Below, one piece after another: positions 1-64,000 of a DNA stretch of 64,000 nucleotides. Under the pieces are notes generated by a model. That model worked only from the letters and a program-made list of their open reading frames with translations. It ran no database searches and was not told the origin of the DNA. Both the position numbers and the translations under genes were made by a program. The stretch is from Pseudodesulfovibrio portus (lineage in GTDB: Bacteria; Desulfobacterota; Desulfovibrionia; Desulfovibrionales; Desulfovibrionaceae): assembly GCF_026000375.1 (NCBI RefSeq), contig NZ_AP026708.1, positions 684,501 to 748,500 on the forward strand. Direction: 5' to 3'. Every line of letters begins with the position of its first letter. The stretch's first letter is position 1.

Positions 1-1483
1 CGTCGCCCAGCTCCCCGGCCCGGCGGGATTCCCCCTTGGCAATGGCGGCCAACTCGAAGCACCCGTCCTCCTCGCAGCCCGAAAGCGCCTTTTCCACGGC
101 GGCCAGCTGCCCGCGTCCGCCGTCGATGAGCACCAGATCGGGCCACGGCGGGCCGGACTCCAGCCGCCGACGGGCCCAGGCCGCCAGGGCCGCGTAGTCG
201 TCGGCAGTGCCTTCCAACTCGGGAAATGAATAGAGCCGCGACGCCTCCTTGTTGCGCCGCCCCTCTTCAAAGACCACCTGGCCCACCCGCATGTCCGTGC
301 CGGACAGGTGGGAGGCGTCCACGCACTCGATGCGCGCCGGTTCCCCGGCCAGGCGCAGCACCTTCTGCAACCGTACGGTGATGGTGTCCTTTTCCTCGCG
401 CGCCCTTCCGGCCACGTCGCGGGCGATGGACACCAGCCGCTTTTCCGTGGCCGTGTGCGGCGAAACGATGCGCACGGTTCCGCCCCCGCGCTCGGCCAGA
501 ATCTCCGGCAACGGCGAAGCCTCCAGCTCGCACGGGGCGATGATGGTGGACGGGATGAACCGCCCCGGCCCGTAGAACTGGGCAATGAAGCTCTCCACCG
601 CCTCGGGCCCCTCGTCCAGGGTCAGGCCGGGCCAGAAAAACTGCTTCTGATCGAGCAGCCGCCCCCGACGCACGAAAAGCACGCCCAATCCCAACCCCTG
701 GCCCGTCTCGGCCAGGCCGACCACGTCCCGGTCCCGGTTGTCGTGGATGACCGCAACCTGCCCTTCAACGGTCTTCTTCACGGCCCTGATCTGGTCGCGG
801 TACACGGCCGCCGCCTCAAAGGCCATGTCCCTGGACGCCGCCTTCATCTTGCGGGTCAACGACTCCACCAGTTCGGAACTGCGGCCCGACAGGAGCATCT
901 CCACCCGATGGACCATGTCATTATATAGGTCACGGTCCACTTCCTTGACGCACGGGGCCCAGCATTGCCGGATGTCGTGGTACAGGCAGGGCCGCACCCG
1001 GTTGCGGAAGGTGGCGTCCGAACACTTGCGCAGGGGGAACACCGTGCCCAGCAGCTTGAGCACCGTGCGGGCGGCCGCCGCCGAGGTGAACGGGCCGAAA
1101 TAGACCGCCCCGTCCCGCGCGGTCTTGCGGGCGATGGTCAGCCGGGGGAAGTCGGCTTTCTTGTCGAGCTTGAACAGAACGTACTGCTTGTCGTCCTTGA
1201 GGACCACGTTGTAGCGGGGCCGGTGCTTCTTGATCAGCCCGGACTCCAGGAGCAGGGCCTCCTTCTCCGTGCCGGTCAGCAGGACGTCGACACGTTGGAC
1301 GCGGGCCACCAGCGCCCGGGTCTTGGGCGTGTGCCGGGCGTTCTGCCTGAAATAGGAGGACAGCCGCTTCCTGAGCGCCTTGGCCTTGCCCACATAGATG
1401 ATGCGCCCCCCCTCGTCCTTCATCAGATAGACCCCGGGGGTGTCCGGATACTCGGCGGCAAAAAATTTGAACTTCTTACTCAT
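1..1483 (-). CDS. uvrC: UvrABC system protein C (excinuclease subunit), 3' end cut by window edge
   Basis: UvrC makes both incisions around bulky DNA lesions in nucleotide excision repair, acting with UvrB in the cytoplasm. Reading the minus strand from the ATG at 1481-1483 gives about 494 codons with no stop before the window edge. The N-terminus has the GIY-YIG nuclease core (DTPGVYLMKDEGG, then IIYVGKAKALRKRL). Next come a UvrB-binding (UVR) region around residues 200-235 and the start of the C-terminal UvrC homology/RNase H-like part (ECVDASHLSGTDMRVG, then PDLVLIDGGRGQL). The family is usually about 600 residues, so only the helix-hairpin-helix end is missing. All plus-strand reading frames over this gene are shadows. 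Confidence 0.96.
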   Translation of the reverse strand, partial: MSKKFKFFAAEYPDTPGVYLMKDEGGRIIYVGKAKALRKRLSSYFRQNARHTPKTRALVARVQRVDVLLTGTEKEALLLESGLIKKHRPRYNVVLKDDKQYVLFKLDKKADFPRLTIARKTARDGAVYFGPFTSAAAARTVLKLLGTVFPLRKCSDATFRNRVRPCLYHDIRQCWAPCVKEVDRDLYNDMVHRVEMLLSGRSSELVESLTRKMKAASRDMAFEAAAVYRDQIRAVKKTVEGQVAVIHDNRDRDVVGLAETGQGLGLGVLFVRRGRLLDQKQFFWPGLTLDEGPEAVESFIAQFYGPGRFIPSTIIAPCELEASPLPEILAERGGGTVRIVSPHTATEKRLVSIARDVAGRAREEKDTITVRLQKVLRLAGEPARIECVDASHLSGTDMRVGQVVFEEGRRNKEASRLYSFPELEGTADDYAALAAWARRRLESGPPWPDLVLIDGGRGQLAAVEKALSGCEEDGCFELAAIAKGESRRAGELGD

Positions 1484-1679
1484 GACGTTGTGGTAATTTT
1501 TCAACACGAAAATGTCTAGACAGGACCTTACCGGATTTTCAAGGACAAAGCACCCATTGCATTATTAAAGTCAACATATCGAAATAAAAGGATTTAGTTG
1601 GATCGAAGGCAAGCAGGGAGTACAATTTTTTGCACGGTAAAAAAATTTATACTTTTTTCACTTTTTTGCGCTCAACCCC

Positions 1680-1708
1680 TTGCAAAACCCTTTTGCCTGC
1701 GGTAAAGA
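1680..1708 (+). promoter_or_regulatory. Candidate sigma70 promoter of the porin gene
   Basis: TTGCAA at 1680-1685 and TAAAGA at 1703-1708 are separated by 17 nt. They lie in an unusually AT-rich stretch (about 1550-1760) in front of a gene with strongly biased codons. This would give a leader of roughly 50 nt. The hexamers are only moderate matches. Confidence 0.4.
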
Positions 1709-1764
1709 CTGAATCAGTTAAGGCGTTAACTTGGTTTTCAATGCAAACAAAAGGAAGAAAAATT

Positions 1765-3141
1765 ATGAAACGTTTGACCCTGCTCGCAGTCGCCCTGACC
1801 ATGGTCCTGGGCATGGCTGCTTCCGCTTTTGCGGCTCCGGAAGTTACCGTCTCCGGTAACATCCTGATCAACGCCGTGTGGCGTTCCAACTGGGACTTCA
1901 ACGACGGTGACGCTCCTGCTGGCGCCGACGACGATGCTTTCACCATTCAGGAACGTCTGGACCTCGGCTTCACCGCCGTGGCCAATGAGAACCTGAAAGC
2001 CGTTATCGTCTTCCGCTCCGTCCGCGGCAACCTCGGTCAGGGCGACCTGGCTGACGGTGCTGGTGGCGCTGCCGGTGGCGGTGGTGGTACCGTCATCCTC
2101 GGCCTGAACCAGGGCTACATCGACTTCAACTGGCCCGGCACTTCCGTCAACATCAAAGCCGGCTTCCAGCCTGTTGCTCTGCCCGCTTCCGTGGGCGGCG
2201 GTTCCCTGATCCAGGACGACATCGCTTCCGGCGTGCTGGTTTCCACCGCTTTCAACGACAACGTCTCCATGCTCGCTGGCTGGGTGCGTTTCTTTGACAC
2301 CCCTGACGCTGCTGCCAACGACATCGACGAGGCTCAGATCGACGGTCTGATCCTGGCTCTGCCCCTGTCCTACGAAGGCTTCGCCGCGACTCCGTTCCTG
2401 GTTTACGCAGCTCCCGGCCAGAACGCTCTGCAGTCCGCTCCCGCCGGCCTGGCTGCCTTCGGCACCGTCGGCACTGACGAATTCGAAGGCGCCTGGTGGC
2501 TCGGTTCCAACCTGGAACTGTCCATGCTGGATCCCTTCATCATCAAGGCTGACCTCAACTACGGTGCCGTCAATGCTGACAACGATCGCTCCGAGCGTGA
2601 CGGTTGGCTGTTCGACGCCGCTGTCGAGTACACCGGCTTTGACTTCATGAACCTGGAACTGGCCTTCGCCTACACCACTGGTGAAGACGACGACGCCACC
2701 GACGGTTCCGAACGTCTGCCCATCCTGTCCGACTCCTGGGCTCTCGGTACCACCTTCTTCGGCGCCGGCCTCATCACCGGTGACGACATGGGCGACAACG
2801 ACAACGTTGGCTTCTGGGCTCTGGCTCTGTCCGCCACCGGTATCCAGTCCTTCGCTGAAGGCCTGACCCACGATGCTCACATCGTGTACGCTCAGGGCAC
2901 CAACGACGAAGACGCAGCTGCCGCTCCTGCTGGCCTGACCTACGGTCGTTCCCTGACTGAGAACGAAACCATGCTGGAAATCGACTTCAACACCTTCTAC
3001 AAGATCTACGACGAACTGACCCTGTACAACGGCATCGGCTACGTCAACATCGACGGCGACGACGATGGTATCGTCCGCGCTGCTGACGAAGACGGCGGCG
3101 ACGCTTGGAAGTTCCAGCTCGGTCTGAAGTACGTCTTCTAA
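1765..3141 (+). CDS. Outer membrane homotrimeric-type porin
   Basis: Predicted 458-residue beta-barrel porin for passive uptake across the outer membrane. The ATG at 1765 was chosen because an AAGGAAG ribosome site lies 8 nt upstream and a clean signal peptide follows (MKRLTLLAVALTMVLG, cleavage after AFA at residue 23). The longer in-frame extension to 1630 has neither. The mature protein is acidic, rich in Gly/Asp/Ala, with alternating amphipathic strands and a C-terminal aromatic residue (LGLKYVF), the usual barrel assembly signal. Codon use is very restricted (CTG, GGC, GAC, TCC), as in abundant proteins. The gene stands alone with its own promoter and a strong terminator. It resembles the porins typical of Desulfovibrio-group bacteria; substrate is unknown. 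Confidence 0.88.
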   Translation: MKRLTLLAVALTMVLGMAASAFAAPEVTVSGNILINAVWRSNWDFNDGDAPAGADDDAFTIQERLDLGFTAVANENLKAVIVFRSVRGNLGQGDLADGAGGAAGGGGGTVILGLNQGYIDFNWPGTSVNIKAGFQPVALPASVGGGSLIQDDIASGVLVSTAFNDNVSMLAGWVRFFDTPDAAANDIDEAQIDGLILALPLSYEGFAATPFLVYAAPGQNALQSAPAGLAAFGTVGTDEFEGAWWLGSNLELSMLDPFIIKADLNYGAVNADNDRSERDGWLFDAAVEYTGFDFMNLELAFAYTTGEDDDATDGSERLPILSDSWALGTTFFGAGLITGDDMGDNDNVGFWALALSATGIQSFAEGLTHDAHIVYAQGTNDEDAAAAPAGLTYGRSLTENETMLEIDFNTFYKIYDELTLYNGIGYVNIDGDDDGIVRAADEDGGDAWKFQLGLKYVF

Positions 3142-3192
3142 GACGACTTGTAGAAACCTAAGCTGAATAAGCTTACCACCAAGTAGACGCCC

Positions 3193-3230
3193 AGAGGGCC
3201 GGGGAGTGCAAACCCCGGCCCTCTCTTTTT
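3193..3230 (+). terminator. Rho-independent terminator after the porin gene
   Basis: A 12-bp perfect stem (3193-3204 with 3213-3224), an 8-nt loop and a run of T follow 51 nt after the porin stop codon. Confidence 0.9.
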
Positions 3231-3350
3231 GGGGCGAGAGCGGGGCGATTGCGTCGTTGCTGCGAAGAATCCAGACCCTTGCGTATGAGAATACGCGGCG
3301 GTCCTGGATTCTTCTTGCGCCTAGCACTCGACCCGCTCTCGCCCCAAAAA
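3226..3350. repeat. Dispersed nested-hairpin element, copy 1
   Basis: A 19-nt perfect inverted repeat (3226-3244 with 3332-3350, T5/A5 at the ends) encloses a second imperfect stem (GAAGAATCCAG at 3274-3284 pairing with 3304-3315) and a small central hairpin GCGTAT-GAGA-ATACGC. Read on the minus strand it contains TGCTAGGCGCAAG before and CGCAGCAACGACGCA after the inner stem. Both boxes recur in copy 2 (5817-5937) and, partly, in copy 3 (34721-34810). The T run of the porin terminator doubles as its left end. No open reading frame is supported here. Confidence 0.8.
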
Positions 3351-3498
3351 GCATCCCTTGTGTGGGATGACGGGTTAAGTGAATTGTAGGCTGGTCTTCG
3401 CGCCGTACAAAATCATACGCCTCAGGTGTGCTGCGGGAGGTGCGAGCGTTGTCCGGCGGACGGGTGCGGCATTTGCGAGGTTCGAGCGGGTTGCGGCC

Positions 3499-3527
3499 TC
3501 GACTTTTGGGACGCTGTCGGATATATA
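3499..3527 (+). promoter_or_regulatory. Candidate sigma70 promoter of hisD-purC
   Basis: TCGACT at 3499-3504 and TATATA at 3522-3527, spacer exactly 17 nt. The start of transcription would fall about 30 nt before the chosen hisD start codon. Confidence 0.5.
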
Positions 3528-3564
3528 TTTTCCCCTTGCACCAATGATTACTTTTGAGGTCGAC

Positions 3565-4869
3565 ATGGACTGTAGAGAATTGACATACGCGGGCCGGAAG
3601 GACTGGGACGAGATCGCTTCCTGGCTCGGCGCGCGGAAGGACCCGGACACCAAGGTGGACGGCATTGTCCGCGATATCCTGAATGACGTGAAGGAACGCG
3701 GCGACGCGGCGCTGGTCGAGTACACCCGCAAGTTCGACTGCGAGACCATTGAGGCCGCGGACCTGCGCGTGCCCCAAGCCGCGATCCAGGCCGCCCTGGA
3801 CGAAATCCCGGAGACCGACCGGGCGATCCTGTCCGAGGCCATCGAACGCATCCGCACCTTCCACCTCAACCAGAAGGAAAAGTCCTGGTGGACCACCAGT
3901 GCCGACGGCACCGTGCTCGGCCAGATGGTCCGGCCAGTGGACCGCGTCGGGCTGTACGTTCCCGGCGGCCAGGGCGGCGAGACACCGCTCATCTCCAGCC
4001 TGATCATGAACGCCATCCCCGCCCAGGTGGCAGGCGTGGAATCCATCTGCGTCTTCTCCCCGCCCCGCAAGGACGGCACGCTCAACCCGTATATCCTGGC
4101 CACGGCAGCCCTGCTCGACCTGGACGAAGTATTTCTGTCCGGCTCCGCATGGGCCATCGGGGCCTTGGCATACGGCACCGGCACGGTTGCGCCGTGCGAC
4201 GTCATCGCTGGCCCGGGCAATATTTTCGTGGCCACGGCAAAGGCCCAGCTCATCGGTCAGGTGGGCATCGACATGGTGGCCGGTCCCTCCGAGATCGCCA
4301 TCCTGGCCGACGACTCCGCCAATCCGGCCTGGCTGGCGGCGGACATGCTCTCCCAGGCCGAACACGATCCCCTGGCCGCGTCCATCCTGGTCACCCCGGA
4401 CACCGGCCTGGCCGAAAAAGTCCGGGATGAGCTCGAAACCCAGTGCGCAGCCCTGCCCCGCGGCGAGATCGCGGCCAAGTCCCTGGAGGACTGGGGCGCC
4501 ATCATCACCGTGCCGGACATGGACGCCGGGTGCGAACTGATCAACCTGCTGGCCGCCGAACACCTGGAACTGGCCGTGGCCGACCCGTGGGCCCTGCTCG
4601 GCTCCATCCGCCACGCCGGGGCCATCTTCATGGGCCACAATTCGCCCGAACCCGTGGGCGACTACTTTGCCGGGCCCAACCACGTGCTGCCCACCCTGCG
4701 CACCGTGCGTTTCTCCTCGGCACTGTCCGTCCAGAATTTCTGCAAGAAATCCAGCGTGATCGCCACCAGCCCGGCCTACGTCGCCGAGCACGGGGCCAAG
4801 ATCGCGCGGCTGGCCCGGCTGGAAGGGCTGGAAGCCCACGCCCGCAGCGTGGAAAAACGAAGCAAGTAA
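3565..4869 (+). CDS. hisD: Histidinol dehydrogenase
   Basis: HisD catalyses the last two steps of histidine synthesis (L-histidinol to L-histidine, NAD+ dependent, zinc enzyme, cytoplasm). The product is 434 residues, the usual family length. Visible landmarks: the GPGNIFVATAK segment, the AAEHLEL motif with the catalytic Glu332-His333 pair, and HNSPEPVGDYFAGPNHVLPT. The ATG at 3565 is preceded by GAGG at 5-nt spacing; an in-frame ATG at 3544 has no comparable ribosome site. The only partner in the same transcript seems to be purC, 27 nt downstream, so histidine genes are dispersed here. Histidine and purine synthesis are linked through AICAR. Confidence 0.96.
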   Translation: MDCRELTYAGRKDWDEIASWLGARKDPDTKVDGIVRDILNDVKERGDAALVEYTRKFDCETIEAADLRVPQAAIQAALDEIPETDRAILSEAIERIRTFHLNQKEKSWWTTSADGTVLGQMVRPVDRVGLYVPGGQGGETPLISSLIMNAIPAQVAGVESICVFSPPRKDGTLNPYILATAALLDLDEVFLSGSAWAIGALAYGTGTVAPCDVIAGPGNIFVATAKAQLIGQVGIDMVAGPSEIAILADDSANPAWLAADMLSQAEHDPLAASILVTPDTGLAEKVRDELETQCAALPRGEIAAKSLEDWGAIITVPDMDAGCELINLLAAEHLELAVADPWALLGSIRHAGAIFMGHNSPEPVGDYFAGPNHVLPTLRTVRFSSALSVQNFCKKSSVIATSPAYVAEHGAKIARLARLEGLEAHARSVEKRSK

Positions 4870-4896
4870 TATTACCTTAATAGAGGGAGACTTTTC

Positions 4897-5790
4897 ATGG
4901 CCGTTTTCGAGACCGACATAACCGAATACCCGCTCATCTCACGGGGCAAGGTCCGCGATATCTACGACATCGACGAGAACACCCTGCTCCTGGTGACCAC
5001 GGACCGCATCTCCGCCTTCGACGTGGTCATGCCCGATCCCATTGCGGACAAGGGCAAGGTGCTCAACCAGATCACCCTGTTCTGGATGGACATGATGAAG
5101 GACCTGGTGCCCAACCACATCATCGCCACCGACGTGGACGACTACCCCGAGCCGCTGCGCAAGTACAAGGACCAGCTCCAGGACCGTTCCGTCCTGGCCC
5201 GCAAGGCCAAGCCCCTGCCCATCGAGTGCATCGTGCGCGGCTTCATCACCGGCTCCGGCTGGTCCGACTACCTCAAGACCGGCGAAGTCTGCGGCCACAA
5301 GCTGCCCGAGGGGCTCAGGGAATCCGAGATGCTGGAGAAGCCGCTGTTCACGCCGTCCACCAAGGCCGACCTGGGGCTGCACGACGAGAACATCACCCTT
5401 GACGCCGCCGCCGACCTCATCGGCGAGGACATGATGCGCAAGGTGGAGAAGCTGACCATCGACATCTACACCCGCGCCCGCGACTACGCCAAGAAACGCG
5501 GCATCCTCATCGCGGACACCAAATTCGAGTTCGGCACCATCGACGGCGAATTGATCTTCATCGACGAGGCCCTGACCCCGGACTCCTCCCGGTTCTGGCC
5601 CGAAGAGGGATTCGAGCCCGGCAAGTCGCAACCCAGCTTCGACAAGCAGTATTTCCGCGACTGGCTCGTGGCCATAGGCTTCAACAAGCAGCCCCCGGCC
5701 CCCAATGTCCCGGCGGACATCGCCGAGCAGACCCGGGCCAAATACCTGGAAGCCTACAAGCTGCTGACCGGCGAAGACCTCAAAATTTAA
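4897..5790 (+). CDS. purC: Phosphoribosylaminoimidazole-succinocarboxamide synthase (SAICAR synthetase)
   Basis: PurC joins aspartate to CAIR with ATP in de novo purine synthesis. The product is 297 residues and collinear with the family from the N-terminus (YPLISRGKVRDIYDID, then TTDRISAFDVVMPDPI). It has the central IECIVRGFITGSGW motif and the C-terminal DEALTPDSSRFW motif that binds the nucleotide and substrate. A good GAGGGAGA ribosome site sits before the ATG. It follows hisD closely and ends before a 450-nt gap that holds a hairpin element and a small selenoprotein candidate. Confidence 0.97.
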   Translation: MAVFETDITEYPLISRGKVRDIYDIDENTLLLVTTDRISAFDVVMPDPIADKGKVLNQITLFWMDMMKDLVPNHIIATDVDDYPEPLRKYKDQLQDRSVLARKAKPLPIECIVRGFITGSGWSDYLKTGEVCGHKLPEGLRESEMLEKPLFTPSTKADLGLHDENITLDAAADLIGEDMMRKVEKLTIDIYTRARDYAKKRGILIADTKFEFGTIDGELIFIDEALTPDSSRFWPEEGFEPGKSQPSFDKQYFRDWLVAIGFNKQPPAPNVPADIAEQTRAKYLEAYKLLTGEDLKI

Positions 5791-5816
5791 CGTTGTTGCG
5801 ATGACGTATAAAGTCA

Positions 5817-5937
5817 GGCTGTTCAGATAGTGCCGGATGCTGGGCGCAAGGGTGAATTCTCCCGCAGCGTATTCATGCGATACGTGAGGAGAGAATTCAG
5901 CCGCAGCAACGACGCAGACGGCGCTGCATGGACAGCC
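5817..5937. repeat. Dispersed nested-hairpin element, copy 2
   Basis: Outer arms GGCTGT (5817-5822) and ACAGCC (5932-5937) extend as an imperfect stem. Inside are box TGCTGGGCGCAAG (about 5838-5850), an inner stem TGAATTCTC (5853-5861) with GAGAATTCA (5891-5899), a central GCGTAT...ATACG, and box CGCAGCAACGACGCA (5902-5916). Both boxes match copy 1 almost exactly, while the inner stem differs but stays complementary. That pattern indicates selection for structure. Confidence 0.8.
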
Positions 5938-5950
5938 GGGAGAAGAAGAA

Positions 5951-6103
5951 ATGCCCGAATGGTTGCAACTGATATGTCTGGTCATCCTGGGCCTGGCCAT
6001 CGGCCGGGTCATCAGGGGCAAGTTCGGTGCCGGAGGCTGAGGCCCCGGCAAGGATTCCTGCGGCTGGACGCCGCCGGACAAGGACGATAAGAACAAGGAC
6101 TGA
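5951..6103 (+). CDS. Candidate small membrane selenoprotein (in-frame TGA read as selenocysteine)
   Basis: Seen: an ATG at 5951 with a GGGAGA ribosome site opens 29 codons, then TGA (6038-6040), then 20 more codons to a second TGA (6101-6103). The first part is one hydrophobic helix (LQLICLVILGLAIGRVI) followed by basic and Gly residues. If TGA is Sec, the junction reads GAGGUGPGKDSCGW and a very polar tail ends in DKDDKNKD. Codons after the TGA keep the GC-rich third position of this genome (18 of 20), as expected of coding sequence. Known: Sec insertion needs SelA, SelB and a downstream SECIS; selA and selB are in this window. Inferred: a 50-residue single-pass membrane protein with Sec at residue 30 and a nearby Cys36, recalling the Gly-rich Sec tails of eukaryotic SelK/SelS. 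Without recoding it would be an odd 29-residue membrane peptide. Function unknown. Confidence 0.62.
6045..6077 (+). promoter_or_regulatory. Candidate bacterial SECIS stem-loop
   Basis: Stem CCGGC (6045-6049) with GCCGG (6073-6077), a two-A bulge, GG with CC, a 2x2 internal loop, UCC (6056-6058) with GGA (6066-6068), and a 7-nt apical loop UGCGGCU starting at 6059. The loop begins 18 nt after the in-frame TGA and has G among its first two bases. This fits the general bacterial SECIS rules as I recall them (upper stem, apical G, loop about 16-37 nt from UGA). Folded by eye only. Confidence 0.5.
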
Positions 6104-6152
6104 TGCACGGGAGGGGGATGCGCCCGCCGGGCCGTTAGGACAGCCCGACAAC

Positions 6153-6181
6153 TTGACAGGCGTATCATTTCCAAATATGTA
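6153..6181 (+). promoter_or_regulatory. Strong sigma70 promoter of the rpsF-rpsR-rplI-dnaB operon
   Basis: Perfect TTGACA at 6153-6158 and TATGTA at 6176-6181 with a 17-nt spacer, giving a leader of about 55 nt before rpsF. Confidence 0.72.
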
Positions 6182-6198
6182 ACCCCTCTTGCCTTGCT

Positions 6199-6215
6199 CT
6201 CCCCTGGTTGGGGAG
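6199..6215 (+). promoter_or_regulatory. Leader hairpin upstream of rpsF
   Basis: CTCCCC (6199-6204) pairs with GGGGAG (6210-6215) around a TGGTT loop, in the mRNA leader just before the AAGGAG ribosome site of rpsF. The S6-S18 pair is known to bind leaders of this operon in many bacteria. I cannot confirm that the known binding motif is present here. Confidence 0.4.
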
Positions 6216-6243
6216 GGCCAATTGACCAAAAGGAGTTTTGAAA

Positions 6244-6534
6244 ATGGCAAACAATTACGAGACGCTCGTGCTTCTCTCTCCCGAGTTGGCCGAGGAAGAC
6301 AGGAAAGGTATCCTGGACAACCTCACCGGCATCGTGGACCGTGAAGGCGGCAAGATGGTTGAGACCGACGACTGGGGCATGCGCCAGCTGGCCTACCCCG
6401 TCGAAAAGCAGACCCGCGGTTACTACGTCCGCCTGGTGTTCGAAGCCCCCGGCGCGCTGGTTGCTGAACTGGAACGCAACATCCGCATCACCGACGGTAT
6501 CTTCAAGTTCATGACCGTCAAACTGGCTGCCTAG
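6244..6534 (+). CDS. rpsF: 30S ribosomal protein bS6
   Basis: bS6 binds bS18 and the central domain of 16S rRNA in the small subunit platform. The product is 96 residues and starts [11 protein letters not shown], with the typical [14 protein letters not shown] centre. ATG 6244 follows AAGGAG; a TTG two codons earlier is in frame but too close to it. First gene of the conserved rpsF-rpsR-rplI-dnaB order, 11 nt before rpsR. Confidence 0.97.
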
Positions 6535-6545
6535 GAGGTTTCACC

Positions 6546-6809
6546 ATGGCATTTCGCAAGAAATTCACCCCGAGGAAGAAGTTCTGCCGCTTCTGCGCGG
6601 ACAAGGAACTGCCCCTGGATTACAAGCGCCCCGACATCCTTCGGGATTTCGTGACCGAGCGCGGCAAGATCATTGCCCGCCGCATCACCGGCACCTGCGC
6701 CAAGCACCAGCGTCGCCTGACCAACGAAATCAAGCGCGCCCGTCAGATGGCCCTGCTGTTCTACACCACCGTTCACAGCACCGATGTGAAAAAGCGGAGC
6801 TCCATGTAG
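6546..6809 (+). CDS. rpsR: 30S ribosomal protein bS18
   Basis: bS18 pairs with bS6 on the 30S platform. The product is 87 residues. It has the family core [17 protein letters not shown] and the C-terminal [10 protein letters not shown] helix, and it keeps Cys residues at CRFC and GTC, so it is the zinc-capable (C+) form. An AGGAGG ribosome site lies in the short gap after rpsF, and rplI follows after 12 nt. Confidence 0.97.
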
Positions 6810-6821
6810 GAGGGAGGACCA

Positions 6822-7373
6822 ATGAAACTTATTTTACGCGCTGACGTCGACGCCCTGGGTCGACTCGGAGACATCGTTACCGTCAAGTCCGGGTATGGAC
6901 GCAACTACCTGATCCCTCAGGGACTTGCCAAGCCCGCCACCGAAGCCAACCTCAAGGCCTTCGAACTGGAACGCCGCAAGCTGCAGGAACAGGCCGACTC
7001 CCTTCGCGCCCAGGCCGAAGGCCTGGCCGACAAGATCGCTTCCACCCCGGTGGAGATCGAAGTCCGCGTCGGTGAAGGCGACAAGCTGTACGGCTCCGTC
7101 ACCACCGTGAACATCGGTGACGCCATGGAAGCCGCCGGCGTCGACATCGACCGCCGCAAGATCATCCTGCCCGAGCCGATCCGCGCTCTGGGCGAGTATG
7201 AAATCGAAATCCGCCTGCACCCGGACGTTCACGGCGAGCTCAAGCTCTCCGTCGTCCGTCACGGCGGCCCTGTGGAAGAAGAAATCATCACCGAAGAACC
7301 CGCTGAAGAAGCGGTCGAAGCCGTCGAGGAATCCGTAGAGAATGCCGAAGACGTCGAGACCGCAGAGGCCTAA
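6822..7373 (+). CDS. rplI: 50S ribosomal protein bL9
   Basis: bL9 binds domain V of 23S rRNA near the L1 stalk and helps keep reading frame. The N-terminal RNA-binding domain has the family signature GYGRNYLIPQGLA, followed by the long connecting helix (KAFELERRKLQEQADSLRAQ) and a C-terminal domain. At 183 residues it is longer than the common ~150. The extra length is an acidic tail rich in Glu, Ala and Val after residue 150. Its last 32 nt overlap the start of dnaB in another frame. Confidence 0.96.
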   Translation: MKLILRADVDALGRLGDIVTVKSGYGRNYLIPQGLAKPATEANLKAFELERRKLQEQADSLRAQAEGLADKIASTPVEIEVRVGEGDKLYGSVTTVNIGDAMEAAGVDIDRRKIILPEPIRALGEYEIEIRLHPDVHGELKLSVVRHGGPVEEEIITEEPAEEAVEAVEESVENAEDVETAEA

Positions 7374-8796
7374 CAAAGGCCAATACGACACCAATCCGGA
7401 AGGGGCCCTGGAAAGGGCCTCTTCCGATCTCGTTCGTAAAGTCCCCCCACATTCCCTGGATGCGGAGCAGGCCGTCCTCGGCGGCATCTTCCAGTCCAAC
7501 ACGATGTTCCACGAGCTGGTGGACATCATCTCCGCCGAAGATTTCTATTCCCCGGTCCACCGCGACATATTCACGGCCATAATCGACCTCTACGACGCCC
7601 ATGAGCCCATCGACGTCGTCACCGTGGCCAACCAGCTGGAAAAGAACGGTACCCTCGAAACCGTGGGCGGACCGGCCTACATCGCCGAACTGTCCGACTC
7701 CGTGGTCAGTTCCTCCAACGCCAAGCACCACGCCCAGATCGTCCGCGACAAGTGCATCCTGCGCAAGCTCATCGACATCTCCAGCGGCATCATAGCCAAC
7801 TGTTTTTCCTCCCGCGACGTGGACGAGGTCCTGGACGAATCCGAAAAGGAAATCTTCCAGATCGCGCAGTCCAAAGAGATGCGCGGCATGCTCTCGAGCC
7901 AGCAGCTCGTGCCCAAGGTCTTCGACGAGCTGACCACCCGGTTCAACAACAAGTCCGTGGTCACCGGCATCCAGACCCACTATCACGACTTCGACGCAAT
8001 GACCGCCGGTCTCCAGAACTCGGACCTGATCATCATCGCGGGCCGCCCGTCCATGGGCAAGACCGCGTTCGCCCTGAACGTGGCCCTGCGCGCCGCCGTG
8101 CGCAGCGAATGCTCCACGGCCATCTTCTCACTGGAGATGAGCATGGAACAGCTCATGACCCGCCTTTTGGCCGTGCAGTCCAAGGTGGAACTGAGCAACC
8201 TGCGTACCGGCTACCTGGACGACGCGGACTGGACACGCCTCTACGACGGGGCCGACATCCTGAGCCGCGCACCCATTTTCATCGACGACACCCCGGCGCT
8301 TTCCACCCTGGAACTCCAGGCCCGCTGCCGCCGCCTCAAGGCGGAGAGCAACCTCGGCCTGGTCGTGGTCGACTACCTTCAGCTCATGCGCTCCAGCGCC
8401 CGGCCGGACTCCCGCGAGCAGGAGATCTCGGACATCTCCCGCCACCTCAAGGCCCTGGCCAAGGAGCTGAACGTGCCGGTCATCGCCCTGTCGCAGCTCA
8501 ACCGCAAGGTCGAGGAGCGCACGGACAAGCGGCCCATGATGTCAGACCTGCGTGAATCCGGCGCCATTGAACAGGACGCCGACATCATCATCTTTCTCTA
8601 CCGCGACGCCGCCTACAACAAGAGCGAGGACAACCCGCTCAAGAACCACTGCGAAATCATCATCGGCAAGCAGCGCAACGGCCCCACCGGCAGGTGCGAG
8701 CTGTACTTCAAGAAGGAATACACCCGCTTCGAGAACATGGACGCCACAGCATACCCGTCCGAACTTCCCGAAGGATTCCACCCTGACAGTGACTAA
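7342..8796 (+). CDS. dnaB: Replicative DNA helicase
   Basis: DnaB is the ring helicase that unwinds DNA ahead of the replisome. The product is 484 residues. It has the N-terminal primase-interacting domain (PPHSLDAEQAVLGGIF), a linker, and a RecA-like motor with Walker A GRPSMGKTAF and Walker B LVVVDYLQLM. Further motifs are LSQLNRKVEERTDKRP and the arginine-finger region near GKQRNGPTG. The start at 7342 lies inside rplI, so translation may be coupled. The first 30 residues are polar and not conserved, so a later start cannot be fully excluded. Confidence 0.96.
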   Translation: MPKTSRPQRPNKGQYDTNPEGALERASSDLVRKVPPHSLDAEQAVLGGIFQSNTMFHELVDIISAEDFYSPVHRDIFTAIIDLYDAHEPIDVVTVANQLEKNGTLETVGGPAYIAELSDSVVSSSNAKHHAQIVRDKCILRKLIDISSGIIANCFSSRDVDEVLDESEKEIFQIAQSKEMRGMLSSQQLVPKVFDELTTRFNNKSVVTGIQTHYHDFDAMTAGLQNSDLIIIAGRPSMGKTAFALNVALRAAVRSECSTAIFSLEMSMEQLMTRLLAVQSKVELSNLRTGYLDDADWTRLYDGADILSRAPIFIDDTPALSTLELQARCRRLKAESNLGLVVVDYLQLMRSSARPDSREQEISDISRHLKALAKELNVPVIALSQLNRKVEERTDKRPMMSDLRESGAIEQDADIIIFLYRDAAYNKSEDNPLKNHCEIIIGKQRNGPTGRCELYFKKEYTRFENMDATAYPSELPEGFHPDSD

Positions 8797-8817
8797 CCCT
8801 CCAGCCAACGAACCGCC

Positions 8818-10110
8818 ATGTATTACGATCCCGTAGAGGCCATGGACCGCGCCGCCCTGGAAGAACTCCAGGTCGAGCGACTCAAGGAAACCATCGCGAA
8901 CGCCAGGAAGTCGCCCTTCTACGGTGCACGCCTGGCCGGAGTGAATCCCGAGGATTTCAAGACCCCGGCGGACATCACCAAGCTGCCCTTCACCACCAAG
9001 GACGACCTGCGCAGCCAGTACCCCCACGGGCTGCTCACCCGGCCCCTGGACGACTTCGTGCGGTTGCACGCCTCCAGCGGCACCACGGGCACGCCCACGG
9101 CGGTCTTCTACACGCAGAAGGACCTGGACACCTGGGCGGACCTCATGGCCCGGTCGATGCATTGCTGCGGCTGCCGCAAGTCCGACGTCTGCCAGAACAT
9201 GTCCGGCTACGGGCTGTTCACCGGCGGCCTGGGCATCCACTACGGGGCCGAACGGCTGGGCATGCTGACCATCCCGGCGGGCGCGGGCAACACCAAGCGC
9301 CAGATCAAGCTCATCCGGGACCACAATGTTTCCGTGCTGCACATCATCCCCTCCTTTGCCCTCTACTTCGCCCAGAAGGTCGAAGAGGCCGGTTACAACG
9401 TCAAGGAGATGCCGTGGCGCATCGCCCTGATCGGAGCCGAGCCGCACACCGAGGAGGCGCGCCGCAAGATCGAGGAGATGATGCACATCAAGGCCTACAA
9501 CTCCTACGGGTTGTCCGAGATGAACGGCCCGGGCGTGGCCTTCGAATGCGTCGAGCAAAAAGGCATGCACCTCTGGGAGGACGCCTACATCGCCGAGATC
9601 ATCAACCCCGACACCGGGGAACACGTGGCCGAGGGCGAGATCGGCGAACTGGTCATGACCACCATCCTGCGCGACGGCATGCCCATCATCCGCTACCGGA
9701 CCCGCGACCTGACCCGGTTCATTCCCGGCCAGTGCGGATGCGGCCGCACCCACCGCCGCATCGACCGCATCGCGGGCCGTGCCGACGACATGATGATCCT
9801 GAAGGGCGTGAACATCTACCCCATGCAGATCGAGCAGACACTCATGGCCATGCCCGAGGTCGGCCAGAACTACCTCATCGAACTGGTTCGCGAAGGCGTG
9901 TCCGACCAAATGCGGGTCAAGGTCGAGATCAAGGACGAATTCTTCGTGGAAGACATGCGCGCCCTGCAGGGACTGCAGAAGCAGATCGCCAAGAACCTGT
10001 GCAACGAAATCCTGATCACCCCGCGCGTAGAACTGTGCCAGTCCGACTCCATCCCCAAGGCCGAAGGCAAGGCCGTGCGTGTGGTGGACCGCCGAGGCGA
10101 AGAGGACTAA
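8818..10110 (+). CDS. Phenylacetate-CoA ligase family protein
   Basis: Adenylate-forming enzyme that activates an aryl acid to its CoA thioester using ATP. The 430-residue product matches the PaaK family in length. It has the phosphate-binding loop HASSGTTGTPTAVFY, the YNSYGLSEMNGPG motif, the YRTRDLTRF motif and the C-terminal ILKGVNIYPMQIE segment. No phenylacetate degradation genes lie nearby. In anaerobes this family often recycles aryl acids such as phenylacetate or indoleacetate from amino-acid breakdown. It starts 21 nt after dnaB with only a weak ribosome site. The exact substrate is not readable. Confidence 0.88.
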   Translation: MYYDPVEAMDRAALEELQVERLKETIANARKSPFYGARLAGVNPEDFKTPADITKLPFTTKDDLRSQYPHGLLTRPLDDFVRLHASSGTTGTPTAVFYTQKDLDTWADLMARSMHCCGCRKSDVCQNMSGYGLFTGGLGIHYGAERLGMLTIPAGAGNTKRQIKLIRDHNVSVLHIIPSFALYFAQKVEEAGYNVKEMPWRIALIGAEPHTEEARRKIEEMMHIKAYNSYGLSEMNGPGVAFECVEQKGMHLWEDAYIAEIINPDTGEHVAEGEIGELVMTTILRDGMPIIRYRTRDLTRFIPGQCGCGRTHRRIDRIAGRADDMMILKGVNIYPMQIEQTLMAMPEVGQNYLIELVREGVSDQMRVKVEIKDEFFVEDMRALQGLQKQIAKNLCNEILITPRVELCQSDSIPKAEGKAVRVVDRRGEED

Positions 10111-10114
10111 CGGC

Positions 10115-10612
10115 ATGGAATATGTCTGGGCCATCCTGACCATCCTGGGCCTGCTCTTTTCACAGGTGCTCCAGCTCTTCAGCATGCCCGCCAACTGGGT
10201 GGCCATCGGCCTGGTTTCGCTCTGGAAGTATCTCTATCCGGAGTCCATGACCTGGAACTTCATCATCATCCTCGCCGTGATCGCGGCCGTGGCCGAGGGA
10301 CTCGAATTCTTTCTCCAGGCGCGGTACGCCGGAAAATACGGGGCCTCCACCCGCGGCAACGTGGGCGGCATAATCGGGGCCATTGCCGGGGCCGTCTTCG
10401 GGGCGTCCTTCCTGCTGGGCGTCGGAGCGATCATCGGCGCCCTGGGCGGCGCCTACCTCGGCTGCCTCATCGCCGAGATGCCGGGCCGGTCCAGGCCCGA
10501 GGCCTTCCGTGCGGCCAAGGGAGCATTCGTGGGCAAGGCGCTCGGCTTCACGGTCAAGACGGCCATCGGCGCATGCATCGTGGTCGTGTCCATCCCCCGG
10601 GTTTGGCCGTAA
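10115..10612 (+). CDS. DUF456 family membrane protein
   Basis: 165-residue integral membrane protein. It has about four hydrophobic segments (around residues 2-20, 42-62, 80-115 and 143-160) and Gly-rich repeats (GGIIGAIAGAVFGASF, then GAIIGALGGAYLG) that resemble glycine-zipper packing, as in DUF456 proteins. It begins 4 nt after the CoA ligase, so it is cotranscribed, and a strong terminator follows it. Molecular function of the family is unknown. Confidence 0.75.
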   Translation: MEYVWAILTILGLLFSQVLQLFSMPANWVAIGLVSLWKYLYPESMTWNFIIILAVIAAVAEGLEFFLQARYAGKYGASTRGNVGGIIGAIAGAVFGASFLLGVGAIIGALGGAYLGCLIAEMPGRSRPEAFRAAKGAFVGKALGFTVKTAIGACIVVVSIPRVWP

Positions 10613-10649
10613 GGCCCTCCAAATCCGGAGACATGCTACTGGTTGTTTC

Positions 10650-10681
10650 GGGGAAGACGTGATGCACGTCTTCCCCATTTT
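10650..10681. terminator. Terminator hairpin between convergent genes
   Basis: Perfect 12-bp stem (10650-10661 with 10665-10676), 3-nt loop, then ATTTTCC. It lies between the DUF456 stop and the stop of the minus-strand AhpD-like gene and serves mainly the plus strand. Confidence 0.8.
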
Positions 10682-10683
10682 CC

Positions 10684-11031
10684 TTATCCCGGCAACAAAT
10701 CCCGCTCTCTCAAGTAGGCCATTACCCGGGTTATTTCCCCCATGCCCATGGTCCCGCCCAAAGCCAGAGCCACCGAACAGGTCTCCAGAATCTCATCCAC
10801 TGAAGCTCCCTGCTTCAACGCCTCCTCCGTCTGATACAGGATGCAAGCCCTGCACCCTTCGACCAACGCACCGACCAGGGCCATGAGCCGCTTGTTTTTG
10901 CCGCTGACGACCCCGTCCTTGTATACTTCCTGGTTGAGCGCAGTATAGGGTTCAGCGATTTCAGGCATCAATCGTTTGAACGTACCGGCATTTCGTTCGT
11001 TGGCCGCTTTCAACTCCACTTGGCTTTCCAT
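10684..11031 (-). CDS. Carboxymuconolactone decarboxylase / AhpD-like protein
   Basis: 115-residue all-helical protein of the CMD/AhpD superfamily. The helix GKNKRLMALVGALVEG leads into a CRAC motif (CxxC, with CILYQ after it), the redox site in AhpD-like disulfide reductases, and then DEILETCSVALALGG. The usual active-site His after the CxxC is replaced (CRACILYQTE), so proton relay may differ. The start at 11031 was chosen because AAGGAG lies 9 nt upstream. The longer frame to 11211 runs into the region in front of thrC and is not supported. Likely a thiol/peroxide-stress protein; partner unknown. Confidence 0.82.
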   Translation of the reverse strand: MESQVELKAANERNAGTFKRLMPEIAEPYTALNQEVYKDGVVSGKNKRLMALVGALVEGCRACILYQTEEALKQGASVDEILETCSVALALGGTMGMGEITRVMAYLRERDLLPG

Positions 11032-11251
11032 GTTGGTCCACTCCTTTTCCTGCATCGTGCCAAAGGCAACCTTCCAAGACAAACGGATGTTCTGAACCCC
11101 TGCTTCAAGAATTCCCATATCCCCAACGACTCCTGCACACAGCCAAACCAAGTTTTTTTGACTTGCCATACCATACCTTTTAAGCGAATCTTTGAGGCCT
11201 TTCAGGGGCAAGGTATTTGAGAGAGAACCTTTATCTTCTTTGGGTGAGCCG

Positions 11252-12700
11252 ATGACTGCCGATCTTTTTCCCGCCTATCGCGGACACATGGAATACTTCT
11301 GCCTAGGTTGCGGAAAGCGATTCCCCACCGACGAGCTGTACTACACCTGCCCGGACTGCGGCGGCGTGTTCCTGCTGGACAACCTGCTCTTCGACGAATT
11401 GAAGAAGACGCCGGGCAAGCAGTGGCGCGAAATCTTCGACTCCCGAGCGGCCTCCAAGAAAACCGCCCTGCGCGGCATCTTCCGCTTCTACGAACTCATG
11501 GCCCCGGTGCTGGAAGAAGAGGATATCGTCTACCTCGGCGAGGGCAACACCCCCCTGGTGGAATCCAGCCCCGGCCTCAACGCGGCCACCGGCCTGCGCA
11601 CGGCATACAAGAACGACGGCCAGAACCCGTCCGCGTCCTTCAAGGACCGGGGCATGGCCTGCGGCTTTTCCTACCTGCGCTCGCTCATCCGCAGGCACGG
11701 CTGGGACCAGATCCTGACCGTGTGCGCGTCCACGGGCGACACCTCGGCTGCGGCGGCCCTGTACGCCTCCTACGTTGGCGGGGCCATCAAGTCCGTGGTC
11801 ATCCTGCCCCACGGCAAGGTCACCCCGGCCCAGCTCGCCCAGCCCCTCGGGTCCGGTGCCATCGTCCTCGAGGTGCCCGGCGTGTTCGACGACTGCATGA
11901 AGGTGGTCGAGCACCTGGCCGACAACTACCGCGTGGCCCTGCTCAACTCCAAGAACGCCTGGCGCATCCTCGGCCAGGAGTCCTACGCATTCGAATGCGC
12001 CCAGTGGTTCGACTGGGACATGAAAGGCAAGTGCATCTTCGTGCCCATCGGCAACGCGGGCAACATCACCGCCATCATGGCCGGATTCCTCAAGCTGTAT
12101 GAACTGGACATCATCGACGAGCTGCCGCGCATTTTCGGCGTCCAGTCCCACCACGCGGACCCGGTCTACCGGTACTACGCCGTGGACGACCCCGATGAGC
12201 GCGAGTACGCCCCGGTGACCGTATCCGCCTCCGTGGCCCAGGCGGCCATGATCGGCAACCCGGTCTCCTTCCCCCGCGTGAAGTACTACGCCGAAAAATT
12301 CGAGGCCGTGGGCGGCAAGCAGGCCTTCCAGGTCCTCCAGGTCACCGAACAGCAGATCATGGACTCCATGATCCAGGCCAACATGAACGGCCACATCGCC
12401 TGCACCCAGGGTGGCGAGACCTTTGCCGGGGCCAAGCGCGCCCTGGAACTCGGCCTGGTCTCGACCGACGAACTGTGCGTGCTGGATTCAACGGCCCACC
12501 AGCTCAAGTTCGTGGACTTCCAGAACATGTATTTCGACAACGCCTTTCCCCCGGAATTCGAGATCACCCCGGACACGGCCCTGGCCAATAAGCCCGAACT
12601 GGTCATCACCCCGGAAGAAAAGGAAAAACTCTCCGCCGAGGAATACACCCAGACCACCGCCGACAACGTGGTGGCCCGCCTCGGCCTGGAAAAGAAATAA
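11252..12700 (+). CDS. thrC: Threonine synthase
   Basis: PLP enzyme converting O-phosphohomoserine to L-threonine. The 482-residue product starts with a zinc-ribbon-like pair (CLGCGKRF, then CPDCGGVF), followed by the PLP lysine in PSASFKDRGM. Further motifs are the ASTGDTSAAAALYAS phosphate-binding region and VPIGNAGNITA. The C-terminus is longer than in the short threonine synthases. ATG 11252 is assumed; a downstream ATG (11288, MEYFCLGCG) is also possible because both ribosome sites are weak. It reads away from the AhpD-like gene and stands alone. Confidence 0.9.
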   Translation: MTADLFPAYRGHMEYFCLGCGKRFPTDELYYTCPDCGGVFLLDNLLFDELKKTPGKQWREIFDSRAASKKTALRGIFRFYELMAPVLEEEDIVYLGEGNTPLVESSPGLNAATGLRTAYKNDGQNPSASFKDRGMACGFSYLRSLIRRHGWDQILTVCASTGDTSAAAALYASYVGGAIKSVVILPHGKVTPAQLAQPLGSGAIVLEVPGVFDDCMKVVEHLADNYRVALLNSKNAWRILGQESYAFECAQWFDWDMKGKCIFVPIGNAGNITAIMAGFLKLYELDIIDELPRIFGVQSHHADPVYRYYAVDDPDEREYAPVTVSASVAQAAMIGNPVSFPRVKYYAEKFEAVGGKQAFQVLQVTEQQIMDSMIQANMNGHIACTQGGETFAGAKRALELGLVSTDELCVLDSTAHQLKFVDFQNMYFDNAFPPEFEITPDTALANKPELVITPEEKEKLSAEEYTQTTADNVVARLGLEKK

Positions 12701-12769
12701 GTTTATCCCAGCCCCCGTTCTTTCAGCGAAGCGGCTATAAAGAGCTTTGGAAAAGAAGGGGTTGGGGGT

Positions 12770-12826
12770 CTGGGGGAAGGGGAGGAAAGAACCCTTTTCA
12801 AAGGGTGTTTCCTCCCCTTCCCCCAG
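12770..12826 (+). repeat. Long two-stage hairpin directly in front of tlyA
   Basis: A 19-nt perfect inverted repeat (12770-12788 with 12808-12826, purine-rich left arm) encloses a second perfect 7-bp stem ACCCTTT/AAAGGGT. The tlyA ribosome site GGAGG (12832-12836) starts 6 nt after it. It resembles repetitive intergenic elements I associate with Desulfovibrio-type genomes, but that is memory, not a search. Confidence 0.7.
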
Positions 12827-12841
12827 CCGCCGGAGGCACCC

Positions 12842-13591
12842 ATGGCAAAAAAACAACGGGCTGACCACCTGCTGGCCGCAGGAGGGTATGCCGAGAGCCG
12901 CGAGAAAGCCAAGCGGCTGATCATGGCGGGCAAGGTCCACTACCTTGACCGGGGCCAGAAGGTGCCCGTTTCCAAGCCCGGCCAGCAATTCTTCCCTGAC
13001 ACCGAGTTCGCGGTCCCCGAGGACGACCGGTTCGTCTCGCGCGGGGCGTACAAGCTGCTCACGGCCATCGAGGAATTCACCCTCGACTTCACGGGCAAGG
13101 CGGCGCTCGACGCGGGCGCTTCCACCGGCGGCTTCACCGACTGCCTGCTGCAGCACGGGGCCGTCCGCGTGTACGCCGTGGACGTGGGCTACGGCCAGCT
13201 GCACGAGAAGCTCAGGCAGGACGATCGGGTGGTCAACCTGGAGCGGACCAACGTCCGCCACGCGGAACCCGACCTGATCCCGGAGCAGGTGGACGTCATC
13301 GTGGCCGACGTTTCCTTCATCTCCCTGACAAAGATATTGCCCGCCTGCATGCAATTCCTGGCCGATGACGGCGAACTGGTGGTGCTCATCAAGCCCCAGT
13401 TCGAGGTGGGCCCCGGCCAGACCGACAAGGGCGTGGTCCGGGATGAAGGCCTCAGGCAGGAGGCCGTGGACATGGTAACCGGGTTCTGCGAATCCGAGCT
13501 CGGCCTGACCGTCGTCGGCGTGGTGCCGTCGAAAATCCTGGGCCCCAAGGGCAACCAGGAATTCATGGCCTACATGAAGAAAACGGCATGA
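12842..13591 (+). CDS. tlyA: TlyA family RNA 2'-O-methyltransferase (hemolysin A homologue)
   Basis: 249-residue protein with an N-terminal S4 RNA-binding domain (RADHLLAAGGYAESREKAKR) and a FtsJ-like SAM methyltransferase domain. The SAM site is ALDAGASTGGFTDCLL, with AVDVGYGQLHEKL and the VVLIKPQFEVG motif. TlyA proteins add 2'-O-methyl groups to cytidines of rRNA. The GGAGG ribosome site lies 5 nt before ATG 12842 and directly behind a strong hairpin, so translation may be structure dependent. Its stop overlaps the start of the next gene by 4 nt. Confidence 0.92.
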   Translation: MAKKQRADHLLAAGGYAESREKAKRLIMAGKVHYLDRGQKVPVSKPGQQFFPDTEFAVPEDDRFVSRGAYKLLTAIEEFTLDFTGKAALDAGASTGGFTDCLLQHGAVRVYAVDVGYGQLHEKLRQDDRVVNLERTNVRHAEPDLIPEQVDVIVADVSFISLTKILPACMQFLADDGELVVLIKPQFEVGPGQTDKGVVRDEGLRQEAVDMVTGFCESELGLTVVGVVPSKILGPKGNQEFMAYMKKTA

Positions 13592-14460
13592 TCAGGGGAC
13601 TCGTCTACGCGCTCATTTCCGCCACGGCCTTCGGGTCCATGGCTATCATGGTCAAACTCGGCTACGAGGCGTCCATGACCGGGCCGGTCATGATGCAGTC
13701 CCGCTTCACCCTCGGCGTGCTCGCCCTGCTCCTGATCCTCCTGGTCAAGGACCGCACCCTGCTCCGCATTTCACCCAGGAATCTCGGCAAATGCGCCTTT
13801 CTGGGACTGGTCGTCTACTGGAGCCAGACCACCTGCTTTGTGGCTGCCCTGGAGACCATACCGGCCTCCACCACGGCACTGATTCTCTACGGCCACCCCA
13901 TAGCGGTCGCCCTGCTTTCGGCGTATTTCCTGGATATGAAGCTCGACCGGCCGGTGGTCGTTTCGCTGGTCCTGGTCATGGCCGGATGCTGCCTGGTTTT
14001 TTACGACGCCTTCCTGCGGGAAGCTGACGGGACGGGACTGCTCTACGCCCTGGGAGCAATGGCGGTCTTCTCCCTCTACCTGATCCTGGTACAGGTGCTC
14101 CTCAAGGGAATGCGCCCCCTGAGCGCGACCTTCTACGTCATGCTGTTCGCGGCGGTGTCCTTCACCCTGTCAGGCGACGTTACGGCCTGGTCACGGCTGT
14201 CGGCGGATCAGGCCGTTATCGCGCTGGCGCTGGGACTGGTGCCGGGCGTGATCGCCGTCACGTTCCTCTACGCGGCCATCGAACGCATCGGCAGCGCCTT
14301 CGCCTGCATCTTCTCGTCCGTGGAACCCGTCGTCACCCTCTGGGCGGCAGCGATTTTTCTGGACGAAAACGTGGTCATGCTCCAGATGGTCGGAGCAGCG
14401 CTGATCATATTGGGAATAGTGGTGCCGAACATCCGCTCCCGGAGACCGGTCCGAACCTAG
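13588..14460 (+). CDS. EamA/DMT-superfamily transporter
   Basis: 290-residue inner-membrane protein of ten predicted helices in two EamA repeats. The first repeat opens GLVYALISATAFGSMAIM and includes PASTTALILYGHPIA; the second opens LLYALGAMAVFSLYLIL and includes GSAFACIFSSVEPVVTLWAA. This is the hallmark layout of drug/metabolite exporters. Substrate unknown; amino acids or small metabolites are typical. Starts at the ATGA overlap with tlyA, so it is translationally coupled. Its stop shares the bases CTAG with the stop of the convergent rhodanese/ferritin gene. Confidence 0.88.
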   Translation: MIRGLVYALISATAFGSMAIMVKLGYEASMTGPVMMQSRFTLGVLALLLILLVKDRTLLRISPRNLGKCAFLGLVVYWSQTTCFVAALETIPASTTALILYGHPIAVALLSAYFLDMKLDRPVVVSLVLVMAGCCLVFYDAFLREADGTGLLYALGAMAVFSLYLILVQVLLKGMRPLSATFYVMLFAAVSFTLSGDVTAWSRLSADQAVIALALGLVPGVIAVTFLYAAIERIGSAFACIFSSVEPVVTLWAAAIFLDENVVMLQMVGAALIILGIVVPNIRSRRPVRT

Positions 14461-15281
14461 ATATCCCGCATGTCCATGGACTTGCCCAGCAGCTTGAGGT
14501 GGGCCTTTTCCTCGCGGGCCAGGAGCTGCAGGACCTTGCGGGTCTCTTCGCTTTGCGCGGCCTTCGCACACCGCAGGTAGTAGTCCAGGGCCTGGGCCTC
14601 GATCATGGCCGACAGCTGGAGAATCCCCTGCTCGTCGTCAAAGGCATCCGGGTGCCGGTCCAGAAACTCGGCGATCTCGACGCCGCCTTCCACGACGCCC
14701 TCGCTCTCAAGGGCCAGCTTCTCGAACGCGCTCAGGTCAATGTCGCTGCCGGTGAGCCTGTTGTAAAGCGTGAACAGCGTGTCCTTGTGCCGATCCTCGA
14801 ACACGGCCAGCTCCATGAACAGCTCGATGCGTTCCATGGTTTCGGCCCAATCTGCCCGTTGGGTGTAAAATATCTGCAGGGCGTTTTCCATGGCGTAGGC
14901 CTTTAGGACCACCTCTTCCGGGGTCTCCCTGCCGGTGAATTCCACCAGGCCGAGTTCCATGGGGCCAAAGGCGGTGCCGCCGCTCCAGCCGGAAATGCCG
15001 CCCACCAGGTTGCTGACATCCGTGAATCCCTGCCCCTGAAGCAGGCTGGCGGCGGCAATGCTGCGCCCTCCGGTGCGGCAATACACCAGCAGGGGCTTCC
15101 CGGCGTCGAGCTCGTCCATGCGGTCGGGGAGATCCGACAGCGGCACCAACAGCGCCCCGGGGAGGTGTTCCTCCTCGTATTCCCACTCCTGTCGGACATC
15201 CAGCAGCGTATAGGATTCGGGTTTGTTCTTCTCCATGAAGGAGCGGGCCTGGTCGGGGAGCATCATTGCAATCTCTGCCAT
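14457..15281 (-). CDS. Rhodanese-ferritin-like fusion protein
   Basis: 274-residue two-domain protein. Residues 1-105 form a rhodanese domain with the active loop VYCRTGGRS (Cys68), which can carry a persulfide. Residues 125-274 are a ferritin/rubrerythrin-like four-helix bundle with spaced Glu/His pairs (AMENALQIFY; ELAVFEDRHKD; SAMIEAQALDYYL; AREEKAHLKLL), consistent with a di-iron centre. Start 15281 has GAGG at good spacing; an in-frame ATG at 15347 is possible. It is the last gene of the minus-strand unit after the ECF module. The fusion suggests coupling of sulfur transfer to oxidative or iron stress in an anaerobe; reaction unknown. Confidence 0.85.
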   Translation of the reverse strand: MAEIAMMLPDQARSFMEKNKPESYTLLDVRQEWEYEEEHLPGALLVPLSDLPDRMDELDAGKPLLVYCRTGGRSIAAASLLQGQGFTDVSNLVGGISGWSGGTAFGPMELGLVEFTGRETPEEVVLKAYAMENALQIFYTQRADWAETMERIELFMELAVFEDRHKDTLFTLYNRLTGSDIDLSAFEKLALESEGVVEGGVEIAEFLDRHPDAFDDEQGILQLSAMIEAQALDYYLRCAKAAQSEETRKVLQLLAREEKAHLKLLGKSMDMRDI

Positions 15282-15382
15282 ATCATCCTCAGCGGTCGAA
15301 AGATCACGGACGGCTTGAAACGACAACTGCGAAAAACCGTACGGCATGTCGCCGCCTTGCGTCAATACGGGACCGGTGAGGA

Positions 15383-16093
15383 TCAGGGAATGAAGAGAAG
15401 AACGACGACGATGGCGATCAGACAGGCCCAGACCAGGTCCAATGCGGCCCAGCGGAAGTCCGCCTCCCACGCCTCGGGGCCTTCCAGGCCACGGCTGGCC
15501 ACGGCCAGGGTCTGGCTCCAGGTCTTCTGCCCGAGGTTGCGGATAACGGCCTGGGGGATGACCCGCGCCTTCATGATCCCGCCCATTTCAGGGCAGCGGC
15601 GGTCCAGCGCGTCCCGAACACCGATCACGGTGGACAGGCAGATGGGCAGGAAATGAACCATCAGGGCCAGCGACAGTGCCACGCGCCAGGCGCGTTCCCG
15701 CCCCACCAGGGGCCGGATGTACCAGGCCACGGCCAGGCCGATGGTCCTTGGCGATGTTGACAGGGCCAGAACCAGACCGAGAAGCACCAGACCGGTCAGC
15801 CTGACCGCCAGTTGCCCTGCGTCCGCGAGGATGTACTCAGACGGGACGCCGGTCATTGCGTCCACCCCGGACTTGACCGCGACCCAAAGGAAAATGAAGA
15901 AGAAAAGGCTCTTTACCATCCGGGAGCCCAAGGGGCGGCTGGCGGACAGCATGGGAACGAGAAAGAGGAAGACCAGCGCGCAGAAGGCCGCCGAAGCCAC
16001 GTGCACCTTCCACAGGCACGGGCCGAGCACCAGCGCGGCCGCCAGCTTCAACCGGGGATCGAGAGCGCGCAGCCCGTCCGCCACCGCACGCAT
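15383..16093 (-). CDS. Energy-coupling factor transporter transmembrane (T) component, CbiQ family
   Basis: 236-residue membrane protein with about five helices and the family opening LRALDPRLKLAAALVLG. The C-terminal cytoplasmic coupling part carries RAWRVALSLALMVHFLP and VRDALDRRCPEMGG (the A-R-x motifs that contact the ATPases). It moves conformational energy from the ATPase to a substrate-binding S protein. Its ATG overlaps the TGA of the ATPase gene. No S component is visible nearby. Confidence 0.85.
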   Translation of the reverse strand: MRAVADGLRALDPRLKLAAALVLGPCLWKVHVASAAFCALVFLFLVPMLSASRPLGSRMVKSLFFFIFLWVAVKSGVDAMTGVPSEYILADAGQLAVRLTGLVLLGLVLALSTSPRTIGLAVAWYIRPLVGRERAWRVALSLALMVHFLPICLSTVIGVRDALDRRCPEMGGIMKARVIPQAVIRNLGQKTWSQTLAVASRGLEGPEAWEADFRWAALDLVWACLIAIVVVLLFIP

Positions 16094-16833
16094 CACGCGC
16101 CCTCCTCTTCCCAGGCGGCGATGGCCCGGTCCGCGCTCCATGAGCAGGGCGGCCGGACGCCGTGTTCAAGGACACGATCCAGTACCTTTTCGGGCGGTCC
16201 GGACAGGACCAGGGCACCCTTGTCCATTATGGCCAGCTCGTCCACCAGGTCGATGAAGCTCTCAAGATCGTGGCTGGACGCCACCTGGGTCAGTCCGCGC
16301 TGCCTGTTTTCGGCCATGATGGCCCGCATTTCGCGGATACCGGGGTAATCCAGACCGCTGAACGGCTCGTCAAGAAGCAGCACCGAGGGTTTGTCCAGCA
16401 AAGCCGCGGCCAGGCAGACCTTGCGCTTCATGCCCCAAGAAAGGGACTGCACGGGCCGTTCCCAGGCTTCCAGGAGGTCGAAGCGTTCGGCCATTCGCCG
16501 AGCCTCGGCCACAGTGGCCTCGCTGCGCTTGCGCCCCATGAGCAGGTCCTCCTCCACCGTGCCGCCGAGAATCTGCAGGTCCGCATCCTGCATGACCATG
16601 CGGCAGACGGAACGGATGGATTTCTCCATGCCGGGACTTTTGCGGTCCGCCACGGACAGGGACCCGCCCGTGGGCGAATACAGCCCCGCCATGAGGGACA
16701 GGAGCGTGGACTTGCCGCTGCCGTTGGCACCGACCAGCCCCAGGAATCGCCCCTTGGGAACGTTCAGGGAGACATCGGTCACGGCCTCTCCGGTCGCACC
16801 GTATGAGAAGGTCACGGAGTTCAGATGAATCAT
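16093..16833 (-). CDS. ABC transporter ATP-binding protein (ECF A component type)
   Basis: 246-residue ABC ATPase with Walker A GANGSGKST, Q-loop near VCRMVMQDADLQI, an LSWGMKRK signature (a variant of LSGGQ), Walker B VLLLDEPFSGLD and a switch His in SSHDLE. The sequence type and the partner gene downstream indicate a cobalt/nickel/biotin-like ECF transporter. The GAGGT ribosome site is well placed. Only one ATPase gene is present, so it would act as a homodimer. Confidence 0.88.
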   Translation of the reverse strand: MIHLNSVTFSYGATGEAVTDVSLNVPKGRFLGLVGANGSGKSTLLSLMAGLYSPTGGSLSVADRKSPGMEKSIRSVCRMVMQDADLQILGGTVEEDLLMGRKRSEATVAEARRMAERFDLLEAWERPVQSLSWGMKRKVCLAAALLDKPSVLLLDEPFSGLDYPGIREMRAIMAENRQRGLTQVASSHDLESFIDLVDELAIMDKGALVLSGPPEKVLDRVLEHGVRPPCSWSADRAIAAWEEEGA

Positions 16834-16851
16834 AGATTACCTCGCATCCAA

Positions 16852-16880
16852 CATTTCATCATGGCCGGGCCGCCTGTCAA
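16852..16880 (-). promoter_or_regulatory. Possible promoter of the ECF operon
   Basis: On the minus strand TTGACA (16875-16880) is followed after 17 nt by GAAATG (16852-16857). The -35 is perfect and the -10 poor. Confidence 0.3.
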
Positions 16881-16889
16881 CGACTGATC

Positions 16890-16918
16890 AAAAAAAAAGC
16901 CCCCGCCGAAGCGGGGGC
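16890..16918 (-). terminator. Rho-independent terminator after fadL-like gene
   Basis: 8-bp GC stem (16899-16906 with 16911-16918), 4-nt loop, then nine T on the minus strand. Confidence 0.93.
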
Positions 16919-16942
16919 CGTGGTGTCATGAGACATGCTTTC

Positions 16943-18142
16943 CTAGAACTTGTAGCCGAGAGAGAGGCCCAGGCCCCAGGTCTGTCCCTGCTTGAAGTCC
17001 ACGGAACTCCTGGTCGCGCCGTCGAACATGGTCAGGGCTTCACGCTCTTCGGTGAAGATGTACATGCCGGCCAGGTCGGCGGTCAGGTCACCGAAGGTGT
17101 ACCCGGTGCCGAGGGTGAACATGTGCCGATCGTTGGCGGGCAGCATCAGGGATGCGTACGCATGCCGGGTCGGGGTCTGGTCGAACACGTAACCGGCGCG
17201 CAGAGCCCAGTTGTCGGTGGCCATGTATTCGGTGCCGAGCTGGAAACGCCAGGTGTTCTTGTAGTTGAAGGTCTCGACGTTGTCGGGGTACAAGGCGCTT
17301 TCAAAATCGAACGACATGTCGTTGAACAGTTCCCAGCGGGTGAAGATGACATCGAATTCAAAGCTCAGGTCTTCGGTCAGCTGATAGCCGAGGCCCAGGG
17401 AGTACTGATCAGGGAAAGTGGCTTCGACAGTGGCGTTGGTCTGAGGCAGGAGCCCGTCCAGTTCCGCGTCGCCGTGGCCGGTGAAACTGACCGGAGCCCG
17501 GTAGGAGAAGCCCACGGAAAAGTCGTCGGTGAAATCATACAACAGGCCGACGTTACCGGAAAGAGACGTTCCCTCGACCTCGACGTTGAACGGCCTGCCG
17601 GTGGCAAAGTGCTGCTTGGTCACGTAGAAGGAGCCCTTGATGATCTCGAGACCGCCGGCGATGGACAGGGAGTCGTTCACCTTGTATGCGATGGTCGGGT
17701 TGAAGGAGAAGGACTCGAGCTTGGCCTCGCGCAGCAATGTGGCGCCGGTCCAGCCGTCTTCGTACTTGGTGCCCAGGCCGAAACGGGTGAACTCGCCTGC
17801 GCCGATGAACAGCTTGTCGTTCACCTGATAGGTCGCATAGGCATGCGGGACGGCGAAGACCTGCTGGGAAGTCGAATTCTTGGTCCCGTTGATGTTGACA
17901 TCGGAATTCGGGGAAATGGCGGTAACGCCGGCATAGACCTGTATACCCTCGAGGCGGGTCATCTGGGCCGGATTGTAGGCGATGACGGACGGATCGTCAC
18001 CGGTTGCGTAGTAAGCGGTGCCCTGGCCGAGGGCTGCGTTGCCCCATTCGAACAGGCCGAAACCGCCTGCCTGGGCGGTCGCTGCAACAGCGAACAGGCA
18101 GACGAGCAAACTCATGACGAAATAGACGGATGCACGTTTCAT
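16943..18142 (-). CDS. OmpP1/FadL family outer membrane transporter
   Basis: 399-residue outer-membrane barrel of the long-chain fatty acid/hydrophobic compound transporter family. Signal peptide to about residue 25 (TAQA), then the family-typical N-terminal hatch GGFGLFEWGNAALGQGTAYY and AYNPAQMTRLEG, where the NPA(x)M motif is diagnostic. Many beta strands follow, with a C-terminal LSLGYKF. It is monocistronic, with its own terminator. A palindrome resembling fatty-acid regulator operators lies about 170 nt upstream (18311-18334). Likely cargo: fatty acids or hydrophobic aromatics. Confidence 0.9.
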   Translation of the reverse strand: MKRASVYFVMSLLVCLFAVAATAQAGGFGLFEWGNAALGQGTAYYATGDDPSVIAYNPAQMTRLEGIQVYAGVTAISPNSDVNINGTKNSTSQQVFAVPHAYATYQVNDKLFIGAGEFTRFGLGTKYEDGWTGATLLREAKLESFSFNPTIAYKVNDSLSIAGGLEIIKGSFYVTKQHFATGRPFNVEVEGTSLSGNVGLLYDFTDDFSVGFSYRAPVSFTGHGDAELDGLLPQTNATVEATFPDQYSLGLGYQLTEDLSFEFDVIFTRWELFNDMSFDFESALYPDNVETFNYKNTWRFQLGTEYMATDNWALRAGYVFDQTPTRHAYASLMLPANDRHMFTLGTGYTFGDLTADLAGMYIFTEEREALTMFDGATRSSVDFKQGQTWGLGLSLGYKF

Positions 18143-18310
18143 CCTTCCCCCTTAAACGGCTGCTCACTCTCTCGGCAGCTGTCGTTGTCCAACGCTTCCG
18201 TCACCCTCCCAGATGCTGCGGTATCCTTCCGCCCGGAAACATTGAAGTTGATATTTTGCACAAACTCACACTTCATACCCAAACAGGAGAAAAATGTCTA
18301 ACTGAAAATC

Positions 18311-18334
18311 CAATTTAAACGCTTGTTTGAATTG
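18311..18334. promoter_or_regulatory. Palindromic candidate operator between fadL and a small membrane gene
   Basis: CAATTTAAAC-GCTT-GTTTGAATTG: 9 of 10 arm positions are complementary (the tenth is a T-G wobble) around a 4-nt spacer. It contains AAAC-N4-GTTT, which resembles sites of TetR-type fatty-acid regulators such as PsrA. The rest of the 18143-18438 gap shows no gene. Confidence 0.4.
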
Positions 18335-18438
18335 AATTTTACGCAACAGGCGCAGCCCATGCCCAGCGGCACGATTCTGGCAGCCAACACCTTGTGCACA
18401 ACAACCGGGAAAGGATTTCCCATCAAGCGGGAAAAAGC

Positions 18439-18894
18439 ATGCAGGACTTCATTCCGAAACTGGATATCAAGGAAAAGAGTTTCCACGGGATTCTGGCCAT
18501 CGGCGGGATCGCGGGCGTCATCGAAGGGACCATGCAGTACGGGTTCACCCTGCACACGGCCTTTCCCGGCATGATGCTGACGCTCATCGGCGCCTTTCTG
18601 GGGGGATTCACGGGCTTCTTCCTGAAGGACCTCGTCCGCACCTGGCGCGGACTGAAGCCTTACCGGGGGGTAAACAACGACGGCTGGACCATGGGCGCGT
18701 TCATGGGCGCCTTTGTGGGCACCCTGCTCCAGGTGATGGCCAGCCCGGACGGGTCCAACCTGGTGATCGGCTCCATCATCGGCGCATTCGTGGGCGCAAC
18801 CTGCGGGGCCTTCCCCGACGAATTCGTCACGCCCATCCTGGGCAGAATGCAGAAAAGCCGCCCGACCGGAAAGGTGGCCGGGCGGCATGGTTGA
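18439..18894 (+). CDS. Glycine-rich small membrane protein of unknown function
   Basis: 151 residues with about four hydrophobic segments. Gly-zipper-like stretches (GILAIGGIAGVIEGT; GAFLGGFTGFFL; MGAFMGAFVGTLL; GSIIGAFVGATCGAF) repeat at even spacing, suggesting two related halves. The ATG at 18439 was preferred over one at 18394 because the protein then starts directly with the conserved-looking MQDFIPKLDIKEKSF. It is flanked by a divergent fadL and a convergent DUF4198 gene. I do not recognise a family with confidence; a channel-like or membrane-packing role is only a guess. Confidence 0.65.
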   Translation: MQDFIPKLDIKEKSFHGILAIGGIAGVIEGTMQYGFTLHTAFPGMMLTLIGAFLGGFTGFFLKDLVRTWRGLKPYRGVNNDGWTMGAFMGAFVGTLLQVMASPDGSNLVIGSIIGAFVGATCGAFPDEFVTPILGRMQKSRPTGKVAGRHG

Positions 18895-18903
18895 AGAAAC
18901 GGA

Positions 18904-19650
18904 TTATTTCATTTCGACCCAGATGACGGCACCGAGTTCCAGCTCCCGGCCCTCATAGGGCTGCGCGTCGGCGTTCAGGCCGGCAAATCCCCACCACCCC
19001 TTCCACGGGCAGACAAAGGTGAAGACGCCGTTGCCGTCGGCGATCACTTCCTGGGTGACCATGCGCTCGTCGGGCGCGGTCCTCTTGCCGTCCTTGTTGT
19101 AGAACTCCACTTCCACGCGGGTATACGGAGCGGGCTTGCCGTCCAGCATGACCACGCCCTGGAACACGTTCCCGGCGTAATTGCCGAAGGGACGGGTCAG
19201 GGGCACGATCTCGGTCTTCAGACCCAGGGGCTGGTTCCATTCCTCGCCCTCGCCGTAGCCGTCCACCACGACCTTGGTGATGTGACGGATGTAGTTGTTC
19301 TCTGCGTCTTCCTTGTAGGGAACCGGGTCAAAGACAAAGGCGTATAAGCCGGGCCGCTTGACCTGATAGGACGTCTTCCAGGCCAGATGATCCATGACCT
19401 TGGTCTCCTTGAGGGTCGGCAGCAGATCGGTCTTGTTCTGACCATCCACGACCACGAAAAATTCTGCGGGCTTCTCGAGCTCCATGCCCACTCCCTCGAA
19501 GGGATGTGAGAACGACAGGACCATTTCCACGGTCCGCTTGTCCTGGCTGGTGGCGTCGGTGTCGGGAATGAGCATACCGAAGTGCGCAAACGCCTGTCCG
19601 GCGAACAATACCGCCGCCAGAACGGCGACTACGGCGATCATCTTTTTCAT
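18904..19650 (-). CDS. DUF4198 domain periplasmic protein (possible nickel/cobalt uptake accessory)
   Basis: 248 residues with a signal peptide (MKKMIAVVAVLAAVLFAGQAFA), leaving His23 as the first mature residue (HFGMLIPDTD). A conserved FSHPFEGVGME segment and an immunoglobulin-like C-terminal half (GNVFQGVVMLDGKPAPYTRVEVEFYNK) follow, typical of DUF4198. Family members often sit next to nickel/cobalt transporters and are thought to be periplasmic metal helpers. An ECF-type module lies 2 kb away but is not adjacent. A GAGGAGG ribosome site supports the start at 19650 rather than the longer frame to 19698. Confidence 0.8.
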   Translation of the reverse strand: MKKMIAVVAVLAAVLFAGQAFAHFGMLIPDTDATSQDKRTVEMVLSFSHPFEGVGMELEKPAEFFVVVDGQNKTDLLPTLKETKVMDHLAWKTSYQVKRPGLYAFVFDPVPYKEDAENNYIRHITKVVVDGYGEGEEWNQPLGLKTEIVPLTRPFGNYAGNVFQGVVMLDGKPAPYTRVEVEFYNKDGKRTAPDERMVTQEVIADGNGVFTFVCPWKGWWGFAGLNADAQPYEGRELELGAVIWVEMK

Positions 19651-19708
19651 CAGGTGTTCCTCCTCTTGTACGAACATCAATTCAGATTTCATGGTCAACT
19701 GAAAGATA

Positions 19709-19736
19709 CTAATATCAAATCAGTAACACCCGTCAA
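19709..19736 (-). promoter_or_regulatory. Promoter of DUF4198 gene with overlapping palindrome
   Basis: On the minus strand TTGACG (19731-19736), 16-nt spacer, TATTAG (19709-19714). The -10 lies inside the 12-nt perfect palindrome GATACTAATATC (19705-19716), a possible repressor site. Confidence 0.45.
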
Positions 19737-19775
19737 GCACAGAATCCTGAATTTTCAAATTACCTTTCAGCGTGG

Positions 19776-20699
19776 CTACCCGTTCCTGCGATTCCAGCGG
19801 CGGGCCAACGCCACCCCGGAGAGGTTGTGCCACAGGCTGAACAACGCGCCGGGCAAAGCCGTGGCCACGCCGAAGTGCTTGACCGCCAGGGCTACGCCGA
19901 GCCCGGAGTTCTGCATGCCCACCTCGATGGCCAGGGTGCGGGCGTCCTGCCTGGAGCAACGGAAGAGCCGGGCCACGCCGTATCCGGCGGCCAGGCCGAA
20001 GCCGTTGTGCAGGGCCACGCCCAACAGGACCAGAACAGGAAAGGCGAGCAGGGTTTCCCGGTTCAACCCCATGATGCAGGCGATGAGCAAGACGATGACG
20101 ATGATCGAAAAGGAGGGGAAATAGCGCAGCACCGGCTCCAGCCTTGCCCGGAAGAGCCTGCGCAGCACCAGGCCGTCCACCAGCGGGAAGATCACGATCC
20201 AGAATACCGACCGGACCATGGACCAGAACTCGATCTCCACCTGCCGCTCCAGGATCAGGTAGATGATGGCCGGTGTAAGAACCGGCGCCAGGCAGGTGGA
20301 CGCAAGGGTCATGGTCACGGACAGCGGGACATTGGCCCGGGCCAGGTAGGCGATGACATTGGAGGCTGTGCCGCCCGGGCACGCACCCACGACCACCATG
20401 CCGACAACGGCTTCCGGGGGCAGGCCGAGAATAAAGGAAACGCCCACGGCCAGGCCGGGCATGATCACGTATTGCAGGACCATGCCGAGGCCGACCAGCG
20501 GCCACTTGCGCAGGATATTGCGGAAATCCTCGAATTCCAGGGTCAGCCCCATGCCGAACATGATCAGCCCGAGGCCGAGCGGGATATGCGGCTTGACCCA
20601 GATGAAGGACTGCGGCCACGCCAATGCCAGGGCGGACGCAACGACCGCGATGAGGAGAAACTGCCTCTCGATGAATTGAGGAATCGCGTGAACGGTCAT
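19776..20699 (-). CDS. Bile acid:sodium symporter (BASS) family transporter
   Basis: 307-residue membrane protein with about ten helices, collinear with the BASS/SBF family. Landmarks are PLGLGLIMFGMGLTL, then VVVGACPGGTASNVIAYLARAN (the crossover motif with CPGG and SN), and later IEVGMQNSGLGVALA with E and Q for sodium binding. Such carriers move organic anions with sodium; ACR3 arsenite exporters are relatives. It starts 49 nt after the stop of the ArsS-like radical SAM gene on the same strand, so the two are probably cotranscribed and may handle the same metabolite. Confidence 0.88.
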   Translation of the reverse strand: MTVHAIPQFIERQFLLIAVVASALALAWPQSFIWVKPHIPLGLGLIMFGMGLTLEFEDFRNILRKWPLVGLGMVLQYVIMPGLAVGVSFILGLPPEAVVGMVVVGACPGGTASNVIAYLARANVPLSVTMTLASTCLAPVLTPAIIYLILERQVEIEFWSMVRSVFWIVIFPLVDGLVLRRLFRARLEPVLRYFPSFSIIVIVLLIACIMGLNRETLLAFPVLVLLGVALHNGFGLAAGYGVARLFRCSRQDARTLAIEVGMQNSGLGVALAVKHFGVATALPGALFSLWHNLSGVALARRWNRRNG

Positions 20700-20748
20700 G
20701 GCGGTGGCGTGACCCAAACCGCGCCGCAAGTCAACCTCGAGGACGGGA

Positions 20749-21693
20749 TCAGGTGTCCAGGGCCCCGCCGCAGCTCGACCCCGCGCCCGCCGTGCAGCCG
20801 AAGCAATGCGGGCCGGTGACCACCTGCCTGTGGACCATCCTGGCCAGATCGAAGTCGTCCACATTGTCCGGCGCTTCCCCGTTCACGGGCAGATCCAGAG
20901 CCTGGTTGAAATCACAGTCATAAAGCCGTCCGTCCCAGCCGATATTCACCTGGTGGCGGCACATCAGCCCGTCCACGGTGGCCGGATTGAACGAATCCTT
21001 GAGCAGGGTCATGTACTCCCCGGCCTTGCCCTGCTCCCCGAGCTCGTCCATGAATCGGCCTATGGGCAGATTGGTGATGGTCAGGAGGCGATTGAACACG
21101 ATGCCGTAGCGCTCGCTCATCTCCTTCTTGTACGCCTTTTCCAGGCACTCCTGGCCGGGAGGCAGCGCCGGTCCGCCGGGGTTGAAGACCAGGTCGAGGG
21201 TCAGCCCCTCCTCCAGGCCGTAGCCGAGGCCGTTGAGCTTCTTGAGCATGGCGATGGACTTGGGAAAGCACTCGCCGCCGCGCATCCGGGCGACGTTCTC
21301 CTCCAGGTAACACGGCATGGAAGCGACCAGCCCGATCCCGTTGTCGGCAAAGAACTTCGGATAGTCCTCCATGCCGGGCTCGGTCATGGCGGACAGGTTG
21401 GTCCGCACCTGGACCGCATGGCCTGCGGCCATAAGATCGGTCACAAAGGATTTGAGATGGGGGTTGAGTTCCGGCGCACCCCCGGTGATGTCCACCAGAC
21501 GGGGCTTGATCAGGGCGGCCATACGGACGATGCGGTCCATGGTCTCCCGGGTCATGACCTCTGCCCTCTGCGGGGAACATTCCAAGTGACAATGTATGCA
21601 CGCCTGGTTGCATTTCAGGCCGACGTTGACCTGCAGCACTTCCAACCCGGCGGCCTTGAGGGTCCCGCCCACGCGCGTATCGAATTCATTCAT
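20749..21693 (-). CDS. ArsS-like radical SAM protein with Cys-rich C-terminus (DUF3641 type)
   Basis: 314-residue radical SAM enzyme. CNQACIHCHLEC gives the CxxxCxxC 4Fe-4S site at about residues 26-33, with TGGAPELNP as the SAM-binding region. The C-terminal half (FNPGGPALPPGQECLEKAYKKE, then MCRHQVNIGWDGRLYDCDFNQAL, and HCFGCTAGAGSSCGGAL at the end) matches the DUF3641/ArsS family. Members are implicated in arsenosugar synthesis, and some carry selenocysteine in the Cys-rich end; here all positions are Cys. GAGGT 5 nt upstream fixes the start at 21693. Substrate not proven. Confidence 0.86.
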   Translation of the reverse strand: MNEFDTRVGGTLKAAGLEVLQVNVGLKCNQACIHCHLECSPQRAEVMTRETMDRIVRMAALIKPRLVDITGGAPELNPHLKSFVTDLMAAGHAVQVRTNLSAMTEPGMEDYPKFFADNGIGLVASMPCYLEENVARMRGGECFPKSIAMLKKLNGLGYGLEEGLTLDLVFNPGGPALPPGQECLEKAYKKEMSERYGIVFNRLLTITNLPIGRFMDELGEQGKAGEYMTLLKDSFNPATVDGLMCRHQVNIGWDGRLYDCDFNQALDLPVNGEAPDNVDDFDLARMVHRQVVTGPHCFGCTAGAGSSCGGALDT

Positions 21694-21801
21694 GTTGCAC
21701 CTCGTAATAATTACTAACCACCTGAACGCGATTTTGCAACATCCAGACCGTACGACTATGAAATTCAAAGGTGTTCCGGAGCCGCGATGTTCCGTGAAGA
21801 G

Positions 21802-21830
21802 TTGACGAACCACCGGAAACGCTGTAGGGA
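21802..21830 (+). promoter_or_regulatory. Candidate promoter of the SRP RNA gene
   Basis: TTGACG at 21802-21807 and TAGGGA at 21825-21830, spacer 17 nt. Confidence 0.45.
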
Positions 21831-21837
21831 ACCAATC

Positions 21838-21935
21838 TCCGACAGAGGGAAGCCGGACGGCGGTTGCGCTGAGAACCCCGTCAGGTCCGAAAGGAAGCAG
21901 CGGTATCGGTTGCTGCCGGGTGTCCGGTTTCCACT
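21838..21935 (+). ncRNA. ffs: Signal recognition particle RNA (4.5S, small bacterial type)
   Basis: Contains the nearly invariant SRP helix 8 signature GTCAGGTCCGAAAGGAAGCA at 21880-21899, the Ffh binding site with its GAAA-type tetraloop neighbourhood. Flanks pair as expected (GCCGGAC near 21852 with GTCCGGT near 21922) to form the long hairpin. A promoter-like pair lies upstream and a strong terminator directly downstream. The 5' end is estimated from the promoter, so ends are approximate by several nucleotides. Confidence 0.93.
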
Positions 21936-21936
21936 C

Positions 21937-21967
21937 AAAGGCGCGTTCACAAGTGAACGCGCCTTTT
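21937..21967 (+). terminator. Terminator of the SRP RNA gene
   Basis: 14-bp perfect stem (21937-21950 with 21953-21966), 2-nt loop and a T run. Confidence 0.92.
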
Positions 21968-21996
21968 ACTTTGCCCCGGATTAAAAAGGGTGGGAG

Positions 21997-24900
21997 TTAC
22001 AGCCGCTTTTCCAGCTCCGCGGCAAGGCCGAGGGCCTTCTTGAAATCGTATTCGGCGATGAGGCGCAGGAGCTCGGCCACGTCCGTTTCCAGTTCAGCCG
22101 GCCAGCCCAGGGACCGGACCTTTTCGGCCCCGTCCCTGCTCTCCATGGGAGCCCCGCGGGACAACGGCGCCTTCAGTTCGGCAAGCGCCGCCCGCAATTC
22201 CTCCACGTCCGCGACCTTCAGGTCATGACCGAGACCCGTTTCCGTCGTACCGGCCCGGACTATGCGCACGCTGTCTATGACCACTTCAAGGGCTTCCCGG
22301 AACGCGCCCAGTTCGGCGGATACGTCCGGGCACGAGTCGTCGTCCAGGGCCATCTCGAGCCGACTGGCCATTTCGAACAGGTCCATCGCCCCCAGCATGC
22401 CGGACGTCCCCTTGACGGAATGGGCCAGGGAAACACCGTCCGGTCGTAGTCCCTCGGCCAGGGCCTTTTCTATCTCGTCCGCCGCGTCGGCATATTTGTC
22501 TTCCAGCAGGAGCAGGAGGTTCCGGTACAGTTTTTCATTGCCGCGCGCCCGCTTGAGCCCGAGTTCGACATCGATTCCAGCAAGAGAAGGCAATGTCGTT
22601 TCCTTGCCTTCGTCGGCGACCTCGTCGATCTTCACTTCATCGACCTCGACCTTGGACTCCGGAATCCACTTGCACAACATGCTGAACAGGTCGTCGGGAT
22701 CGAACGGCTTGGCGATGTGATCGTTCATGCCGGACCGGCGGCTCTCCTCGATGTCGTCGATCATGGCATGGGCCGTCATGGCGATGACAGGCAGATCCCT
22801 GAAGCGCACCTGTTTTCTGATCGCCGCCGTGGCCTCGTAACCGTCCATGACCGGCATCTGGATATCCATGAGGACCAGATCGACCTCGTTGTCTTCCAGG
22901 TAATCAAGCGCCTCCTTGCCGTTCACTACCTCGGCAATCCGAACGCCCATTGTCGACAGTATTTCGTGGGCCACCTGCCGGTTGATCTCATTGTCTTCCG
23001 CGAGCAGGACGCGGGAACCCGCCAATCTGTCCGCGTCCCTTCCATCGGTCAGGGCCTGGGTGGTGGTCACCATGCCCTTGCCCAGGATCTCCACCACGAG
23101 ATTGAAAAGGAAGGACTGGTTGACCGGCTTGAACAGCAGCCCCTTGAATCCCATCTCATTGGATTTCTTCACCAGGGCCGCGTTGCCGTATGCGGAGACC
23201 ATGACCATGGGGGGCTTCACGGGGATCATGGGGTCCAGCATGATTTTCCCGGCGGTATCGATGCCGTCCAACTCCGGCATGCGCCAGTCGATGACAAGCA
23301 AACTGTATTCGCCGTCCGGGCTCTCTCGCAGCTTGTCGATCGCCTCAAAGCCCGATGAGGCCAGATCAACGCGCAGCCCGATATGCTCGAGCATGCCCTT
23401 GAGGATGACCCGGGAGGTGGGGTTGTCGTCCACGACCAGCGTGCGCATCCCCCGCATGTTGCCGGGCAGGACGGACTCCCCTTCATCCCAGTCGCGAATG
23501 GGCAGGGTGATCTCGAACCAGAACGTGCTCCCCTTGCCTACTTCGCTCTCGACCCCGATGAGGCCTCCCATCAATTCCACAAGCCGGTTGCAGAGATGGA
23601 GACCGAGCCCAGAGCCGCCGTATTTGCGGGTGGTCGATGTGTCGGCCTGGGTAAAAGGCTCGAACAATCTGTCTATCTGATCGGACCGGATGCCGATGCC
23701 GTCATCCTTGACCGAAAACCGGAGTTTCACGTCGCTGTCGCAGTCCTCGACCTTATCGATGCTGACGACAACCGACCCGTTGTCCGTGAACTTGACGGCA
23801 TTGTTGCACAGATTGATGAGAATCTGGGACAACCGCATGGAGTCGCCCACCAGGACCGGAGGCACTTCCTTGTCCACATTGATGAGAAATTCGAGTTTCT
23901 TCTCGTTGGCCCGGGGGGAAATGATGGTGGCCAGCTGCTCCAGGACCTCGTTGAGCCTGAATTCCGTGGCCTCGACGGCCAGCATGCCCGCTTCGACCTT
24001 GGACATGTCCAGGATGTCGTTGATGATGCCGAGCAGGGAACGGGCGGAGATGTCGATCTTGTTGAGATAATCCTTCTGGACCGCCGTCAGCTTCGTCATC
24101 TTGGCCAGGTGGGTCATGCCGATGATGGCGTTCATGGGCGTCCTGATCTCATGGCTCATATTGGCCAGGAATTCACTCTTTGCCCTGGTCGCTTCCTCGG
24201 CGGACTCCTTGGCCTCGATGATCGCCTTCTCGGTCTGCCTCCGGATATGAATCTCGGACTGCAGGAGGCGATTGGTCTTGTTCAATTCGTCCGTTCGCTC
24301 GACAACACGCCGCTCCAACTGATCGTTGGCCAGCTTGAGCTCCGCCTGGGCCCGGCGCAGGTCCGTGATGTTGGTAACCATGTTGAAGGACCCGTTGAAT
24401 ATCCCCTGATCGTCGAATGTCGGGGTGGAGGACACGAGGGCCGAAACAACACTCCCGTCCTTTCGCACAAATCGTCGCTCATACCGTGAGGCGTGCCCGG
24501 TCCGCCGCTTGTCGGTCTCAATGCCGTGCTCGTCATGTTCGTCCGCGTGAACGAGTTTTTCCACGGGCATGCCGAGCATCTCGGTTTCGGTATAACCGAA
24601 CATCTCGGCCATGACCTTGTTGACCATGGCGATCCTGAAGTCCTTGTCCGTTGTGAGAATGCCCTCGATGCTCGTCTCAAAGAGATGCCGGTACTTCTGC
24701 TCGCTGACGCGCAGTTCGTCCTCCCTGAGCCGCACCTGTTCCGTCATCTCGTTGAACTTGGACAGGATAACCTGCATCTCGGAGAACCGGTTCTCCCGCT
24801 CTCCTTCCTCATATTTGCCCGCAGCCATGGCCTCGATGCGCCCGATAAGGTGACCGAGGGGCGTCCTCAGGGTCTTGTTCAACACCAGCTTGGTGAAGAA

Positions 24901-25380
24901 ACCAAGAATCATGACCACGGACAGCAGGGACAGGAGGCTGATCCAGGTGGTCTCGAACACCTTTTGCTTGAATACTGCGGGCGTCAGGCCCAGCTTTACC
25001 GAACCGACCTCGACGCCCTCGTATACGATGGTCGATTCCTTGACGATGGTATTATCGCCCAACTGGCCGTATTCATAAATATTATTACCGCGATGATCGG
25101 CCACGTTGATGTAGACCACGATGTCGAGCCGGGTGAAGGTCTCGCACAGGCTGACCACCGAGCCTTCCTCCATGTGCCACAGATACGGCTCCAGGGAATG
25201 GGAAAGATGGGTCATGGCCTCGGTGGCCCGTTGCTCGAACTGGGCCTCGGATTTCGTATAAAGGACGAAAAAGACCACCGAAGAAATCGCCAGGGAAGAC
25301 AGGAAGACAACGGCGATAAGGCTCGTGGTCAGATATTGGACCAGGGATCTCTTATTGTTGTGGCGTACGAAAAGCGGCAC
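21997..25380 (-). CDS. Hybrid sensor histidine kinase with two receivers and HPt
   Basis: About 1127 residues if translation begins at the GTG at 25378-25380, which has AAGGA upstream; an ATG at 25434 is the alternative. In order: TM helix, periplasmic sensor of about 110 residues, second TM helix, HAMP, PAS (HLFETSIEGILTTDKDF, with a PAC segment after it), and a coiled coil. Then HisKA with phosphoacceptor His in MSHEIRTPMNAI, HATPase (GDGIG-type DDGIGI and GGSGLGL), REC1 (LVIDWRMPELDG), REC2 (VLMDIQMPVMDGYEA) and HPt (LAHSVKGTSGMLG). A complete phosphorelay in one chain; the output regulator is not adjacent. Signal unknown. Confidence 0.92.
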   Translation of the reverse strand: MPLFVRHNNKRSLVQYLTTSLIAVVFLSSLAISSVVFFVLYTKSEAQFEQRATEAMTHLSHSLEPYLWHMEEGSVVSLCETFTRLDIVVYINVADHRGNNIYEYGQLGDNTIVKESTIVYEGVEVGSVKLGLTPAVFKQKVFETTWISLLSLLSVVMILGFFTKLVLNKTLRTPLGHLIGRIEAMAAGKYEEGERENRFSEMQVILSKFNEMTEQVRLREDELRVSEQKYRHLFETSIEGILTTDKDFRIAMVNKVMAEMFGYTETEMLGMPVEKLVHADEHDEHGIETDKRRTGHASRYERRFVRKDGSVVSALVSSTPTFDDQGIFNGSFNMVTNITDLRRAQAELKLANDQLERRVVERTDELNKTNRLLQSEIHIRRQTEKAIIEAKESAEEATRAKSEFLANMSHEIRTPMNAIIGMTHLAKMTKLTAVQKDYLNKIDISARSLLGIINDILDMSKVEAGMLAVEATEFRLNEVLEQLATIISPRANEKKLEFLINVDKEVPPVLVGDSMRLSQILINLCNNAVKFTDNGSVVVSIDKVEDCDSDVKLRFSVKDDGIGIRSDQIDRLFEPFTQADTSTTRKYGGSGLGLHLCNRLVELMGGLIGVESEVGKGSTFWFEITLPIRDWDEGESVLPGNMRGMRTLVVDDNPTSRVILKGMLEHIGLRVDLASSGFEAIDKLRESPDGEYSLLVIDWRMPELDGIDTAGKIMLDPMIPVKPPMVMVSAYGNAALVKKSNEMGFKGLLFKPVNQSFLFNLVVEILGKGMVTTTQALTDGRDADRLAGSRVLLAEDNEINRQVAHEILSTMGVRIAEVVNGKEALDYLEDNEVDLVLMDIQMPVMDGYEATAAIRKQVRFRDLPVIAMTAHAMIDDIEESRRSGMNDHIAKPFDPDDLFSMLCKWIPESKVEVDEVKIDEVADEGKETTLPSLAGIDVELGLKRARGNEKLYRNLLLLLEDKYADAADEIEKALAEGLRPDGVSLAHSVKGTSGMLGAMDLFEMASRLEMALDDDSCPDVSAELGAFREALEVVIDSVRIVRAGTTETGLGHDLKVADVEELRAALAELKAPLSRGAPMESRDGAEKVRSLGWPAELETDVAELLRLIAEYDFKKALGLAAELEKRL

Positions 25381-25630
25381 GGTGATATCCTTCAGACTCC
25401 CGACAAGAAGGTGCAGCCCCTCCCGAGAGACCATGAAACCCGACGATTCGGATCGCCACAATCCCGGCAAAGAGGTATATTATGCCTGTACCCCTACAAC
25501 ACCCCTTACCTACTGTCGATTATATTTCGGCCACATAGGAAAAAGGACCCGTCGATTTCTCAACGGGTCCCCCGCGACTTCCAATCGTCAATCCGAACAA
25601 AAACCGGAACAGTGTTCCCCTGACGCAAAA

Positions 25631-25660
25631 AAGGCTTGCAGCATTTGCTGCAAGCCTTTT
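25631..25660 (-). terminator. Terminator of tRNA-Ser
   Basis: 13-bp perfect stem AAGGCTTGCAGCA/TGCTGCAAGCCTT-like (25631-25660) with T tract on the minus strand, 8 nt beyond the tRNA 3' end. An A/T tail on the other side makes it potentially bidirectional. Confidence 0.85.
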
Positions 25661-25668
25661 GATTTCTA

Positions 25669-25760
25669 TGGCGGAGAGGAGAGGATTTGAACCTCCGATG
25701 GAGTTCCCCCCATACACGCTTTCCAGGCGTGCTCCTTAAGCCGGACTCGGACACCTCTCC
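25669..25760 (-). tRNA. tRNA-Ser (anticodon GGA)
   Basis: 92-nt class II tRNA on the minus strand. Acceptor GGAGAGG pairs with CCTCTCC. The D-arm, the anticodon stem GCACGCCTGGAAAGCGTG region with anticodon GGA, a long variable arm, the GGTTCAAATCC T-loop, discriminator G and an encoded CCA end are all present. The long variable arm is diagnostic of serine tRNAs among GGA anticodons. Confidence 0.97.
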
Positions 25761-25775
25761 GCGTTCGAGAGGCAG

Positions 25776-25804
25776 TAACTAACCAATATGCCCTGCCTTG
25801 GCAA
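25776..25804 (-). promoter_or_regulatory. Promoter of tRNA-Ser
   Basis: Minus strand TTGCCA (25799-25804), 17-nt spacer, TAGTTA (25776-25781), placed 16 nt before the tRNA 5' end. Confidence 0.6.
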
Positions 25805-25823
25805 GGAAAAAATTGTCCTGTTA

Positions 25824-26741
25824 TCACAAAGGAAGTTGCAGGCTGCCCCGGAATGCTTCCAGGCTCTCGGCCCCGACCTCGGAGAGCAGTTTTTCCATCT
25901 CTCCGGCCAGGCCGAAGGCGAAATCCGGGCGCAGGAAATTGGCGGTGCCCACCTGCACGGCGTGCGCGCCCACCAGGATGAACTCCAGGGCGTCCTCTGC
26001 GGAAGCGATGCCGCCGATGCCGATGACCGGAACGTCCACGGCCCGGACCACCTGGTGCACGCACCGAAGGGCCACCGGCTTGATGGCAGGGCCGGACAGC
26101 CCGGCGATGACGTTGGCGATGCGCGGTTTTCCGGTCCGCACGTCCACGGCCATGCCGGACAGGGTGTTGATCAGCGACAGGGAGTCCGCCCCGCCGTCCA
26201 CGGCAGCCCTGGCGCAGACCGTGATGTCGGTCACGTTGGGCGACAGCTTGACCATAACGTGCTTCCCGCCCGCCTTTTTCCTGACCGCCTCGGTGACACG
26301 CGCGATCTGGGCCGGGTCCTGGCCGAAGGCCACGCCGCCCTCCTTGACGTTGGGGCAGGAGACGTTGACCTCAAGGGCGGCCACGCCCTCCTCGCCCGCC
26401 AACACACCGGCCAACTCGCCGAACTCGGCGGCATCGCAGGCGTACAGGTTGGCGACCACGGCCACGTCCTTGCTTTTGAGCGCGGGCAGGGCCTGGGTGA
26501 CAAAGGCCTCGACCCCGGGATTCTGGATGCCGATGGCGTTGAGCATGCCGCACGGCGTCTCGGCAATGCGCGGCATGGGGTTGCCCTCGCGGGGCTTCAG
26601 GGAGATGCCCTTGGCCACGAAGCCGCCGAGGGCTTCGAGATCGCCGTAGGGCGCAAACTCGAGGCCGAAGCCGAAGGTGCCCGAGGCGGTCATGACCGGA
26701 TTCTTGAGTTCGAGACCGGCGATGGAAACATGCATATTCAT
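25824..26741 (-). CDS. pyrD: Dihydroorotate dehydrogenase B, catalytic subunit
   Basis: 305-residue FMN TIM-barrel enzyme oxidising dihydroorotate to orotate in pyrimidine synthesis. Motifs: NPVMTASGTFGFG, KGISLKPREGNP, the VNVSCPNVKEGG loop (catalytic Cys region), VKLSPNV, and GIGGIASAEDALEF for FMN phosphate. The class 1B type needs PyrK, whose gene lies 12 nt upstream on the same strand; the pair would use NAD+ as acceptor. Confidence 0.95.
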   Translation of the reverse strand: MNMHVSIAGLELKNPVMTASGTFGFGLEFAPYGDLEALGGFVAKGISLKPREGNPMPRIAETPCGMLNAIGIQNPGVEAFVTQALPALKSKDVAVVANLYACDAAEFGELAGVLAGEEGVAALEVNVSCPNVKEGGVAFGQDPAQIARVTEAVRKKAGGKHVMVKLSPNVTDITVCARAAVDGGADSLSLINTLSGMAVDVRTGKPRIANVIAGLSGPAIKPVALRCVHQVVRAVDVPVIGIGGIASAEDALEFILVGAHAVQVGTANFLRPDFAFGLAGEMEKLLSEVGAESLEAFRGSLQLPL

Positions 26742-26753
26742 TGTACCGGCCTC

Positions 26754-27539
26754 CTAGAGTTCCACTTTGTCGGCCCAGAAAACGGGTCCCTTGGTGCACA
26801 CCTGCACGTGGTGCCCTTCGCCGTCCCTGGTCACGCACCCCAGGCACGCGCCCACTCCGCAGGCCATGCGATTTTCCAGCGACACCTGGGCCCGCGCGCC
26901 GAACTCCCTGGCAAACCGCTGCACGGTGCGCATGAAAGGCGTGGGCCCGCAGGCGAGTACCAACCCTTTCTTTTGCGCATATTCCTTGATCAAACCGCCC
27001 ATGGCGTCGATGATCCCGTCCAGGTCTTCGGGCTTTTCCTCAAGTATGCATTGCCCTTGCACGTGGCCGCACAGGTAATCGTAGGGGTAGCATGCCAGGG
27101 GCAGGCGATGGGCCAGAAAGAGCTGCACGTTTTTCGGTGACGGATGGCGCTCGACATAACCGCGAAAAGGTGCGATGCCGATGCCTCCCGCGAGCAAAAG
27201 GGTCGGCGTATCCTTCTCCACGGCAAACGAGTTGCCCAGAGGCCCCCAGAGGGTTACCATGTCACCGGGCGCGATCCGGGCCAGACGGCCGGTGCCCCGC
27301 CCAACCTTCTGGATGAACAGTGTCAGCCTGCCGTCTCCGGCGGAGGAGATGGAAAAGGGCCGGGCCCAGAGCATGTCGAGTTCCCAGGAAACGGGCCGGA
27401 CCATGACGAACTGGCCGGGCTTCCACCCGTCCCAGTCCGGATACTCCAGGATCAGCTCGAAAAATTCGTCCGGCGTTTCGGACCGGCCGACCGGGGAAAC
27501 TTGCAACACCTTGACATCACGACAATTCCGCAAGGACAT
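26754..27539 (-). CDS. pyrK: Dihydroorotate dehydrogenase B, electron transfer subunit
   Basis: 261-residue FAD/2Fe-2S subunit that passes electrons from PyrD to NAD+. An N-terminal FAD domain (RPFSISSAGDGRLTLFIQKVG, then GDMVTLWGPLGNSF) is followed by a nucleotide domain (LLLAGGIGIAPF). The C-terminal cluster site CGVGACLGC has a further Cys in QVCTKGPVF. Its start lies only 11 nt from the divergent U32-family gene, so the two promoters must overlap both coding starts. Confidence 0.95.
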   Translation of the reverse strand: MSLRNCRDVKVLQVSPVGRSETPDEFFELILEYPDWDGWKPGQFVMVRPVSWELDMLWARPFSISSAGDGRLTLFIQKVGRGTGRLARIAPGDMVTLWGPLGNSFAVEKDTPTLLLAGGIGIAPFRGYVERHPSPKNVQLFLAHRLPLACYPYDYLCGHVQGQCILEEKPEDLDGIIDAMGGLIKEYAQKKGLVLACGPTPFMRTVQRFAREFGARAQVSLENRMACGVGACLGCVTRDGEGHHVQVCTKGPVFWADKVEL

Positions 27540-27550
27540 ACAGATACCTT

Positions 27551-29533
27551 ATGAGTAAAAAGCACATTCCCGAAATCATGGCCCCGGCAGGGGGCAGGCA
27601 ATCCTATCTGGCGGCGGTGGCCGCAGGGGCGGACGCCGTCTACGTGGGCCTGAAACATTTCTCGGCCCGCATGCAGGCCACGAACTTCTCTATCAGTGAG
27701 CTCGCGCAACTGGCAAGCCTGGGCCGCGACCGGGGTACCAAGACCTACGTGGCAATGAACACCCTGGTCAAGCCGGGCGACCCGGAATCCGCGGGCCGTC
27801 TTATCGACCGTTTGCAGAGAACCGTCAAGCCCCACGCCCTCATCGTCCAGGACCTGGGCATGCTCACCCTGGCCAAACAGGCGGGCTTCACCGGGGAGTT
27901 GCACCTGTCCACCCTGGCCAACCTGAGCCACCCGGCGGGCCTTGACGTGGCCAAGAAACTCGGTGCCAACCGCGTGGTCATTCCCCGCGAGCTCAACCTG
28001 GACGAGATCAAGCTCATGGCCGACGCCTGCCCCAAGGACCTGGACCTGGAAATCTTCGTCCACGGCGCGCTCTGCCACTGCGTGTCCGGCCGCTGCTACT
28101 GGTCCAGCTACCTGGGCGGCAAGTCCGGCCTGCGCGGCCGCTGCGTGCAGCCCTGCCGCCGCCTCTACACCCAGGGCAAGAACCGGCCCGAACGCCTTTT
28201 CTCCTGCACCGACCTCTCCCTGGACGTGCTGACCAAGCCGCTGCTGTCCATGCCCAAGGTGGCGTCCTGGAAGATCGAGGGCCGCAAGAAAGGCCCGCAC
28301 TACGTCTTCTACACGGTCAGGGCGTACCAGTTGCTGCGCGACAACCCGCAGGACGCCCAGGCCAAGAAAACGGCCCTGGAGCTGCTCGACCAGGCCCTGG
28401 GCCGCCCGGCCACCCACTCCACCTTCCTGCCCCAGCGGCCGTTCCAGCCCGTGCAGCCCGGCGAGGAGACCAGCTCTGGCCGGTTCGTGGGCGAGATAAA
28501 GCGGGAACAGAAAAAAATCTATTTCCAGCCGCGCGAGGATCTCCAGCCCGGCGACCTGATCCGGGTGGGCTACGAGGACCAGCCGGGCCACCGCACCCTG
28601 CCCATCCGGCGCAAGGTGCCCAAGCGCGGGCGCATGGACATCCCCTTCAACCCCAAAATCAAGGGGCCGTCCCTGCCCACCGGCACCAAGGTATTCCTGG
28701 TGGACCGCCGCGAACGGGAGCTGACCAAGCTGATCAAGGACCTGGAGAAGGAACTCGACTTCTTCCCGGCCCCGGAACCCAAGGAATCGACCTTCACTCC
28801 GAAGTGGCCCGCAGCCGGAAAGAGCCGCAATCTCCGCCCGGAGGCCGTCACCCTGTTCCGCACCTACCCGCGCGGGCGCATCTACAACCGGGCCGCCTTC
28901 TGGCTGGAGCGGTCCACCATCGGCAAGACCCCGACCAGCCTCGTGTCCCGGTCCCAGTGGTGGCTGCCGCCCGTGATCTGGCCCGACGAGGACAAGAAGT
29001 ACCGCTCCCTGATCAAGGAGGCGGTCAAGAAGGGGGCCAAGGAGTTCGTGCTGGGCGCACCGTGGCAGGCCGCCTTTTTCGAGGACCGCAAGAACGCCAC
29101 CCTCACCGCCGGGCCGTTCTGCAACGCGTCCAACAAGTTTGCCCTGGACGCGCTCAGGAACCTCGGCTGTTCATCGGCCATCATCAGCCCGGAACTGCCC
29201 TTTGAGGAAATCCGCGCCCTGGCCCAGAACACGCCCCTGCCGCTCGGGTTCGTGGTCAAGGGGTTGTGGCCCTTCGGCATATCCCGATTCCTGGCCGAAT
29301 CCGTACGCTTCGACGAGACCATAAAGAGCCCCATGAACGAGGCGGCCTTCGTCCAGAAGCACGGCCAGAACAACTGGATCTATCCCGGCTGGGAACTGGA
29401 CCTGACCAAGGAGACCCGGACCCTGGAGCGCCTCGGCATCAAGACCTTCATCTCCATCCGCGAATCCTGGCCCAAAGGGGTGCCCAGGCCGAAACGAACA
29501 AGCGATTTCAACTGGAAACTGCAGTTGCTGTAA
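27551..29533 (+). CDS. Peptidase U32 family protein (RNA-hydroxylation type)
   Basis: 660-residue cytoplasmic protein. The N-terminal U32 core starts PEIMAPAGGRQSYLAAVAAGADAVYVG. The Cys-rich signature EIFVHGALCHCVSGRCYWSSYLGG and RGRCVQPCRRLY provides four-cysteine iron-sulfur ligands. The C-terminal part (about 330-660) is an additional U32-associated barrel region. Recent work shows U32 proteins such as RlhA and TrhP/TrhO-like members hydroxylate rRNA or tRNA rather than cut protein. Which RNA this one would act on cannot be read. It is monocistronic, with a strong terminator after it. Confidence 0.88.
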   Translation: MSKKHIPEIMAPAGGRQSYLAAVAAGADAVYVGLKHFSARMQATNFSISELAQLASLGRDRGTKTYVAMNTLVKPGDPESAGRLIDRLQRTVKPHALIVQDLGMLTLAKQAGFTGELHLSTLANLSHPAGLDVAKKLGANRVVIPRELNLDEIKLMADACPKDLDLEIFVHGALCHCVSGRCYWSSYLGGKSGLRGRCVQPCRRLYTQGKNRPERLFSCTDLSLDVLTKPLLSMPKVASWKIEGRKKGPHYVFYTVRAYQLLRDNPQDAQAKKTALELLDQALGRPATHSTFLPQRPFQPVQPGEETSSGRFVGEIKREQKKIYFQPREDLQPGDLIRVGYEDQPGHRTLPIRRKVPKRGRMDIPFNPKIKGPSLPTGTKVFLVDRRERELTKLIKDLEKELDFFPAPEPKESTFTPKWPAAGKSRNLRPEAVTLFRTYPRGRIYNRAAFWLERSTIGKTPTSLVSRSQWWLPPVIWPDEDKKYRSLIKEAVKKGAKEFVLGAPWQAAFFEDRKNATLTAGPFCNASNKFALDALRNLGCSSAIISPELPFEEIRALAQNTPLPLGFVVKGLWPFGISRFLAESVRFDETIKSPMNEAAFVQKHGQNNWIYPGWELDLTKETRTLERLGIKTFISIRESWPKGVPRPKRTSDFNWKLQLL

Positions 29534-29534
29534 A

Positions 29535-29571
29535 AAAAGGGCCGGGAAGCACATGCTTCCCGGCCCTTTCC
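29535..29571. terminator. Bidirectional terminator between U32 gene and tautomerase gene
   Basis: A near-perfect hairpin (AAGGGCCGGGAAGCA, 2-nt loop, complementary arm) flanked by A7 on the left and TTTC on the right serves both convergent genes. Confidence 0.88.
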
Positions 29572-29587
29572 ACTGATTGACAAGAAA

Positions 29588-29926
29588 TCAGAACGTCCCG
29601 GAATCCCAGCCGAAGAGGTTGCGCTGAATGGTGCCGAAAGCGATGTAAATCCGGTTGGCCGGAATCTTGAGCGCATCCTCCAGAAAGGCGCAGATGGCAG
29701 CGGAAAAATCCGACGTCCTGGCCTCGGGCAGACCGATGGAGTCGAGGGTGACGTAGGCGGCGGGGGCGTCCGTGCCGCCGAAAAACAGGTTCTTGTCCGC
29801 TTCCAGCACGGCCATGACGTAGGACTCGGGCTTGCCGAGCATGTCGGCGGCCAGGGCGGACAGCGCCTTGGTGTACGCGGCGGGATCGTCGATGCCGATG
29901 TTGGTCTCGACCTTGATGAACGGCAT
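29588..29926 (-). CDS. Tautomerase/MIF superfamily protein
   Basis: 112-residue member of the macrophage migration inhibitory factor family. It has the N-terminal catalytic proline after Met (MPFIKVETN), SALAADMLGKPESYVMAVLEAD, ICAFLEDALKIPANRIYIAF and a C-terminal NLFGWDSGTF. These form trimers with tautomerase activity on phenylpyruvate-like keto acids; the physiological role in bacteria is unclear. It begins 8 nt after the PhzF gene stop and ends the minus-strand unit. Confidence 0.92.
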   Translation of the reverse strand: MPFIKVETNIGIDDPAAYTKALSALAADMLGKPESYVMAVLEADKNLFFGGTDAPAAYVTLDSIGLPEARTSDFSAAICAFLEDALKIPANRIYIAFGTIQRNLFGWDSGTF

Positions 29927-29934
29927 GGCCCCTC

Positions 29935-30720
29935 CTAGAGGTGTATGGTCCCGGTCATGTAGGACACGGCCTTGCCGGAAATCTTGACCCGACCGCCGCC
30001 CAAGTTCTCGCAATAGAGCACGCCGCCGCGTTTGGACGCCTGGTAGGCGGTCAGCACGTCCTTGCCCAGCCTGTCGGCCCAGAACGGCACCAGCATGGTG
30101 TGGGCCGACCCGGTGACCGGATCCTCGGGGATGGACAACTCGGAGACGAAGAACCGGGACACGAAATCATAATCCTGGCTCGGGGAGGTGCAGATCAGGC
30201 CCAGGCCGTCCAGCTTGGCGACCAGGCGGAAATCGGGATCAAGCGCCCGGACCTCCTCCTCGGTCTCGAACACGGCCATCATGTCCCGCTGCCCCATGTA
30301 GAGCTCCGCCGGACGCGCGCCCAGGGCCGTGGAAACCCGCTCGGTGACTTCGATCTCACGGTATTCCCAGGCCGGGAAGTCCATGGAGTACAGGTCTCCT
30401 TCGCGGTCCACGAAGAGCCGCCCGGACTTGGTCTCGAAGACCACCACCGGGTCGGTGTATTCGAGGAACTCGTAGAGCACGTGGGCGCTGGCCAGGGTGG
30501 CGTGGCCGCACAGGTCGATCTCCTCCTCGGGAGTGAACCAGCGCAGCTCGAAGTACTCGCCCTTTTGCACGAAAAACGCCGTCTCGGACAGGTTGTTCTC
30601 CATGGCTATATGGCGCATCAGATCGTCGGAGAGCCACTCGTACAGGGGAATGACCGCTGCCGGGTTGCCGGTGAAGATGCCGTCGGCAAAGGCGTCAACC
30701 TGGTAGATGGAAAGTTCCAT
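29935..30720 (-). CDS. PhzF family isomerase/epimerase
   Basis: 261-residue two-lobed protein of the PhzF/diaminopimelate epimerase fold. It has YQVDAFADGIFTGNPAAVIPL, the catalytic Glu in MENNLSETAFFV, the EEEIDLCGHATLASAHVLYE motif and EDPVTGSAHTMLVPFWA. PhzF proper isomerises DHHA in phenazine synthesis, but no phenazine genes are present, so this is one of the many homologues with an undefined small-molecule substrate. Located 17 nt after mrcA. Confidence 0.9.
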   Translation of the reverse strand: MELSIYQVDAFADGIFTGNPAAVIPLYEWLSDDLMRHIAMENNLSETAFFVQKGEYFELRWFTPEEEIDLCGHATLASAHVLYEFLEYTDPVVVFETKSGRLFVDREGDLYSMDFPAWEYREIEVTERVSTALGARPAELYMGQRDMMAVFETEEEVRALDPDFRLVAKLDGLGLICTSPSQDYDFVSRFFVSELSIPEDPVTGSAHTMLVPFWADRLGKDVLTAYQASKRGGVLYCENLGGGRVKISGKAVSYMTGTIHL

Positions 30721-30737
30721 GGGTCCCCCTTTTGAGC

Positions 30738-33083
30738 CTAAAAGGTCTGCTTGAACAAATCGTCGTCGGACACGGGCGCATCCTCACCGCCACTGCTGGA
30801 GGCCATCTCGGTGGGCTCCGTACCCTCCTTGAACGGCAGGAAGAATTCCGTGGTCGAGGACGGCGAGGCGAGCTTGCCCGTGGTGCCGTCTACCCGGACC
30901 ATAACAATTCCCGGCGGCTGGGTGAAGTCCTGGTAAGGATAATCTTCCTCCACCTTCTTGCGGTAGTCCACCCAGATGGGGCTGGCCGCGCGCGAGCCGG
31001 TCTCCCACTTGCCCATGGGCGTCAGCTCGTCGAAGCCCACGTACACGCCGGTCAGCAGGTACGGGGAATAGCCCATGTACCAAGCGTCCTGCTCGTTGTT
31101 GGAGGTGCCGGTCTTGCCCGCCAAGGGCCGTTTCAGGACCCGGGCCCGCCAGCCCGTGCCGTACTGGACCACCTGCTTCATCAGGCTGGCCATGATATAG
31201 GCGGTCTGCGGGCTGATGGCGTCCACCATCTCCGGCTCGGAAGTGTACAGGTCGTCGCCCCAGGCGGACTTCACGGACAGGACCGTGCGCGGCCTGATGT
31301 AGGAACCGCCGCGCGGGAAGGTCGAATAGGCCTGGCAGAGGTTCAGGAGCGAGACCGAAGCCGAGCCGAGCGACACGGACAGGTCGTAGGGGAACTCGGT
31401 CTCGAGCCCCATGGCCTTGGCCCGGTCGATGATCGCCCGGATGCCGATCTTCTGGGCCACCCGGATGGTGCACAGGTTCTTGGACTTGACCAGGGCGGTA
31501 CGCAACAGCGTCGGGCCGTCGAAGGTGCCCTCGAAATTCTGGGGCCGCCAGAGCTTGCCCTCGGCGTCGTTGGCGTAGACGATGGGCGCGTCCAGCACGA
31601 TGCTGGCGGCAGTGAAGCCGCTGTCGATGGCGGCGGAATAGACAATGGGCTTGAACGCCGAGCCGGGTTGGCGGCGGGCCTGGGTGGCCCGGTTGAACTG
31701 GCTCTTCTCGAAGCCGTAGCCGCCCACCAGGGCGAGCACCTCGCCGGTGTCCGGCTTCATGGAGACCATGGCCCCTTCCACTTTGGGCTCGCGTTCCAGG
31801 TCGAGGACCCAGGTCCCTTCCTCGGCCTCGGGGGCCTCGGACACGGTCACCCAGACCACATCACCCTTCTTGAGCACCTTGCGGGCATCGGTGGGATCGG
31901 GCGCGTCCTCATGGGACTTCTTGGGATCGGGGTGGCGCACCCACCACATGGCCTTGAGCGGAATCACGCCGTGGAACTTGCCGAAGCGGACCACGGCCTT
32001 GTCCGGGTATACGGCGGACACCCACGCCTTCATGAGGCGGGACTTGTCCATGATGTTTTCGGTGTCCTGCGGCCCTTGTTCCAGGATGCCCGGCACGTCC
32101 GCCGGGGTATAGGTGCCGATGGGACCGGTCCAGCCGCGCCGCTTGGCCGAATCGATGAGCCCGCGCCGGACCGCCTTCTCGGCACTGTCCTGATGCTTGA
32201 TGTCGCAGGGCGTGGTCACGGTCAGGCCGCCGTTGTAGGTGGCCTCCTCGCCGAAGTTGTCGATGAGCCAGCGGCGGACCTCTTCAAGATAATAGGCACC
32301 GGTTCCCCAGGACGGGTCGGACATGGATTCGAGCACGACCTCCTCATCGAGGGCCTCGCGGTACTGGTCGGTGGTGATCCAGCCGAGGTTGTGCATCTGC
32401 TCCAGCACGTACCGCTGGCGCTGCTTGGCCAGCTCGAAATTCTGATAGGGGTTGTACCGGGAGGGGGCCTGGGGCAGCCCGGCCAGCATGGCCGACTGGG
32501 CCAGGGTCAGGTCCGTGGCGTGCCGGGCGAAATACGTCCGGGAGGCGGCCTCCACGCCATAGGAGTGCGCGCCGAGGAAGATGTGGTTGAGATAGATGGT
32601 CAGGATCTCTTCCTTGGTCAGGTACTTCTCCAGCCGGAAGGCGAGAATCGCTTCCTTGAGCTTGCGCTGGTAGCTCTTCTCGGAGGAAAGCAGGAGGCGC
32701 TTGATGATCTGCTGGGTGATGGTGGAACCGCCCTGCTTGGTGCGCCCGGCAACGAGGTTGGCCTTGAATGCGCGCACGATGGCGGTCAGGTCCACGCCTT
32801 CATGCTCGTAGAAGGAGGCGTCCTCGGAGGCGAGAAAGGCCTTGGGCACCCACTCGCTCATCTGGTCCAGCGTGACCAGGAACCTCTTTTCCTTGTAGAA
32901 ATAGCCCAGCACCTGGTTGTCCTTGGCGTAGACCGTGGTCACCAGCGGCGGGTTGTAGTCGGTGATGTTCTTGAAACCGGGCAGGTCCTTGGCCGCCCAG
33001 TTGTAGAGCCAGACGGCTCCGCCCACACCGGCCAGAAAACAGATCAACACGAAGATGCCGAATATCTTGAGAAACTTTTTCAT
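30738..33083 (-). CDS. mrcA: Class A penicillin-binding protein 1A (glycosyltransferase/transpeptidase)
   Basis: 781-residue bifunctional peptidoglycan synthase anchored in the inner membrane by one N-terminal helix (FLKIFGIFVLICFLAGVGG). GT51 domain: EDASFYEHEGVD with catalytic Glu, GGSTITQQ, and the KLKEAILAFRLEKYLTKEEIL segment. An OB-like insert follows, then the transpeptidase domain with SxxK in PGSAFKPIVYS, SKN in VKSKNL, and KTGT in AGKTGTSN. The start at 33083 places the anchor at the N-terminus; the longer frame would overlap the ykgJ-like gene. The C-terminus is acidic and Ser-rich. Confidence 0.95.
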   Translation of the reverse strand: MKKFLKIFGIFVLICFLAGVGGAVWLYNWAAKDLPGFKNITDYNPPLVTTVYAKDNQVLGYFYKEKRFLVTLDQMSEWVPKAFLASEDASFYEHEGVDLTAIVRAFKANLVAGRTKQGGSTITQQIIKRLLLSSEKSYQRKLKEAILAFRLEKYLTKEEILTIYLNHIFLGAHSYGVEAASRTYFARHATDLTLAQSAMLAGLPQAPSRYNPYQNFELAKQRQRYVLEQMHNLGWITTDQYREALDEEVVLESMSDPSWGTGAYYLEEVRRWLIDNFGEEATYNGGLTVTTPCDIKHQDSAEKAVRRGLIDSAKRRGWTGPIGTYTPADVPGILEQGPQDTENIMDKSRLMKAWVSAVYPDKAVVRFGKFHGVIPLKAMWWVRHPDPKKSHEDAPDPTDARKVLKKGDVVWVTVSEAPEAEEGTWVLDLEREPKVEGAMVSMKPDTGEVLALVGGYGFEKSQFNRATQARRQPGSAFKPIVYSAAIDSGFTAASIVLDAPIVYANDAEGKLWRPQNFEGTFDGPTLLRTALVKSKNLCTIRVAQKIGIRAIIDRAKAMGLETEFPYDLSVSLGSASVSLLNLCQAYSTFPRGGSYIRPRTVLSVKSAWGDDLYTSEPEMVDAISPQTAYIMASLMKQVVQYGTGWRARVLKRPLAGKTGTSNNEQDAWYMGYSPYLLTGVYVGFDELTPMGKWETGSRAASPIWVDYRKKVEEDYPYQDFTQPPGIVMVRVDGTTGKLASPSSTTEFFLPFKEGTEPTEMASSSGGEDAPVSDDDLFKQTF

Positions 33084-33094
33084 GCAGCTATCCG

Positions 33095-33661
33095 TCAGAA
33101 GCTTTTTTTGACCCGGCAGGCCCCTTTTCGAGGCGACAGTCCCCATACGAGGCGCAACCGCCCGTACAGGTCCTTGACGTTCGCCTTGCCGGTATCAAGT
33201 GTATCGAGGATTCTCGTCAACGTTTCCCCTTCCCTCCTGGCGAGGCAGGTGGGGGAATCGAAAAATATCACGTCCGGGCCGATCATCCAGAAAGGGAATA
33301 TGCGGCAGTAGTAGGGCCGCGCCTCCTTGGGAATCTCGCACCCCAGCGGACCGAGAAACCGGCATGCGCCCATGGAGTCCACGGCCAGCCGAAAATGCTC
33401 CCTTCCCTCGGGGAAGAGCTCCCTGACGAGGTCTTCTTCGCCCGGGAACAACCGGCACACATGGTCGATGAACGCCTTGGAATTGGACGACAGCACGAAA
33501 CCGCCCGTGTGGGGGACATGATCCTGGATGCGTTCCTTTTCCGACTGCGACAGCGGGAAACAGAACTCCTCCTGGCCTGTGGCTATGCGGCAGCAGGTCG
33601 GTCCCTGCTGCGAGCACCTTCGGCAAACGTCCGAGTCGCCGTTCTGTGTGCCGGGCACCAT
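33095..33661 (-). CDS. YkgJ family cysteine cluster protein
   Basis: 188-residue protein with the family Cys pattern: VCRRCSQQGPTCCRI at the N-terminus, ACRFLGPLGCEIP in the middle and PYYCRIFPFW later, predicted to bind zinc or an iron-sulfur cluster. The function of the family is unknown. It sits 11 nt upstream of mrcA and 14 nt after kdsD, so it is embedded in an envelope-related operon. The C-terminal end is basic. Confidence 0.85.
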   Translation of the reverse strand: MVPGTQNGDSDVCRRCSQQGPTCCRIATGQEEFCFPLSQSEKERIQDHVPHTGGFVLSSNSKAFIDHVCRLFPGEEDLVRELFPEGREHFRLAVDSMGACRFLGPLGCEIPKEARPYYCRIFPFWMIGPDVIFFDSPTCLARREGETLTRILDTLDTGKANVKDLYGRLRLVWGLSPRKGACRVKKSF

Positions 33662-33675
33662 GCGCTCCCGCCTCC

Positions 33676-34689
33676 CTAAGAGGCTCTCCCGCCGTGGCCG
33701 TTGGAAAATTTGAGTGCGCCCTTGCCGAGCAGGTCGTGCAGGTGGACCAGGCCGGCCAGGGTCCCGTCTTCGCGGACCACGGGCAGGACCGTGATCTCGT
33801 TGCGCTCCATGACGTCGAGGACGTGAGCCGAACTGTCGCCCGCCGCCGCCCGACGGGGGGAGACGGTCATGTGGTCGACGATGGGCGCGGCCGCATCAAG
33901 CTTCCCGGCGCAGACCTGCCGCCGCACGTCGCCGTCGGTGAACACGCCCTTGAGCACATTGTCGTCGCCGACGATGGCCACCAGCCCCATGCCGCCCGCG
34001 TTGAGGGCCGCCAGGGCCGCTTCCACGGCCGCGTCCTCCCCCACCACAGGCAGGTCATTCGTATGCATGAGCTGATCCACGCAGGTGGCCAGCCTCTGTC
34101 CCAGAGACCCGCCGGGATGAAACTTGCGGAAATCGTCCTGGCTGAAGGACTTCCACTCCATGAGGCAGACGGCCAGGGCGTCGCCCACGGCCAGTTGCGC
34201 GGTGGTGGAGGACGTCGGGGCAAGGCCCATGCGGCATGCCTCGCGCGGCACGGCCACCTTGACCACCACGTCGGCGGCCTCGGCCATGGCCGAAGCGCGA
34301 TTGGAGGTCATGGCGATGACCGAACAGCCGAGAGACTTCAGCGTCGGCAGGATTCCGTTCACTTCGTCGGTGCCGCCCGAGTTGGACAGAGCCAGGATGA
34401 CGTCCTCGCGCCGGAGCATGCCCATGTCGCCGTGGGCACCCTCGACCGGGTGAAGGAAAAACGACGGCGTGCCGGTAGACGCCAGGGTGGCCGCGATCTT
34501 GCGGCCCACCAGTCCGGACTTGCCCACGCCGGTAATGACCACGCGGCCTTGGCACTCGGCCATGAGGGTCAGGGCGCGGACGAACTCGTCGTCCAGCTGA
34601 TCCCTGGCTGCGGCCAGCCCCTCGATCTCGATGTCGAGGACCTCGCGGGCCAGTTCCAGCCAGTCTTTCTTGCCGTTATCGCAACTCAT
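33676..34689 (-). CDS. kdsD: Arabinose-5-phosphate isomerase (KpsF/GutQ/KdsD family)
   Basis: 337-residue SIS-plus-CBS enzyme converting ribulose 5-phosphate to arabinose 5-phosphate, the first committed precursor of KDO for lipopolysaccharide. The SIS domain has VVITGVGKSGLVGRKIAATLASTG and LALSNSGGTDEV. The linker carries FRKFHPGGSLGQRL, followed by a CBS pair (GLVAIVGDDNVLKGVFTDGDVRR; NEITVLPVVREDGTLAGLVHLHDLL). It is read toward the ykgJ-like and mrcA genes. A hairpin element copy lies just upstream. Confidence 0.93.
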   Translation of the reverse strand: MSCDNGKKDWLELAREVLDIEIEGLAAARDQLDDEFVRALTLMAECQGRVVITGVGKSGLVGRKIAATLASTGTPSFFLHPVEGAHGDMGMLRREDVILALSNSGGTDEVNGILPTLKSLGCSVIAMTSNRASAMAEAADVVVKVAVPREACRMGLAPTSSTTAQLAVGDALAVCLMEWKSFSQDDFRKFHPGGSLGQRLATCVDQLMHTNDLPVVGEDAAVEAALAALNAGGMGLVAIVGDDNVLKGVFTDGDVRRQVCAGKLDAAAPIVDHMTVSPRRAAAGDSSAHVLDVMERNEITVLPVVREDGTLAGLVHLHDLLGKGALKFSNGHGGRAS

Positions 34690-34720
34690 GGCTTTATCCC
34701 ATATACCATTTCACGATGCT

Positions 34721-34810
34721 GTTCAAAAACGTGCAAGTGCAGGACGCAAGGGGAAAAAACGTGATGACGGCTTTTCCCCGCAGCAACACGGCAACTGTAC
34801 GTTTTTCAAC
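34721..34810. repeat. Dispersed nested-hairpin element, copy 3 (diverged)
   Basis: Outer arms (34721-34732 and 34799-34810) match at 11 of 12 positions and end in A5/T5. Inside are box AGGACGCAAG (34741-34750), an inner stem GGGGAAAA/CTTTTCCCC and box CGCAGCAACACGGCA. Same architecture as copies 1 and 2 but without the central GCGTAT hairpin. It lies between purF and kdsD and could act as a terminator for purF on the minus strand. Confidence 0.65.
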
Positions 34811-34814
34811 GGCA

Positions 34815-36227
34815 TCAACAGAATTCCTTGATGATGCCGGGAGCGGCTTCCAGGCAGTCCTTGCCCATCCGGTCGGCCAGGGGCACCGGATAATTGCCGT
34901 TGAAGCAGGCCAGACACCAGTCGTTCTGGGTCACGGAGTCCACCAGACCGGGGATGGTCAGGTAGTGCAGGGAATCGATGTTCATAAACCGGGCGATGTC
35001 CTCCACCGAATGATTGGCGGCGATGAGCTCGCCCTTGGAGGAAAAGTCGATGCCGTAGAAACAGGGGAACTTGATGGGCGGGCAGGACACGCGCAGGTGT
35101 ATCTCCCGCACCCCCAGCTCGCGCAGCTTCTGGACGCGGGCCCGGATGGTGGTGCCGCGCACGATGGAGTCCTCCACGATGACGATGCGCTTGCCCTTGA
35201 TCATGGACTTGACCGGGTTGAGCTTCACGCGGACCGAGAAGTCGCGCATGTCCTGGGAGGGCTGAATAAAGGTCCGGCCAACATAGTGGTTCCGGATCAT
35301 GGCCAGCTCCAGCGGCAGGCCGGATTCCTGGGAATAGCCCACGGCCGCGTAGTTGCCGGAGTCCGGGAACGGCATGACCAAATCGGCGTCAACCGGGGCT
35401 TCCCTGGCCAGCTGGACGCCCATGGCCTTGCGCCGCTCGTAGACCACGTCGCCGAAAACGTAGGAGTCGGGACGGGCAAAATAGATCAACTCGAAGATGC
35501 ACTTGCTGACCTTCTTGGACTCAGCGAACTTCATGGAGGTCATCTTGCCCTTGTGCACCGAAACCAGCTCGCCGGGCTCCAGGGGACGCAGGTACTCCGC
35601 CTCGATGAGATCAAAAGCGCAGGTCTCGGAGGCGAACACGTAGGAGTCGCCCACGCGGCCCAGCGCCAGGGGCCGGAACCCGTTGGGGTCCTTGACCGCG
35701 ATCATCTTGTCGTTGGCCAGGATGAGCATGGAATAGGCGCCGCGCACCCGGTTGCAGGCCTTGCCGATGGCCTCCTCGATGGTCTCGGATTCGTGCAGGT
35801 ACTTGATGATCAGATGGGCGAAGACCTCGGTGTCCATGGTGGTCTGGAAGATGGACCCGTTGGCCTCGAGTTCGCTGCGCAGCTCATAGGTGTTCACCAG
35901 GTTGCCGTTGTGGGCCACGGCCAGGCGCAGGTCGCCGTGCCGGACCAGGAACGGCTGGGCGTTGCGGATGAGCGACGCGCCCGTGGTGGAATAGCGGATG
36001 TGGCCGATGGATATATCGCCCTTGAGCTCCTTGCCCAGGTGCCGCTCGTTGAACACGTCGGCCACCAGGCCCATGCCCTTCTGCTCGCGGATCTTCTCCC
36101 CGTCCCAGGTGACTATGCCTGCGGACTCCTGCCCGCGATGCTGCAGGGCGTAGAGGCCGAAGTAGGTCATTCTGGCGGCTTCCTTGTTGCCGTAGATTCC
36201 GAAAAGACCGCAGTATTCTTTCTTCAT
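34815..36227 (-). CDS. purF: Amidophosphoribosyltransferase
   Basis: PurF makes 5-phosphoribosylamine from PRPP and glutamine, the first step of purine synthesis. 470 residues: a short propeptide MKKEY, then Cys6 as the N-terminal nucleophile of the glutaminase domain (CGLFGIYGN) and YALQHRGQESAGI. The PRPP loop is IVIVEDSIVRGTT. Cys residues placed for a 4Fe-4S cluster (SKCIFEL; VSCPPIKFPCF; DWCLACF) show the Bacillus-type oxygen-sensitive enzyme with propeptide processing. 22 nt downstream of carB. Confidence 0.96.
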   Translation of the reverse strand: MKKEYCGLFGIYGNKEAARMTYFGLYALQHRGQESAGIVTWDGEKIREQKGMGLVADVFNERHLGKELKGDISIGHIRYSTTGASLIRNAQPFLVRHGDLRLAVAHNGNLVNTYELRSELEANGSIFQTTMDTEVFAHLIIKYLHESETIEEAIGKACNRVRGAYSMLILANDKMIAVKDPNGFRPLALGRVGDSYVFASETCAFDLIEAEYLRPLEPGELVSVHKGKMTSMKFAESKKVSKCIFELIYFARPDSYVFGDVVYERRKAMGVQLAREAPVDADLVMPFPDSGNYAAVGYSQESGLPLELAMIRNHYVGRTFIQPSQDMRDFSVRVKLNPVKSMIKGKRIVIVEDSIVRGTTIRARVQKLRELGVREIHLRVSCPPIKFPCFYGIDFSSKGELIAANHSVEDIARFMNIDSLHYLTIPGLVDSVTQNDWCLACFNGNYPVPLADRMGKDCLEAAPGIIKEFC

Positions 36228-36249
36228 TGGAAACTCTCTGATACGGCGG

Positions 36250-39483
<3,234 letters not shown>

Positions 39484-39586
39484 TCTGCTCGAAGGAGTTG
39501 AAGTTACACCGTTTTTCGAGAAAGGAGGATCGGTGGCCCTCCCTCATCCGCGCAGGCCACATTACCGCCCGCCGGACAAGCTAATT

Positions 39587-39615
39587 TTACTACCCGCTTG
39601 GCCCTTGAAACGCAA
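39587..39615 (-). promoter_or_regulatory. Promoter of carB-purF
   Basis: Minus strand TTGCGT (39610-39615), 17-nt spacer, TAGTAA (39587-39592), about 100 nt before the carB start. Confidence 0.5.
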
Positions 39616-39728
39616 TGGTTTTGTATGCCCTTTCCCCTCCGGCGCCGCCCGCCGTCCCGACTCGCACCGGCCGGGAATCAGGCCTGCCGATACCGCAAAG
39701 GCGATGCAGGAACATGCTGATTTTGTCA

Positions 39729-39767
39729 TTGACACCACCGAAGTTGAGACTTATTTTCACTCTCAAC
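39729..39767 (+). promoter_or_regulatory. feoA promoter with overlapping palindromic operator
   Basis: TTGACA at 39729-39734 and TATTTT at 39752-39757 (17-nt spacer). The -10 lies inside an inverted repeat GTTGAGA (39743-39749) / TCTCAAC (39761-39767) with an AT-rich centre. Such a site over the -10 of an iron-uptake gene suggests a Fur- or DtxR-type repressor. The inner bases are not symmetric. Confidence 0.55.
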
Positions 39768-39792
39768 CAAACTTTGAGGGAACTGAAGATTT

Positions 39793-40077
39793 ATGCAAAA
39801 GCCTTTGACCGCCTACCCTGCGGGGAGTGTTGTTCGAATTGCCGGGATCGACGGTGGACGCCAGGCGCGGGCGCGCATGCTCGCCATGGGCATGACGCCG
39901 GGATGCCCGGTAAAGGTGCTGGCCGGCGGGCCGACCGGATGCCGGGTGCAGGTGCGCGGCTCTGAAGTGGTGCTCTGCTGCGGGCTGGCCGGCAAGATCC
40001 TGGCCGTGGAAAACAACTCCGACGAAGGCCCACACTGCTCCTGCTGCCCGGACGCCCCTCGGGCGAAGGCTTCCTAG
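39793..40077 (+). CDS. FeoA domain protein
   Basis: 94-residue protein with the FeoA SH3-like fold (LTAYPAGSVVRIAGIDGG, then ARMLAMGMTPGCPVKVLAGGP and KILAVENN), an accessory to the ferrous iron permease FeoB. Unlike short FeoA proteins it has a Cys-rich tail (HCSCCPDAP) that could bind metal. No feoB follows; a terminator closes the gene as a single unit. Divergent from carB. A GAGGGA ribosome site precedes the start. Confidence 0.85.
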   Translation: MQKPLTAYPAGSVVRIAGIDGGRQARARMLAMGMTPGCPVKVLAGGPTGCRVQVRGSEVVLCCGLAGKILAVENNSDEGPHCSCCPDAPRAKAS

Positions 40078-40101
40078 CCTCCCGCGCCATAAAGTGATTA
40101 C

Positions 40102-40126
40102 AAGCCGCCGCAAGGCGGCTTTTTTC
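40102..40126 (+). terminator. Terminator after feoA
   Basis: 7-bp stem AGCCGCC/GGCGGCT (40103-40109 with 40114-40120), GCAA tetraloop and six T. Confidence 0.9.
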
Positions 40127-40204
40127 TTGCCGCCGACAGGGATATGCTTGTGCCCGACCGACGCCGGGTGGTATCCTTTCCGGAAAACATACCGGAGGGA
40201 AACC

Positions 40205-41161
40205 ATGCCCGAACCCATCAGGATCGGCATCAGCGCCTGCCTGCTCGGCGAAAAAGTCCGCTATGACGGCCAGGGAGCCCACGCCAAACACCTGACCGGC
40301 GTCTTTGCCGACTCATTCGAATACCACCCCGTCTGCCCGGAGGTCGGCTGCGGCATGGGCGTGCCCCGGGAGGCGGTCCGGCTGGTAGGGACACGGGAGA
40401 ACCCCCGTCTCAAGGGACGGCAGACCGGCAGGGACTGGACCGACGCCATGCGCGACTGGGCCGAGGGAATCTGGCCGGAGTTGGAAAAGAAGCGGCTATG
40501 CGGCTTCATCTTCAAGGCCAAATCCCCCTCCAGCGGGATCACGCGCATCAAGGTATACCCCGAATCCGGAGGCCAGCCGGTGAGCTACGCGGGGGTAGGG
40601 TTGTTCGCAGGCATGGTCATGGAACGATTCCCTCTCCTGCCCGTGGAGGACCACGGGCGACTGCACGACGTGGTCCTGCGCGGTAACTTCATCGAGCGCG
40701 TGTTCGTGGAGCACCGCTGGAACCGGATGCTCGACCGGGGAGCGACCATGAAGAACCTCATCGACTTCCACACGCGCCACAAGATGCTCATCCGCGCCCA
40801 CGACGTCACCGGATACCGCGAACTGGGCAAGATCGTTGCCGAGGGCGGCAAGGGCGACCTGCCGAAACGGTTCGCGCGCTACCACGAGCGGCTGCACAGG
40901 GCGCTCTCCCTCAAGCCGACCATCAAGAAGAACGTGGACGTGCTCATGCACGTCATGGGGTATTTCAAAAAGGTCCTGAGCCGTGACGAAAAGCAGGAAT
41001 GCCTCGAAATAATCGAAAATTACCGGAACAATCTCATCCCGCTCATCGTGCCGGTCACGCTGATGAACCACTTTGTGCGCAAATACGGCATCGAGTATCT
41101 GCGGGAACAGTATTACCTGAATCCGCACCCAATGGACCTTAAGCTGCGCAATCACGCATGA
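40205..41161 (+). CDS. DUF523 and DUF1722 (YbgA) domain protein
   Basis: 318-residue cytoplasmic protein. The N-terminal DUF523 domain (residues 1-150) has IGISACLLGEKVRYDG and YHPVCPEVGCGMGVPRE. The C-terminal DUF1722/YbgA domain has FHTRHKMLIRAHDVTGYRELGKIV and TLMNHFVRKYGIEYLREQYYLNPHP. Both conserved Cys in the first domain hint at cluster or metal binding. Family members are sometimes linked to DNA photolyase or stress genes; function undetermined. GGAGGGAAACC gives a strong ribosome site. Convergent with the next gene. Confidence 0.88.
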   Translation: MPEPIRIGISACLLGEKVRYDGQGAHAKHLTGVFADSFEYHPVCPEVGCGMGVPREAVRLVGTRENPRLKGRQTGRDWTDAMRDWAEGIWPELEKKRLCGFIFKAKSPSSGITRIKVYPESGGQPVSYAGVGLFAGMVMERFPLLPVEDHGRLHDVVLRGNFIERVFVEHRWNRMLDRGATMKNLIDFHTRHKMLIRAHDVTGYRELGKIVAEGGKGDLPKRFARYHERLHRALSLKPTIKKNVDVLMHVMGYFKKVLSRDEKQECLEIIENYRNNLIPLIVPVTLMNHFVRKYGIEYLREQYYLNPHPMDLKLRNHA

Positions 41162-41179
41162 TGTCGAGGAAAATCGGTC

Positions 41180-41962
41180 TTACAGGGAAACGGTGGAAAC
41201 GGGTTCCAGCTCCAGCCGGACGCCCTTGAGGTCGCCGCCGGATTCGATCCAGGACTTGAGGAGCTCCCGGTTGCGAAAGACGACGGGATGCGGGCAGCCG
41301 TATGCCGCCTGGTCCAGGAGGCCCGCCGCCTGGTCGGGATAGTGCTTGGCCGCGGACAGGCAGGCCAGCAGGTTGAGGCACAGCTCGTTCAGGGGGAAAC
41401 CCAGGGTCATGGCCTTGCCCAACGGCAGCATGACGTCACCATAGCGGCGCGCCTTGTAATAGGCCACGGCCAGGTCGAACTGGGCCGCGTGCAGGCCGGG
41501 CAGCCGTTTCGCGATCGCCTCCCGCTCGGTCACGGTGTAGCAAATGCGCTCGGCCACATACGGGGAGCCGTCCTCGTTGCGCAGCCGGGTTTCGAACCCA
41601 TAACGCCGCGCCCAGAACATGCCTTCCACTGCCTCGTCCGGGTTGAGCCGCATGTCCACCTGCTGGCAACCGGCAAGGCGCATGTCCTTGAGCAGTCCGC
41701 CGGTGGGCACGGTGTCGAGCCGGGCGCTCCACAGGACGTTCATCCCCAGGACGCGCATGGTCTCGCACATGGCCACGGCCTTGGCGTGATCGCGGAAGAT
41801 GGCGGGATCGTCGAAAGCCAACGCGGTCAGACCGCGCTCCCCGGCCTCTCCGGCCACGGGCGCGATGTCCCAATCCCCGTCGTGCCGGACCACGCCGTGC
41901 GCGAACGGTCCGTTTCGCCCGTCTTTCCCCACGGACATGTCGGCTCTCAACTCAATATACAT
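41180..41962 (-). CDS. Radical-SAM-barrel-like protein without cluster motif
   Basis: 260-residue protein I do not recognise as a named family. Residues about 43-120 read like the back half of a radical SAM barrel: ALAFDDPAIFRDHAKAVAMC, then GMNVLWSARLDTVP, then LLKDMRLAGCQQVDMRLNPDEA and RRYGFETRL. The CxxxCxxC cluster motif is absent. Residues about 150-235 look like helical TPR-type repeats (AAQFDLAVAYYKARRYGDVMLPLGKAM, then LNLLACLSAAKHYPDQAAGLLDQA). The start at 41962 omits a poorly coded extension to 42040. It could be a scaffold or regulator derived from a radical SAM enzyme. Confidence 0.7.
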   Translation of the reverse strand: MYIELRADMSVGKDGRNGPFAHGVVRHDGDWDIAPVAGEAGERGLTALAFDDPAIFRDHAKAVAMCETMRVLGMNVLWSARLDTVPTGGLLKDMRLAGCQQVDMRLNPDEAVEGMFWARRYGFETRLRNEDGSPYVAERICYTVTEREAIAKRLPGLHAAQFDLAVAYYKARRYGDVMLPLGKAMTLGFPLNELCLNLLACLSAAKHYPDQAAGLLDQAAYGCPHPVVFRNRELLKSWIESGGDLKGVRLELEPVSTVSL

Positions 41963-42090
41963 TATCCACCCCGGTACGCCCGGTTTTTGACACGAAAGGC
42001 GTACTCGAAAGACGATATTGCAAGGAGTCTGCCAAAACAAAGGGACCCCCGTTGCCGGAGGTCCCTGAATAAACTGTTTTTCGGAGTGGC

Positions 42091-44022
42091 CTAGCTGACC
42101 TTGCTGCCGCCCGGAACCTCGCCCGTGGGGGTGAGGAGTTCCATGCCATCCTTGGTCTTCACTGCCAGGATCATGCCCTGGGAGAGCTGCTTGCGGAGCT
42201 TGCGCGGCTTGAGGTTTGTAACCACAACCACCTGTTTTCCAATGAGATCATCGGGAGCGAAGAAATCGGCGATCCCGGCCACCACCTGACGAAGCTCGTC
42301 GTCGCCGGTGTCCACGCGAACCAGCAGCAGCCGGTCGGCGTCGGGGTGCTTTTCCACTTCCCTGACCGTGCCCACGCGCAGATCGACTTTCTGAAAATCC
42401 TCGAACTCGATGGTCGCCACGGCGTCCTTTTCGGTTTTTTCGGATTTTTTACCCTTCTTTTCCGATTTTTTCGGACCCTTGTCTTCGATCGGGTCCACGC
42501 GGGGAAAGAGATTGGAGGTCTCGGCAACGGTCTGACCGGATTCCAGCAGCCCCCAGACGTCCAGCTCCTTGGGCAGATTGACCTTTTCGGGATCAAAGGT
42601 GATGCCGAGCTGCTTGAGCATTTTTTCCGAGGCCTCGGGCATGACCGGCCAGAGATGGACCGCGATCTTGCGCATGTTCTCGAGGAGCACATAGATGACC
42701 GTGGACAAACGCCCCGTGTTCTTTTCCTTGTACAGGGTCCAGGGCGCGGTGGCGTCCACGTACTTGTTCAGGCCGCGAACCAGCTCCCACAGCCCTTCCA
42801 GGCCGCGCGAAAACTTGAATTCGTTGAAGAAATCCTGAAAAGCCTGCATGGCGCCCTGGCCGATCTTCTTGATCTCGGCGTCTTCCACGTCCTCGATGTC
42901 GGGCCGGGGAATGACCCCCCCGAAGTACTTGTGGGTCATGGACAGGGTGCGGTTGAACAGGTTGCCCAGATCGTTGGCCAGGTCCGCGTTCAAGCGGCCG
43001 ATGAGCGCCTTTTCGGAAAAGCTGGAGTCCTGGCCGAAGGACATCTCGCGCAGCAGGAAGTAGCGGAAGGCGTCCAGGCCGTAGGCATCCTTCATGGCAA
43101 GGGGCTCGACCACGTTGCCGATGGACTTGGACATCTTGGTGTCCTCCACCAGCCAGTAACCGTGCACGTTGAGGTGCTGGTAGGGCTCGATGCCCGCAGC
43201 CTTGAGCATGGTCGGCCAGAACACGGCGTGGGGCTTGAGGATATCCTTGGCCACCAGATGGTTGGCGGCAGGCCAGTATTTCTTGAACTTGTCGCCGTCC
43301 GGGTAACCCAGGGCGGCCACGTAGTTGATGAGGGCGTCGAACCAGACGTAGGTCACGTACTCGGCGTCGAACGGCAGCTCGATGCCCCAGGTCAGGCGGG
43401 ACTTGGGCCGGGAAATGCACAGGTCTTCCAGCTCGCCGGATTCCAGCAGGCTGACGACCTCTTTCCTGTACCGCTCGGGGCGGATGAAGTCGGGATTCTT
43501 GTTGATGTGGTCAAGGAGCCAGTCCTTGTACTTGGACATCTTGAAGAAATAATTCTTCTCGGCGATGTATTCCGGCTTGGTCTGATGGTCCGGGCACAAC
43601 CCGTCCACCAGTTCCTTCTCGGTGTAGAACCGCTCGCAGCCGAAGCAGTAGTGGCCGCCGTATTCGCCGAAATAGATATCCCCTGCATCGTAGACCTTCT
43701 GCAGGATTTCCTGCACCACCTTGACGTGCCGGGGCTCGGTGGTGCGGATGAAGTCGTTGTTGGATATATTCATCCCCGGCCAGAGGTCCTGGAAAAGCTT
43801 GGAAATGGTATCCACGTACTCTTTCGGGGTCTGGCCGTTGGCCTCGGCGGCCTGGACGATCTTGTCGCCGTGCTCGTCGGTGCCGGTCAGAAAATAGGTC
43901 TCCGCGCCCATCAACCTGTGGAACCGGGCCATGGAATCGGCCACGGTGGTGGTGTACGCATGGCCCAGATGGGGTTTCGCGTTCACGTAATAGATGGGCG
44001 TGGTGATGTAAAATCGTTCCAC
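42091..44022 (-). CDS. metG: Methionyl-tRNA synthetase
   Basis: Class I synthetase charging tRNA-Met. 643 residues, starting at a GTG (44022) with AAGGAG 9 nt upstream; another GTG lies two codons before. HIGH site as PHLGHAY, zinc knuckle CFGC...CPDH, KMSKS as TKMSKSIG, anticodon-binding helices, then an EMAP-type tRNA-binding domain at the end (FQKVDLRVGTVREVEKHPDADRLLLV). A lysine-rich linker (around residues 510-540) precedes it. Last gene of a unit beginning with the RicT-like gene 47 nt upstream. Confidence 0.96.
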   Translation of the reverse strand: MERFYITTPIYYVNAKPHLGHAYTTTVADSMARFHRLMGAETYFLTGTDEHGDKIVQAAEANGQTPKEYVDTISKLFQDLWPGMNISNNDFIRTTEPRHVKVVQEILQKVYDAGDIYFGEYGGHYCFGCERFYTEKELVDGLCPDHQTKPEYIAEKNYFFKMSKYKDWLLDHINKNPDFIRPERYRKEVVSLLESGELEDLCISRPKSRLTWGIELPFDAEYVTYVWFDALINYVAALGYPDGDKFKKYWPAANHLVAKDILKPHAVFWPTMLKAAGIEPYQHLNVHGYWLVEDTKMSKSIGNVVEPLAMKDAYGLDAFRYFLLREMSFGQDSSFSEKALIGRLNADLANDLGNLFNRTLSMTHKYFGGVIPRPDIEDVEDAEIKKIGQGAMQAFQDFFNEFKFSRGLEGLWELVRGLNKYVDATAPWTLYKEKNTGRLSTVIYVLLENMRKIAVHLWPVMPEASEKMLKQLGITFDPEKVNLPKELDVWGLLESGQTVAETSNLFPRVDPIEDKGPKKSEKKGKKSEKTEKDAVATIEFEDFQKVDLRVGTVREVEKHPDADRLLLVRVDTGDDELRQVVAGIADFFAPDDLIGKQVVVVTNLKPRKLRKQLSQGMILAVKTKDGMELLTPTGEVPGGSKVS

Positions 44023-44069
44023 AATCACATTCTCCTTGTCGGGGCGGAACGCGCCCGCCGCCAACATGA

Positions 44070-45224
44070 CTATTTCTTGGGAGGCCTGCGCCTGCGACGC
44101 CGGGGCCTGCGGCTCCGTTTGGCCTTGTCCTCGCGCGAGTCCGAATCGTCGGCCCGGGCCTGTCGGGGCGGCCTGCCGGAACGAACCGGCTTGCCGGATT
44201 GGCCCTTGGCATCCGGCTTGTCCCTGTTGTCTTCGACCGGCTCGCTCGCGGGACCGCTCTGATCCAGATCGGCGGGTTCGGCTGCGGGTTTACCGGAAGG
44301 TGCGCCGCGCCCGTTGCTGCGGGGAGGCCTGTCCGGCCCGCCCGGCCTCCTTCCGCCACGCGCATTGCGCGGGCTTCTGGCCTTGATGTCGGCCACGGCC
44401 TCTTCGCTGGGCGGCTTGTTAACTATTTCGTTCCATTCGTCAATGGAAAGTTCCTGCTCGTTAAACCCTTCGTCCAGTACACTAAGGGATTTCTTGAAGA
44501 AATTGGACCGCAGGACCTTCAACTGTCCCCGGGCCGTCGTGTATTTCTTGCCCACGCGCGGGCACAGACGATGGAACTCCTCATACCCTTTTTGCTCGAA
44601 GCTCAGGCAACAGAGAAGGCGACCGCAAATGCCCGATATCTTGGTCGGATTGAGGAAAAGATTCTGTTCCTTGGCCATCTTGATGGTCACGGGGACGAAC
44701 TTGCGCATGAAACGGCGGCAGCAACAGATCTGCCCGCAGTTGCCGATGGCCCCGAGCATCTGGGTCTCATGGCGGACGCCGATCTGCCTGAGCTCGATAC
44801 GGGTCCGGTATTCGCGCACAAGGTCCTTGATCAACTCGCGAAAATCGATGCGGCCCGGAGCCGTGAAATAAAAAACCATCTTGGAACGGTCGAAAAAGAC
44901 TTCCACGTCCACGAGCTTCATGCCGAGCTTGTGGCTGGTGATGCACCGGCGGCAGAACTTGAAGGCGTCCCGCGACAACGCATCGTTTTCGGCAACGGAC
45001 TCCATGTCCTTGTCGTTGGCCAGCCGGTAGATGGACTTGTAGCCCTCGATCTGGTCGTTTTCGCTTTCCTTTGGAGCCTGGCGGACGAGGATGACCTTGC
45101 CCAACCCCATGCCCTGGTCCGTCTTGACGATGACGTACTGGCTCTCGCGGACGACGAACGGGCCTGATGCGAAGTAATACACTTGCCCGTAATCATTGAA
45201 CTTAACACCAAGAATTTGGCTCAT
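44070..45224 (-). CDS. PSP1/RicT family protein with basic low-complexity tail
   Basis: 384 residues. The N-terminal ~270 form the PSP1 domain (LVDVEVFFDRSKMVFYFTAPGRIDFRELI). Its Cys-rich core (GAIGNCGQICCCRRFM, then GICGRLLCCLSFE) binds iron-sulfur clusters in RicT homologues, which form complexes affecting mRNA processing and signalling. From about residue 270 the chain is disordered, rich in Pro/Gly/Arg/Asp, ending in an Arg cluster (RRPRRRRRRPPKK), a likely RNA-binding tail. It precedes metG. Confidence 0.88.
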   Translation of the reverse strand: MSQILGVKFNDYGQVYYFASGPFVVRESQYVIVKTDQGMGLGKVILVRQAPKESENDQIEGYKSIYRLANDKDMESVAENDALSRDAFKFCRRCITSHKLGMKLVDVEVFFDRSKMVFYFTAPGRIDFRELIKDLVREYRTRIELRQIGVRHETQMLGAIGNCGQICCCRRFMRKFVPVTIKMAKEQNLFLNPTKISGICGRLLCCLSFEQKGYEEFHRLCPRVGKKYTTARGQLKVLRSNFFKKSLSVLDEGFNEQELSIDEWNEIVNKPPSEEAVADIKARSPRNARGGRRPGGPDRPPRSNGRGAPSGKPAAEPADLDQSGPASEPVEDNRDKPDAKGQSGKPVRSGRPPRQARADDSDSREDKAKRSRRPRRRRRRPPKK

Positions 45225-45296
45225 TACATTATCCTGTTATATAATCGCCCCGTTCAGCACGGGGGAGAAAGTATCGTGCAAAAAAAGTAATATATT

Positions 45297-45371
45297 AGAA
45301 AAAGGCGTTGACTTCAAATCCAGCTTCAAACGCCAAGCCGGACACCGTCTGAATCGGACGGTGCCCGGCTT
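45297..45371 (-). terminator. Tandem terminator hairpins after response regulator gene
   Basis: First stem 45335-45349 with 45357-45371 (AAGCCGG, one A-C mismatch, CACCGTC). Second hairpin GGCGTT/AACGCC (45304-45334) is followed on the minus strand by a T run. Confidence 0.75.
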
Positions 45372-45395
45372 ACACGTTGGAATAACTGCTGAAAA

Positions 45396-45797
45396 CTATT
45401 CCTCGACCAGCCCCAGGCTCTTGATTTCGTTCATGAGCTTTTCTTCGTCGATGGGCTTGACCAGGTATGAGGTGGCTCCCCCCAGGAAAAATGCGTCGTG
45501 CGTCTCCTTCTCATCCGCCAGCATGGTGGTGACCACCACCTTGGCTTCCTGCTGCGGGCCCACGTTGTGCTCCTTCTCCAGTGAACGGATCTCGCGCAGA
45601 GCCTGTTGTCCATCCATCTCAGGCATAAGCAGGTCCAGGCAGATCAGGTTGTACGGATCACCGTCCGAAAACCCCCGCTTGAAGGCCTCGATGGCCTCCT
45701 CGCCGTTGACGGCGATGTCGCACCTCGCCACCTGACGCAAGATTTCGTGAATCATGTTCCTGCTGTAAAAATCGTCATCCACGATCAGCGCTCTCAT
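45396..45797 (-). CDS. Single-domain response regulator (CheY-like)
   Basis: 133-residue receiver domain. It has the acidic pair ALIVDDD, phosphoacceptor Asp in LICLDLLMPEMDG, a Thr switch in VVTTMLAD and Lys in YLVKPIDEEK. No output domain, so it acts by protein contact. A GAGAGG ribosome site and a 17-bp palindrome lie upstream. It follows the MBL gene by 91 nt and ends in a terminator. Confidence 0.92.
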   Translation of the reverse strand: MRALIVDDDFYSRNMIHEILRQVARCDIAVNGEEAIEAFKRGFSDGDPYNLICLDLLMPEMDGQQALREIRSLEKEHNVGPQQEAKVVVTTMLADEKETHDAFFLGGATSYLVKPIDEEKLMNEIKSLGLVEE

Positions 45798-45830
45798 GTT
45801 CCTCTCCTACCTTGATCTTAAATATACAAG

Positions 45831-45847
45831 ATTCAATGTCATTGAAT
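45831..45847. promoter_or_regulatory. Perfect 17-bp palindrome in the response regulator promoter
   Basis: ATTCAATG-T-CATTGAAT, perfect 8-bp arms. On the minus strand a TATATT (45821-45826) follows it after 4 nt, so the palindrome covers the expected spacer and -35 region. Confidence 0.4.
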
Positions 45848-45888
45848 GGGAAAAATTGCAACTGATTGCCAAAATCGTCCACTGCTGC

Positions 45889-46770
45889 TCAGACATCGAA
45901 GACGTCGCCTTCCCTGGCCAATTGAAAAGCCAGCCCGCTCTCCTTCCATTCCCGGAGCAACCGCTCTTCCTCCCGTTCCAGGTCCCGGTCCGTCCGGGTG
46001 GTGTCATGATGGGTCAGGAAGGTCCGGCCGACGCCCGCCTCCCGCGCCAGGTTCAGGACCCGCTCATACGTGGAATGACCCCAGCCCGTGTGCGTGGCGT
46101 ACTCCGCCTCGGTATACTGGGCGTCGGCGATGAGCACGTCCACATCGCGCAGAAAGTCCAGCATGATCCGATGCCGCGCCTGCACGACGCGCTCGTAGTC
46201 GTCGAAATCCGCATCGCCCGGCTCGTAGATGTTGTAAAAGGGCTCGTGGTCGCCGCTGAAAAACAGCGCCCTGCCGTCACACTCCACCTTGAAGCCGAAA
46301 TTCATGGCCGGATGATTCATGAGCAGGGCCGTCACCGTGGCGAAACCGAAATCCACGACCTGCCCGTCGGACAGGGTCTCGTACCTGATGTCCGCTTTCA
46401 GCTCCGCTTCGCGGACCGGGAAATGGGGATAGGCCATCTGCTTGGTCAGGACCGCGTCGATGCCGGTCATGGACAGGGGATCAGGGGGGCCGTACAGGGT
46501 CACGACATTGCCCGGCACGAACAGGGGCACGAAAAAGGGCAGCCCCTGGATGTGATCCCAATGGGTGTGGGAAATAAAGAGATGGCACTCCACGGGCGGC
46601 GACTGCATCAGCTCGATGCCCAGCGCCCGGATGCCCGTCCCGGCGTCCAGGATTATCAGGTCCCCGGAATCGGAACGGACCTCGATGCAGGTGGTGTTGC
46701 CGCCGAAGCGGACGGTCTCCGGCCCCGGTGAGGGAAGGGAGCCCCGGGTGCCGCGGAAACGGAATCGCAT
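45889..46770 (-). CDS. MBL-fold metallo-hydrolase
   Basis: 293-residue metallo-beta-lactamase superfamily enzyme. It has the metal site SHTHWDHIQGLPFF, FRGTRGSLPSPGPETVRFGGNT at the start, LLMNHPAMNFGFKVE, FFSGDHEP and a second metal site region DAQYTEAEYATHTGWGHST with late His in FLTHHD. This layout resembles phosphodiesterase/RNase Z-like members. Start ATG 46770 has GAGG 7 nt upstream and lies 2 nt after the HDOD stop, so they are coupled. Substrate unknown; cyclic nucleotide hydrolysis is possible. Confidence 0.88.
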   Translation of the reverse strand: MRFRFRGTRGSLPSPGPETVRFGGNTTCIEVRSDSGDLIILDAGTGIRALGIELMQSPPVECHLFISHTHWDHIQGLPFFVPLFVPGNVVTLYGPPDPLSMTGIDAVLTKQMAYPHFPVREAELKADIRYETLSDGQVVDFGFATVTALLMNHPAMNFGFKVECDGRALFFSGDHEPFYNIYEPGDADFDDYERVVQARHRIMLDFLRDVDVLIADAQYTEAEYATHTGWGHSTYERVLNLAREAGVGRTFLTHHDTTRTDRDLEREEERLLREWKESGLAFQLAREGDVFDV

Positions 46771-46772
46771 GC

Positions 46773-47627
46773 TCAAGCCTCGCCGAGTTTGATGAAAATA
46801 CGGGCGTTCTCCACTTCCTCATCCAGGGAGGACAGGTCGGCGATCAGTTCATCCATGCCCATGCCGAACCGCTCCCTGATCCGGTCCGGGAAGGGCTCGA
46901 TCTCGTAATTCCCGGCCGAGCCGAAGGCCAGCCGCTTGGATATCTGATTGGCCGCGAACAGGCAGTCGAGCAATTGCGAGGCCATCTCGATCGGCGAATG
47001 GTGAAAGGCCACGGCGTCGTGCAGGTCGGCGGGCAGATTCCATTTCCCGGCCAGCATGGCCCCGATATCTGCATGGGTGGCCCCGAAGACCTCCCGCTCG
47101 CATTGCGAAAGCGAAGCCCCCGGCTCCAACGCTTTGGCGGTGGCCTGCTCGAACTCGTCGGGCATGTACAGGGCGAAGACGACCTTGCCGATGTCGTGCA
47201 GCAGTCCGGCGGCGAAGTATTCCGCGGCGTCGTCGCGGGACACGCCGAGTTTCAGGCCCAGCATGCGCGTACATGTGGCCGTCGCCAACGAATGGAGCCA
47301 GAACGCGCCCATGTCCAGCCGATTGGAAACGGATTTGGGGATAACGCCCACGGCGGCCAACCCCAGGGCCACATTCTTGAGGGTGTTCAGGCCGAGGTAG
47401 ACGGAAGCATGGTTGATTGAACTGATTTCCCTGGACAATCCGAAATAGGCCGAATTGACCAGCCGCAAAATCTTGAGGGTGAAAACCGGGTCACGCTTGA
47501 TGACCTCCACAAGATCCTTCTGCGAACAGTTGATATCCCCGGCAAGCTTCAGAACCTTGCTCACGCTCTGGGGAAAGGCCGGCATCTTTTCGACGGCGGC
47601 CAGCAGCCGTTCGTTGATGTCACTCAT
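46773..47627 (-). CDS. HDOD domain protein
   Basis: 284-residue signalling protein of the HDOD family (catalytically weak HD-like domain). It has PAFPQSVSKVLKLAGD, FTLKILRLVNSAYFGLSREISSINHA, LGLNTLKNVALGLA, and a retained HD in FAAGLLHDIGKVVFA with HHSP later. Such proteins link signalling, motility or stress outputs. The start at 47627 is followed by a clean domain; the longer frame crosses the promoter. First gene of the HDOD-MBL-response regulator unit. Confidence 0.9.
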   Translation of the reverse strand: MSDINERLLAAVEKMPAFPQSVSKVLKLAGDINCSQKDLVEVIKRDPVFTLKILRLVNSAYFGLSREISSINHASVYLGLNTLKNVALGLAAVGVIPKSVSNRLDMGAFWLHSLATATCTRMLGLKLGVSRDDAAEYFAAGLLHDIGKVVFALYMPDEFEQATAKALEPGASLSQCEREVFGATHADIGAMLAGKWNLPADLHDAVAFHHSPIEMASQLLDCLFAANQISKRLAFGSAGNYEIEPFPDRIRERFGMGMDELIADLSSLDEEVENARIFIKLGEA

Positions 47628-47721
47628 TGGGCACCGCGTTGTTGTGCAGACGTTCCCGGCATCCGGACCATGCGCCGACCGGGCTGTGCCCAGACCGCAA
47701 CCGCCTGGACTCTTATTAAAA

Positions 47722-47750
47722 TATCTAGCCCAGTAAAAGGATCGTGGCAA
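47722..47750 (-). promoter_or_regulatory. Promoter of the HDOD-MBL unit
   Basis: Minus strand TTGCCA (47745-47750), 17-nt spacer, TAGATA (47722-47727), about 95 nt before the HDOD start. Confidence 0.5.
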
Positions 47751-47756
47751 GCACGT

Positions 47757-50174
47757 TCAAGGATAATGCGTTCGAATCGACCGCGTGCCGCTGCCGTCCC
47801 ACTCCACGTCCACCCTGCCGTGGATGGCCGTGGACCACACGGGCACGCCCACGGCATCGACAACATCCGCGTCGGGAAAACCGTATCGGTTGAGATAGCC
47901 GTCCGAGCACAGGACCACCTCCGGAGAAACCCCGGCGTAGAATTCCGGGGAGAAGCTGGACCGGCTCCCGTGATGCGGCAGGACCAAAACCCGGGCCCGC
48001 ATATCCGCGCCGCCGGACAGGAGCGCGTCGATGCCGCGTCCCTCCACGTCGCCCGGCAGCAAGGCCAGGGAGACATCGTCCCGCACCAACCGGAGAACGA
48101 GGGAGCGCTCATTGGCCCGTCCGGTCGCGAAATCCCTCGCCGGATGCAGGACCTCCAGCACTGTCCGGCCGTCGAGCCGGACCACGTCGCCCGCGTGCAG
48201 CCCCACCGGCTCCCTGTGCTGCCGGGCCAGCACGGTGCGCAACCGCTCGCCGGTAGCGCCGCGCGGCAGCATGGAATTGGTATAGAACGGGCCGACGTCG
48301 AGCCTGTCCAGGACAAAGGGCAGGCCATGGCTGTGGTCCACGTCCGGGTGGGTCATGAACACCCCGTTGATGCGGGGCGGGCGGCCATGGGTCAGGGACG
48401 GGGCGACCACGGCCTCGCCGAGATCGAAATGACTGGAGCCGCCGCCTCCGTCCACCAGCCAGCGCCGACCTCCGGGGAGGGAAACGACCAGGGACTGGCC
48501 CAGCCCCACGTCGAGCATGGACAGCCGCACCGCGTCCCGGCTGTCCGCGCCCATGACCCACAGGTGGGGCGCGACGAGCAGCGCGAGCCCCAAACCGGCC
48601 AGGGGCATCGGCACCCGCCTCGGGCTGCGCAGCACGGCTGCCGTGGCCGCGAGCAGCACCGCGCAGCCGAACATTTCGGGCCACAACGGCCTCAGGACCG
48701 CATACACCGGCGTCAGGCCGGACCCGGCCGTCCAATCGAGCAGGGCCAGGAGCCCGTCGGTGGCCCAGGCGGCCATCCCGAGACACAGCCCGGCCAGAGG
48801 TTCGGCCCAACCGAAGGAGGCAAGCCCCATGCCCAGCAGCCCGAGGGGCATGACCGCCATTCCCAGGACCGGGAGCCAGACGAGATTGAGCAGGATATTG
48901 GGACTCAACGAACCGAAATACCAGGACACCAGCGGCATGAGCGCGATGTTGGCGCACAGGCTGACCGCCAGCACCCCCGCTGCCCGGGCGAACAACCGGC
49001 GAAACCACGACCCGCCCGGGGAAAACAGGGACCGGAAATGGGGAAGCATGAGCCCGATTCCCGCCACGGCGGTCACCGACATCTGCAGGCTGAGATCGAA
49101 GAGGGACATGGGCGAGGCGAACACGATGGCCAACAGGGCGAAGAACAGCCCGTCCATGAGCACCCTGCCCCGCCCCTGAAGAAGCAGGAATCCCCAGAAC
49201 CCGAACATGACCGTCGCCCGGACCAGGGAGGCGGACGGCTGGCCGAGCCAGGCATAGGTCAGCACCAGGGGCGCGGCCAGGATCACGGCCAGCTTGGGCC
49301 GGGGCACGATCAGGAGCAGCGGCGGGTATGTTCGACCGGCGAGCCAGGCCAGGGCCAGCCCCAGGGCGGCCACGAAACCGACGTGCAGGCCGGACAGGGC
49401 CAGGGTATGGGCCAGCCCGGCGGACTGGGTGGCCTCCATGGTGGCGGCGTCGAGCCGGGACTTGTCGCCGGTCGTCAGGGCCAGGACCATGGCCCCGCCC
49501 TGCGTGTCGGGCACCAGCCGGGCCACCCTCGCCCGCAGTCCGCGCTTGACGGACCGCAGGAAATTTTCGGGCGGATCGCCCCACTTCAGCGCCTTCAGCG
49601 CGCCCCTGCCCGCAGGCCACGCCCGCCAGAACACCCCTTGCCGCTGCCAGTACCATCCGTAATCCCACAACCCGGGATTGCCGAACCCGCGCACCGGGAC
49701 CACCCGTAAAAACGTTTCCACGGACTGGCCGGGAACAGGCCGGTAGTCCGGGTGGCGCAGACTCAGCGCCACCTTGCCGGGCAGGGCCTCCTCCCCTCCG
49801 TCGATCAGGCAGACGGCATCGCGCAGCGTGAGCCGCAGCCGGTCGCCGAAACGGGGCTCCACGCCGTCCACCACACCCCGCACTTCCACGGGCGTCCGCG
49901 CCTCCATCCAATCGGGTATGGCGGAGGGCAGTTCCGGCGTGCGCTGAAATCCGTACCCGCACCCGAAAGCGGCGCAGCAGATGAAGACCAGCAGAGGCAG
50001 TCGGCAGTCCGGGCCGCGCAGGGTCCGGTCGGCCAGCCAAAGCACGAACAGCCCGACCAGGGCCGGGACCGGAAAACGAATGCCGAAAACACCGACGACA
50101 AAGGCCAGTCCATAGGATTGCCAGGGCAACAGCCCCGGCGCAAAGGAAGAATGATTCGTGGAGGCTTGGTTCAC
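47757..50174 (-). CDS. ComEC/Rec2 family DNA-uptake channel protein
   Basis: 805-residue inner-membrane protein. An N-terminal pair of helices leads to the DUF4131 OB-like domain (VEVRGVVDGVEPRFGDRL). Then comes the competence channel core of many helices (SGLAHTLALSGLHVGFVAALGL, the ComEC signature, and GQPSASLVRATVMFGFW). The C-terminal part is an MBL nuclease-like domain (LLDVGLGQSLVV; GVFMTHPDVDHSHGLPF; LPHHGSRSS). Full-length three-domain form, consistent with single-strand DNA import. No other competence genes are nearby. Confidence 0.92.
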   Translation of the reverse strand: MNQASTNHSSFAPGLLPWQSYGLAFVVGVFGIRFPVPALVGLFVLWLADRTLRGPDCRLPLLVFICCAAFGCGYGFQRTPELPSAIPDWMEARTPVEVRGVVDGVEPRFGDRLRLTLRDAVCLIDGGEEALPGKVALSLRHPDYRPVPGQSVETFLRVVPVRGFGNPGLWDYGWYWQRQGVFWRAWPAGRGALKALKWGDPPENFLRSVKRGLRARVARLVPDTQGGAMVLALTTGDKSRLDAATMEATQSAGLAHTLALSGLHVGFVAALGLALAWLAGRTYPPLLLIVPRPKLAVILAAPLVLTYAWLGQPSASLVRATVMFGFWGFLLLQGRGRVLMDGLFFALLAIVFASPMSLFDLSLQMSVTAVAGIGLMLPHFRSLFSPGGSWFRRLFARAAGVLAVSLCANIALMPLVSWYFGSLSPNILLNLVWLPVLGMAVMPLGLLGMGLASFGWAEPLAGLCLGMAAWATDGLLALLDWTAGSGLTPVYAVLRPLWPEMFGCAVLLAATAAVLRSPRRVPMPLAGLGLALLVAPHLWVMGADSRDAVRLSMLDVGLGQSLVVSLPGGRRWLVDGGGGSSHFDLGEAVVAPSLTHGRPPRINGVFMTHPDVDHSHGLPFVLDRLDVGPFYTNSMLPRGATGERLRTVLARQHREPVGLHAGDVVRLDGRTVLEVLHPARDFATGRANERSLVLRLVRDDVSLALLPGDVEGRGIDALLSGGADMRARVLVLPHHGSRSSFSPEFYAGVSPEVVLCSDGYLNRYGFPDADVVDAVGVPVWSTAIHGRVDVEWDGSGTRSIRTHYP

Positions 50175-50275
50175 GCCTCTTCAGTTAACAGGATACCCGA
50201 GGGTTATCCAGACCGACGAGAAACGGCCGACATCCGCAAGGGACATCGGCCGCGTATTGTCTATGGGAAAGACGT

Positions 50276-51532
50276 CTATCCGCTGACCCGCTCTATGCGC
50301 GCGCCCACGCCGGAAAGCTTGGCTTCGATGTTTTCGTAGCCCCGGTCCAGGTGGTAGATGCGTTCGATGGTGGTCGTGCCCTCGGCGGCCAGACCGGCCA
50401 GCACCAGGGATGCGCTGGCCCGCAGGTCCGAAGCCATGACCGGCGCGCCCACCAGCCTGCCCACGCCGTGGACCATGGCTGTCCGGCTCTTGAGACGGAT
50501 GTCCGCGCCGAGACGGACCAGCTCCAGCACGTGCATGAACCGGTTCTCGAAAATCTTCTCCTCGATGATGCCGGTGCCCTTGCCCAGGCACATCAGCGCC
50601 ATGAGCTGGGCCTGCATGTCCGTGGGGAACCCGGGATGCGGCTGGGTGGTCACGTCCACGTTCTGCAACAGGCCGTTGGCCCGGCGCACCAGCACGTAGT
50701 CCTCTTCCTCCTGCAGCCAGACGCCCATCTCGCGGAGCTTGTAGCTGACCGCGTCCAGGTCCGAAAACGGGCAGTCCAGGATTTCCAGCTCGCCGCCGGT
50801 GATGGCCGCGGCCACCATGTAGGTCCCGGCCTCAATGCGGTCGGGCATGACGCGATAGTCGCACCCGGACAGGGAGGGAACGCCCTCCACCGTGATGATG
50901 CTGGTCCCCTGGCCGGAGATTTTCGCGCCGCAGGCGTTCAGGAAGTTGGCCAGGTCCACCACTTCGGGCTCACGGGCCGCGTTCTCGATGGTGGACACGC
51001 CCTCGGCCAGACAGGCGGCCATGAGGATGTTCTCGGTGCCGCCCACGGTGGGAAAATCGAGGGTGATCTTGGCCCCCTTGAGGCCGCCCTTGCAGTGTCC
51101 CTTGATGAATCCTTCGGTGATTTCGAACTCCGCGCCCATGCGCTCGAAGCCGCGCAGATGCAGGTCCACGGGACGGGCGCCGATGGCGCATCCGCCGGGC
51201 AGGGCCACGCGGGCCTCGCCCAGCCGGGCCAGCAGCGGTCCCAGACAGAGCACCGATGCGCGCATGGTCTTGACCAGCTCATAGGGGGCCTCGGGCTTGA
51301 GGCCCGTTACCAGGCTGGTTGCCTCGTTGCCCTCGAAGGAGGTCTCGCAACCGAGGATGTTGAGAAGTTTCAGCGACGTGCGGATATCGGCCAGCCTGGG
51401 AACATTGCTCAGGTTGACTTGGCCCTCGGCCAGGAGGCAGGCCATGAGAATGGGGAGGGCCGCGTTTTTCGCGCCCGAAACACGAATGCTGCCCTGAAGC
51501 GGAACGCCGCCTTTGATGATCAATCTATCCAT
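50276..51532 (-). CDS. murA: UDP-N-acetylglucosamine 1-carboxyvinyltransferase
   Basis: MurA adds enolpyruvate to UDP-GlcNAc, the first committed peptidoglycan step and the fosfomycin target. 418 residues, the standard length. Opening [23 protein letters not shown]; catalytic Cys115 in [16 protein letters not shown], so it is the fosfomycin-sensitive Cys type; later [19 protein letters not shown] and [14 protein letters not shown]. Upstream lies tRNA-His on the other strand; downstream an imperfect hairpin (50213-50250) with a short T run. Confidence 0.97.
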
Positions 51533-51556
51533 GTGTTCCCTTTTTTATTATTTTGC

Positions 51557-51585
51557 TTGACCGAGGGGGGCAGCTTGGTTAAAAA
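51557..51585 (+). promoter_or_regulatory. Promoter of tRNA-His
   Basis: TTGACC (51557-51562), 17-nt spacer, TAAAAA (51580-51585), 14 nt before the tRNA. Confidence 0.6.
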
Positions 51586-51599
51586 CTGCCCCTCACGCG

Positions 51600-51675
51600 G
51601 TGGGTGTAGCTCAGTTGGTAGAGCACCTGGTTGTGGCCCAGGTGGCCGAGGGTTCAAGTCCCTTCACTCACCCCA
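51600..51675 (+). tRNA. tRNA-His (anticodon GTG)
   Basis: 76 nt from acceptor G1 to the encoded CCA. GTGGGTG pairs with CACTCAC. D-loop AGCTCAGTTGGTAGAGC, anticodon GTG in TTGTGGC, T-loop GGTTCAAGTCC and discriminator C73 are present. A G at 51599 supplies the G-1 that pairs with C73 in histidine tRNAs. Confidence 0.97.
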
Positions 51676-51682
51676 GATGAAC

Positions 51683-52435
51683 TCAATCGGACGGAACCTC
51701 GGTTCCGTCCTTTTCTTTTGTCGTAGCGCCTTCCAGGGCCGCACCGGCGATCAGCTCGCGCAGGCGGGCCGCCGCCTCGGGCCGGGCCCCGACCGTATAG
51801 AGCACGGTCTCGGGATCGCCGCCGGGCACGCCGGAGAGGGCCTCGTTCAACGTGGGCCTGTCCGAATAGCCGCCGGTGTCAAAAGCCACGCCCGCGAACA
51901 GACCGGCCTTTTCGCCCACGAAATACACGTCGCCGGATTCCCGGAACTCGGGACTGCGCCCGTACTCGTCATCGCAATTGAAAATGACGAGATCGGCGTG
52001 GCCCTTGAAGACGAACCCCGTTTCCATGACGTAGCGGACATCGTCCTCGTGCATGAACAGCACGAGGCCCGTCCGGCTGTAGCCGCCGGCCTGCCAGCCC
52101 CAGCCAAGGGAGCTGCGGGCCATGAAGACCGGGCCGGTCCAGCCGCCGTCGGTGTTGGCCAGGAGCAGCCCCCTGCCGCCGCCTATGGTCAGGAGAAAGC
52201 CGAACTCGCCCGCCGAGGGAATGATCATCATGCCCTTGGCCCGGCTCAGAAGGGGCTTCAAGGCCTCGCCGCCGGGGTCGGCCAGATACTTGGCCAGCAC
52301 CTGTTCGGCCTCGACCACGAGATCGCGGGCCGTGGCCGTGTCGGTCTCCTTCACCCCGGTGGTCCTGGCAGCGCAGCCGGACAACAGGAAGAGGGACAGA
52401 ACAACCGTCCATGCATAGCGGTGACGAACATCCAT
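51683..52435 (-). CDS. SYLF-domain lipoprotein (YSC84/Ysc84-like)
   Basis: 250-residue predicted lipoprotein. Signal with lipobox LLSGC (Cys21), then a SYLF lipid-binding domain (LLSRAKGMMIIPSAGEFGFLLTIGGGRG, then GWTGPVFMARSSLGWGWQAG and GLFAGVAFDTG). SYLF proteins bind phosphoinositides in eukaryotes; bacterial members are envelope proteins of unknown role. It lies convergent to tRNA-His and downstream of selB on the same strand by 31 nt. Confidence 0.87.
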   Translation of the reverse strand: MDVRHRYAWTVVLSLFLLSGCAARTTGVKETDTATARDLVVEAEQVLAKYLADPGGEALKPLLSRAKGMMIIPSAGEFGFLLTIGGGRGLLLANTDGGWTGPVFMARSSLGWGWQAGGYSRTGLVLFMHEDDVRYVMETGFVFKGHADLVIFNCDDEYGRSPEFRESGDVYFVGEKAGLFAGVAFDTGGYSDRPTLNEALSGVPGGDPETVLYTVGARPEAAARLRELIAGAALEGATTKEKDGTEVPSD

Positions 52436-52466
52436 GGGTAAGGCCTAAAGGGAGTGTTCCGCCGTG

Positions 52467-54374
52467 TCAAGACCGTTTGCGGAGACGGCGGACGTCGCCC
52501 ACGCGGACCGTGAGCTTCTCCTTGTCGAAATATTCCAGAACCGGAATGAGATACTTGCGCGACAACCCCGTCAGATCCTTGAAGTCGGGTGCCGACATCT
52601 CCTCCTTTTCCTCGAAAAAGGCCAGCACCTTCTGCTTGATCCCGTCCAGGGCCGCACACTGGTAATACATGTCGCCGGACACGCGCACGATCTCGCCCTG
52701 GTCCTGCAACACCCGGAACACGCCGGACGCGGCCTTGAAGTCCATGCCCAGCGACGCGAGCACGTCCTTGAGGTTGGGAGGCGTGGTTCCGCCCTCCCGG
52801 TACGCGGCCTGAATGATCTCGCGCACCTTTTCCTGGTCCGAGGCCAGGGAGACCTTGTGGTCCTTGAGCTTGATCACTTCCTGCTCGGCCACCACGTCGC
52901 CCTTTTTGAGCAGCTTTTCCAGGACATGATGGAAGAGCTTGGGCGGCAGTCCGCGTCCCCACGACGAGGCCAGTTCGCCCCGCTGCACGCCGGGCTTCAT
53001 GGAATCCTTGCGGTGGAAATCGGCCAGAAACTCCAGCAGGCCGTCGGCCAGGGACTCCACGAGCTCGCCGCCCGCATAACGCCGGGTCTCCTTGTCGAAG
53101 AGCACCGCCTTCTGCTGGCCGCCGAGCACGCCCAGGGTCTTTTCCAGCCCCTTGGACTCCAGGTTGGTCATGGTCAGCAGTTCGGCGAAATCAACGCCGT
53201 CCGGCCCGGCCAGTTCCAGCTGGGTGGCGGCCACGACCTCCGGCCGGTCGTCGGCCAGGAGCTTCATCTGCTCCACCCTGTCCGAAAACCGTTTGACCTT
53301 GTGCCCCACCGGGCCGACGATCCTGCCTCCGGCAAACGCCCGCAGCGGCGAGAAGGACCGGAGCACGATGCGGTCATCGTACACCCCGGCCAGGGGCTCG
53401 GTGAACCGGGCCTGGCAGATGGCGGTCTCGCCCGGCTTGAGTTCGTCCCGGTCGAGGAGATGGATGCGGGCCAGCACTTCGCGCGCGCCGTGATGAAAAT
53501 GGATTTCCTTGCGATGCTTGAGGGGCAGGTGCGAGGATTCGAGCACGGTCAGCTCGATGTCCCAGACGTTCGTGGGGAACAGTGTTCCGGGCCGGGCCAG
53601 CACGTCGCCGCGCCGGATATCGTCCACTTCCAGCCCGGCCAGGTTCACGGCGGTCCGCCGCCCTGCCTGGGCCGTGTCCACGGTCTCGCCGTGGGATTGC
53701 AGCCCGCGCACCTTGGACCCGACCCCGCCGGGATACAGGGTCACGTCGTCGCCCACGGAGATGGAGCCGGAGACCATGGTCCCGGTGACCACGGTGCCGT
53801 GGCCCTTCATGGTGAACACCCGGTCCACGGGCAGCCGGAAGAGATCGGACCGGCGCCTGGGGGAAAATTCGGAGATCAGCGTCCTGAGGGCGTCCTTGAG
53901 TTCCTCCAGGCCCGCTCCGGTGTGGGCCGACACCGGAATGACCGGGGCACCGGAGAGGAAGGTGGGCTCCAGATAGGACGCCACCTCATCCTCCACCATC
54001 TCCAGCCACTCCGCGTCCACCATGTCGGTCTTGGTCAGGGCCACCAGCCCGGTGGTCACGCCGAGCAACTGGCAGATTTCCAGGTGTTCGCGGGTCTGGG
54101 GCATGATCCCCTCGTCCGCGGCGATGACCAGGATGACGAAATCCACCCCAGCGGCCCCGGCCACCATGTTCTTGACGAATTTTTCATGACCCGGGACATC
54201 CACGATGCCCAGCCGGTCGCCCTCCCCGAGGTCGAGAAAGGCGAAGCCGAGCTCGATGGTGATGCCCCGCTTCTTCTCCTCGGAAAGGCGGTCGCAGTCG
54301 ATGCCGGTGAGCGCCTTGATGAGCGTGGTCTTGCCGTGGTCGATATGTCCGGCGGTCCCCATGATGACGGGCAT
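52467..54374 (-). CDS. selB: Selenocysteine-specific elongation factor
   Basis: SelB carries Sec-tRNA-Sec to the ribosome and binds the SECIS hairpin of the mRNA. 635 residues: GTPase with G1 [14 protein letters not shown]2 [16 protein letters not shown]3 [12 protein letters not shown] and G4 TKTDMVD. EF-Tu-like domains II and III follow ([22 protein letters not shown]). A C-terminal array of winged helices from about 380 onward binds SECIS RNA ([22 protein letters not shown] at WH2; [22 protein letters not shown] at WH4). With selA in the same window it shows that the cell decodes UGA as Sec. selC is not in this window. Confidence 0.96.
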
Positions 54375-54580
54375 GATATATCCTCAATTCCTTGTGGTTC
54401 GATTCAAATTTCCAGGAAGGCCACATGGTAGAGAAAAACGGACCGGACAACAAGGCGCAGGTATCATTCTCCGGCAGGACACAATTTTCTCCCCCCACGC
54501 TCAACATTATTGACCCCGCCTATAATTATGTTAACGTAGATAAAGATTGGACACATCAAATAAGGAGAGGGGGATAGCCC

Positions 54581-55477
54581 ATGATGAAACCAAAAAGAAC
54601 CGCACGCCTCGCAGTGGCGGTGGCATTACTGATATGCCTTGCCCCACTTACCGTCTTCGGTGCCGAACCGCCGGAGAACCTGCCGAATGCCATTGGCGAA
54701 GTCGTCTATATGGTCGGCACCGTCAAGGCGGAGCAGCCCGACGGCACCGTCCGCGAACTGGACCTGAAAAAACAGGTCATCCCCAAAGACGTGATCGTCA
54801 CGAGCACCAAGAGCAGCGTCGAGATCGTCTTCAAGGACGATTCCGTCTTTTCCCAGGGATCAAGCGCCCGCATTTCACTGGATGAATTTATCTATTCCGG
54901 GAAACAAACGGCCTCAAAACTGCTTTTCAAGATGGGCGAAGGCACGTTCCGCTATGTGACCGGCCAGATCGTCAAACAGAATCCCGACGGATTCGCCCTT
55001 GAGACGCCGACCACGACCATCGGCATCCGGGGCACCGAGGTGTACGCCACCGTCACGCCCTCGCTGGAACGGGTCGGCAACCTCGATCTGTCCGCCGGTC
55101 ACACCATGAGCGTCGGCCCGCAGGAGATCAGCCGTCCCATGCACGCGGTCTCGGTGGACCCGACGACCGGCAGCGTCTCCGCACCGGAACCTGTTTCCCC
55201 GGAAGAAGCGCGTGCCGTCATCAAGGCGGCCCCGCAGACCACCCAGGGCGAGCCCGGTGCGAAAAACGAGGACGTGGACGACATGACCCGCAAGGTGGAT
55301 GCCTTCAGCGCCAACATCAACCGGACAAAGGACGAACTCGGCACAGGCAAACCCGACTATCAGGACCTGCACACTCTCTCACTGCAGCAGAGCGGCCAGA
55401 AAAGCGCCGAGCGGGACAATGACAAGGCCGAGGAAGCACAATCGGCTGCCGAAGGTGGCGGTGGCGGCGGCTACTAG
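54581..55477 (+). CDS. FecR-domain periplasmic protein
   Basis: 298 residues with an N-terminal signal peptide (VAVALLICLAPLTVFGA). The FecR domain (residues 38-165) has GEVVYMVGTVKAE, SSVEIVFKDDSVFSQGSSARISLDEF, GEGTFRYVTGQI and ETPTTTIGIRGTEV. A disordered Glu/Ala/Gln tail ends GGGGGGY. Bacterial FecR proteins of this kind are thought to be envelope anchors or signal proteins and are not tied to iron unless next to FecI/FecA, which are absent. Two starts are adjacent (54581 and 54584). It leads the Sel1 lipoprotein gene. The 206-nt upstream gap holds a TATAAT at 54521 but no clear -35. Confidence 0.88.
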   Translation: MMKPKRTARLAVAVALLICLAPLTVFGAEPPENLPNAIGEVVYMVGTVKAEQPDGTVRELDLKKQVIPKDVIVTSTKSSVEIVFKDDSVFSQGSSARISLDEFIYSGKQTASKLLFKMGEGTFRYVTGQIVKQNPDGFALETPTTTIGIRGTEVYATVTPSLERVGNLDLSAGHTMSVGPQEISRPMHAVSVDPTTGSVSAPEPVSPEEARAVIKAAPQTTQGEPGAKNEDVDDMTRKVDAFSANINRTKDELGTGKPDYQDLHTLSLQQSGQKSAERDNDKAEEAQSAAEGGGGGGY

Positions 55478-55520
55478 GCCGTGGACGGCATAACCTGAAT
55501 CAAGCAAAAAGGATGAGACC

Positions 55521-56063
55521 ATGAAAATACATTTCATGAAATACGTTCTGCTCCTGTCCGCAGTTGCGGTTCTTGCTGCCGGTTGCATGAGCGGCATGAT
55601 AGAAAAGCAGGGAAGGACGGCGTACCTGGAAAAGGACTACGCCACGGCCAAGATGAAGTTCGAGGAGGCCATTGTCGAAGGCAACGCCGATGCCATGTAC
55701 CACCTGGCCAACATGTATGTGGAAGGCAAGGGAGTTGAACAGGATTACGCCAAGGCGGCCTCGCTGCTCGAACAGGCGGCAGCGCTGGAACACCAGGAAT
55801 CCCAACTCATGCTCGGCCTTTTTTACGTCTATGGCGACGGCGTGCCGCAGGATCCGGCCAAGGGTGCCGGTTTGATCAAAGCGGCCGCCGTAAACGGACA
55901 CGACGTGGCCATGTATTATCTCGGCAACCTGTACGCAGGCGGCCTCGGCGTCCCCAAGGACATCCCCTCCGCCCTGCATTGGATGAAGGAAGCCAAACTC
56001 GCCGGTTTCCCGGTCAAGGACGAGCTCCTGACCGAAGCGGGACTGCAGGCTCTCTACAAATAA
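55521..56063 (+). CDS. Sel1-repeat (TPR-like) lipoprotein
   Basis: 180-residue predicted lipoprotein with lipobox LAAGC (Cys22). About four SLR motifs follow: AIVEGNADAMYHLANMYVEGKGVEQD, LEHQESQLMLGLFYVYGDGVPQDPAKG and VNGHDVAMYYLGNLYAGGLGVPKD. Such helical solenoids hold protein complexes in the envelope. Starts 43 nt after the FecR gene, which suggests a functional pair. A terminator follows. Confidence 0.9.
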   Translation: MKIHFMKYVLLLSAVAVLAAGCMSGMIEKQGRTAYLEKDYATAKMKFEEAIVEGNADAMYHLANMYVEGKGVEQDYAKAASLLEQAAALEHQESQLMLGLFYVYGDGVPQDPAKGAGLIKAAAVNGHDVAMYYLGNLYAGGLGVPKDIPSALHWMKEAKLAGFPVKDELLTEAGLQALYK

Positions 56064-56077
56064 CCGAATGAGCAATG

Positions 56078-56110
56078 AAAAGGGCCGGGGAATCTCTCCC
56101 CGGCCCTTTT
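56078..56110. terminator. Bidirectional terminator between Sel1 and M18 genes
   Basis: 13-bp perfect stem (56078-56090 with 56098-56110) including A4/T4 ends, 7-nt loop. Confidence 0.92.
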
Positions 56111-56132
56111 GTCTTGCGGATGAAGCCCCGCC

Positions 56133-57515
56133 CTACCGCTTCAGGAATTCGCGGAAAGCCAGGGTGCAGGCGTAGATGTCCGCCTTGCTGGCTATCTCGA
56201 AGGGCGAGTGCATGGACAGAACGGGCACGCCCACGTCGATGACGTCCATGCCGTACACGGCCAGAAACTTGGCCACCGTACCGCCGCCGCCCACGTCCAC
56301 CTTGCCCAACTCGGACATGTGCCAGGGGATGCCTGCGTCGTCGAGGATGCGGCGCAGCCAGCCTATGTAGTCGGGGTGGGCGTCGTTGGCCCCCACCTTG
56401 CCGCGATGGCCGGTGAACTTGTTGAAGCACGGGCCGTAGCCGAGACGGGCCGCGTTGAGGGGCTCGTAGACGTCCTTGTGGTCCGGGTCCATGGCTGCGG
56501 ACACGTCGGCGGACAAAGCCGAACCGTTCATGAACACCGTGGACAGCCGCGCGCCGGGTTCCCAGGCCTCCACCAGCTCCTCCATGCAGTACTCGAAGAA
56601 ATAGGACTTGGCACCCGTTGCGCCGTCGGAGCCGATCTCCTCCTTGTCCCAGAACAGCACGATCTGAGAGAACTCGGGCTCGGGCTCGGCCAGCAGGGCC
56701 TCCAGACCGCAGAACACGCTGGAACGGTCGTCCTGGCCGTAGCCGCCGATGAGGGCCTGGTCCAGCCCCACATACCGGGCCGGACCGGCCGGGACCGCCT
56801 GCATCTCGGCGCTGAAGAAATCACGCTCGTCGATGCCGTACCGCTTGTTCAGGATTTGCAGCACCCGTTGCTTGACCGGCTCCTTGGCCTCGTCCTCGTC
56901 CTTGCCGTTCGGGGCCGGGGACTGGCCCAGTATGACGTTCAGCTTCTCCGCCTCGAAGGCGTCCTGCACCTTCTTGACCACTTCCTTGTACGCCAGATGG
57001 GGCAGCAGGTCGGTGATGGTGAAAACCGGGTCCGCCGGGTCCTCGCCGATGCAGACCGTGACCACCTCGCCGGATTTCTTGACCACCGTGCCGTGCAGGG
57101 CCAGCGGGATGGTCAGCCACTGGTACTTGCGGATGCCGCCGTAATAGTGGGTCTTGGCCAGGCAGATGTCCAAATCCTCGTAGAGCGGACGCTGCTTGAA
57201 GTCCAGGCGCGGGCAGTCGGCGTGGGCCCCGACCAGGCGGAACCCCTCGGACAGCGGGCGCTTGCCCTTGCGGGCCAGGAAACAGGTCTTGTTGCGGTTG
57301 AACCGGTAGGCCTGCGGAGCCTTGAGGTCGTCCACGAAGCCCGCCTTTTCCACGCGCTCGCGGACGTAGTCCATGACCAGCCGCTCGGTCTTGCACCGAC
57401 TCAGGAACTTCACGTAATCGGCGGCCATCCTGTCCATGGCCTTGAGGTGTTTCTTGGAACCGTACACCTCCCACGCGGTCTTGGGATCATATTCGAGATC
57501 GGATTTCTTGCTCAT
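56133..57515 (-). CDS. M18 family aminopeptidase
   Basis: 460-residue zinc aminopeptidase of the M18 (aspartyl aminopeptidase) family. Metal-binding motifs: VGAHADCPRLDFK, QALIGGYGQDDRSS with the Asp bridge, FWDKEEIGSDG with the general-base Glu, ADVSAAMDPDH, and SMHSPFEIASKADI at the end. Cytoplasmic oligomer removing N-terminal acidic residues in related enzymes. Start 57515 was chosen at MSKKSDLEYD, 13 nt after selA. Confidence 0.93.
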   Translation of the reverse strand: MSKKSDLEYDPKTAWEVYGSKKHLKAMDRMAADYVKFLSRCKTERLVMDYVRERVEKAGFVDDLKAPQAYRFNRNKTCFLARKGKRPLSEGFRLVGAHADCPRLDFKQRPLYEDLDICLAKTHYYGGIRKYQWLTIPLALHGTVVKKSGEVVTVCIGEDPADPVFTITDLLPHLAYKEVVKKVQDAFEAEKLNVILGQSPAPNGKDEDEAKEPVKQRVLQILNKRYGIDERDFFSAEMQAVPAGPARYVGLDQALIGGYGQDDRSSVFCGLEALLAEPEPEFSQIVLFWDKEEIGSDGATGAKSYFFEYCMEELVEAWEPGARLSTVFMNGSALSADVSAAMDPDHKDVYEPLNAARLGYGPCFNKFTGHRGKVGANDAHPDYIGWLRRILDDAGIPWHMSELGKVDVGGGGTVAKFLAVYGMDVIDVGVPVLSMHSPFEIASKADIYACTLAFREFLKR

Positions 57516-57528
57516 ATGTCTTCCTTGT

Positions 57529-58935
57529 TTATGAGGCCGACGCGGACACGGCCTGTTCCAGGGCATCCGCCACCAGTTTGAGTTCCGTGGAATCCAGGGT
57601 GCGCGGGTCCAGGAGGAATTCCTCGTCCTCGATGCGCGCCACCAGCGGCGGGTCGGTCTTCAGGAGGGCCTCCCGAAGCTCGCCCGCAGAAATGTTCTTC
57701 ACGGCCAGGGCCACCACGGTGGTGGGCAGGTCGTATTCGGGGAAGGCACCGCCGCCAACGCGGGACATGCCCTTGCGCATGGTCACTCTGGCCTTTTTGC
57801 CCAGCCGCTTGCGGATAACCTCGGCCAGACGGCGGGCCTTGGACTTGAGCGCCTCCTCGGAGGCGGTGATCATCTTGAGCGTGGGCACCTGCCGCCGGGC
57901 CTCGTCCATGTCGAGGTACGACCGCAGGGTCGCCTCCAGGGCGGCCAGGGTCATCTTGTCGATGCGCATGGCCCGGTTGACCGGATTCTTCTTGATGCGG
58001 TCGATGTATTCCCTGCGGCCCACGATGATGCCCGCCTGGGGGCCTCCGAGGACCTTGTCCCCGGAAAAGGATACCACATCCGCTCCCTGGGCCACCACCT
58101 GCTGGACCGTGGGTTCGCCGAGCAGCCCCTCCCCTTCCAGGGCATACAGGGAGCCGCTGCCAAGGTCCTCGATGACCGGCAGGTTGTACCTGTCGCCCAG
58201 CGCACGCATCTCGGCCAGGCTGACTTCCTTGGTAAAGCCGACGACCCGGAAATTGGAGGTGTGGACCCGCATGAGCGCGCCCGTTTCGTCGCCTATGGCG
58301 TTCTCGTAGTCGTGCACATGGGTCCGGTTGGTGGCCCCGACCTCGCGCAGCACCGCGCCGGACTTGGTCATGACGTCCGGGATGCGGAACGAACCGCCGA
58401 TCTCGACGAGCTGCCCGCGCGACACGATGACTTCCCTGCCCCGCGCCAGGGTCTCCAGCATAATGAACACGGCGGCGGCATTGTTGTTGACGACCATGGC
58501 CGCCTCGGCCCCGGTGATGTCGCAGAGGATTTTCTCCACATGGGAATAGCGGCTGCCCCGCTGCCCGGTGGACAGGTCGAACTCGCAGTTGGAGTAATGG
58601 CCGCACGCCTCGGCCACGGCCTCGATGGCGGACTTGGACAGCAGCGAACGGCCCAAGTTGGTATGAATGACCACGCCGGTGCCGTTGAGCACCCGCCTGA
58701 AATGAGGGCGGGCCCCGACCCTGGCAAAGGCCGCCAGCCGGGGCAGCAAGGCTTCCAGCTTGAGCTCGTCCGGCTCGGCGACGACGCCGGACCGGATCTC
58801 CTCGCGGCATATGTCGAAAAATTCGTTGACCAATTGCTTGATCAAGGGCCTCGGCAAGGATTGCATGTCCTTGACCGATTCAAGCGCGGACAGAGCGGAG
58901 TCCACGGAGGGCAGGTGCCTGAACAACGTACTCAT
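57529..58935 (-). CDS. selA: L-seryl-tRNA(Sec) selenium transferase
   Basis: SelA converts Ser-tRNA-Sec to Sec-tRNA-Sec with selenophosphate, using PLP in a homodecamer. 468 residues: N-terminal tRNA-binding helices, RRVLNGTGVVIHTNLGRSLLS, EFDLSTGQRGSRYSHVE, VVNNNAAAVFIML, and PLP Lys294 in SFSGDKVLGGPQAG, matching E. coli Lys295. Start at 58935; upstream in-frame sequence overlaps folC. Organised folC-selA-M18 with 13-nt gaps. Confidence 0.97.
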   Translation of the reverse strand: MSTLFRHLPSVDSALSALESVKDMQSLPRPLIKQLVNEFFDICREEIRSGVVAEPDELKLEALLPRLAAFARVGARPHFRRVLNGTGVVIHTNLGRSLLSKSAIEAVAEACGHYSNCEFDLSTGQRGSRYSHVEKILCDITGAEAAMVVNNNAAAVFIMLETLARGREVIVSRGQLVEIGGSFRIPDVMTKSGAVLREVGATNRTHVHDYENAIGDETGALMRVHTSNFRVVGFTKEVSLAEMRALGDRYNLPVIEDLGSGSLYALEGEGLLGEPTVQQVVAQGADVVSFSGDKVLGGPQAGIIVGRREYIDRIKKNPVNRAMRIDKMTLAALEATLRSYLDMDEARRQVPTLKMITASEEALKSKARRLAEVIRKRLGKKARVTMRKGMSRVGGGAFPEYDLPTTVVALAVKNISAGELREALLKTDPPLVARIEDEEFLLDPRTLDSTELKLVADALEQAVSASAS

Positions 58936-58948
58936 GATCTTCCCTGTG

Positions 58949-60163
58949 TTATGCGGTGAGAAAGTGCGGATACAGGGTATAGAAGTCCGCAAGCAAATAC
59001 AAGGACCCGCAGATGAGTGTCGGCGAGGAATATTTCGACCCTTCGGCCAAGGCCGCTTCGAGGGAATCCAGCACAACAGCCTTCTCACCAAATGTTTCTG
59101 CCAGCCGTTCGGTGCGGCAGGCGCGGTCATAGGCCATGGGCACCGCCAGGACCGGACCCGGCGTCAGGTCCCGGACCATCGGCACCATGGCATCGAGGTC
59201 CTTGTCCTCCATGCAGGAAAAGATCACGCATCCAGGCTCCGAGCCCGACGCCGCCAGGGCGGCCTTGAGCGCGGCGAGGGCGTGGGGGTTGTGCGCCCCG
59301 TCCAGGATGACCTCGCGCCCGTCCACGTCGACGCGCTGGAACCGCCCGGGCAGAAAGGCGGTTTCCAGGCCGAATATCTCCTTGTCGGTCTCACTCTTCA
59401 GGTCGTGCCCGGCAGCGAACCAGCGCCATCCGGCCAACGCGAGCCGGGCGTTGACCGTCTGATGGATGCCCGGAATTCCCAAACGCCGCGCCGCAACCGG
59501 CTCGGCCATGTCCACGGCATACATGAGACGGGCTCCCACGGCTTCGGCCCTGTTCTCCAGCTCCAGAAGCGCGTCCGGGTCCTGGGGGCCCGTCACGCCG
59601 CAGCTCCCTGCTCGCAGGGCCCCGGCCTTGTCGCGGGCGATGGCGGCCAGGGTGTCGCCGAGGACCTTTTCGTGATCCATGCCGATGGGCGTATACAGAA
59701 CCAGCTCCGGCGCAAAGACATTGGTGGCGTCGAATCGGCCGCCGAGCCCGGCTTCCATGACGGCCACGTCCACCCGCTCCTGCCGGAAGGCGAGCATGGC
59801 CAGGCAGGTCTGGAACTCGAAATAGGTCAACTCCGCCCCTGCGGGGGCGGACAGGATGGCATTCGCCAGTTCGACCCATCGGGCTTGGGAAAGCATGGCC
59901 CGGTTGATCTGCACCCGCTCGCGCATGGTCAGAAAGTGGGGCGATGTGAACACGCCCACCTTGAGCCCGTGGGCGCGGGCCAGGGAGGCGAAAAACGCGG
60001 CGGTGGAGCCCTTGCCGTTGGTGCCTACCACATGGACAACCGGCAGGTCCGGCATGCCCGAGGACTCCCAAAAGCGCTCCATTCTGTCGAGGGTCAAATC
60101 CATGTGGAACAGGCCGAGCCCATCCAGATATTTCTCAAGATGTCGATAATTTTCAATTCGCAT
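58949..60163 (-). CDS. folC: Folylpolyglutamate synthase / dihydrofolate synthase
   Basis: 404-residue ATP-dependent ligase adding glutamate to dihydropteroate and folates. Mur-ligase fold: P-loop VVGTNGKGSTAAF, VGVFTSPHFLTMRERVQINR, TYFEFQTCLAMLAF, and AVMEAGLGGRFDATNVF. C-terminal domain has REVILDGAHNPHALAALKAAL. First gene of the folC-selA-M18 operon. Confidence 0.95.
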   Translation of the reverse strand: MRIENYRHLEKYLDGLGLFHMDLTLDRMERFWESSGMPDLPVVHVVGTNGKGSTAAFFASLARAHGLKVGVFTSPHFLTMRERVQINRAMLSQARWVELANAILSAPAGAELTYFEFQTCLAMLAFRQERVDVAVMEAGLGGRFDATNVFAPELVLYTPIGMDHEKVLGDTLAAIARDKAGALRAGSCGVTGPQDPDALLELENRAEAVGARLMYAVDMAEPVAARRLGIPGIHQTVNARLALAGWRWFAAGHDLKSETDKEIFGLETAFLPGRFQRVDVDGREVILDGAHNPHALAALKAALAASGSEPGCVIFSCMEDKDLDAMVPMVRDLTPGPVLAVPMAYDRACRTERLAETFGEKAVVLDSLEAALAEGSKYSSPTLICGSLYLLADFYTLYPHFLTA

Positions 60164-60361
60164 ACCCGAGGGATGATATCAGGAAACCTCAGCGGAAGAA
60201 ACAGCCGAAGACCCTGTTTTGTTGCCCGGAATATCGGCACCTTTTCCAAACAGGCTGAGGAGAATACGCGAATATCATTGACCAAAATTTTGATATCTGC
60301 CACGCTTCGGATAAATTCGACTTTCCGGTGCCGGCGTCCCTGGCGCCAAGGAGACGAAACA

Positions 60362-61993
60362 ATGGCTGCTGACGAAACACGCTGCCCGCTGACCGAAGGC
60401 AGCATCACCCCTCTGGGCGACTTCACTCTCCCGGTCATACCCGGCAAACCCTTTGCCGAACTCAATGAGGCCGGTCTGCCGCCGGAACTGTCTCCGGGCA
60501 TGGGCGATGAAATGCCCTACCCGAGTTCACACCTCATCTGCAATCCCGATGCAGCCACTGTGACCGCCGACACGGTGGGCCTTGTCCAGGCCGACCAGGA
60601 CGGCCTGAACGTCATCCCGCTATGGACCGTGTCCGAAGACGGGATGACCATGACCATGGACTTTTACCCCACGGACTGCTTCGGGGACCCCATTTCCGAC
60701 GACAAATACCGCGACTGGCTGCCCGAAGGTTGCCGAGGCATCGACAATGACGCCCTGGACGCCGCCGTGGCCGAGGCCAAAAAGACCGGAAACCCGGTCA
60801 TGGAAGTGGTCATCGCACACGGCGTGGAGCCGTTGAACGGCCGGGACGGCCAGGTCAAGCTCAGCTTCCAGAGCGGGGACGACATCGGCACCCGTCAGAA
60901 GGACGGCAGCATCAATTTCCGCGAACGGGGCGGCATGGCCTGTGTGGCCGAAGGCGAACACGTCGCCTCCCTGACCCCGCCGACCCCGGGCAAGTCGGGC
61001 TTCGACGTCCTGGGGAACGAACTGCCCGCCAAGGACGGCAAGCCCCTGGCTCTCAAGGCCGGGACCGGCGTCACTTCCGCAGGCGGCGACGGGGTCACCC
61101 AGGTGTTCACGGCCACCATGGCGGGCATGATCGTACACAAGGACGACACCCTCTCCGTCTCCGACATCCTGGAAATCAACTCGGACGTGGACCTTGCCTC
61201 GGGCAACGTGCACGTTGACAAAGGCTCCATCCTCATCAAGGGAACGGTCACCACGGGCGCGGAAGTCACGGCCCAGGACAACCTTGTGGTGGAGGAAGTG
61301 GTGGAAAACGCCACCCTTCGGGCCGGGAATGACGTCACGGTAGGCGGCGGCGTGCTCATGGACGAGGGCGGCCTCATTGAAGCGGGCGGCACCGTCAGCG
61401 CCAAATTTTTCCGCAACGCCACCATCCGGGCCGGCGGCGACGTGGTGGCCGAAGTGGACTTCGTCAACTGCGACATCATCGCCACGGGCCGCGTCATATC
61501 GGGGTCCGACAAGGGGTTGGCCAACGGCGGCGTTTACGTCTGCGGCGGTATGGACGTGGCCGAGGTGGGCACCGACGTGGGCTCGACCACGAAGGTCACC
61601 CTGGCCCTGCCCGGCGGCGAAGACCAGGACATCGACGATAGAACGCACAAACTCCAGAAGAGGGTCGAGGAACTGAAAAAGTTCATCGGGGCGGACGACG
61701 CGGCGGCGGCCCTGCTCTCGGCCCCCAAGGAAGACCGGGCCATCCTGGCGGAGCTCTTCAAGGCCAAGGCCCTGCTGCTGGCCAAGATTCGTGGGATCGA
61801 AGAGGAAAAGAAACAGCGCCTCATCGCCCGGGGCAAGGAACTGGCCCGAATCGGCATCACGGCCAGGAAAACGGCCCACGCAGGCACCACGGTCAGGATC
61901 GGCAACAAGACCCTGAAGCTCAAAAAGGCCGTGCAGGCATCGAAAATCCATTGGGACCCGGAAAAGGGCGACATCGCCGTTTCGGGCATATAG
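60362..61993 (+). CDS. DUF342 (FapA) family polysaccharide/motility-associated protein
   Basis: 543 residues. N-terminal unique region, then a DUF342 right-handed beta-helix (LEINSDVDLASGNVHVDKGSILIKGTV; ENATLRAGNDVTVGGGVLMDEGGLIEAGGTV; RAGGDVVAEVDFVNCDIIATGRV) in about residues 260-410. A coiled coil follows (LQKRVEELKKFIG; KIRGIEEEKKQRLIARGKEL), then a C-terminal beta segment. Related FapA proteins bear on flagellar or cell-surface assembly and signalling. ATG 60362 has AAGGAG. The receiver protein gene follows after 15 nt. The 198-nt upstream gap, shared with folC, shows no clear promoter. Confidence 0.88.
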   Translation: MAADETRCPLTEGSITPLGDFTLPVIPGKPFAELNEAGLPPELSPGMGDEMPYPSSHLICNPDAATVTADTVGLVQADQDGLNVIPLWTVSEDGMTMTMDFYPTDCFGDPISDDKYRDWLPEGCRGIDNDALDAAVAEAKKTGNPVMEVVIAHGVEPLNGRDGQVKLSFQSGDDIGTRQKDGSINFRERGGMACVAEGEHVASLTPPTPGKSGFDVLGNELPAKDGKPLALKAGTGVTSAGGDGVTQVFTATMAGMIVHKDDTLSVSDILEINSDVDLASGNVHVDKGSILIKGTVTTGAEVTAQDNLVVEEVVENATLRAGNDVTVGGGVLMDEGGLIEAGGTVSAKFFRNATIRAGGDVVAEVDFVNCDIIATGRVISGSDKGLANGGVYVCGGMDVAEVGTDVGSTTKVTLALPGGEDQDIDDRTHKLQKRVEELKKFIGADDAAAALLSAPKEDRAILAELFKAKALLLAKIRGIEEEKKQRLIARGKELARIGITARKTAHAGTTVRIGNKTLKLKKAVQASKIHWDPEKGDIAVSGI

Positions 61994-62008
61994 GTACGGG
62001 GAATCACC

Positions 62009-63145
62009 ATGGCGCTTCCGAAAATCATGCTTGTCACCAAGGACAAGAATTTTGCCAAATCCGCAAAGGGCGCACTGGGCGGTGCCGTGGTTCTCAGCCT
62101 GACGGACAGCGGCGAAAAGGCCCTCAAGGCGCTGGGCGGCAAACACGATTATTCGGTGGTCATCGCCGACATGGTCCTGGCGGGCCGGGACGGCCGCGCA
62201 TTTCTGGCCGCAGTAAGGAAAAACCACCCGAAGATCAGGCGCATCGCCGTCACCGCCACCCCTGATTTCGAGCAGGCCATGCAGCTCGTCAACTCCGCCG
62301 CCATATCCTGGCTCCTGCCCAAACCGTGCAAGGCCGAGGAACTCCGAAAGGCGGTCACCGACGCCATAGGCCGCCATAGGCGTGAAAAAGTCGAAAACGA
62401 GTCCATGAAGGGCACCCTTGTCGGTGGCGTCAAGATGCTTGTGGACATCATGAAAATGACGCATCCGGAGGCCGTGACCCGCAGCAAACGCATCCGCGCC
62501 AGGGCCCAGCAGATCAACCGCAACCTCAAGGCCCTTTCGCCCCAGTTCATGGACATGGTCATCATGCTCGCCAACGTCGGCTGCGTCGGGCTGCCCAGGA
62601 CGCTGCTCAGAAAAATGGAGACGGGTGCCGGCATCACCAAACAGGACATGCAGACCTTCCGCACCCATCCCGGCATCGCCAACCGGCTGCTGGAGAATGT
62701 CCCGCGCATGGCGAAAATGGCCGAGATTCTCCATCTCCAGAACACCCCCTGCTCACAAAATCCGCCGATGGGCGCCCGCATTCTCAAGGTGTGCCAGGAC
62801 ATGGACCAGATGCTGCTCAACGGGGCCAGCCAGGAAAAAGCGCTGCTCCACATGCGCAAACGGCCCGAGGTATACGATCCCGCCGTTGTCGAGGCCTTGA
62901 GCCGCAGCGGGCTCGCCGCCTCCGCTCCCCAGGGCGCGGGAATTCCCGTAGCCGACCTGAAACCCGGCATGACCATGACGCAGGACATGGTCACCAAAGA
63001 CGGGACCGTGCTGCTGCACAAGGGCGAGTGCCTGAGCGAGGCCTCGCACATTCGGCTCACGACCTTCAACGACCTGATCCAGGTCGAGGAACCGGTCTAC
63101 GTACAGGACACCGGCGCCTGCTCCGATCCCGCTTTCGACAAATAA
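62009..63145 (+). CDS. Response regulator with degenerate HD-GYP-like domain
   Basis: 378 residues. N-terminal receiver with phosphoacceptor Asp in VVIADMVLAGRDG and Lys in WLLPKPCKAEE. The middle part aligns with HD-GYP phosphodiesterases in spacing but lacks the catalytic residues: where HDIGK is expected it reads LANVGCVGLPRTLL, and no HHE or GYP motif appears. It keeps FRTHPGIANRLLENV. A C-terminal beta segment (VADLKPGMTMTQDMVTKDGTVLL) is typical of the HD-GYP-associated domain. Likely a cyclic-di-GMP-signalling adaptor. Coupled to the DUF342 gene. Confidence 0.83.
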   Translation: MALPKIMLVTKDKNFAKSAKGALGGAVVLSLTDSGEKALKALGGKHDYSVVIADMVLAGRDGRAFLAAVRKNHPKIRRIAVTATPDFEQAMQLVNSAAISWLLPKPCKAEELRKAVTDAIGRHRREKVENESMKGTLVGGVKMLVDIMKMTHPEAVTRSKRIRARAQQINRNLKALSPQFMDMVIMLANVGCVGLPRTLLRKMETGAGITKQDMQTFRTHPGIANRLLENVPRMAKMAEILHLQNTPCSQNPPMGARILKVCQDMDQMLLNGASQEKALLHMRKRPEVYDPAVVEALSRSGLAASAPQGAGIPVADLKPGMTMTQDMVTKDGTVLLHKGECLSEASHIRLTTFNDLIQVEEPVYVQDTGACSDPAFDK

Positions 63146-63238
63146 TGTCGGGACCGTTTATTTTCGCACAAGAATAATGGTTTTCTCTTCCCGGGCCATG
63201 CTAGAAAACGACAAAAGTCATCAGCATTGGAGGCCCGA

Positions 63239-64000
63239 ATGCTCAGAAGAATCACCATCAAGACACGAATCCTTGCCCTTATTTGCGGCATTGTCCTTTT
63301 TATCATCGGTTTTTCCTACGCCTTTCTCAACGGCATAGAAAAGGTCAAGGAAATAGGCGTCGAGGAATCGACGCAAGCCATGATCACCGGCGAGAAACGC
63401 AAACTTCTCGTCGCCACCCAGTCCATGGCCGTCAGTATCGGGTCGGCCATCGCCGACGTCCCGGAACTCGACGGCAAGATCGGGATCATCCGCAACCTGG
63501 TGGACGAAATCCGCTTTGAAGACGACAAGTCCGGCTATTTCTTCGTTTACAACAAGACCATCTGTGTGGCCCTGCCGCCCAACAAGGCCCTCCAGGGCAA
63601 GGACCTCGGCCATCTCAAGGACCCCAACGGCGTCATGCTGGTCCAGGAACTGAACAAGCTGGCCCACAACGGCGGCGGCTTCCTCGAATACATCTGGCCC
63701 AAGCCGGAAAAAGGCGACCAGCCCAAGCTCTCCTACGCCATGCTCATCCCTGGCACGGACATGTGGATCGGCACCGGCGTCTACCTGGACAATGTGGCCA
63801 ATGAGAAAGCGGCCATCGTTGCCGACATGGACAGCCTGGTCTCGACCTACGCCTGGACCATCGGCGGCACGGTGGCGGGCGTTTTCATCCTGATCGTCCT
63901 GCCCATCTGCCTGTTCCTGGTCCGATCCATCGTCCAGCCGCTCAACGAGGCCGTTGAACTGGCGCACCAGGTGGCCGACGGCGACCTGACCAAGGACATC
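63239..64000 (+). CDS. Methyl-accepting chemotaxis protein, 5' part (cut by window end)
   Basis: Open from ATG 63239 (TTGGAGG ribosome site) through the window end, 254 codons. TM helix (ILALICGIVLFIIGFSYAF), then a single-Cache sensory domain of about 150 residues (DDKSGYFFVYNKTICVALPPNKALQGKDL; MLIPGTDMWIGTGVYLDNV), second TM helix (GGTVAGVFILIVLPICLFLV) and the opening of HAMP (RSIVQPLNEAVELAHQVADGDLTKDI). The signalling domain lies outside, so a diguanylate cyclase or kinase output cannot be excluded; chemoreceptor is the commonest arrangement. Confidence 0.82.
   Translation, partial: MLRRITIKTRILALICGIVLFIIGFSYAFLNGIEKVKEIGVEESTQAMITGEKRKLLVATQSMAVSIGSAIADVPELDGKIGIIRNLVDEIRFEDDKSGYFFVYNKTICVALPPNKALQGKDLGHLKDPNGVMLVQELNKLAHNGGGFLEYIWPKPEKGDQPKLSYAMLIPGTDMWIGTGVYLDNVANEKAAIVADMDSLVSTYAWTIGGTVAGVFILIVLPICLFLVRSIVQPLNEAVELAHQVADGDLTKDI

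Follow-up and report, generated by a model that had tools for sequence, protein, structure and literature searches.

An open reading frame between purC and rpsF in Pseudodesulfovibrio portus meets a TGA after 29 residues, and beyond it the same frame continues for another 20 codons. Does this TGA end a very short peptide, or is it read as selenocysteine (Sec) within a longer protein? An initial annotation of the window (the whole stretch of 64,000 nucleotides that was analysed) had favoured the latter and proposed a new small membrane selenoprotein. The gene is called selX here for convenience, and the features of its locus are as follows:

4897..5790, + strand: purC, upstream neighbour (ORF list and neighbour comparison)
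5938..5942, + strand: ribosome site GGGAG, 8 nt 5' of the ATG (read from the sequence)
5951..6103, + strand: selX, predicted selenoprotein gene, 50 residues and a closing TGA (translation; an in-frame TGA at the corresponding place in homologues)
5957..6022, + strand: predicted single transmembrane helix, residues 3-24 (single-sequence AlphaFold2 model and hydropathy)
6038..6040, + strand: UGA predicted to be read as selenocysteine, residue 30 (codon usage at this column in homologous loci)
6056..6078, + strand: probable bacterial SECIS hairpin, UCC-U-GCGGC-UGGAC-GCCGC-C-GGA (folding and conservation; the extension outside 6060-6074 from folding only)
6059..6061, + strand: Cys codon, residue 37, putative partner of Sec (position of the first Cys in family members)
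6244..6534, + strand: rpsF, downstream neighbour (ORF list and neighbour comparison)

The selX frame, its homologues and the in-frame TGA

Translation reproduced the annotated frame in every coordinate and residue: 29 residues, TGA at 6038-6040, 20 further residues and a final TGA at 6101-6103. A recount from the sequence found G or C ending 18 of the 20 codons after the in-frame TGA, the third-position bias that had been reported, and the ribosome site described as good is indeed present as GGGAG, with GGAG or GGAGG at this place in many relatives. The proposed single transmembrane helix was also borne out. The single-sequence AlphaFold2 model has a helix at residues 3-24 and is unstructured beyond (mean pLDDT 67.5, pTM 0.32), and a hydropathy above 1.6, which fits a membrane helix, was found in 99% of 174 members of the family. 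The mean charge in these 174 members is -0.6 over the first 6 residues and +2.1 over the last 12 before Sec, which by the positive-inside rule would place the N-terminus outside, the C-terminus inside and Sec on the cytosolic side. The tail is predicted to be disordered and has no thioredoxin fold. After its single helix, the family commonly shows (L/F)-P-(K/R)-x-G-x-x-(G/T/S)-U-x(4-7)-C, and beyond it a tail that is charged; in the window's own genus, G-x-x-R/K replaces the P of this pattern. Of the 174 members, 164 have their first Cys after Sec at +5 to +8 and 3 have it at another distance; 7 have none within 14 residues, and four of these have no Cys anywhere in the tail. The member from genome G018 (L026) has no later tail Cys and carries one directly before Sec (CU).

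Among 60 relatives, 52 gave a match at E<=1, and since every match with E<0.004 (40 of 40 rows) has a TGA inside, the observation at this locus is more than chance. A profile of 36 rows matched 152 of the 297 genomes of the host's order at E<=0.01, spread over 41 of its 55 genera; 120 of these genomes remained at E<=1e-4 (own count). In the phylum, the same profile matched 146 of 395 genomes. A wider profile of 51 rows raised the phylum figure to 179/395 at E<=0.01 (118 of 246 genera) and 169/395 at E<=1e-4 (own count), with a TGA inside every match among those listed (E<=2.3e-10). Judged from these profile searches, the predicted family extends across the order and into a large part of the phylum. 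The matches lacking an internal stop were read individually. In the order there were four, namely a Cys homologue (G223), a FeoB_associated protein (G227) and two with the TGA just beyond the alignment (G214 and G154), and all 12 in the phylum have a TGA just beyond the aligned part. Another 14 weak matches without a stop comprised, by eye, nine FeoB_associated-like proteins, three chance matches, one TGA-bearing member (G327) and G223 again. Some profile matches above E 1e-4 are therefore false, and the genome counts at E<=0.01 include some of these. A scan of genome contigs returned two near relatives and one Bradyrhizobium match (L033), which was read as chance, and a plasmid search with one member, Sec entered as Cys, gave nothing useful. 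Two tandem copies, both with TGA, occur in G023 (L042), and a tandem second copy, giving two TGA-bearing matches, in G020 (L144).

For the codon at the Sec column, the translations of 187 loci were inspected and nine were left out: two duplicates (L031 and L032), one cut locus (L030), one FeoB_associated protein (L139) and five judged non-homologous by eye (L033, L044, L045, L049 and L050); the set also excludes L147, L158 and the partly repeated loci L052-L064. The remaining 178 loci consist of 177 with TGA and one, L109, with a Cys codon, and neither TAA nor TAG occurs at this column. Removal of identical sequences left 174 TGA-bearing loci, so that TGA stands at the column in 174 of 175 distinct sequences. 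Because the script takes the first TGA within a match, this count rests on reading the translations by eye. The final stops of the 174 loci are mixed (TAG 63, TGA 59 and TAA 52). L109 belongs to G223, which is of the same genus (g43) as the TGA-bearing G226, and it is the only homologue that supplies a Sec/Cys pair. In 27 loci of the window's genus, pN/pS was 0.50 before the TGA and 0.53 after it; the corresponding values were 0.92 for the tail read in frame +1 and 0.89 for the 51 nt past the final stop. The search for homologues with U or Cys at residue 30, suggested along with the annotation, thus gave a conserved in-frame TGA with conservation continuing past it.

The standard genetic code would give a protein of 29 residues stopping at the TGA, with the downstream likeness due to chance, to RNA only or to another gene. 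The frame-specific constraint after the TGA led us to reject this reading, and the near-exclusive use of TGA at the column, with a Cys codon in one locus, also speaks against it. In addition, the distance between the tail Cys and the hairpin loop varies, which argues that the Cys is not merely part of an RNA element. We regard the 29-residue protein as extremely improbable; that selX is a selenoprotein is, from comparison of the sequences, nearly certain.

The downstream hairpin and the selenocysteine machinery

The rules for bacterial SECIS (bSECIS) elements given in section 5 of PMC13188914 ask for a loop of 3-9 nt with a G in its first two positions, a stem of at least 4 bp, a location 16-37 nt after the UGA and an energy of -7.5 or lower. 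When these were applied strictly, with uninterrupted stems only, they held for the window locus, as for 130 of the 174 loci, and failed in the other 44; the controls were 10% of synonymous versions, 33/174 upstream windows and 10/72 regions after the ordinary TGA stops of neighbouring genes. The bacterial SECIS check that had been suggested for this locus thus came out in favour of a SECIS-type hairpin after the UGA. For segments of 40 nt, folding z averaged -0.91 at the UGA and -1.34 at UGA+10 over the 174 distinct loci; in the other segments tested it lay between +0.16 and -0.70. Compared with synonymous-codon versions, the tail had a mean z of -1.59 (two upstream controls, -0.38 and -0.37) and folded better at p<0.05 in 39% of loci (12% and 9% in the upstream controls). 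The tail of the window locus itself gave a z of about -3.0, and none of 200 synonymous versions folded as well.

Covariation was examined in loci grouped by the Sec-Cys distance, which makes the alignment independent of pairing. At distance 5 (43 loci), the five highest-scoring of 903 places all belong to one stem (score 10.3; mean 0.12, sd 1.91), which shows 3-5 pair types per pair. The signal was weaker at distance 7 (50 loci), where the best two places form one stem a base off the distance-5 position (7.1, sd 2.04), and mixed at distance 6 (64 loci). The Cys homologue L109 has lost the hairpin: its tail gave a z of 0.49 against synonymous versions, whereas that of its TGA-bearing congener gave -2.36 and that of the window locus, in this comparison, -2.96. 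These comparisons of folded sequences together show that the predicted downstream hairpin is under selection across the selX family.

Which hairpin would serve the window locus was considered separately. The stem-loop at 6045-6077 named in the initial annotation does fold, being the minimum-energy structure of the short segment (-15.1 in a 48-nt cut, where the core 6060-6074 reaches -9.0). Judged on the window by itself, this stem-loop was no better than shuffled sequences in three cuts (z 0.26, 0.10 and -0.86), and among 38 relatives that share the spacing of this locus and its motif C-x-W-x-P, all ten of its pairs are kept in one, with 45% kept on average. In the same 38 relatives, all five pairs of 6060-6064/6070-6074 are kept in 19, with a mean of 72%, and 43 of the 67 loci with C-x-W-x-P, which form the window's group, have an intact stem 6060-6074. 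The stem 6045-6077 was therefore set aside as the likelier SECIS, and the hairpin at 6056-6078, whose loop UGGAC (6065-6069) begins 24 nt past the UGA, is probably the SECIS of this locus. The two wobble pairs of 6060-6074 matched no better than expected from independent columns in the window's group (0.73 vs 0.72 and 0.94 vs 0.92), so this stem is conserved there without support from covariation.

The genes needed for decoding UGA as Sec are present in the host. As the annotation had noted, selA and selB both lie in the window, and their identity was confirmed by family models:

52479..54368, - strand: selB, selenocysteine elongation factor (TIGR00475, E 1.2e-119)
57553..58923, - strand: selA, selenocysteine synthase (TIGR00474, E 2.3e-184)

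A tRNA-Sec lies elsewhere in the host genome (C1:1206343-1206432), which completes the machinery of selA, selB and tRNA-Sec. In the order, tRNA-Sec scored above the family cut-off in 266 of 297 genomes and, by own reading, was clear (E<1e-13) in 254; selX matches were found in 148 of these 254 and in 4 of the 43 others, all four of which are 81-89% complete. Since whole genera are without the family, this co-occurrence leans on kinship. In the phylum, 160 of 339 genomes with tRNA-Sec and 19 of 56 without it (read by hand) had a selX match. On rechecking the 19, two gave a weak tRNA-Sec, and SelB was found in 18 of the 18 tested (G374 was left out). In G073 and G101, SelB was present and tRNA-Sec was not found, and the order genome G291 (81% complete) has a selX match with neither tRNA-Sec nor SelB found. 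The co-occurrence with tRNA-Sec is thus weak evidence, and the phylum figures say little.

Genomic neighbourhood and possible roles of selX

The spacer between the purC stop and the selX ATG is 160 nt in the window and mostly 8-11 nt in relatives with an adjacent purC; the spacer of the window contains an imperfect palindrome at 5853-5899 (arms 5853-5861 and 5891-5899). The promoter scan found no promoter-like site and two terminator-like sites, both inside rpsF. Elsewhere in the window, a bacterial small SRP RNA (RF00169) lies at 21845-21938. Among the 178 loci, many of which reach only 1.5-2.5 kb to each side, selX lies directly between purC and rpsF in 47, next to purC only in 8, next to rpsF only in 7 and next to neither in 116. 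The neighbours purC/rpsF, fabI, DegT-like, Sir2/TatD-like, histidine kinase, dacA and CcdA/DsbD are each confined to certain lineages. Pfam verified FeoB, two FeoB_associated proteins and a single representative of each of three further types, the zinc ribbon, DsbD_TM and enoyl reductase; the other names are presumptive.

In 20 of the 174 loci (for example L150, L185, L124 and L152), a gene for an FmdB-type zinc-ribbon protein lies no more than 250 nt from selX and runs in the same direction; the search model was built from seven of those 20. These neighbours come from nine families, some of which have the gene before selX and others after it. PF09723 located the zinc-ribbon gene beside selX in 10 of 10 such genomes searched and gave only 2 to 12 matches per genome in 11 genomes, including three in the host (G000), none of them near selX; chance adjacency should therefore be rare, if kinship between the genomes is left aside. 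A CcdA/DsbD-type membrane gene is near selX in five loci (L164, L181, L186, L156 and L152), in four of them on the opposite strand. A FeoB gene (PF02421; L230, 5093-7084) lies 0.8 kb from selX in G576, likewise on the opposite strand, with a close relative in G361, and in these two genomes it is on the other side of selX from the CcdA/DsbD-type gene.

The coding tail, the retained TGA, the selection on the hairpin across the family and the Sec machinery together argue for a real selenoprotein gene, as had been proposed. In the full explanation, ribosomes would start at 5951, one transmembrane helix would be inserted with the N-terminus out and the C-terminus in, the UGA at 6038-6040 would be decoded by SelB and tRNA-Sec with the aid of the downstream hairpin, probably 6056-6078, and translation would finish at 6101. 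Sec, just past the membrane on its cytosolic side, would form a reversible selenenylsulfide with a Cys 5-8 residues on in the flexible charged tail, and the protein would be a selenol/thiol redox protein tethered to the membrane that acts on a partner there or on a small oxidant, possibly joined by the FmdB-type zinc-ribbon protein. We put the probability of this explanation in outline, a selenoprotein gene decoded via SelB, tRNA-Sec and the hairpin, at about 0.88, as judged from sequence data. The redox function taken by itself is tentative; it is suggested by the first Cys standing at +5 to +8 in most members, along with the CU of G018, the distribution of charge and the recurrent zinc-ribbon neighbour. 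Counting against the explanation are the loci that fail the strict hairpin rules, the members with no Cys close after Sec, the disordered tail lacking a thioredoxin fold, the change of neighbours from lineage to lineage and the matches in genomes where tRNA-Sec was not found.

Several other roles were weighed against a redox protein. As selX sits directly between purC and rpsF in 47 loci, its frame might be a selenium-sensing leader in which UGA decoding tunes the next gene (rpsF here) and the peptide is secondary; the tail is however constrained at the protein level and most loci have neither gene adjacent (those being of other families, and some loci short), which makes such a leader very unlikely. 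The small size of a single-helix protein and the retention of Sec in nearly all members inspected would also suit a small subunit accessory to some respiratory or transport complex in the membrane of anaerobes, with Sec as a ligand or electron relay. No complex gene is constant beside selX in the inspected loci, and we consider a subunit of this kind unlikely, though less so than a role in metal handling, in which Sec and Cys would bind a soft metal beside a transporter.

FeoB-associated Cys-rich membrane proteins have a metal role suggested by their name, and their layout of one helix, a positive flank, a Gly-rich hinge and a tail Cys is like that of selX. The zinc-ribbon neighbour and the nearby FeoB genes point in the same direction, as do weak matches of PF12669 to 8 of 36 members (best E 0.005) and 2 of 51 (best E 0.039). 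Against this, FeoB-like matches occur in 2 of 178 loci only, most covering 1.5-2.5 kb per side, and one Sec with mostly one Cys would offer few ligands. Furthermore, genuine FeoB_associated proteins score 38-40 bits (E 5e-10 and 2e-9), and proteins of this type are separate genes in the selX-bearing genomes G144, G222, G121, G227 and G071 (L206 of G144 and L139 of G227 confirmed by Pfam; L207, L208 and L219 by eye). Membership of selX in the PF12669 family was rejected, its matches being weak beside the scores of genuine members, and metal handling appears rather improbable.

Comparison with known selenoproteins and membrane proteins

The selX family is absent from the libraries and the inventory that were searched. 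With Sec entered as Cys, no model of NCBIfam release 20.0 fitted (best E 0.025 with 36 members, streptosactin; best E 0.0053 with 51 members, PP0621_fam, matched by one member), and no Pfam model fits the family in scans of the 36 and the 51 members. PF04602 matched 11 of the 51 weakly (E 0.0049), as far as can be told because of its helix. A PDB sequence search found no relative (the best match, a helix of EmbB, had E 0.25), and no title or abstract opening naming such a protein was seen among the matches listed from open-licence literature. None of the 119 selenoprotein families (2026) in Table 1 of PMC13188914, many of whose entries cite Haft and Tolstoy 2025, is described like selX when compared by name, domain and motif. 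The initial statement that no bacterial family of this kind was known therefore agrees with Pfam, NCBIfam and that table.

The bacterial selenoproteins listed in PMC13188914 share with selX an in-frame UGA, a downstream hairpin of the bSECIS type and a Sec with a nearby Cys. By name, domain and motif, none of the table's families is a single-pass membrane protein of about 50 residues with (G/T/S)-U-x(4-7)-C, and for selX a single Cys homologue was found. In Fujita et al. 2007 (PMC1914089), GrdA and a Geobacter cytochrome candidate are selenoproteins without Cys homologues, both being proteins different from selX; such selenoproteins were called scarce there, and the stop-codon screen was limited to frames of more than 80 codons, to which selX would be invisible.

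We lean slightly towards regarding selX as a membrane microprotein found across the phylum, with an almost obligatory Sec, that is a bacterial counterpart of SelK/SelS by convergence. If this is true, the rule that nearly every selenoprotein has Cys homologues owes something to the way searches are done, and bacterial selenoproteomes may contain a layer of short Sec-only proteins that has been overlooked. Selenoprotein finders depend on Cys homologues and on longer frames; selX, with matches in nearly half of the phylum genomes at E<=0.01, has one Cys case among the loci inspected. The family would be a ready training case for finders of short Sec-only proteins, and it makes testable why cells retain Sec directly beneath the membrane, in a tail that lacks structure.

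Among membrane proteins, the FeoB-associated Cys-rich proteins (PF12669) are similarly tiny, with one N-terminal helix and a Gly/Cys tail; unlike selX, their tails are of the GCGC type without Sec. The eukaryotic SelK and SelS have one helix at the N-terminus and, in the cytosol, a disordered tail containing Sec, and the likeness to them that had been pointed out holds for architecture and does not extend to Pfam, where their families are absent among the 12 matched at E<=1 by the 51 members, in a library that presumably includes SelK and SelS models. Set beside SelK/SelS, selX is alike in architecture, far shorter, and carries its predicted SECIS inside the coding region.
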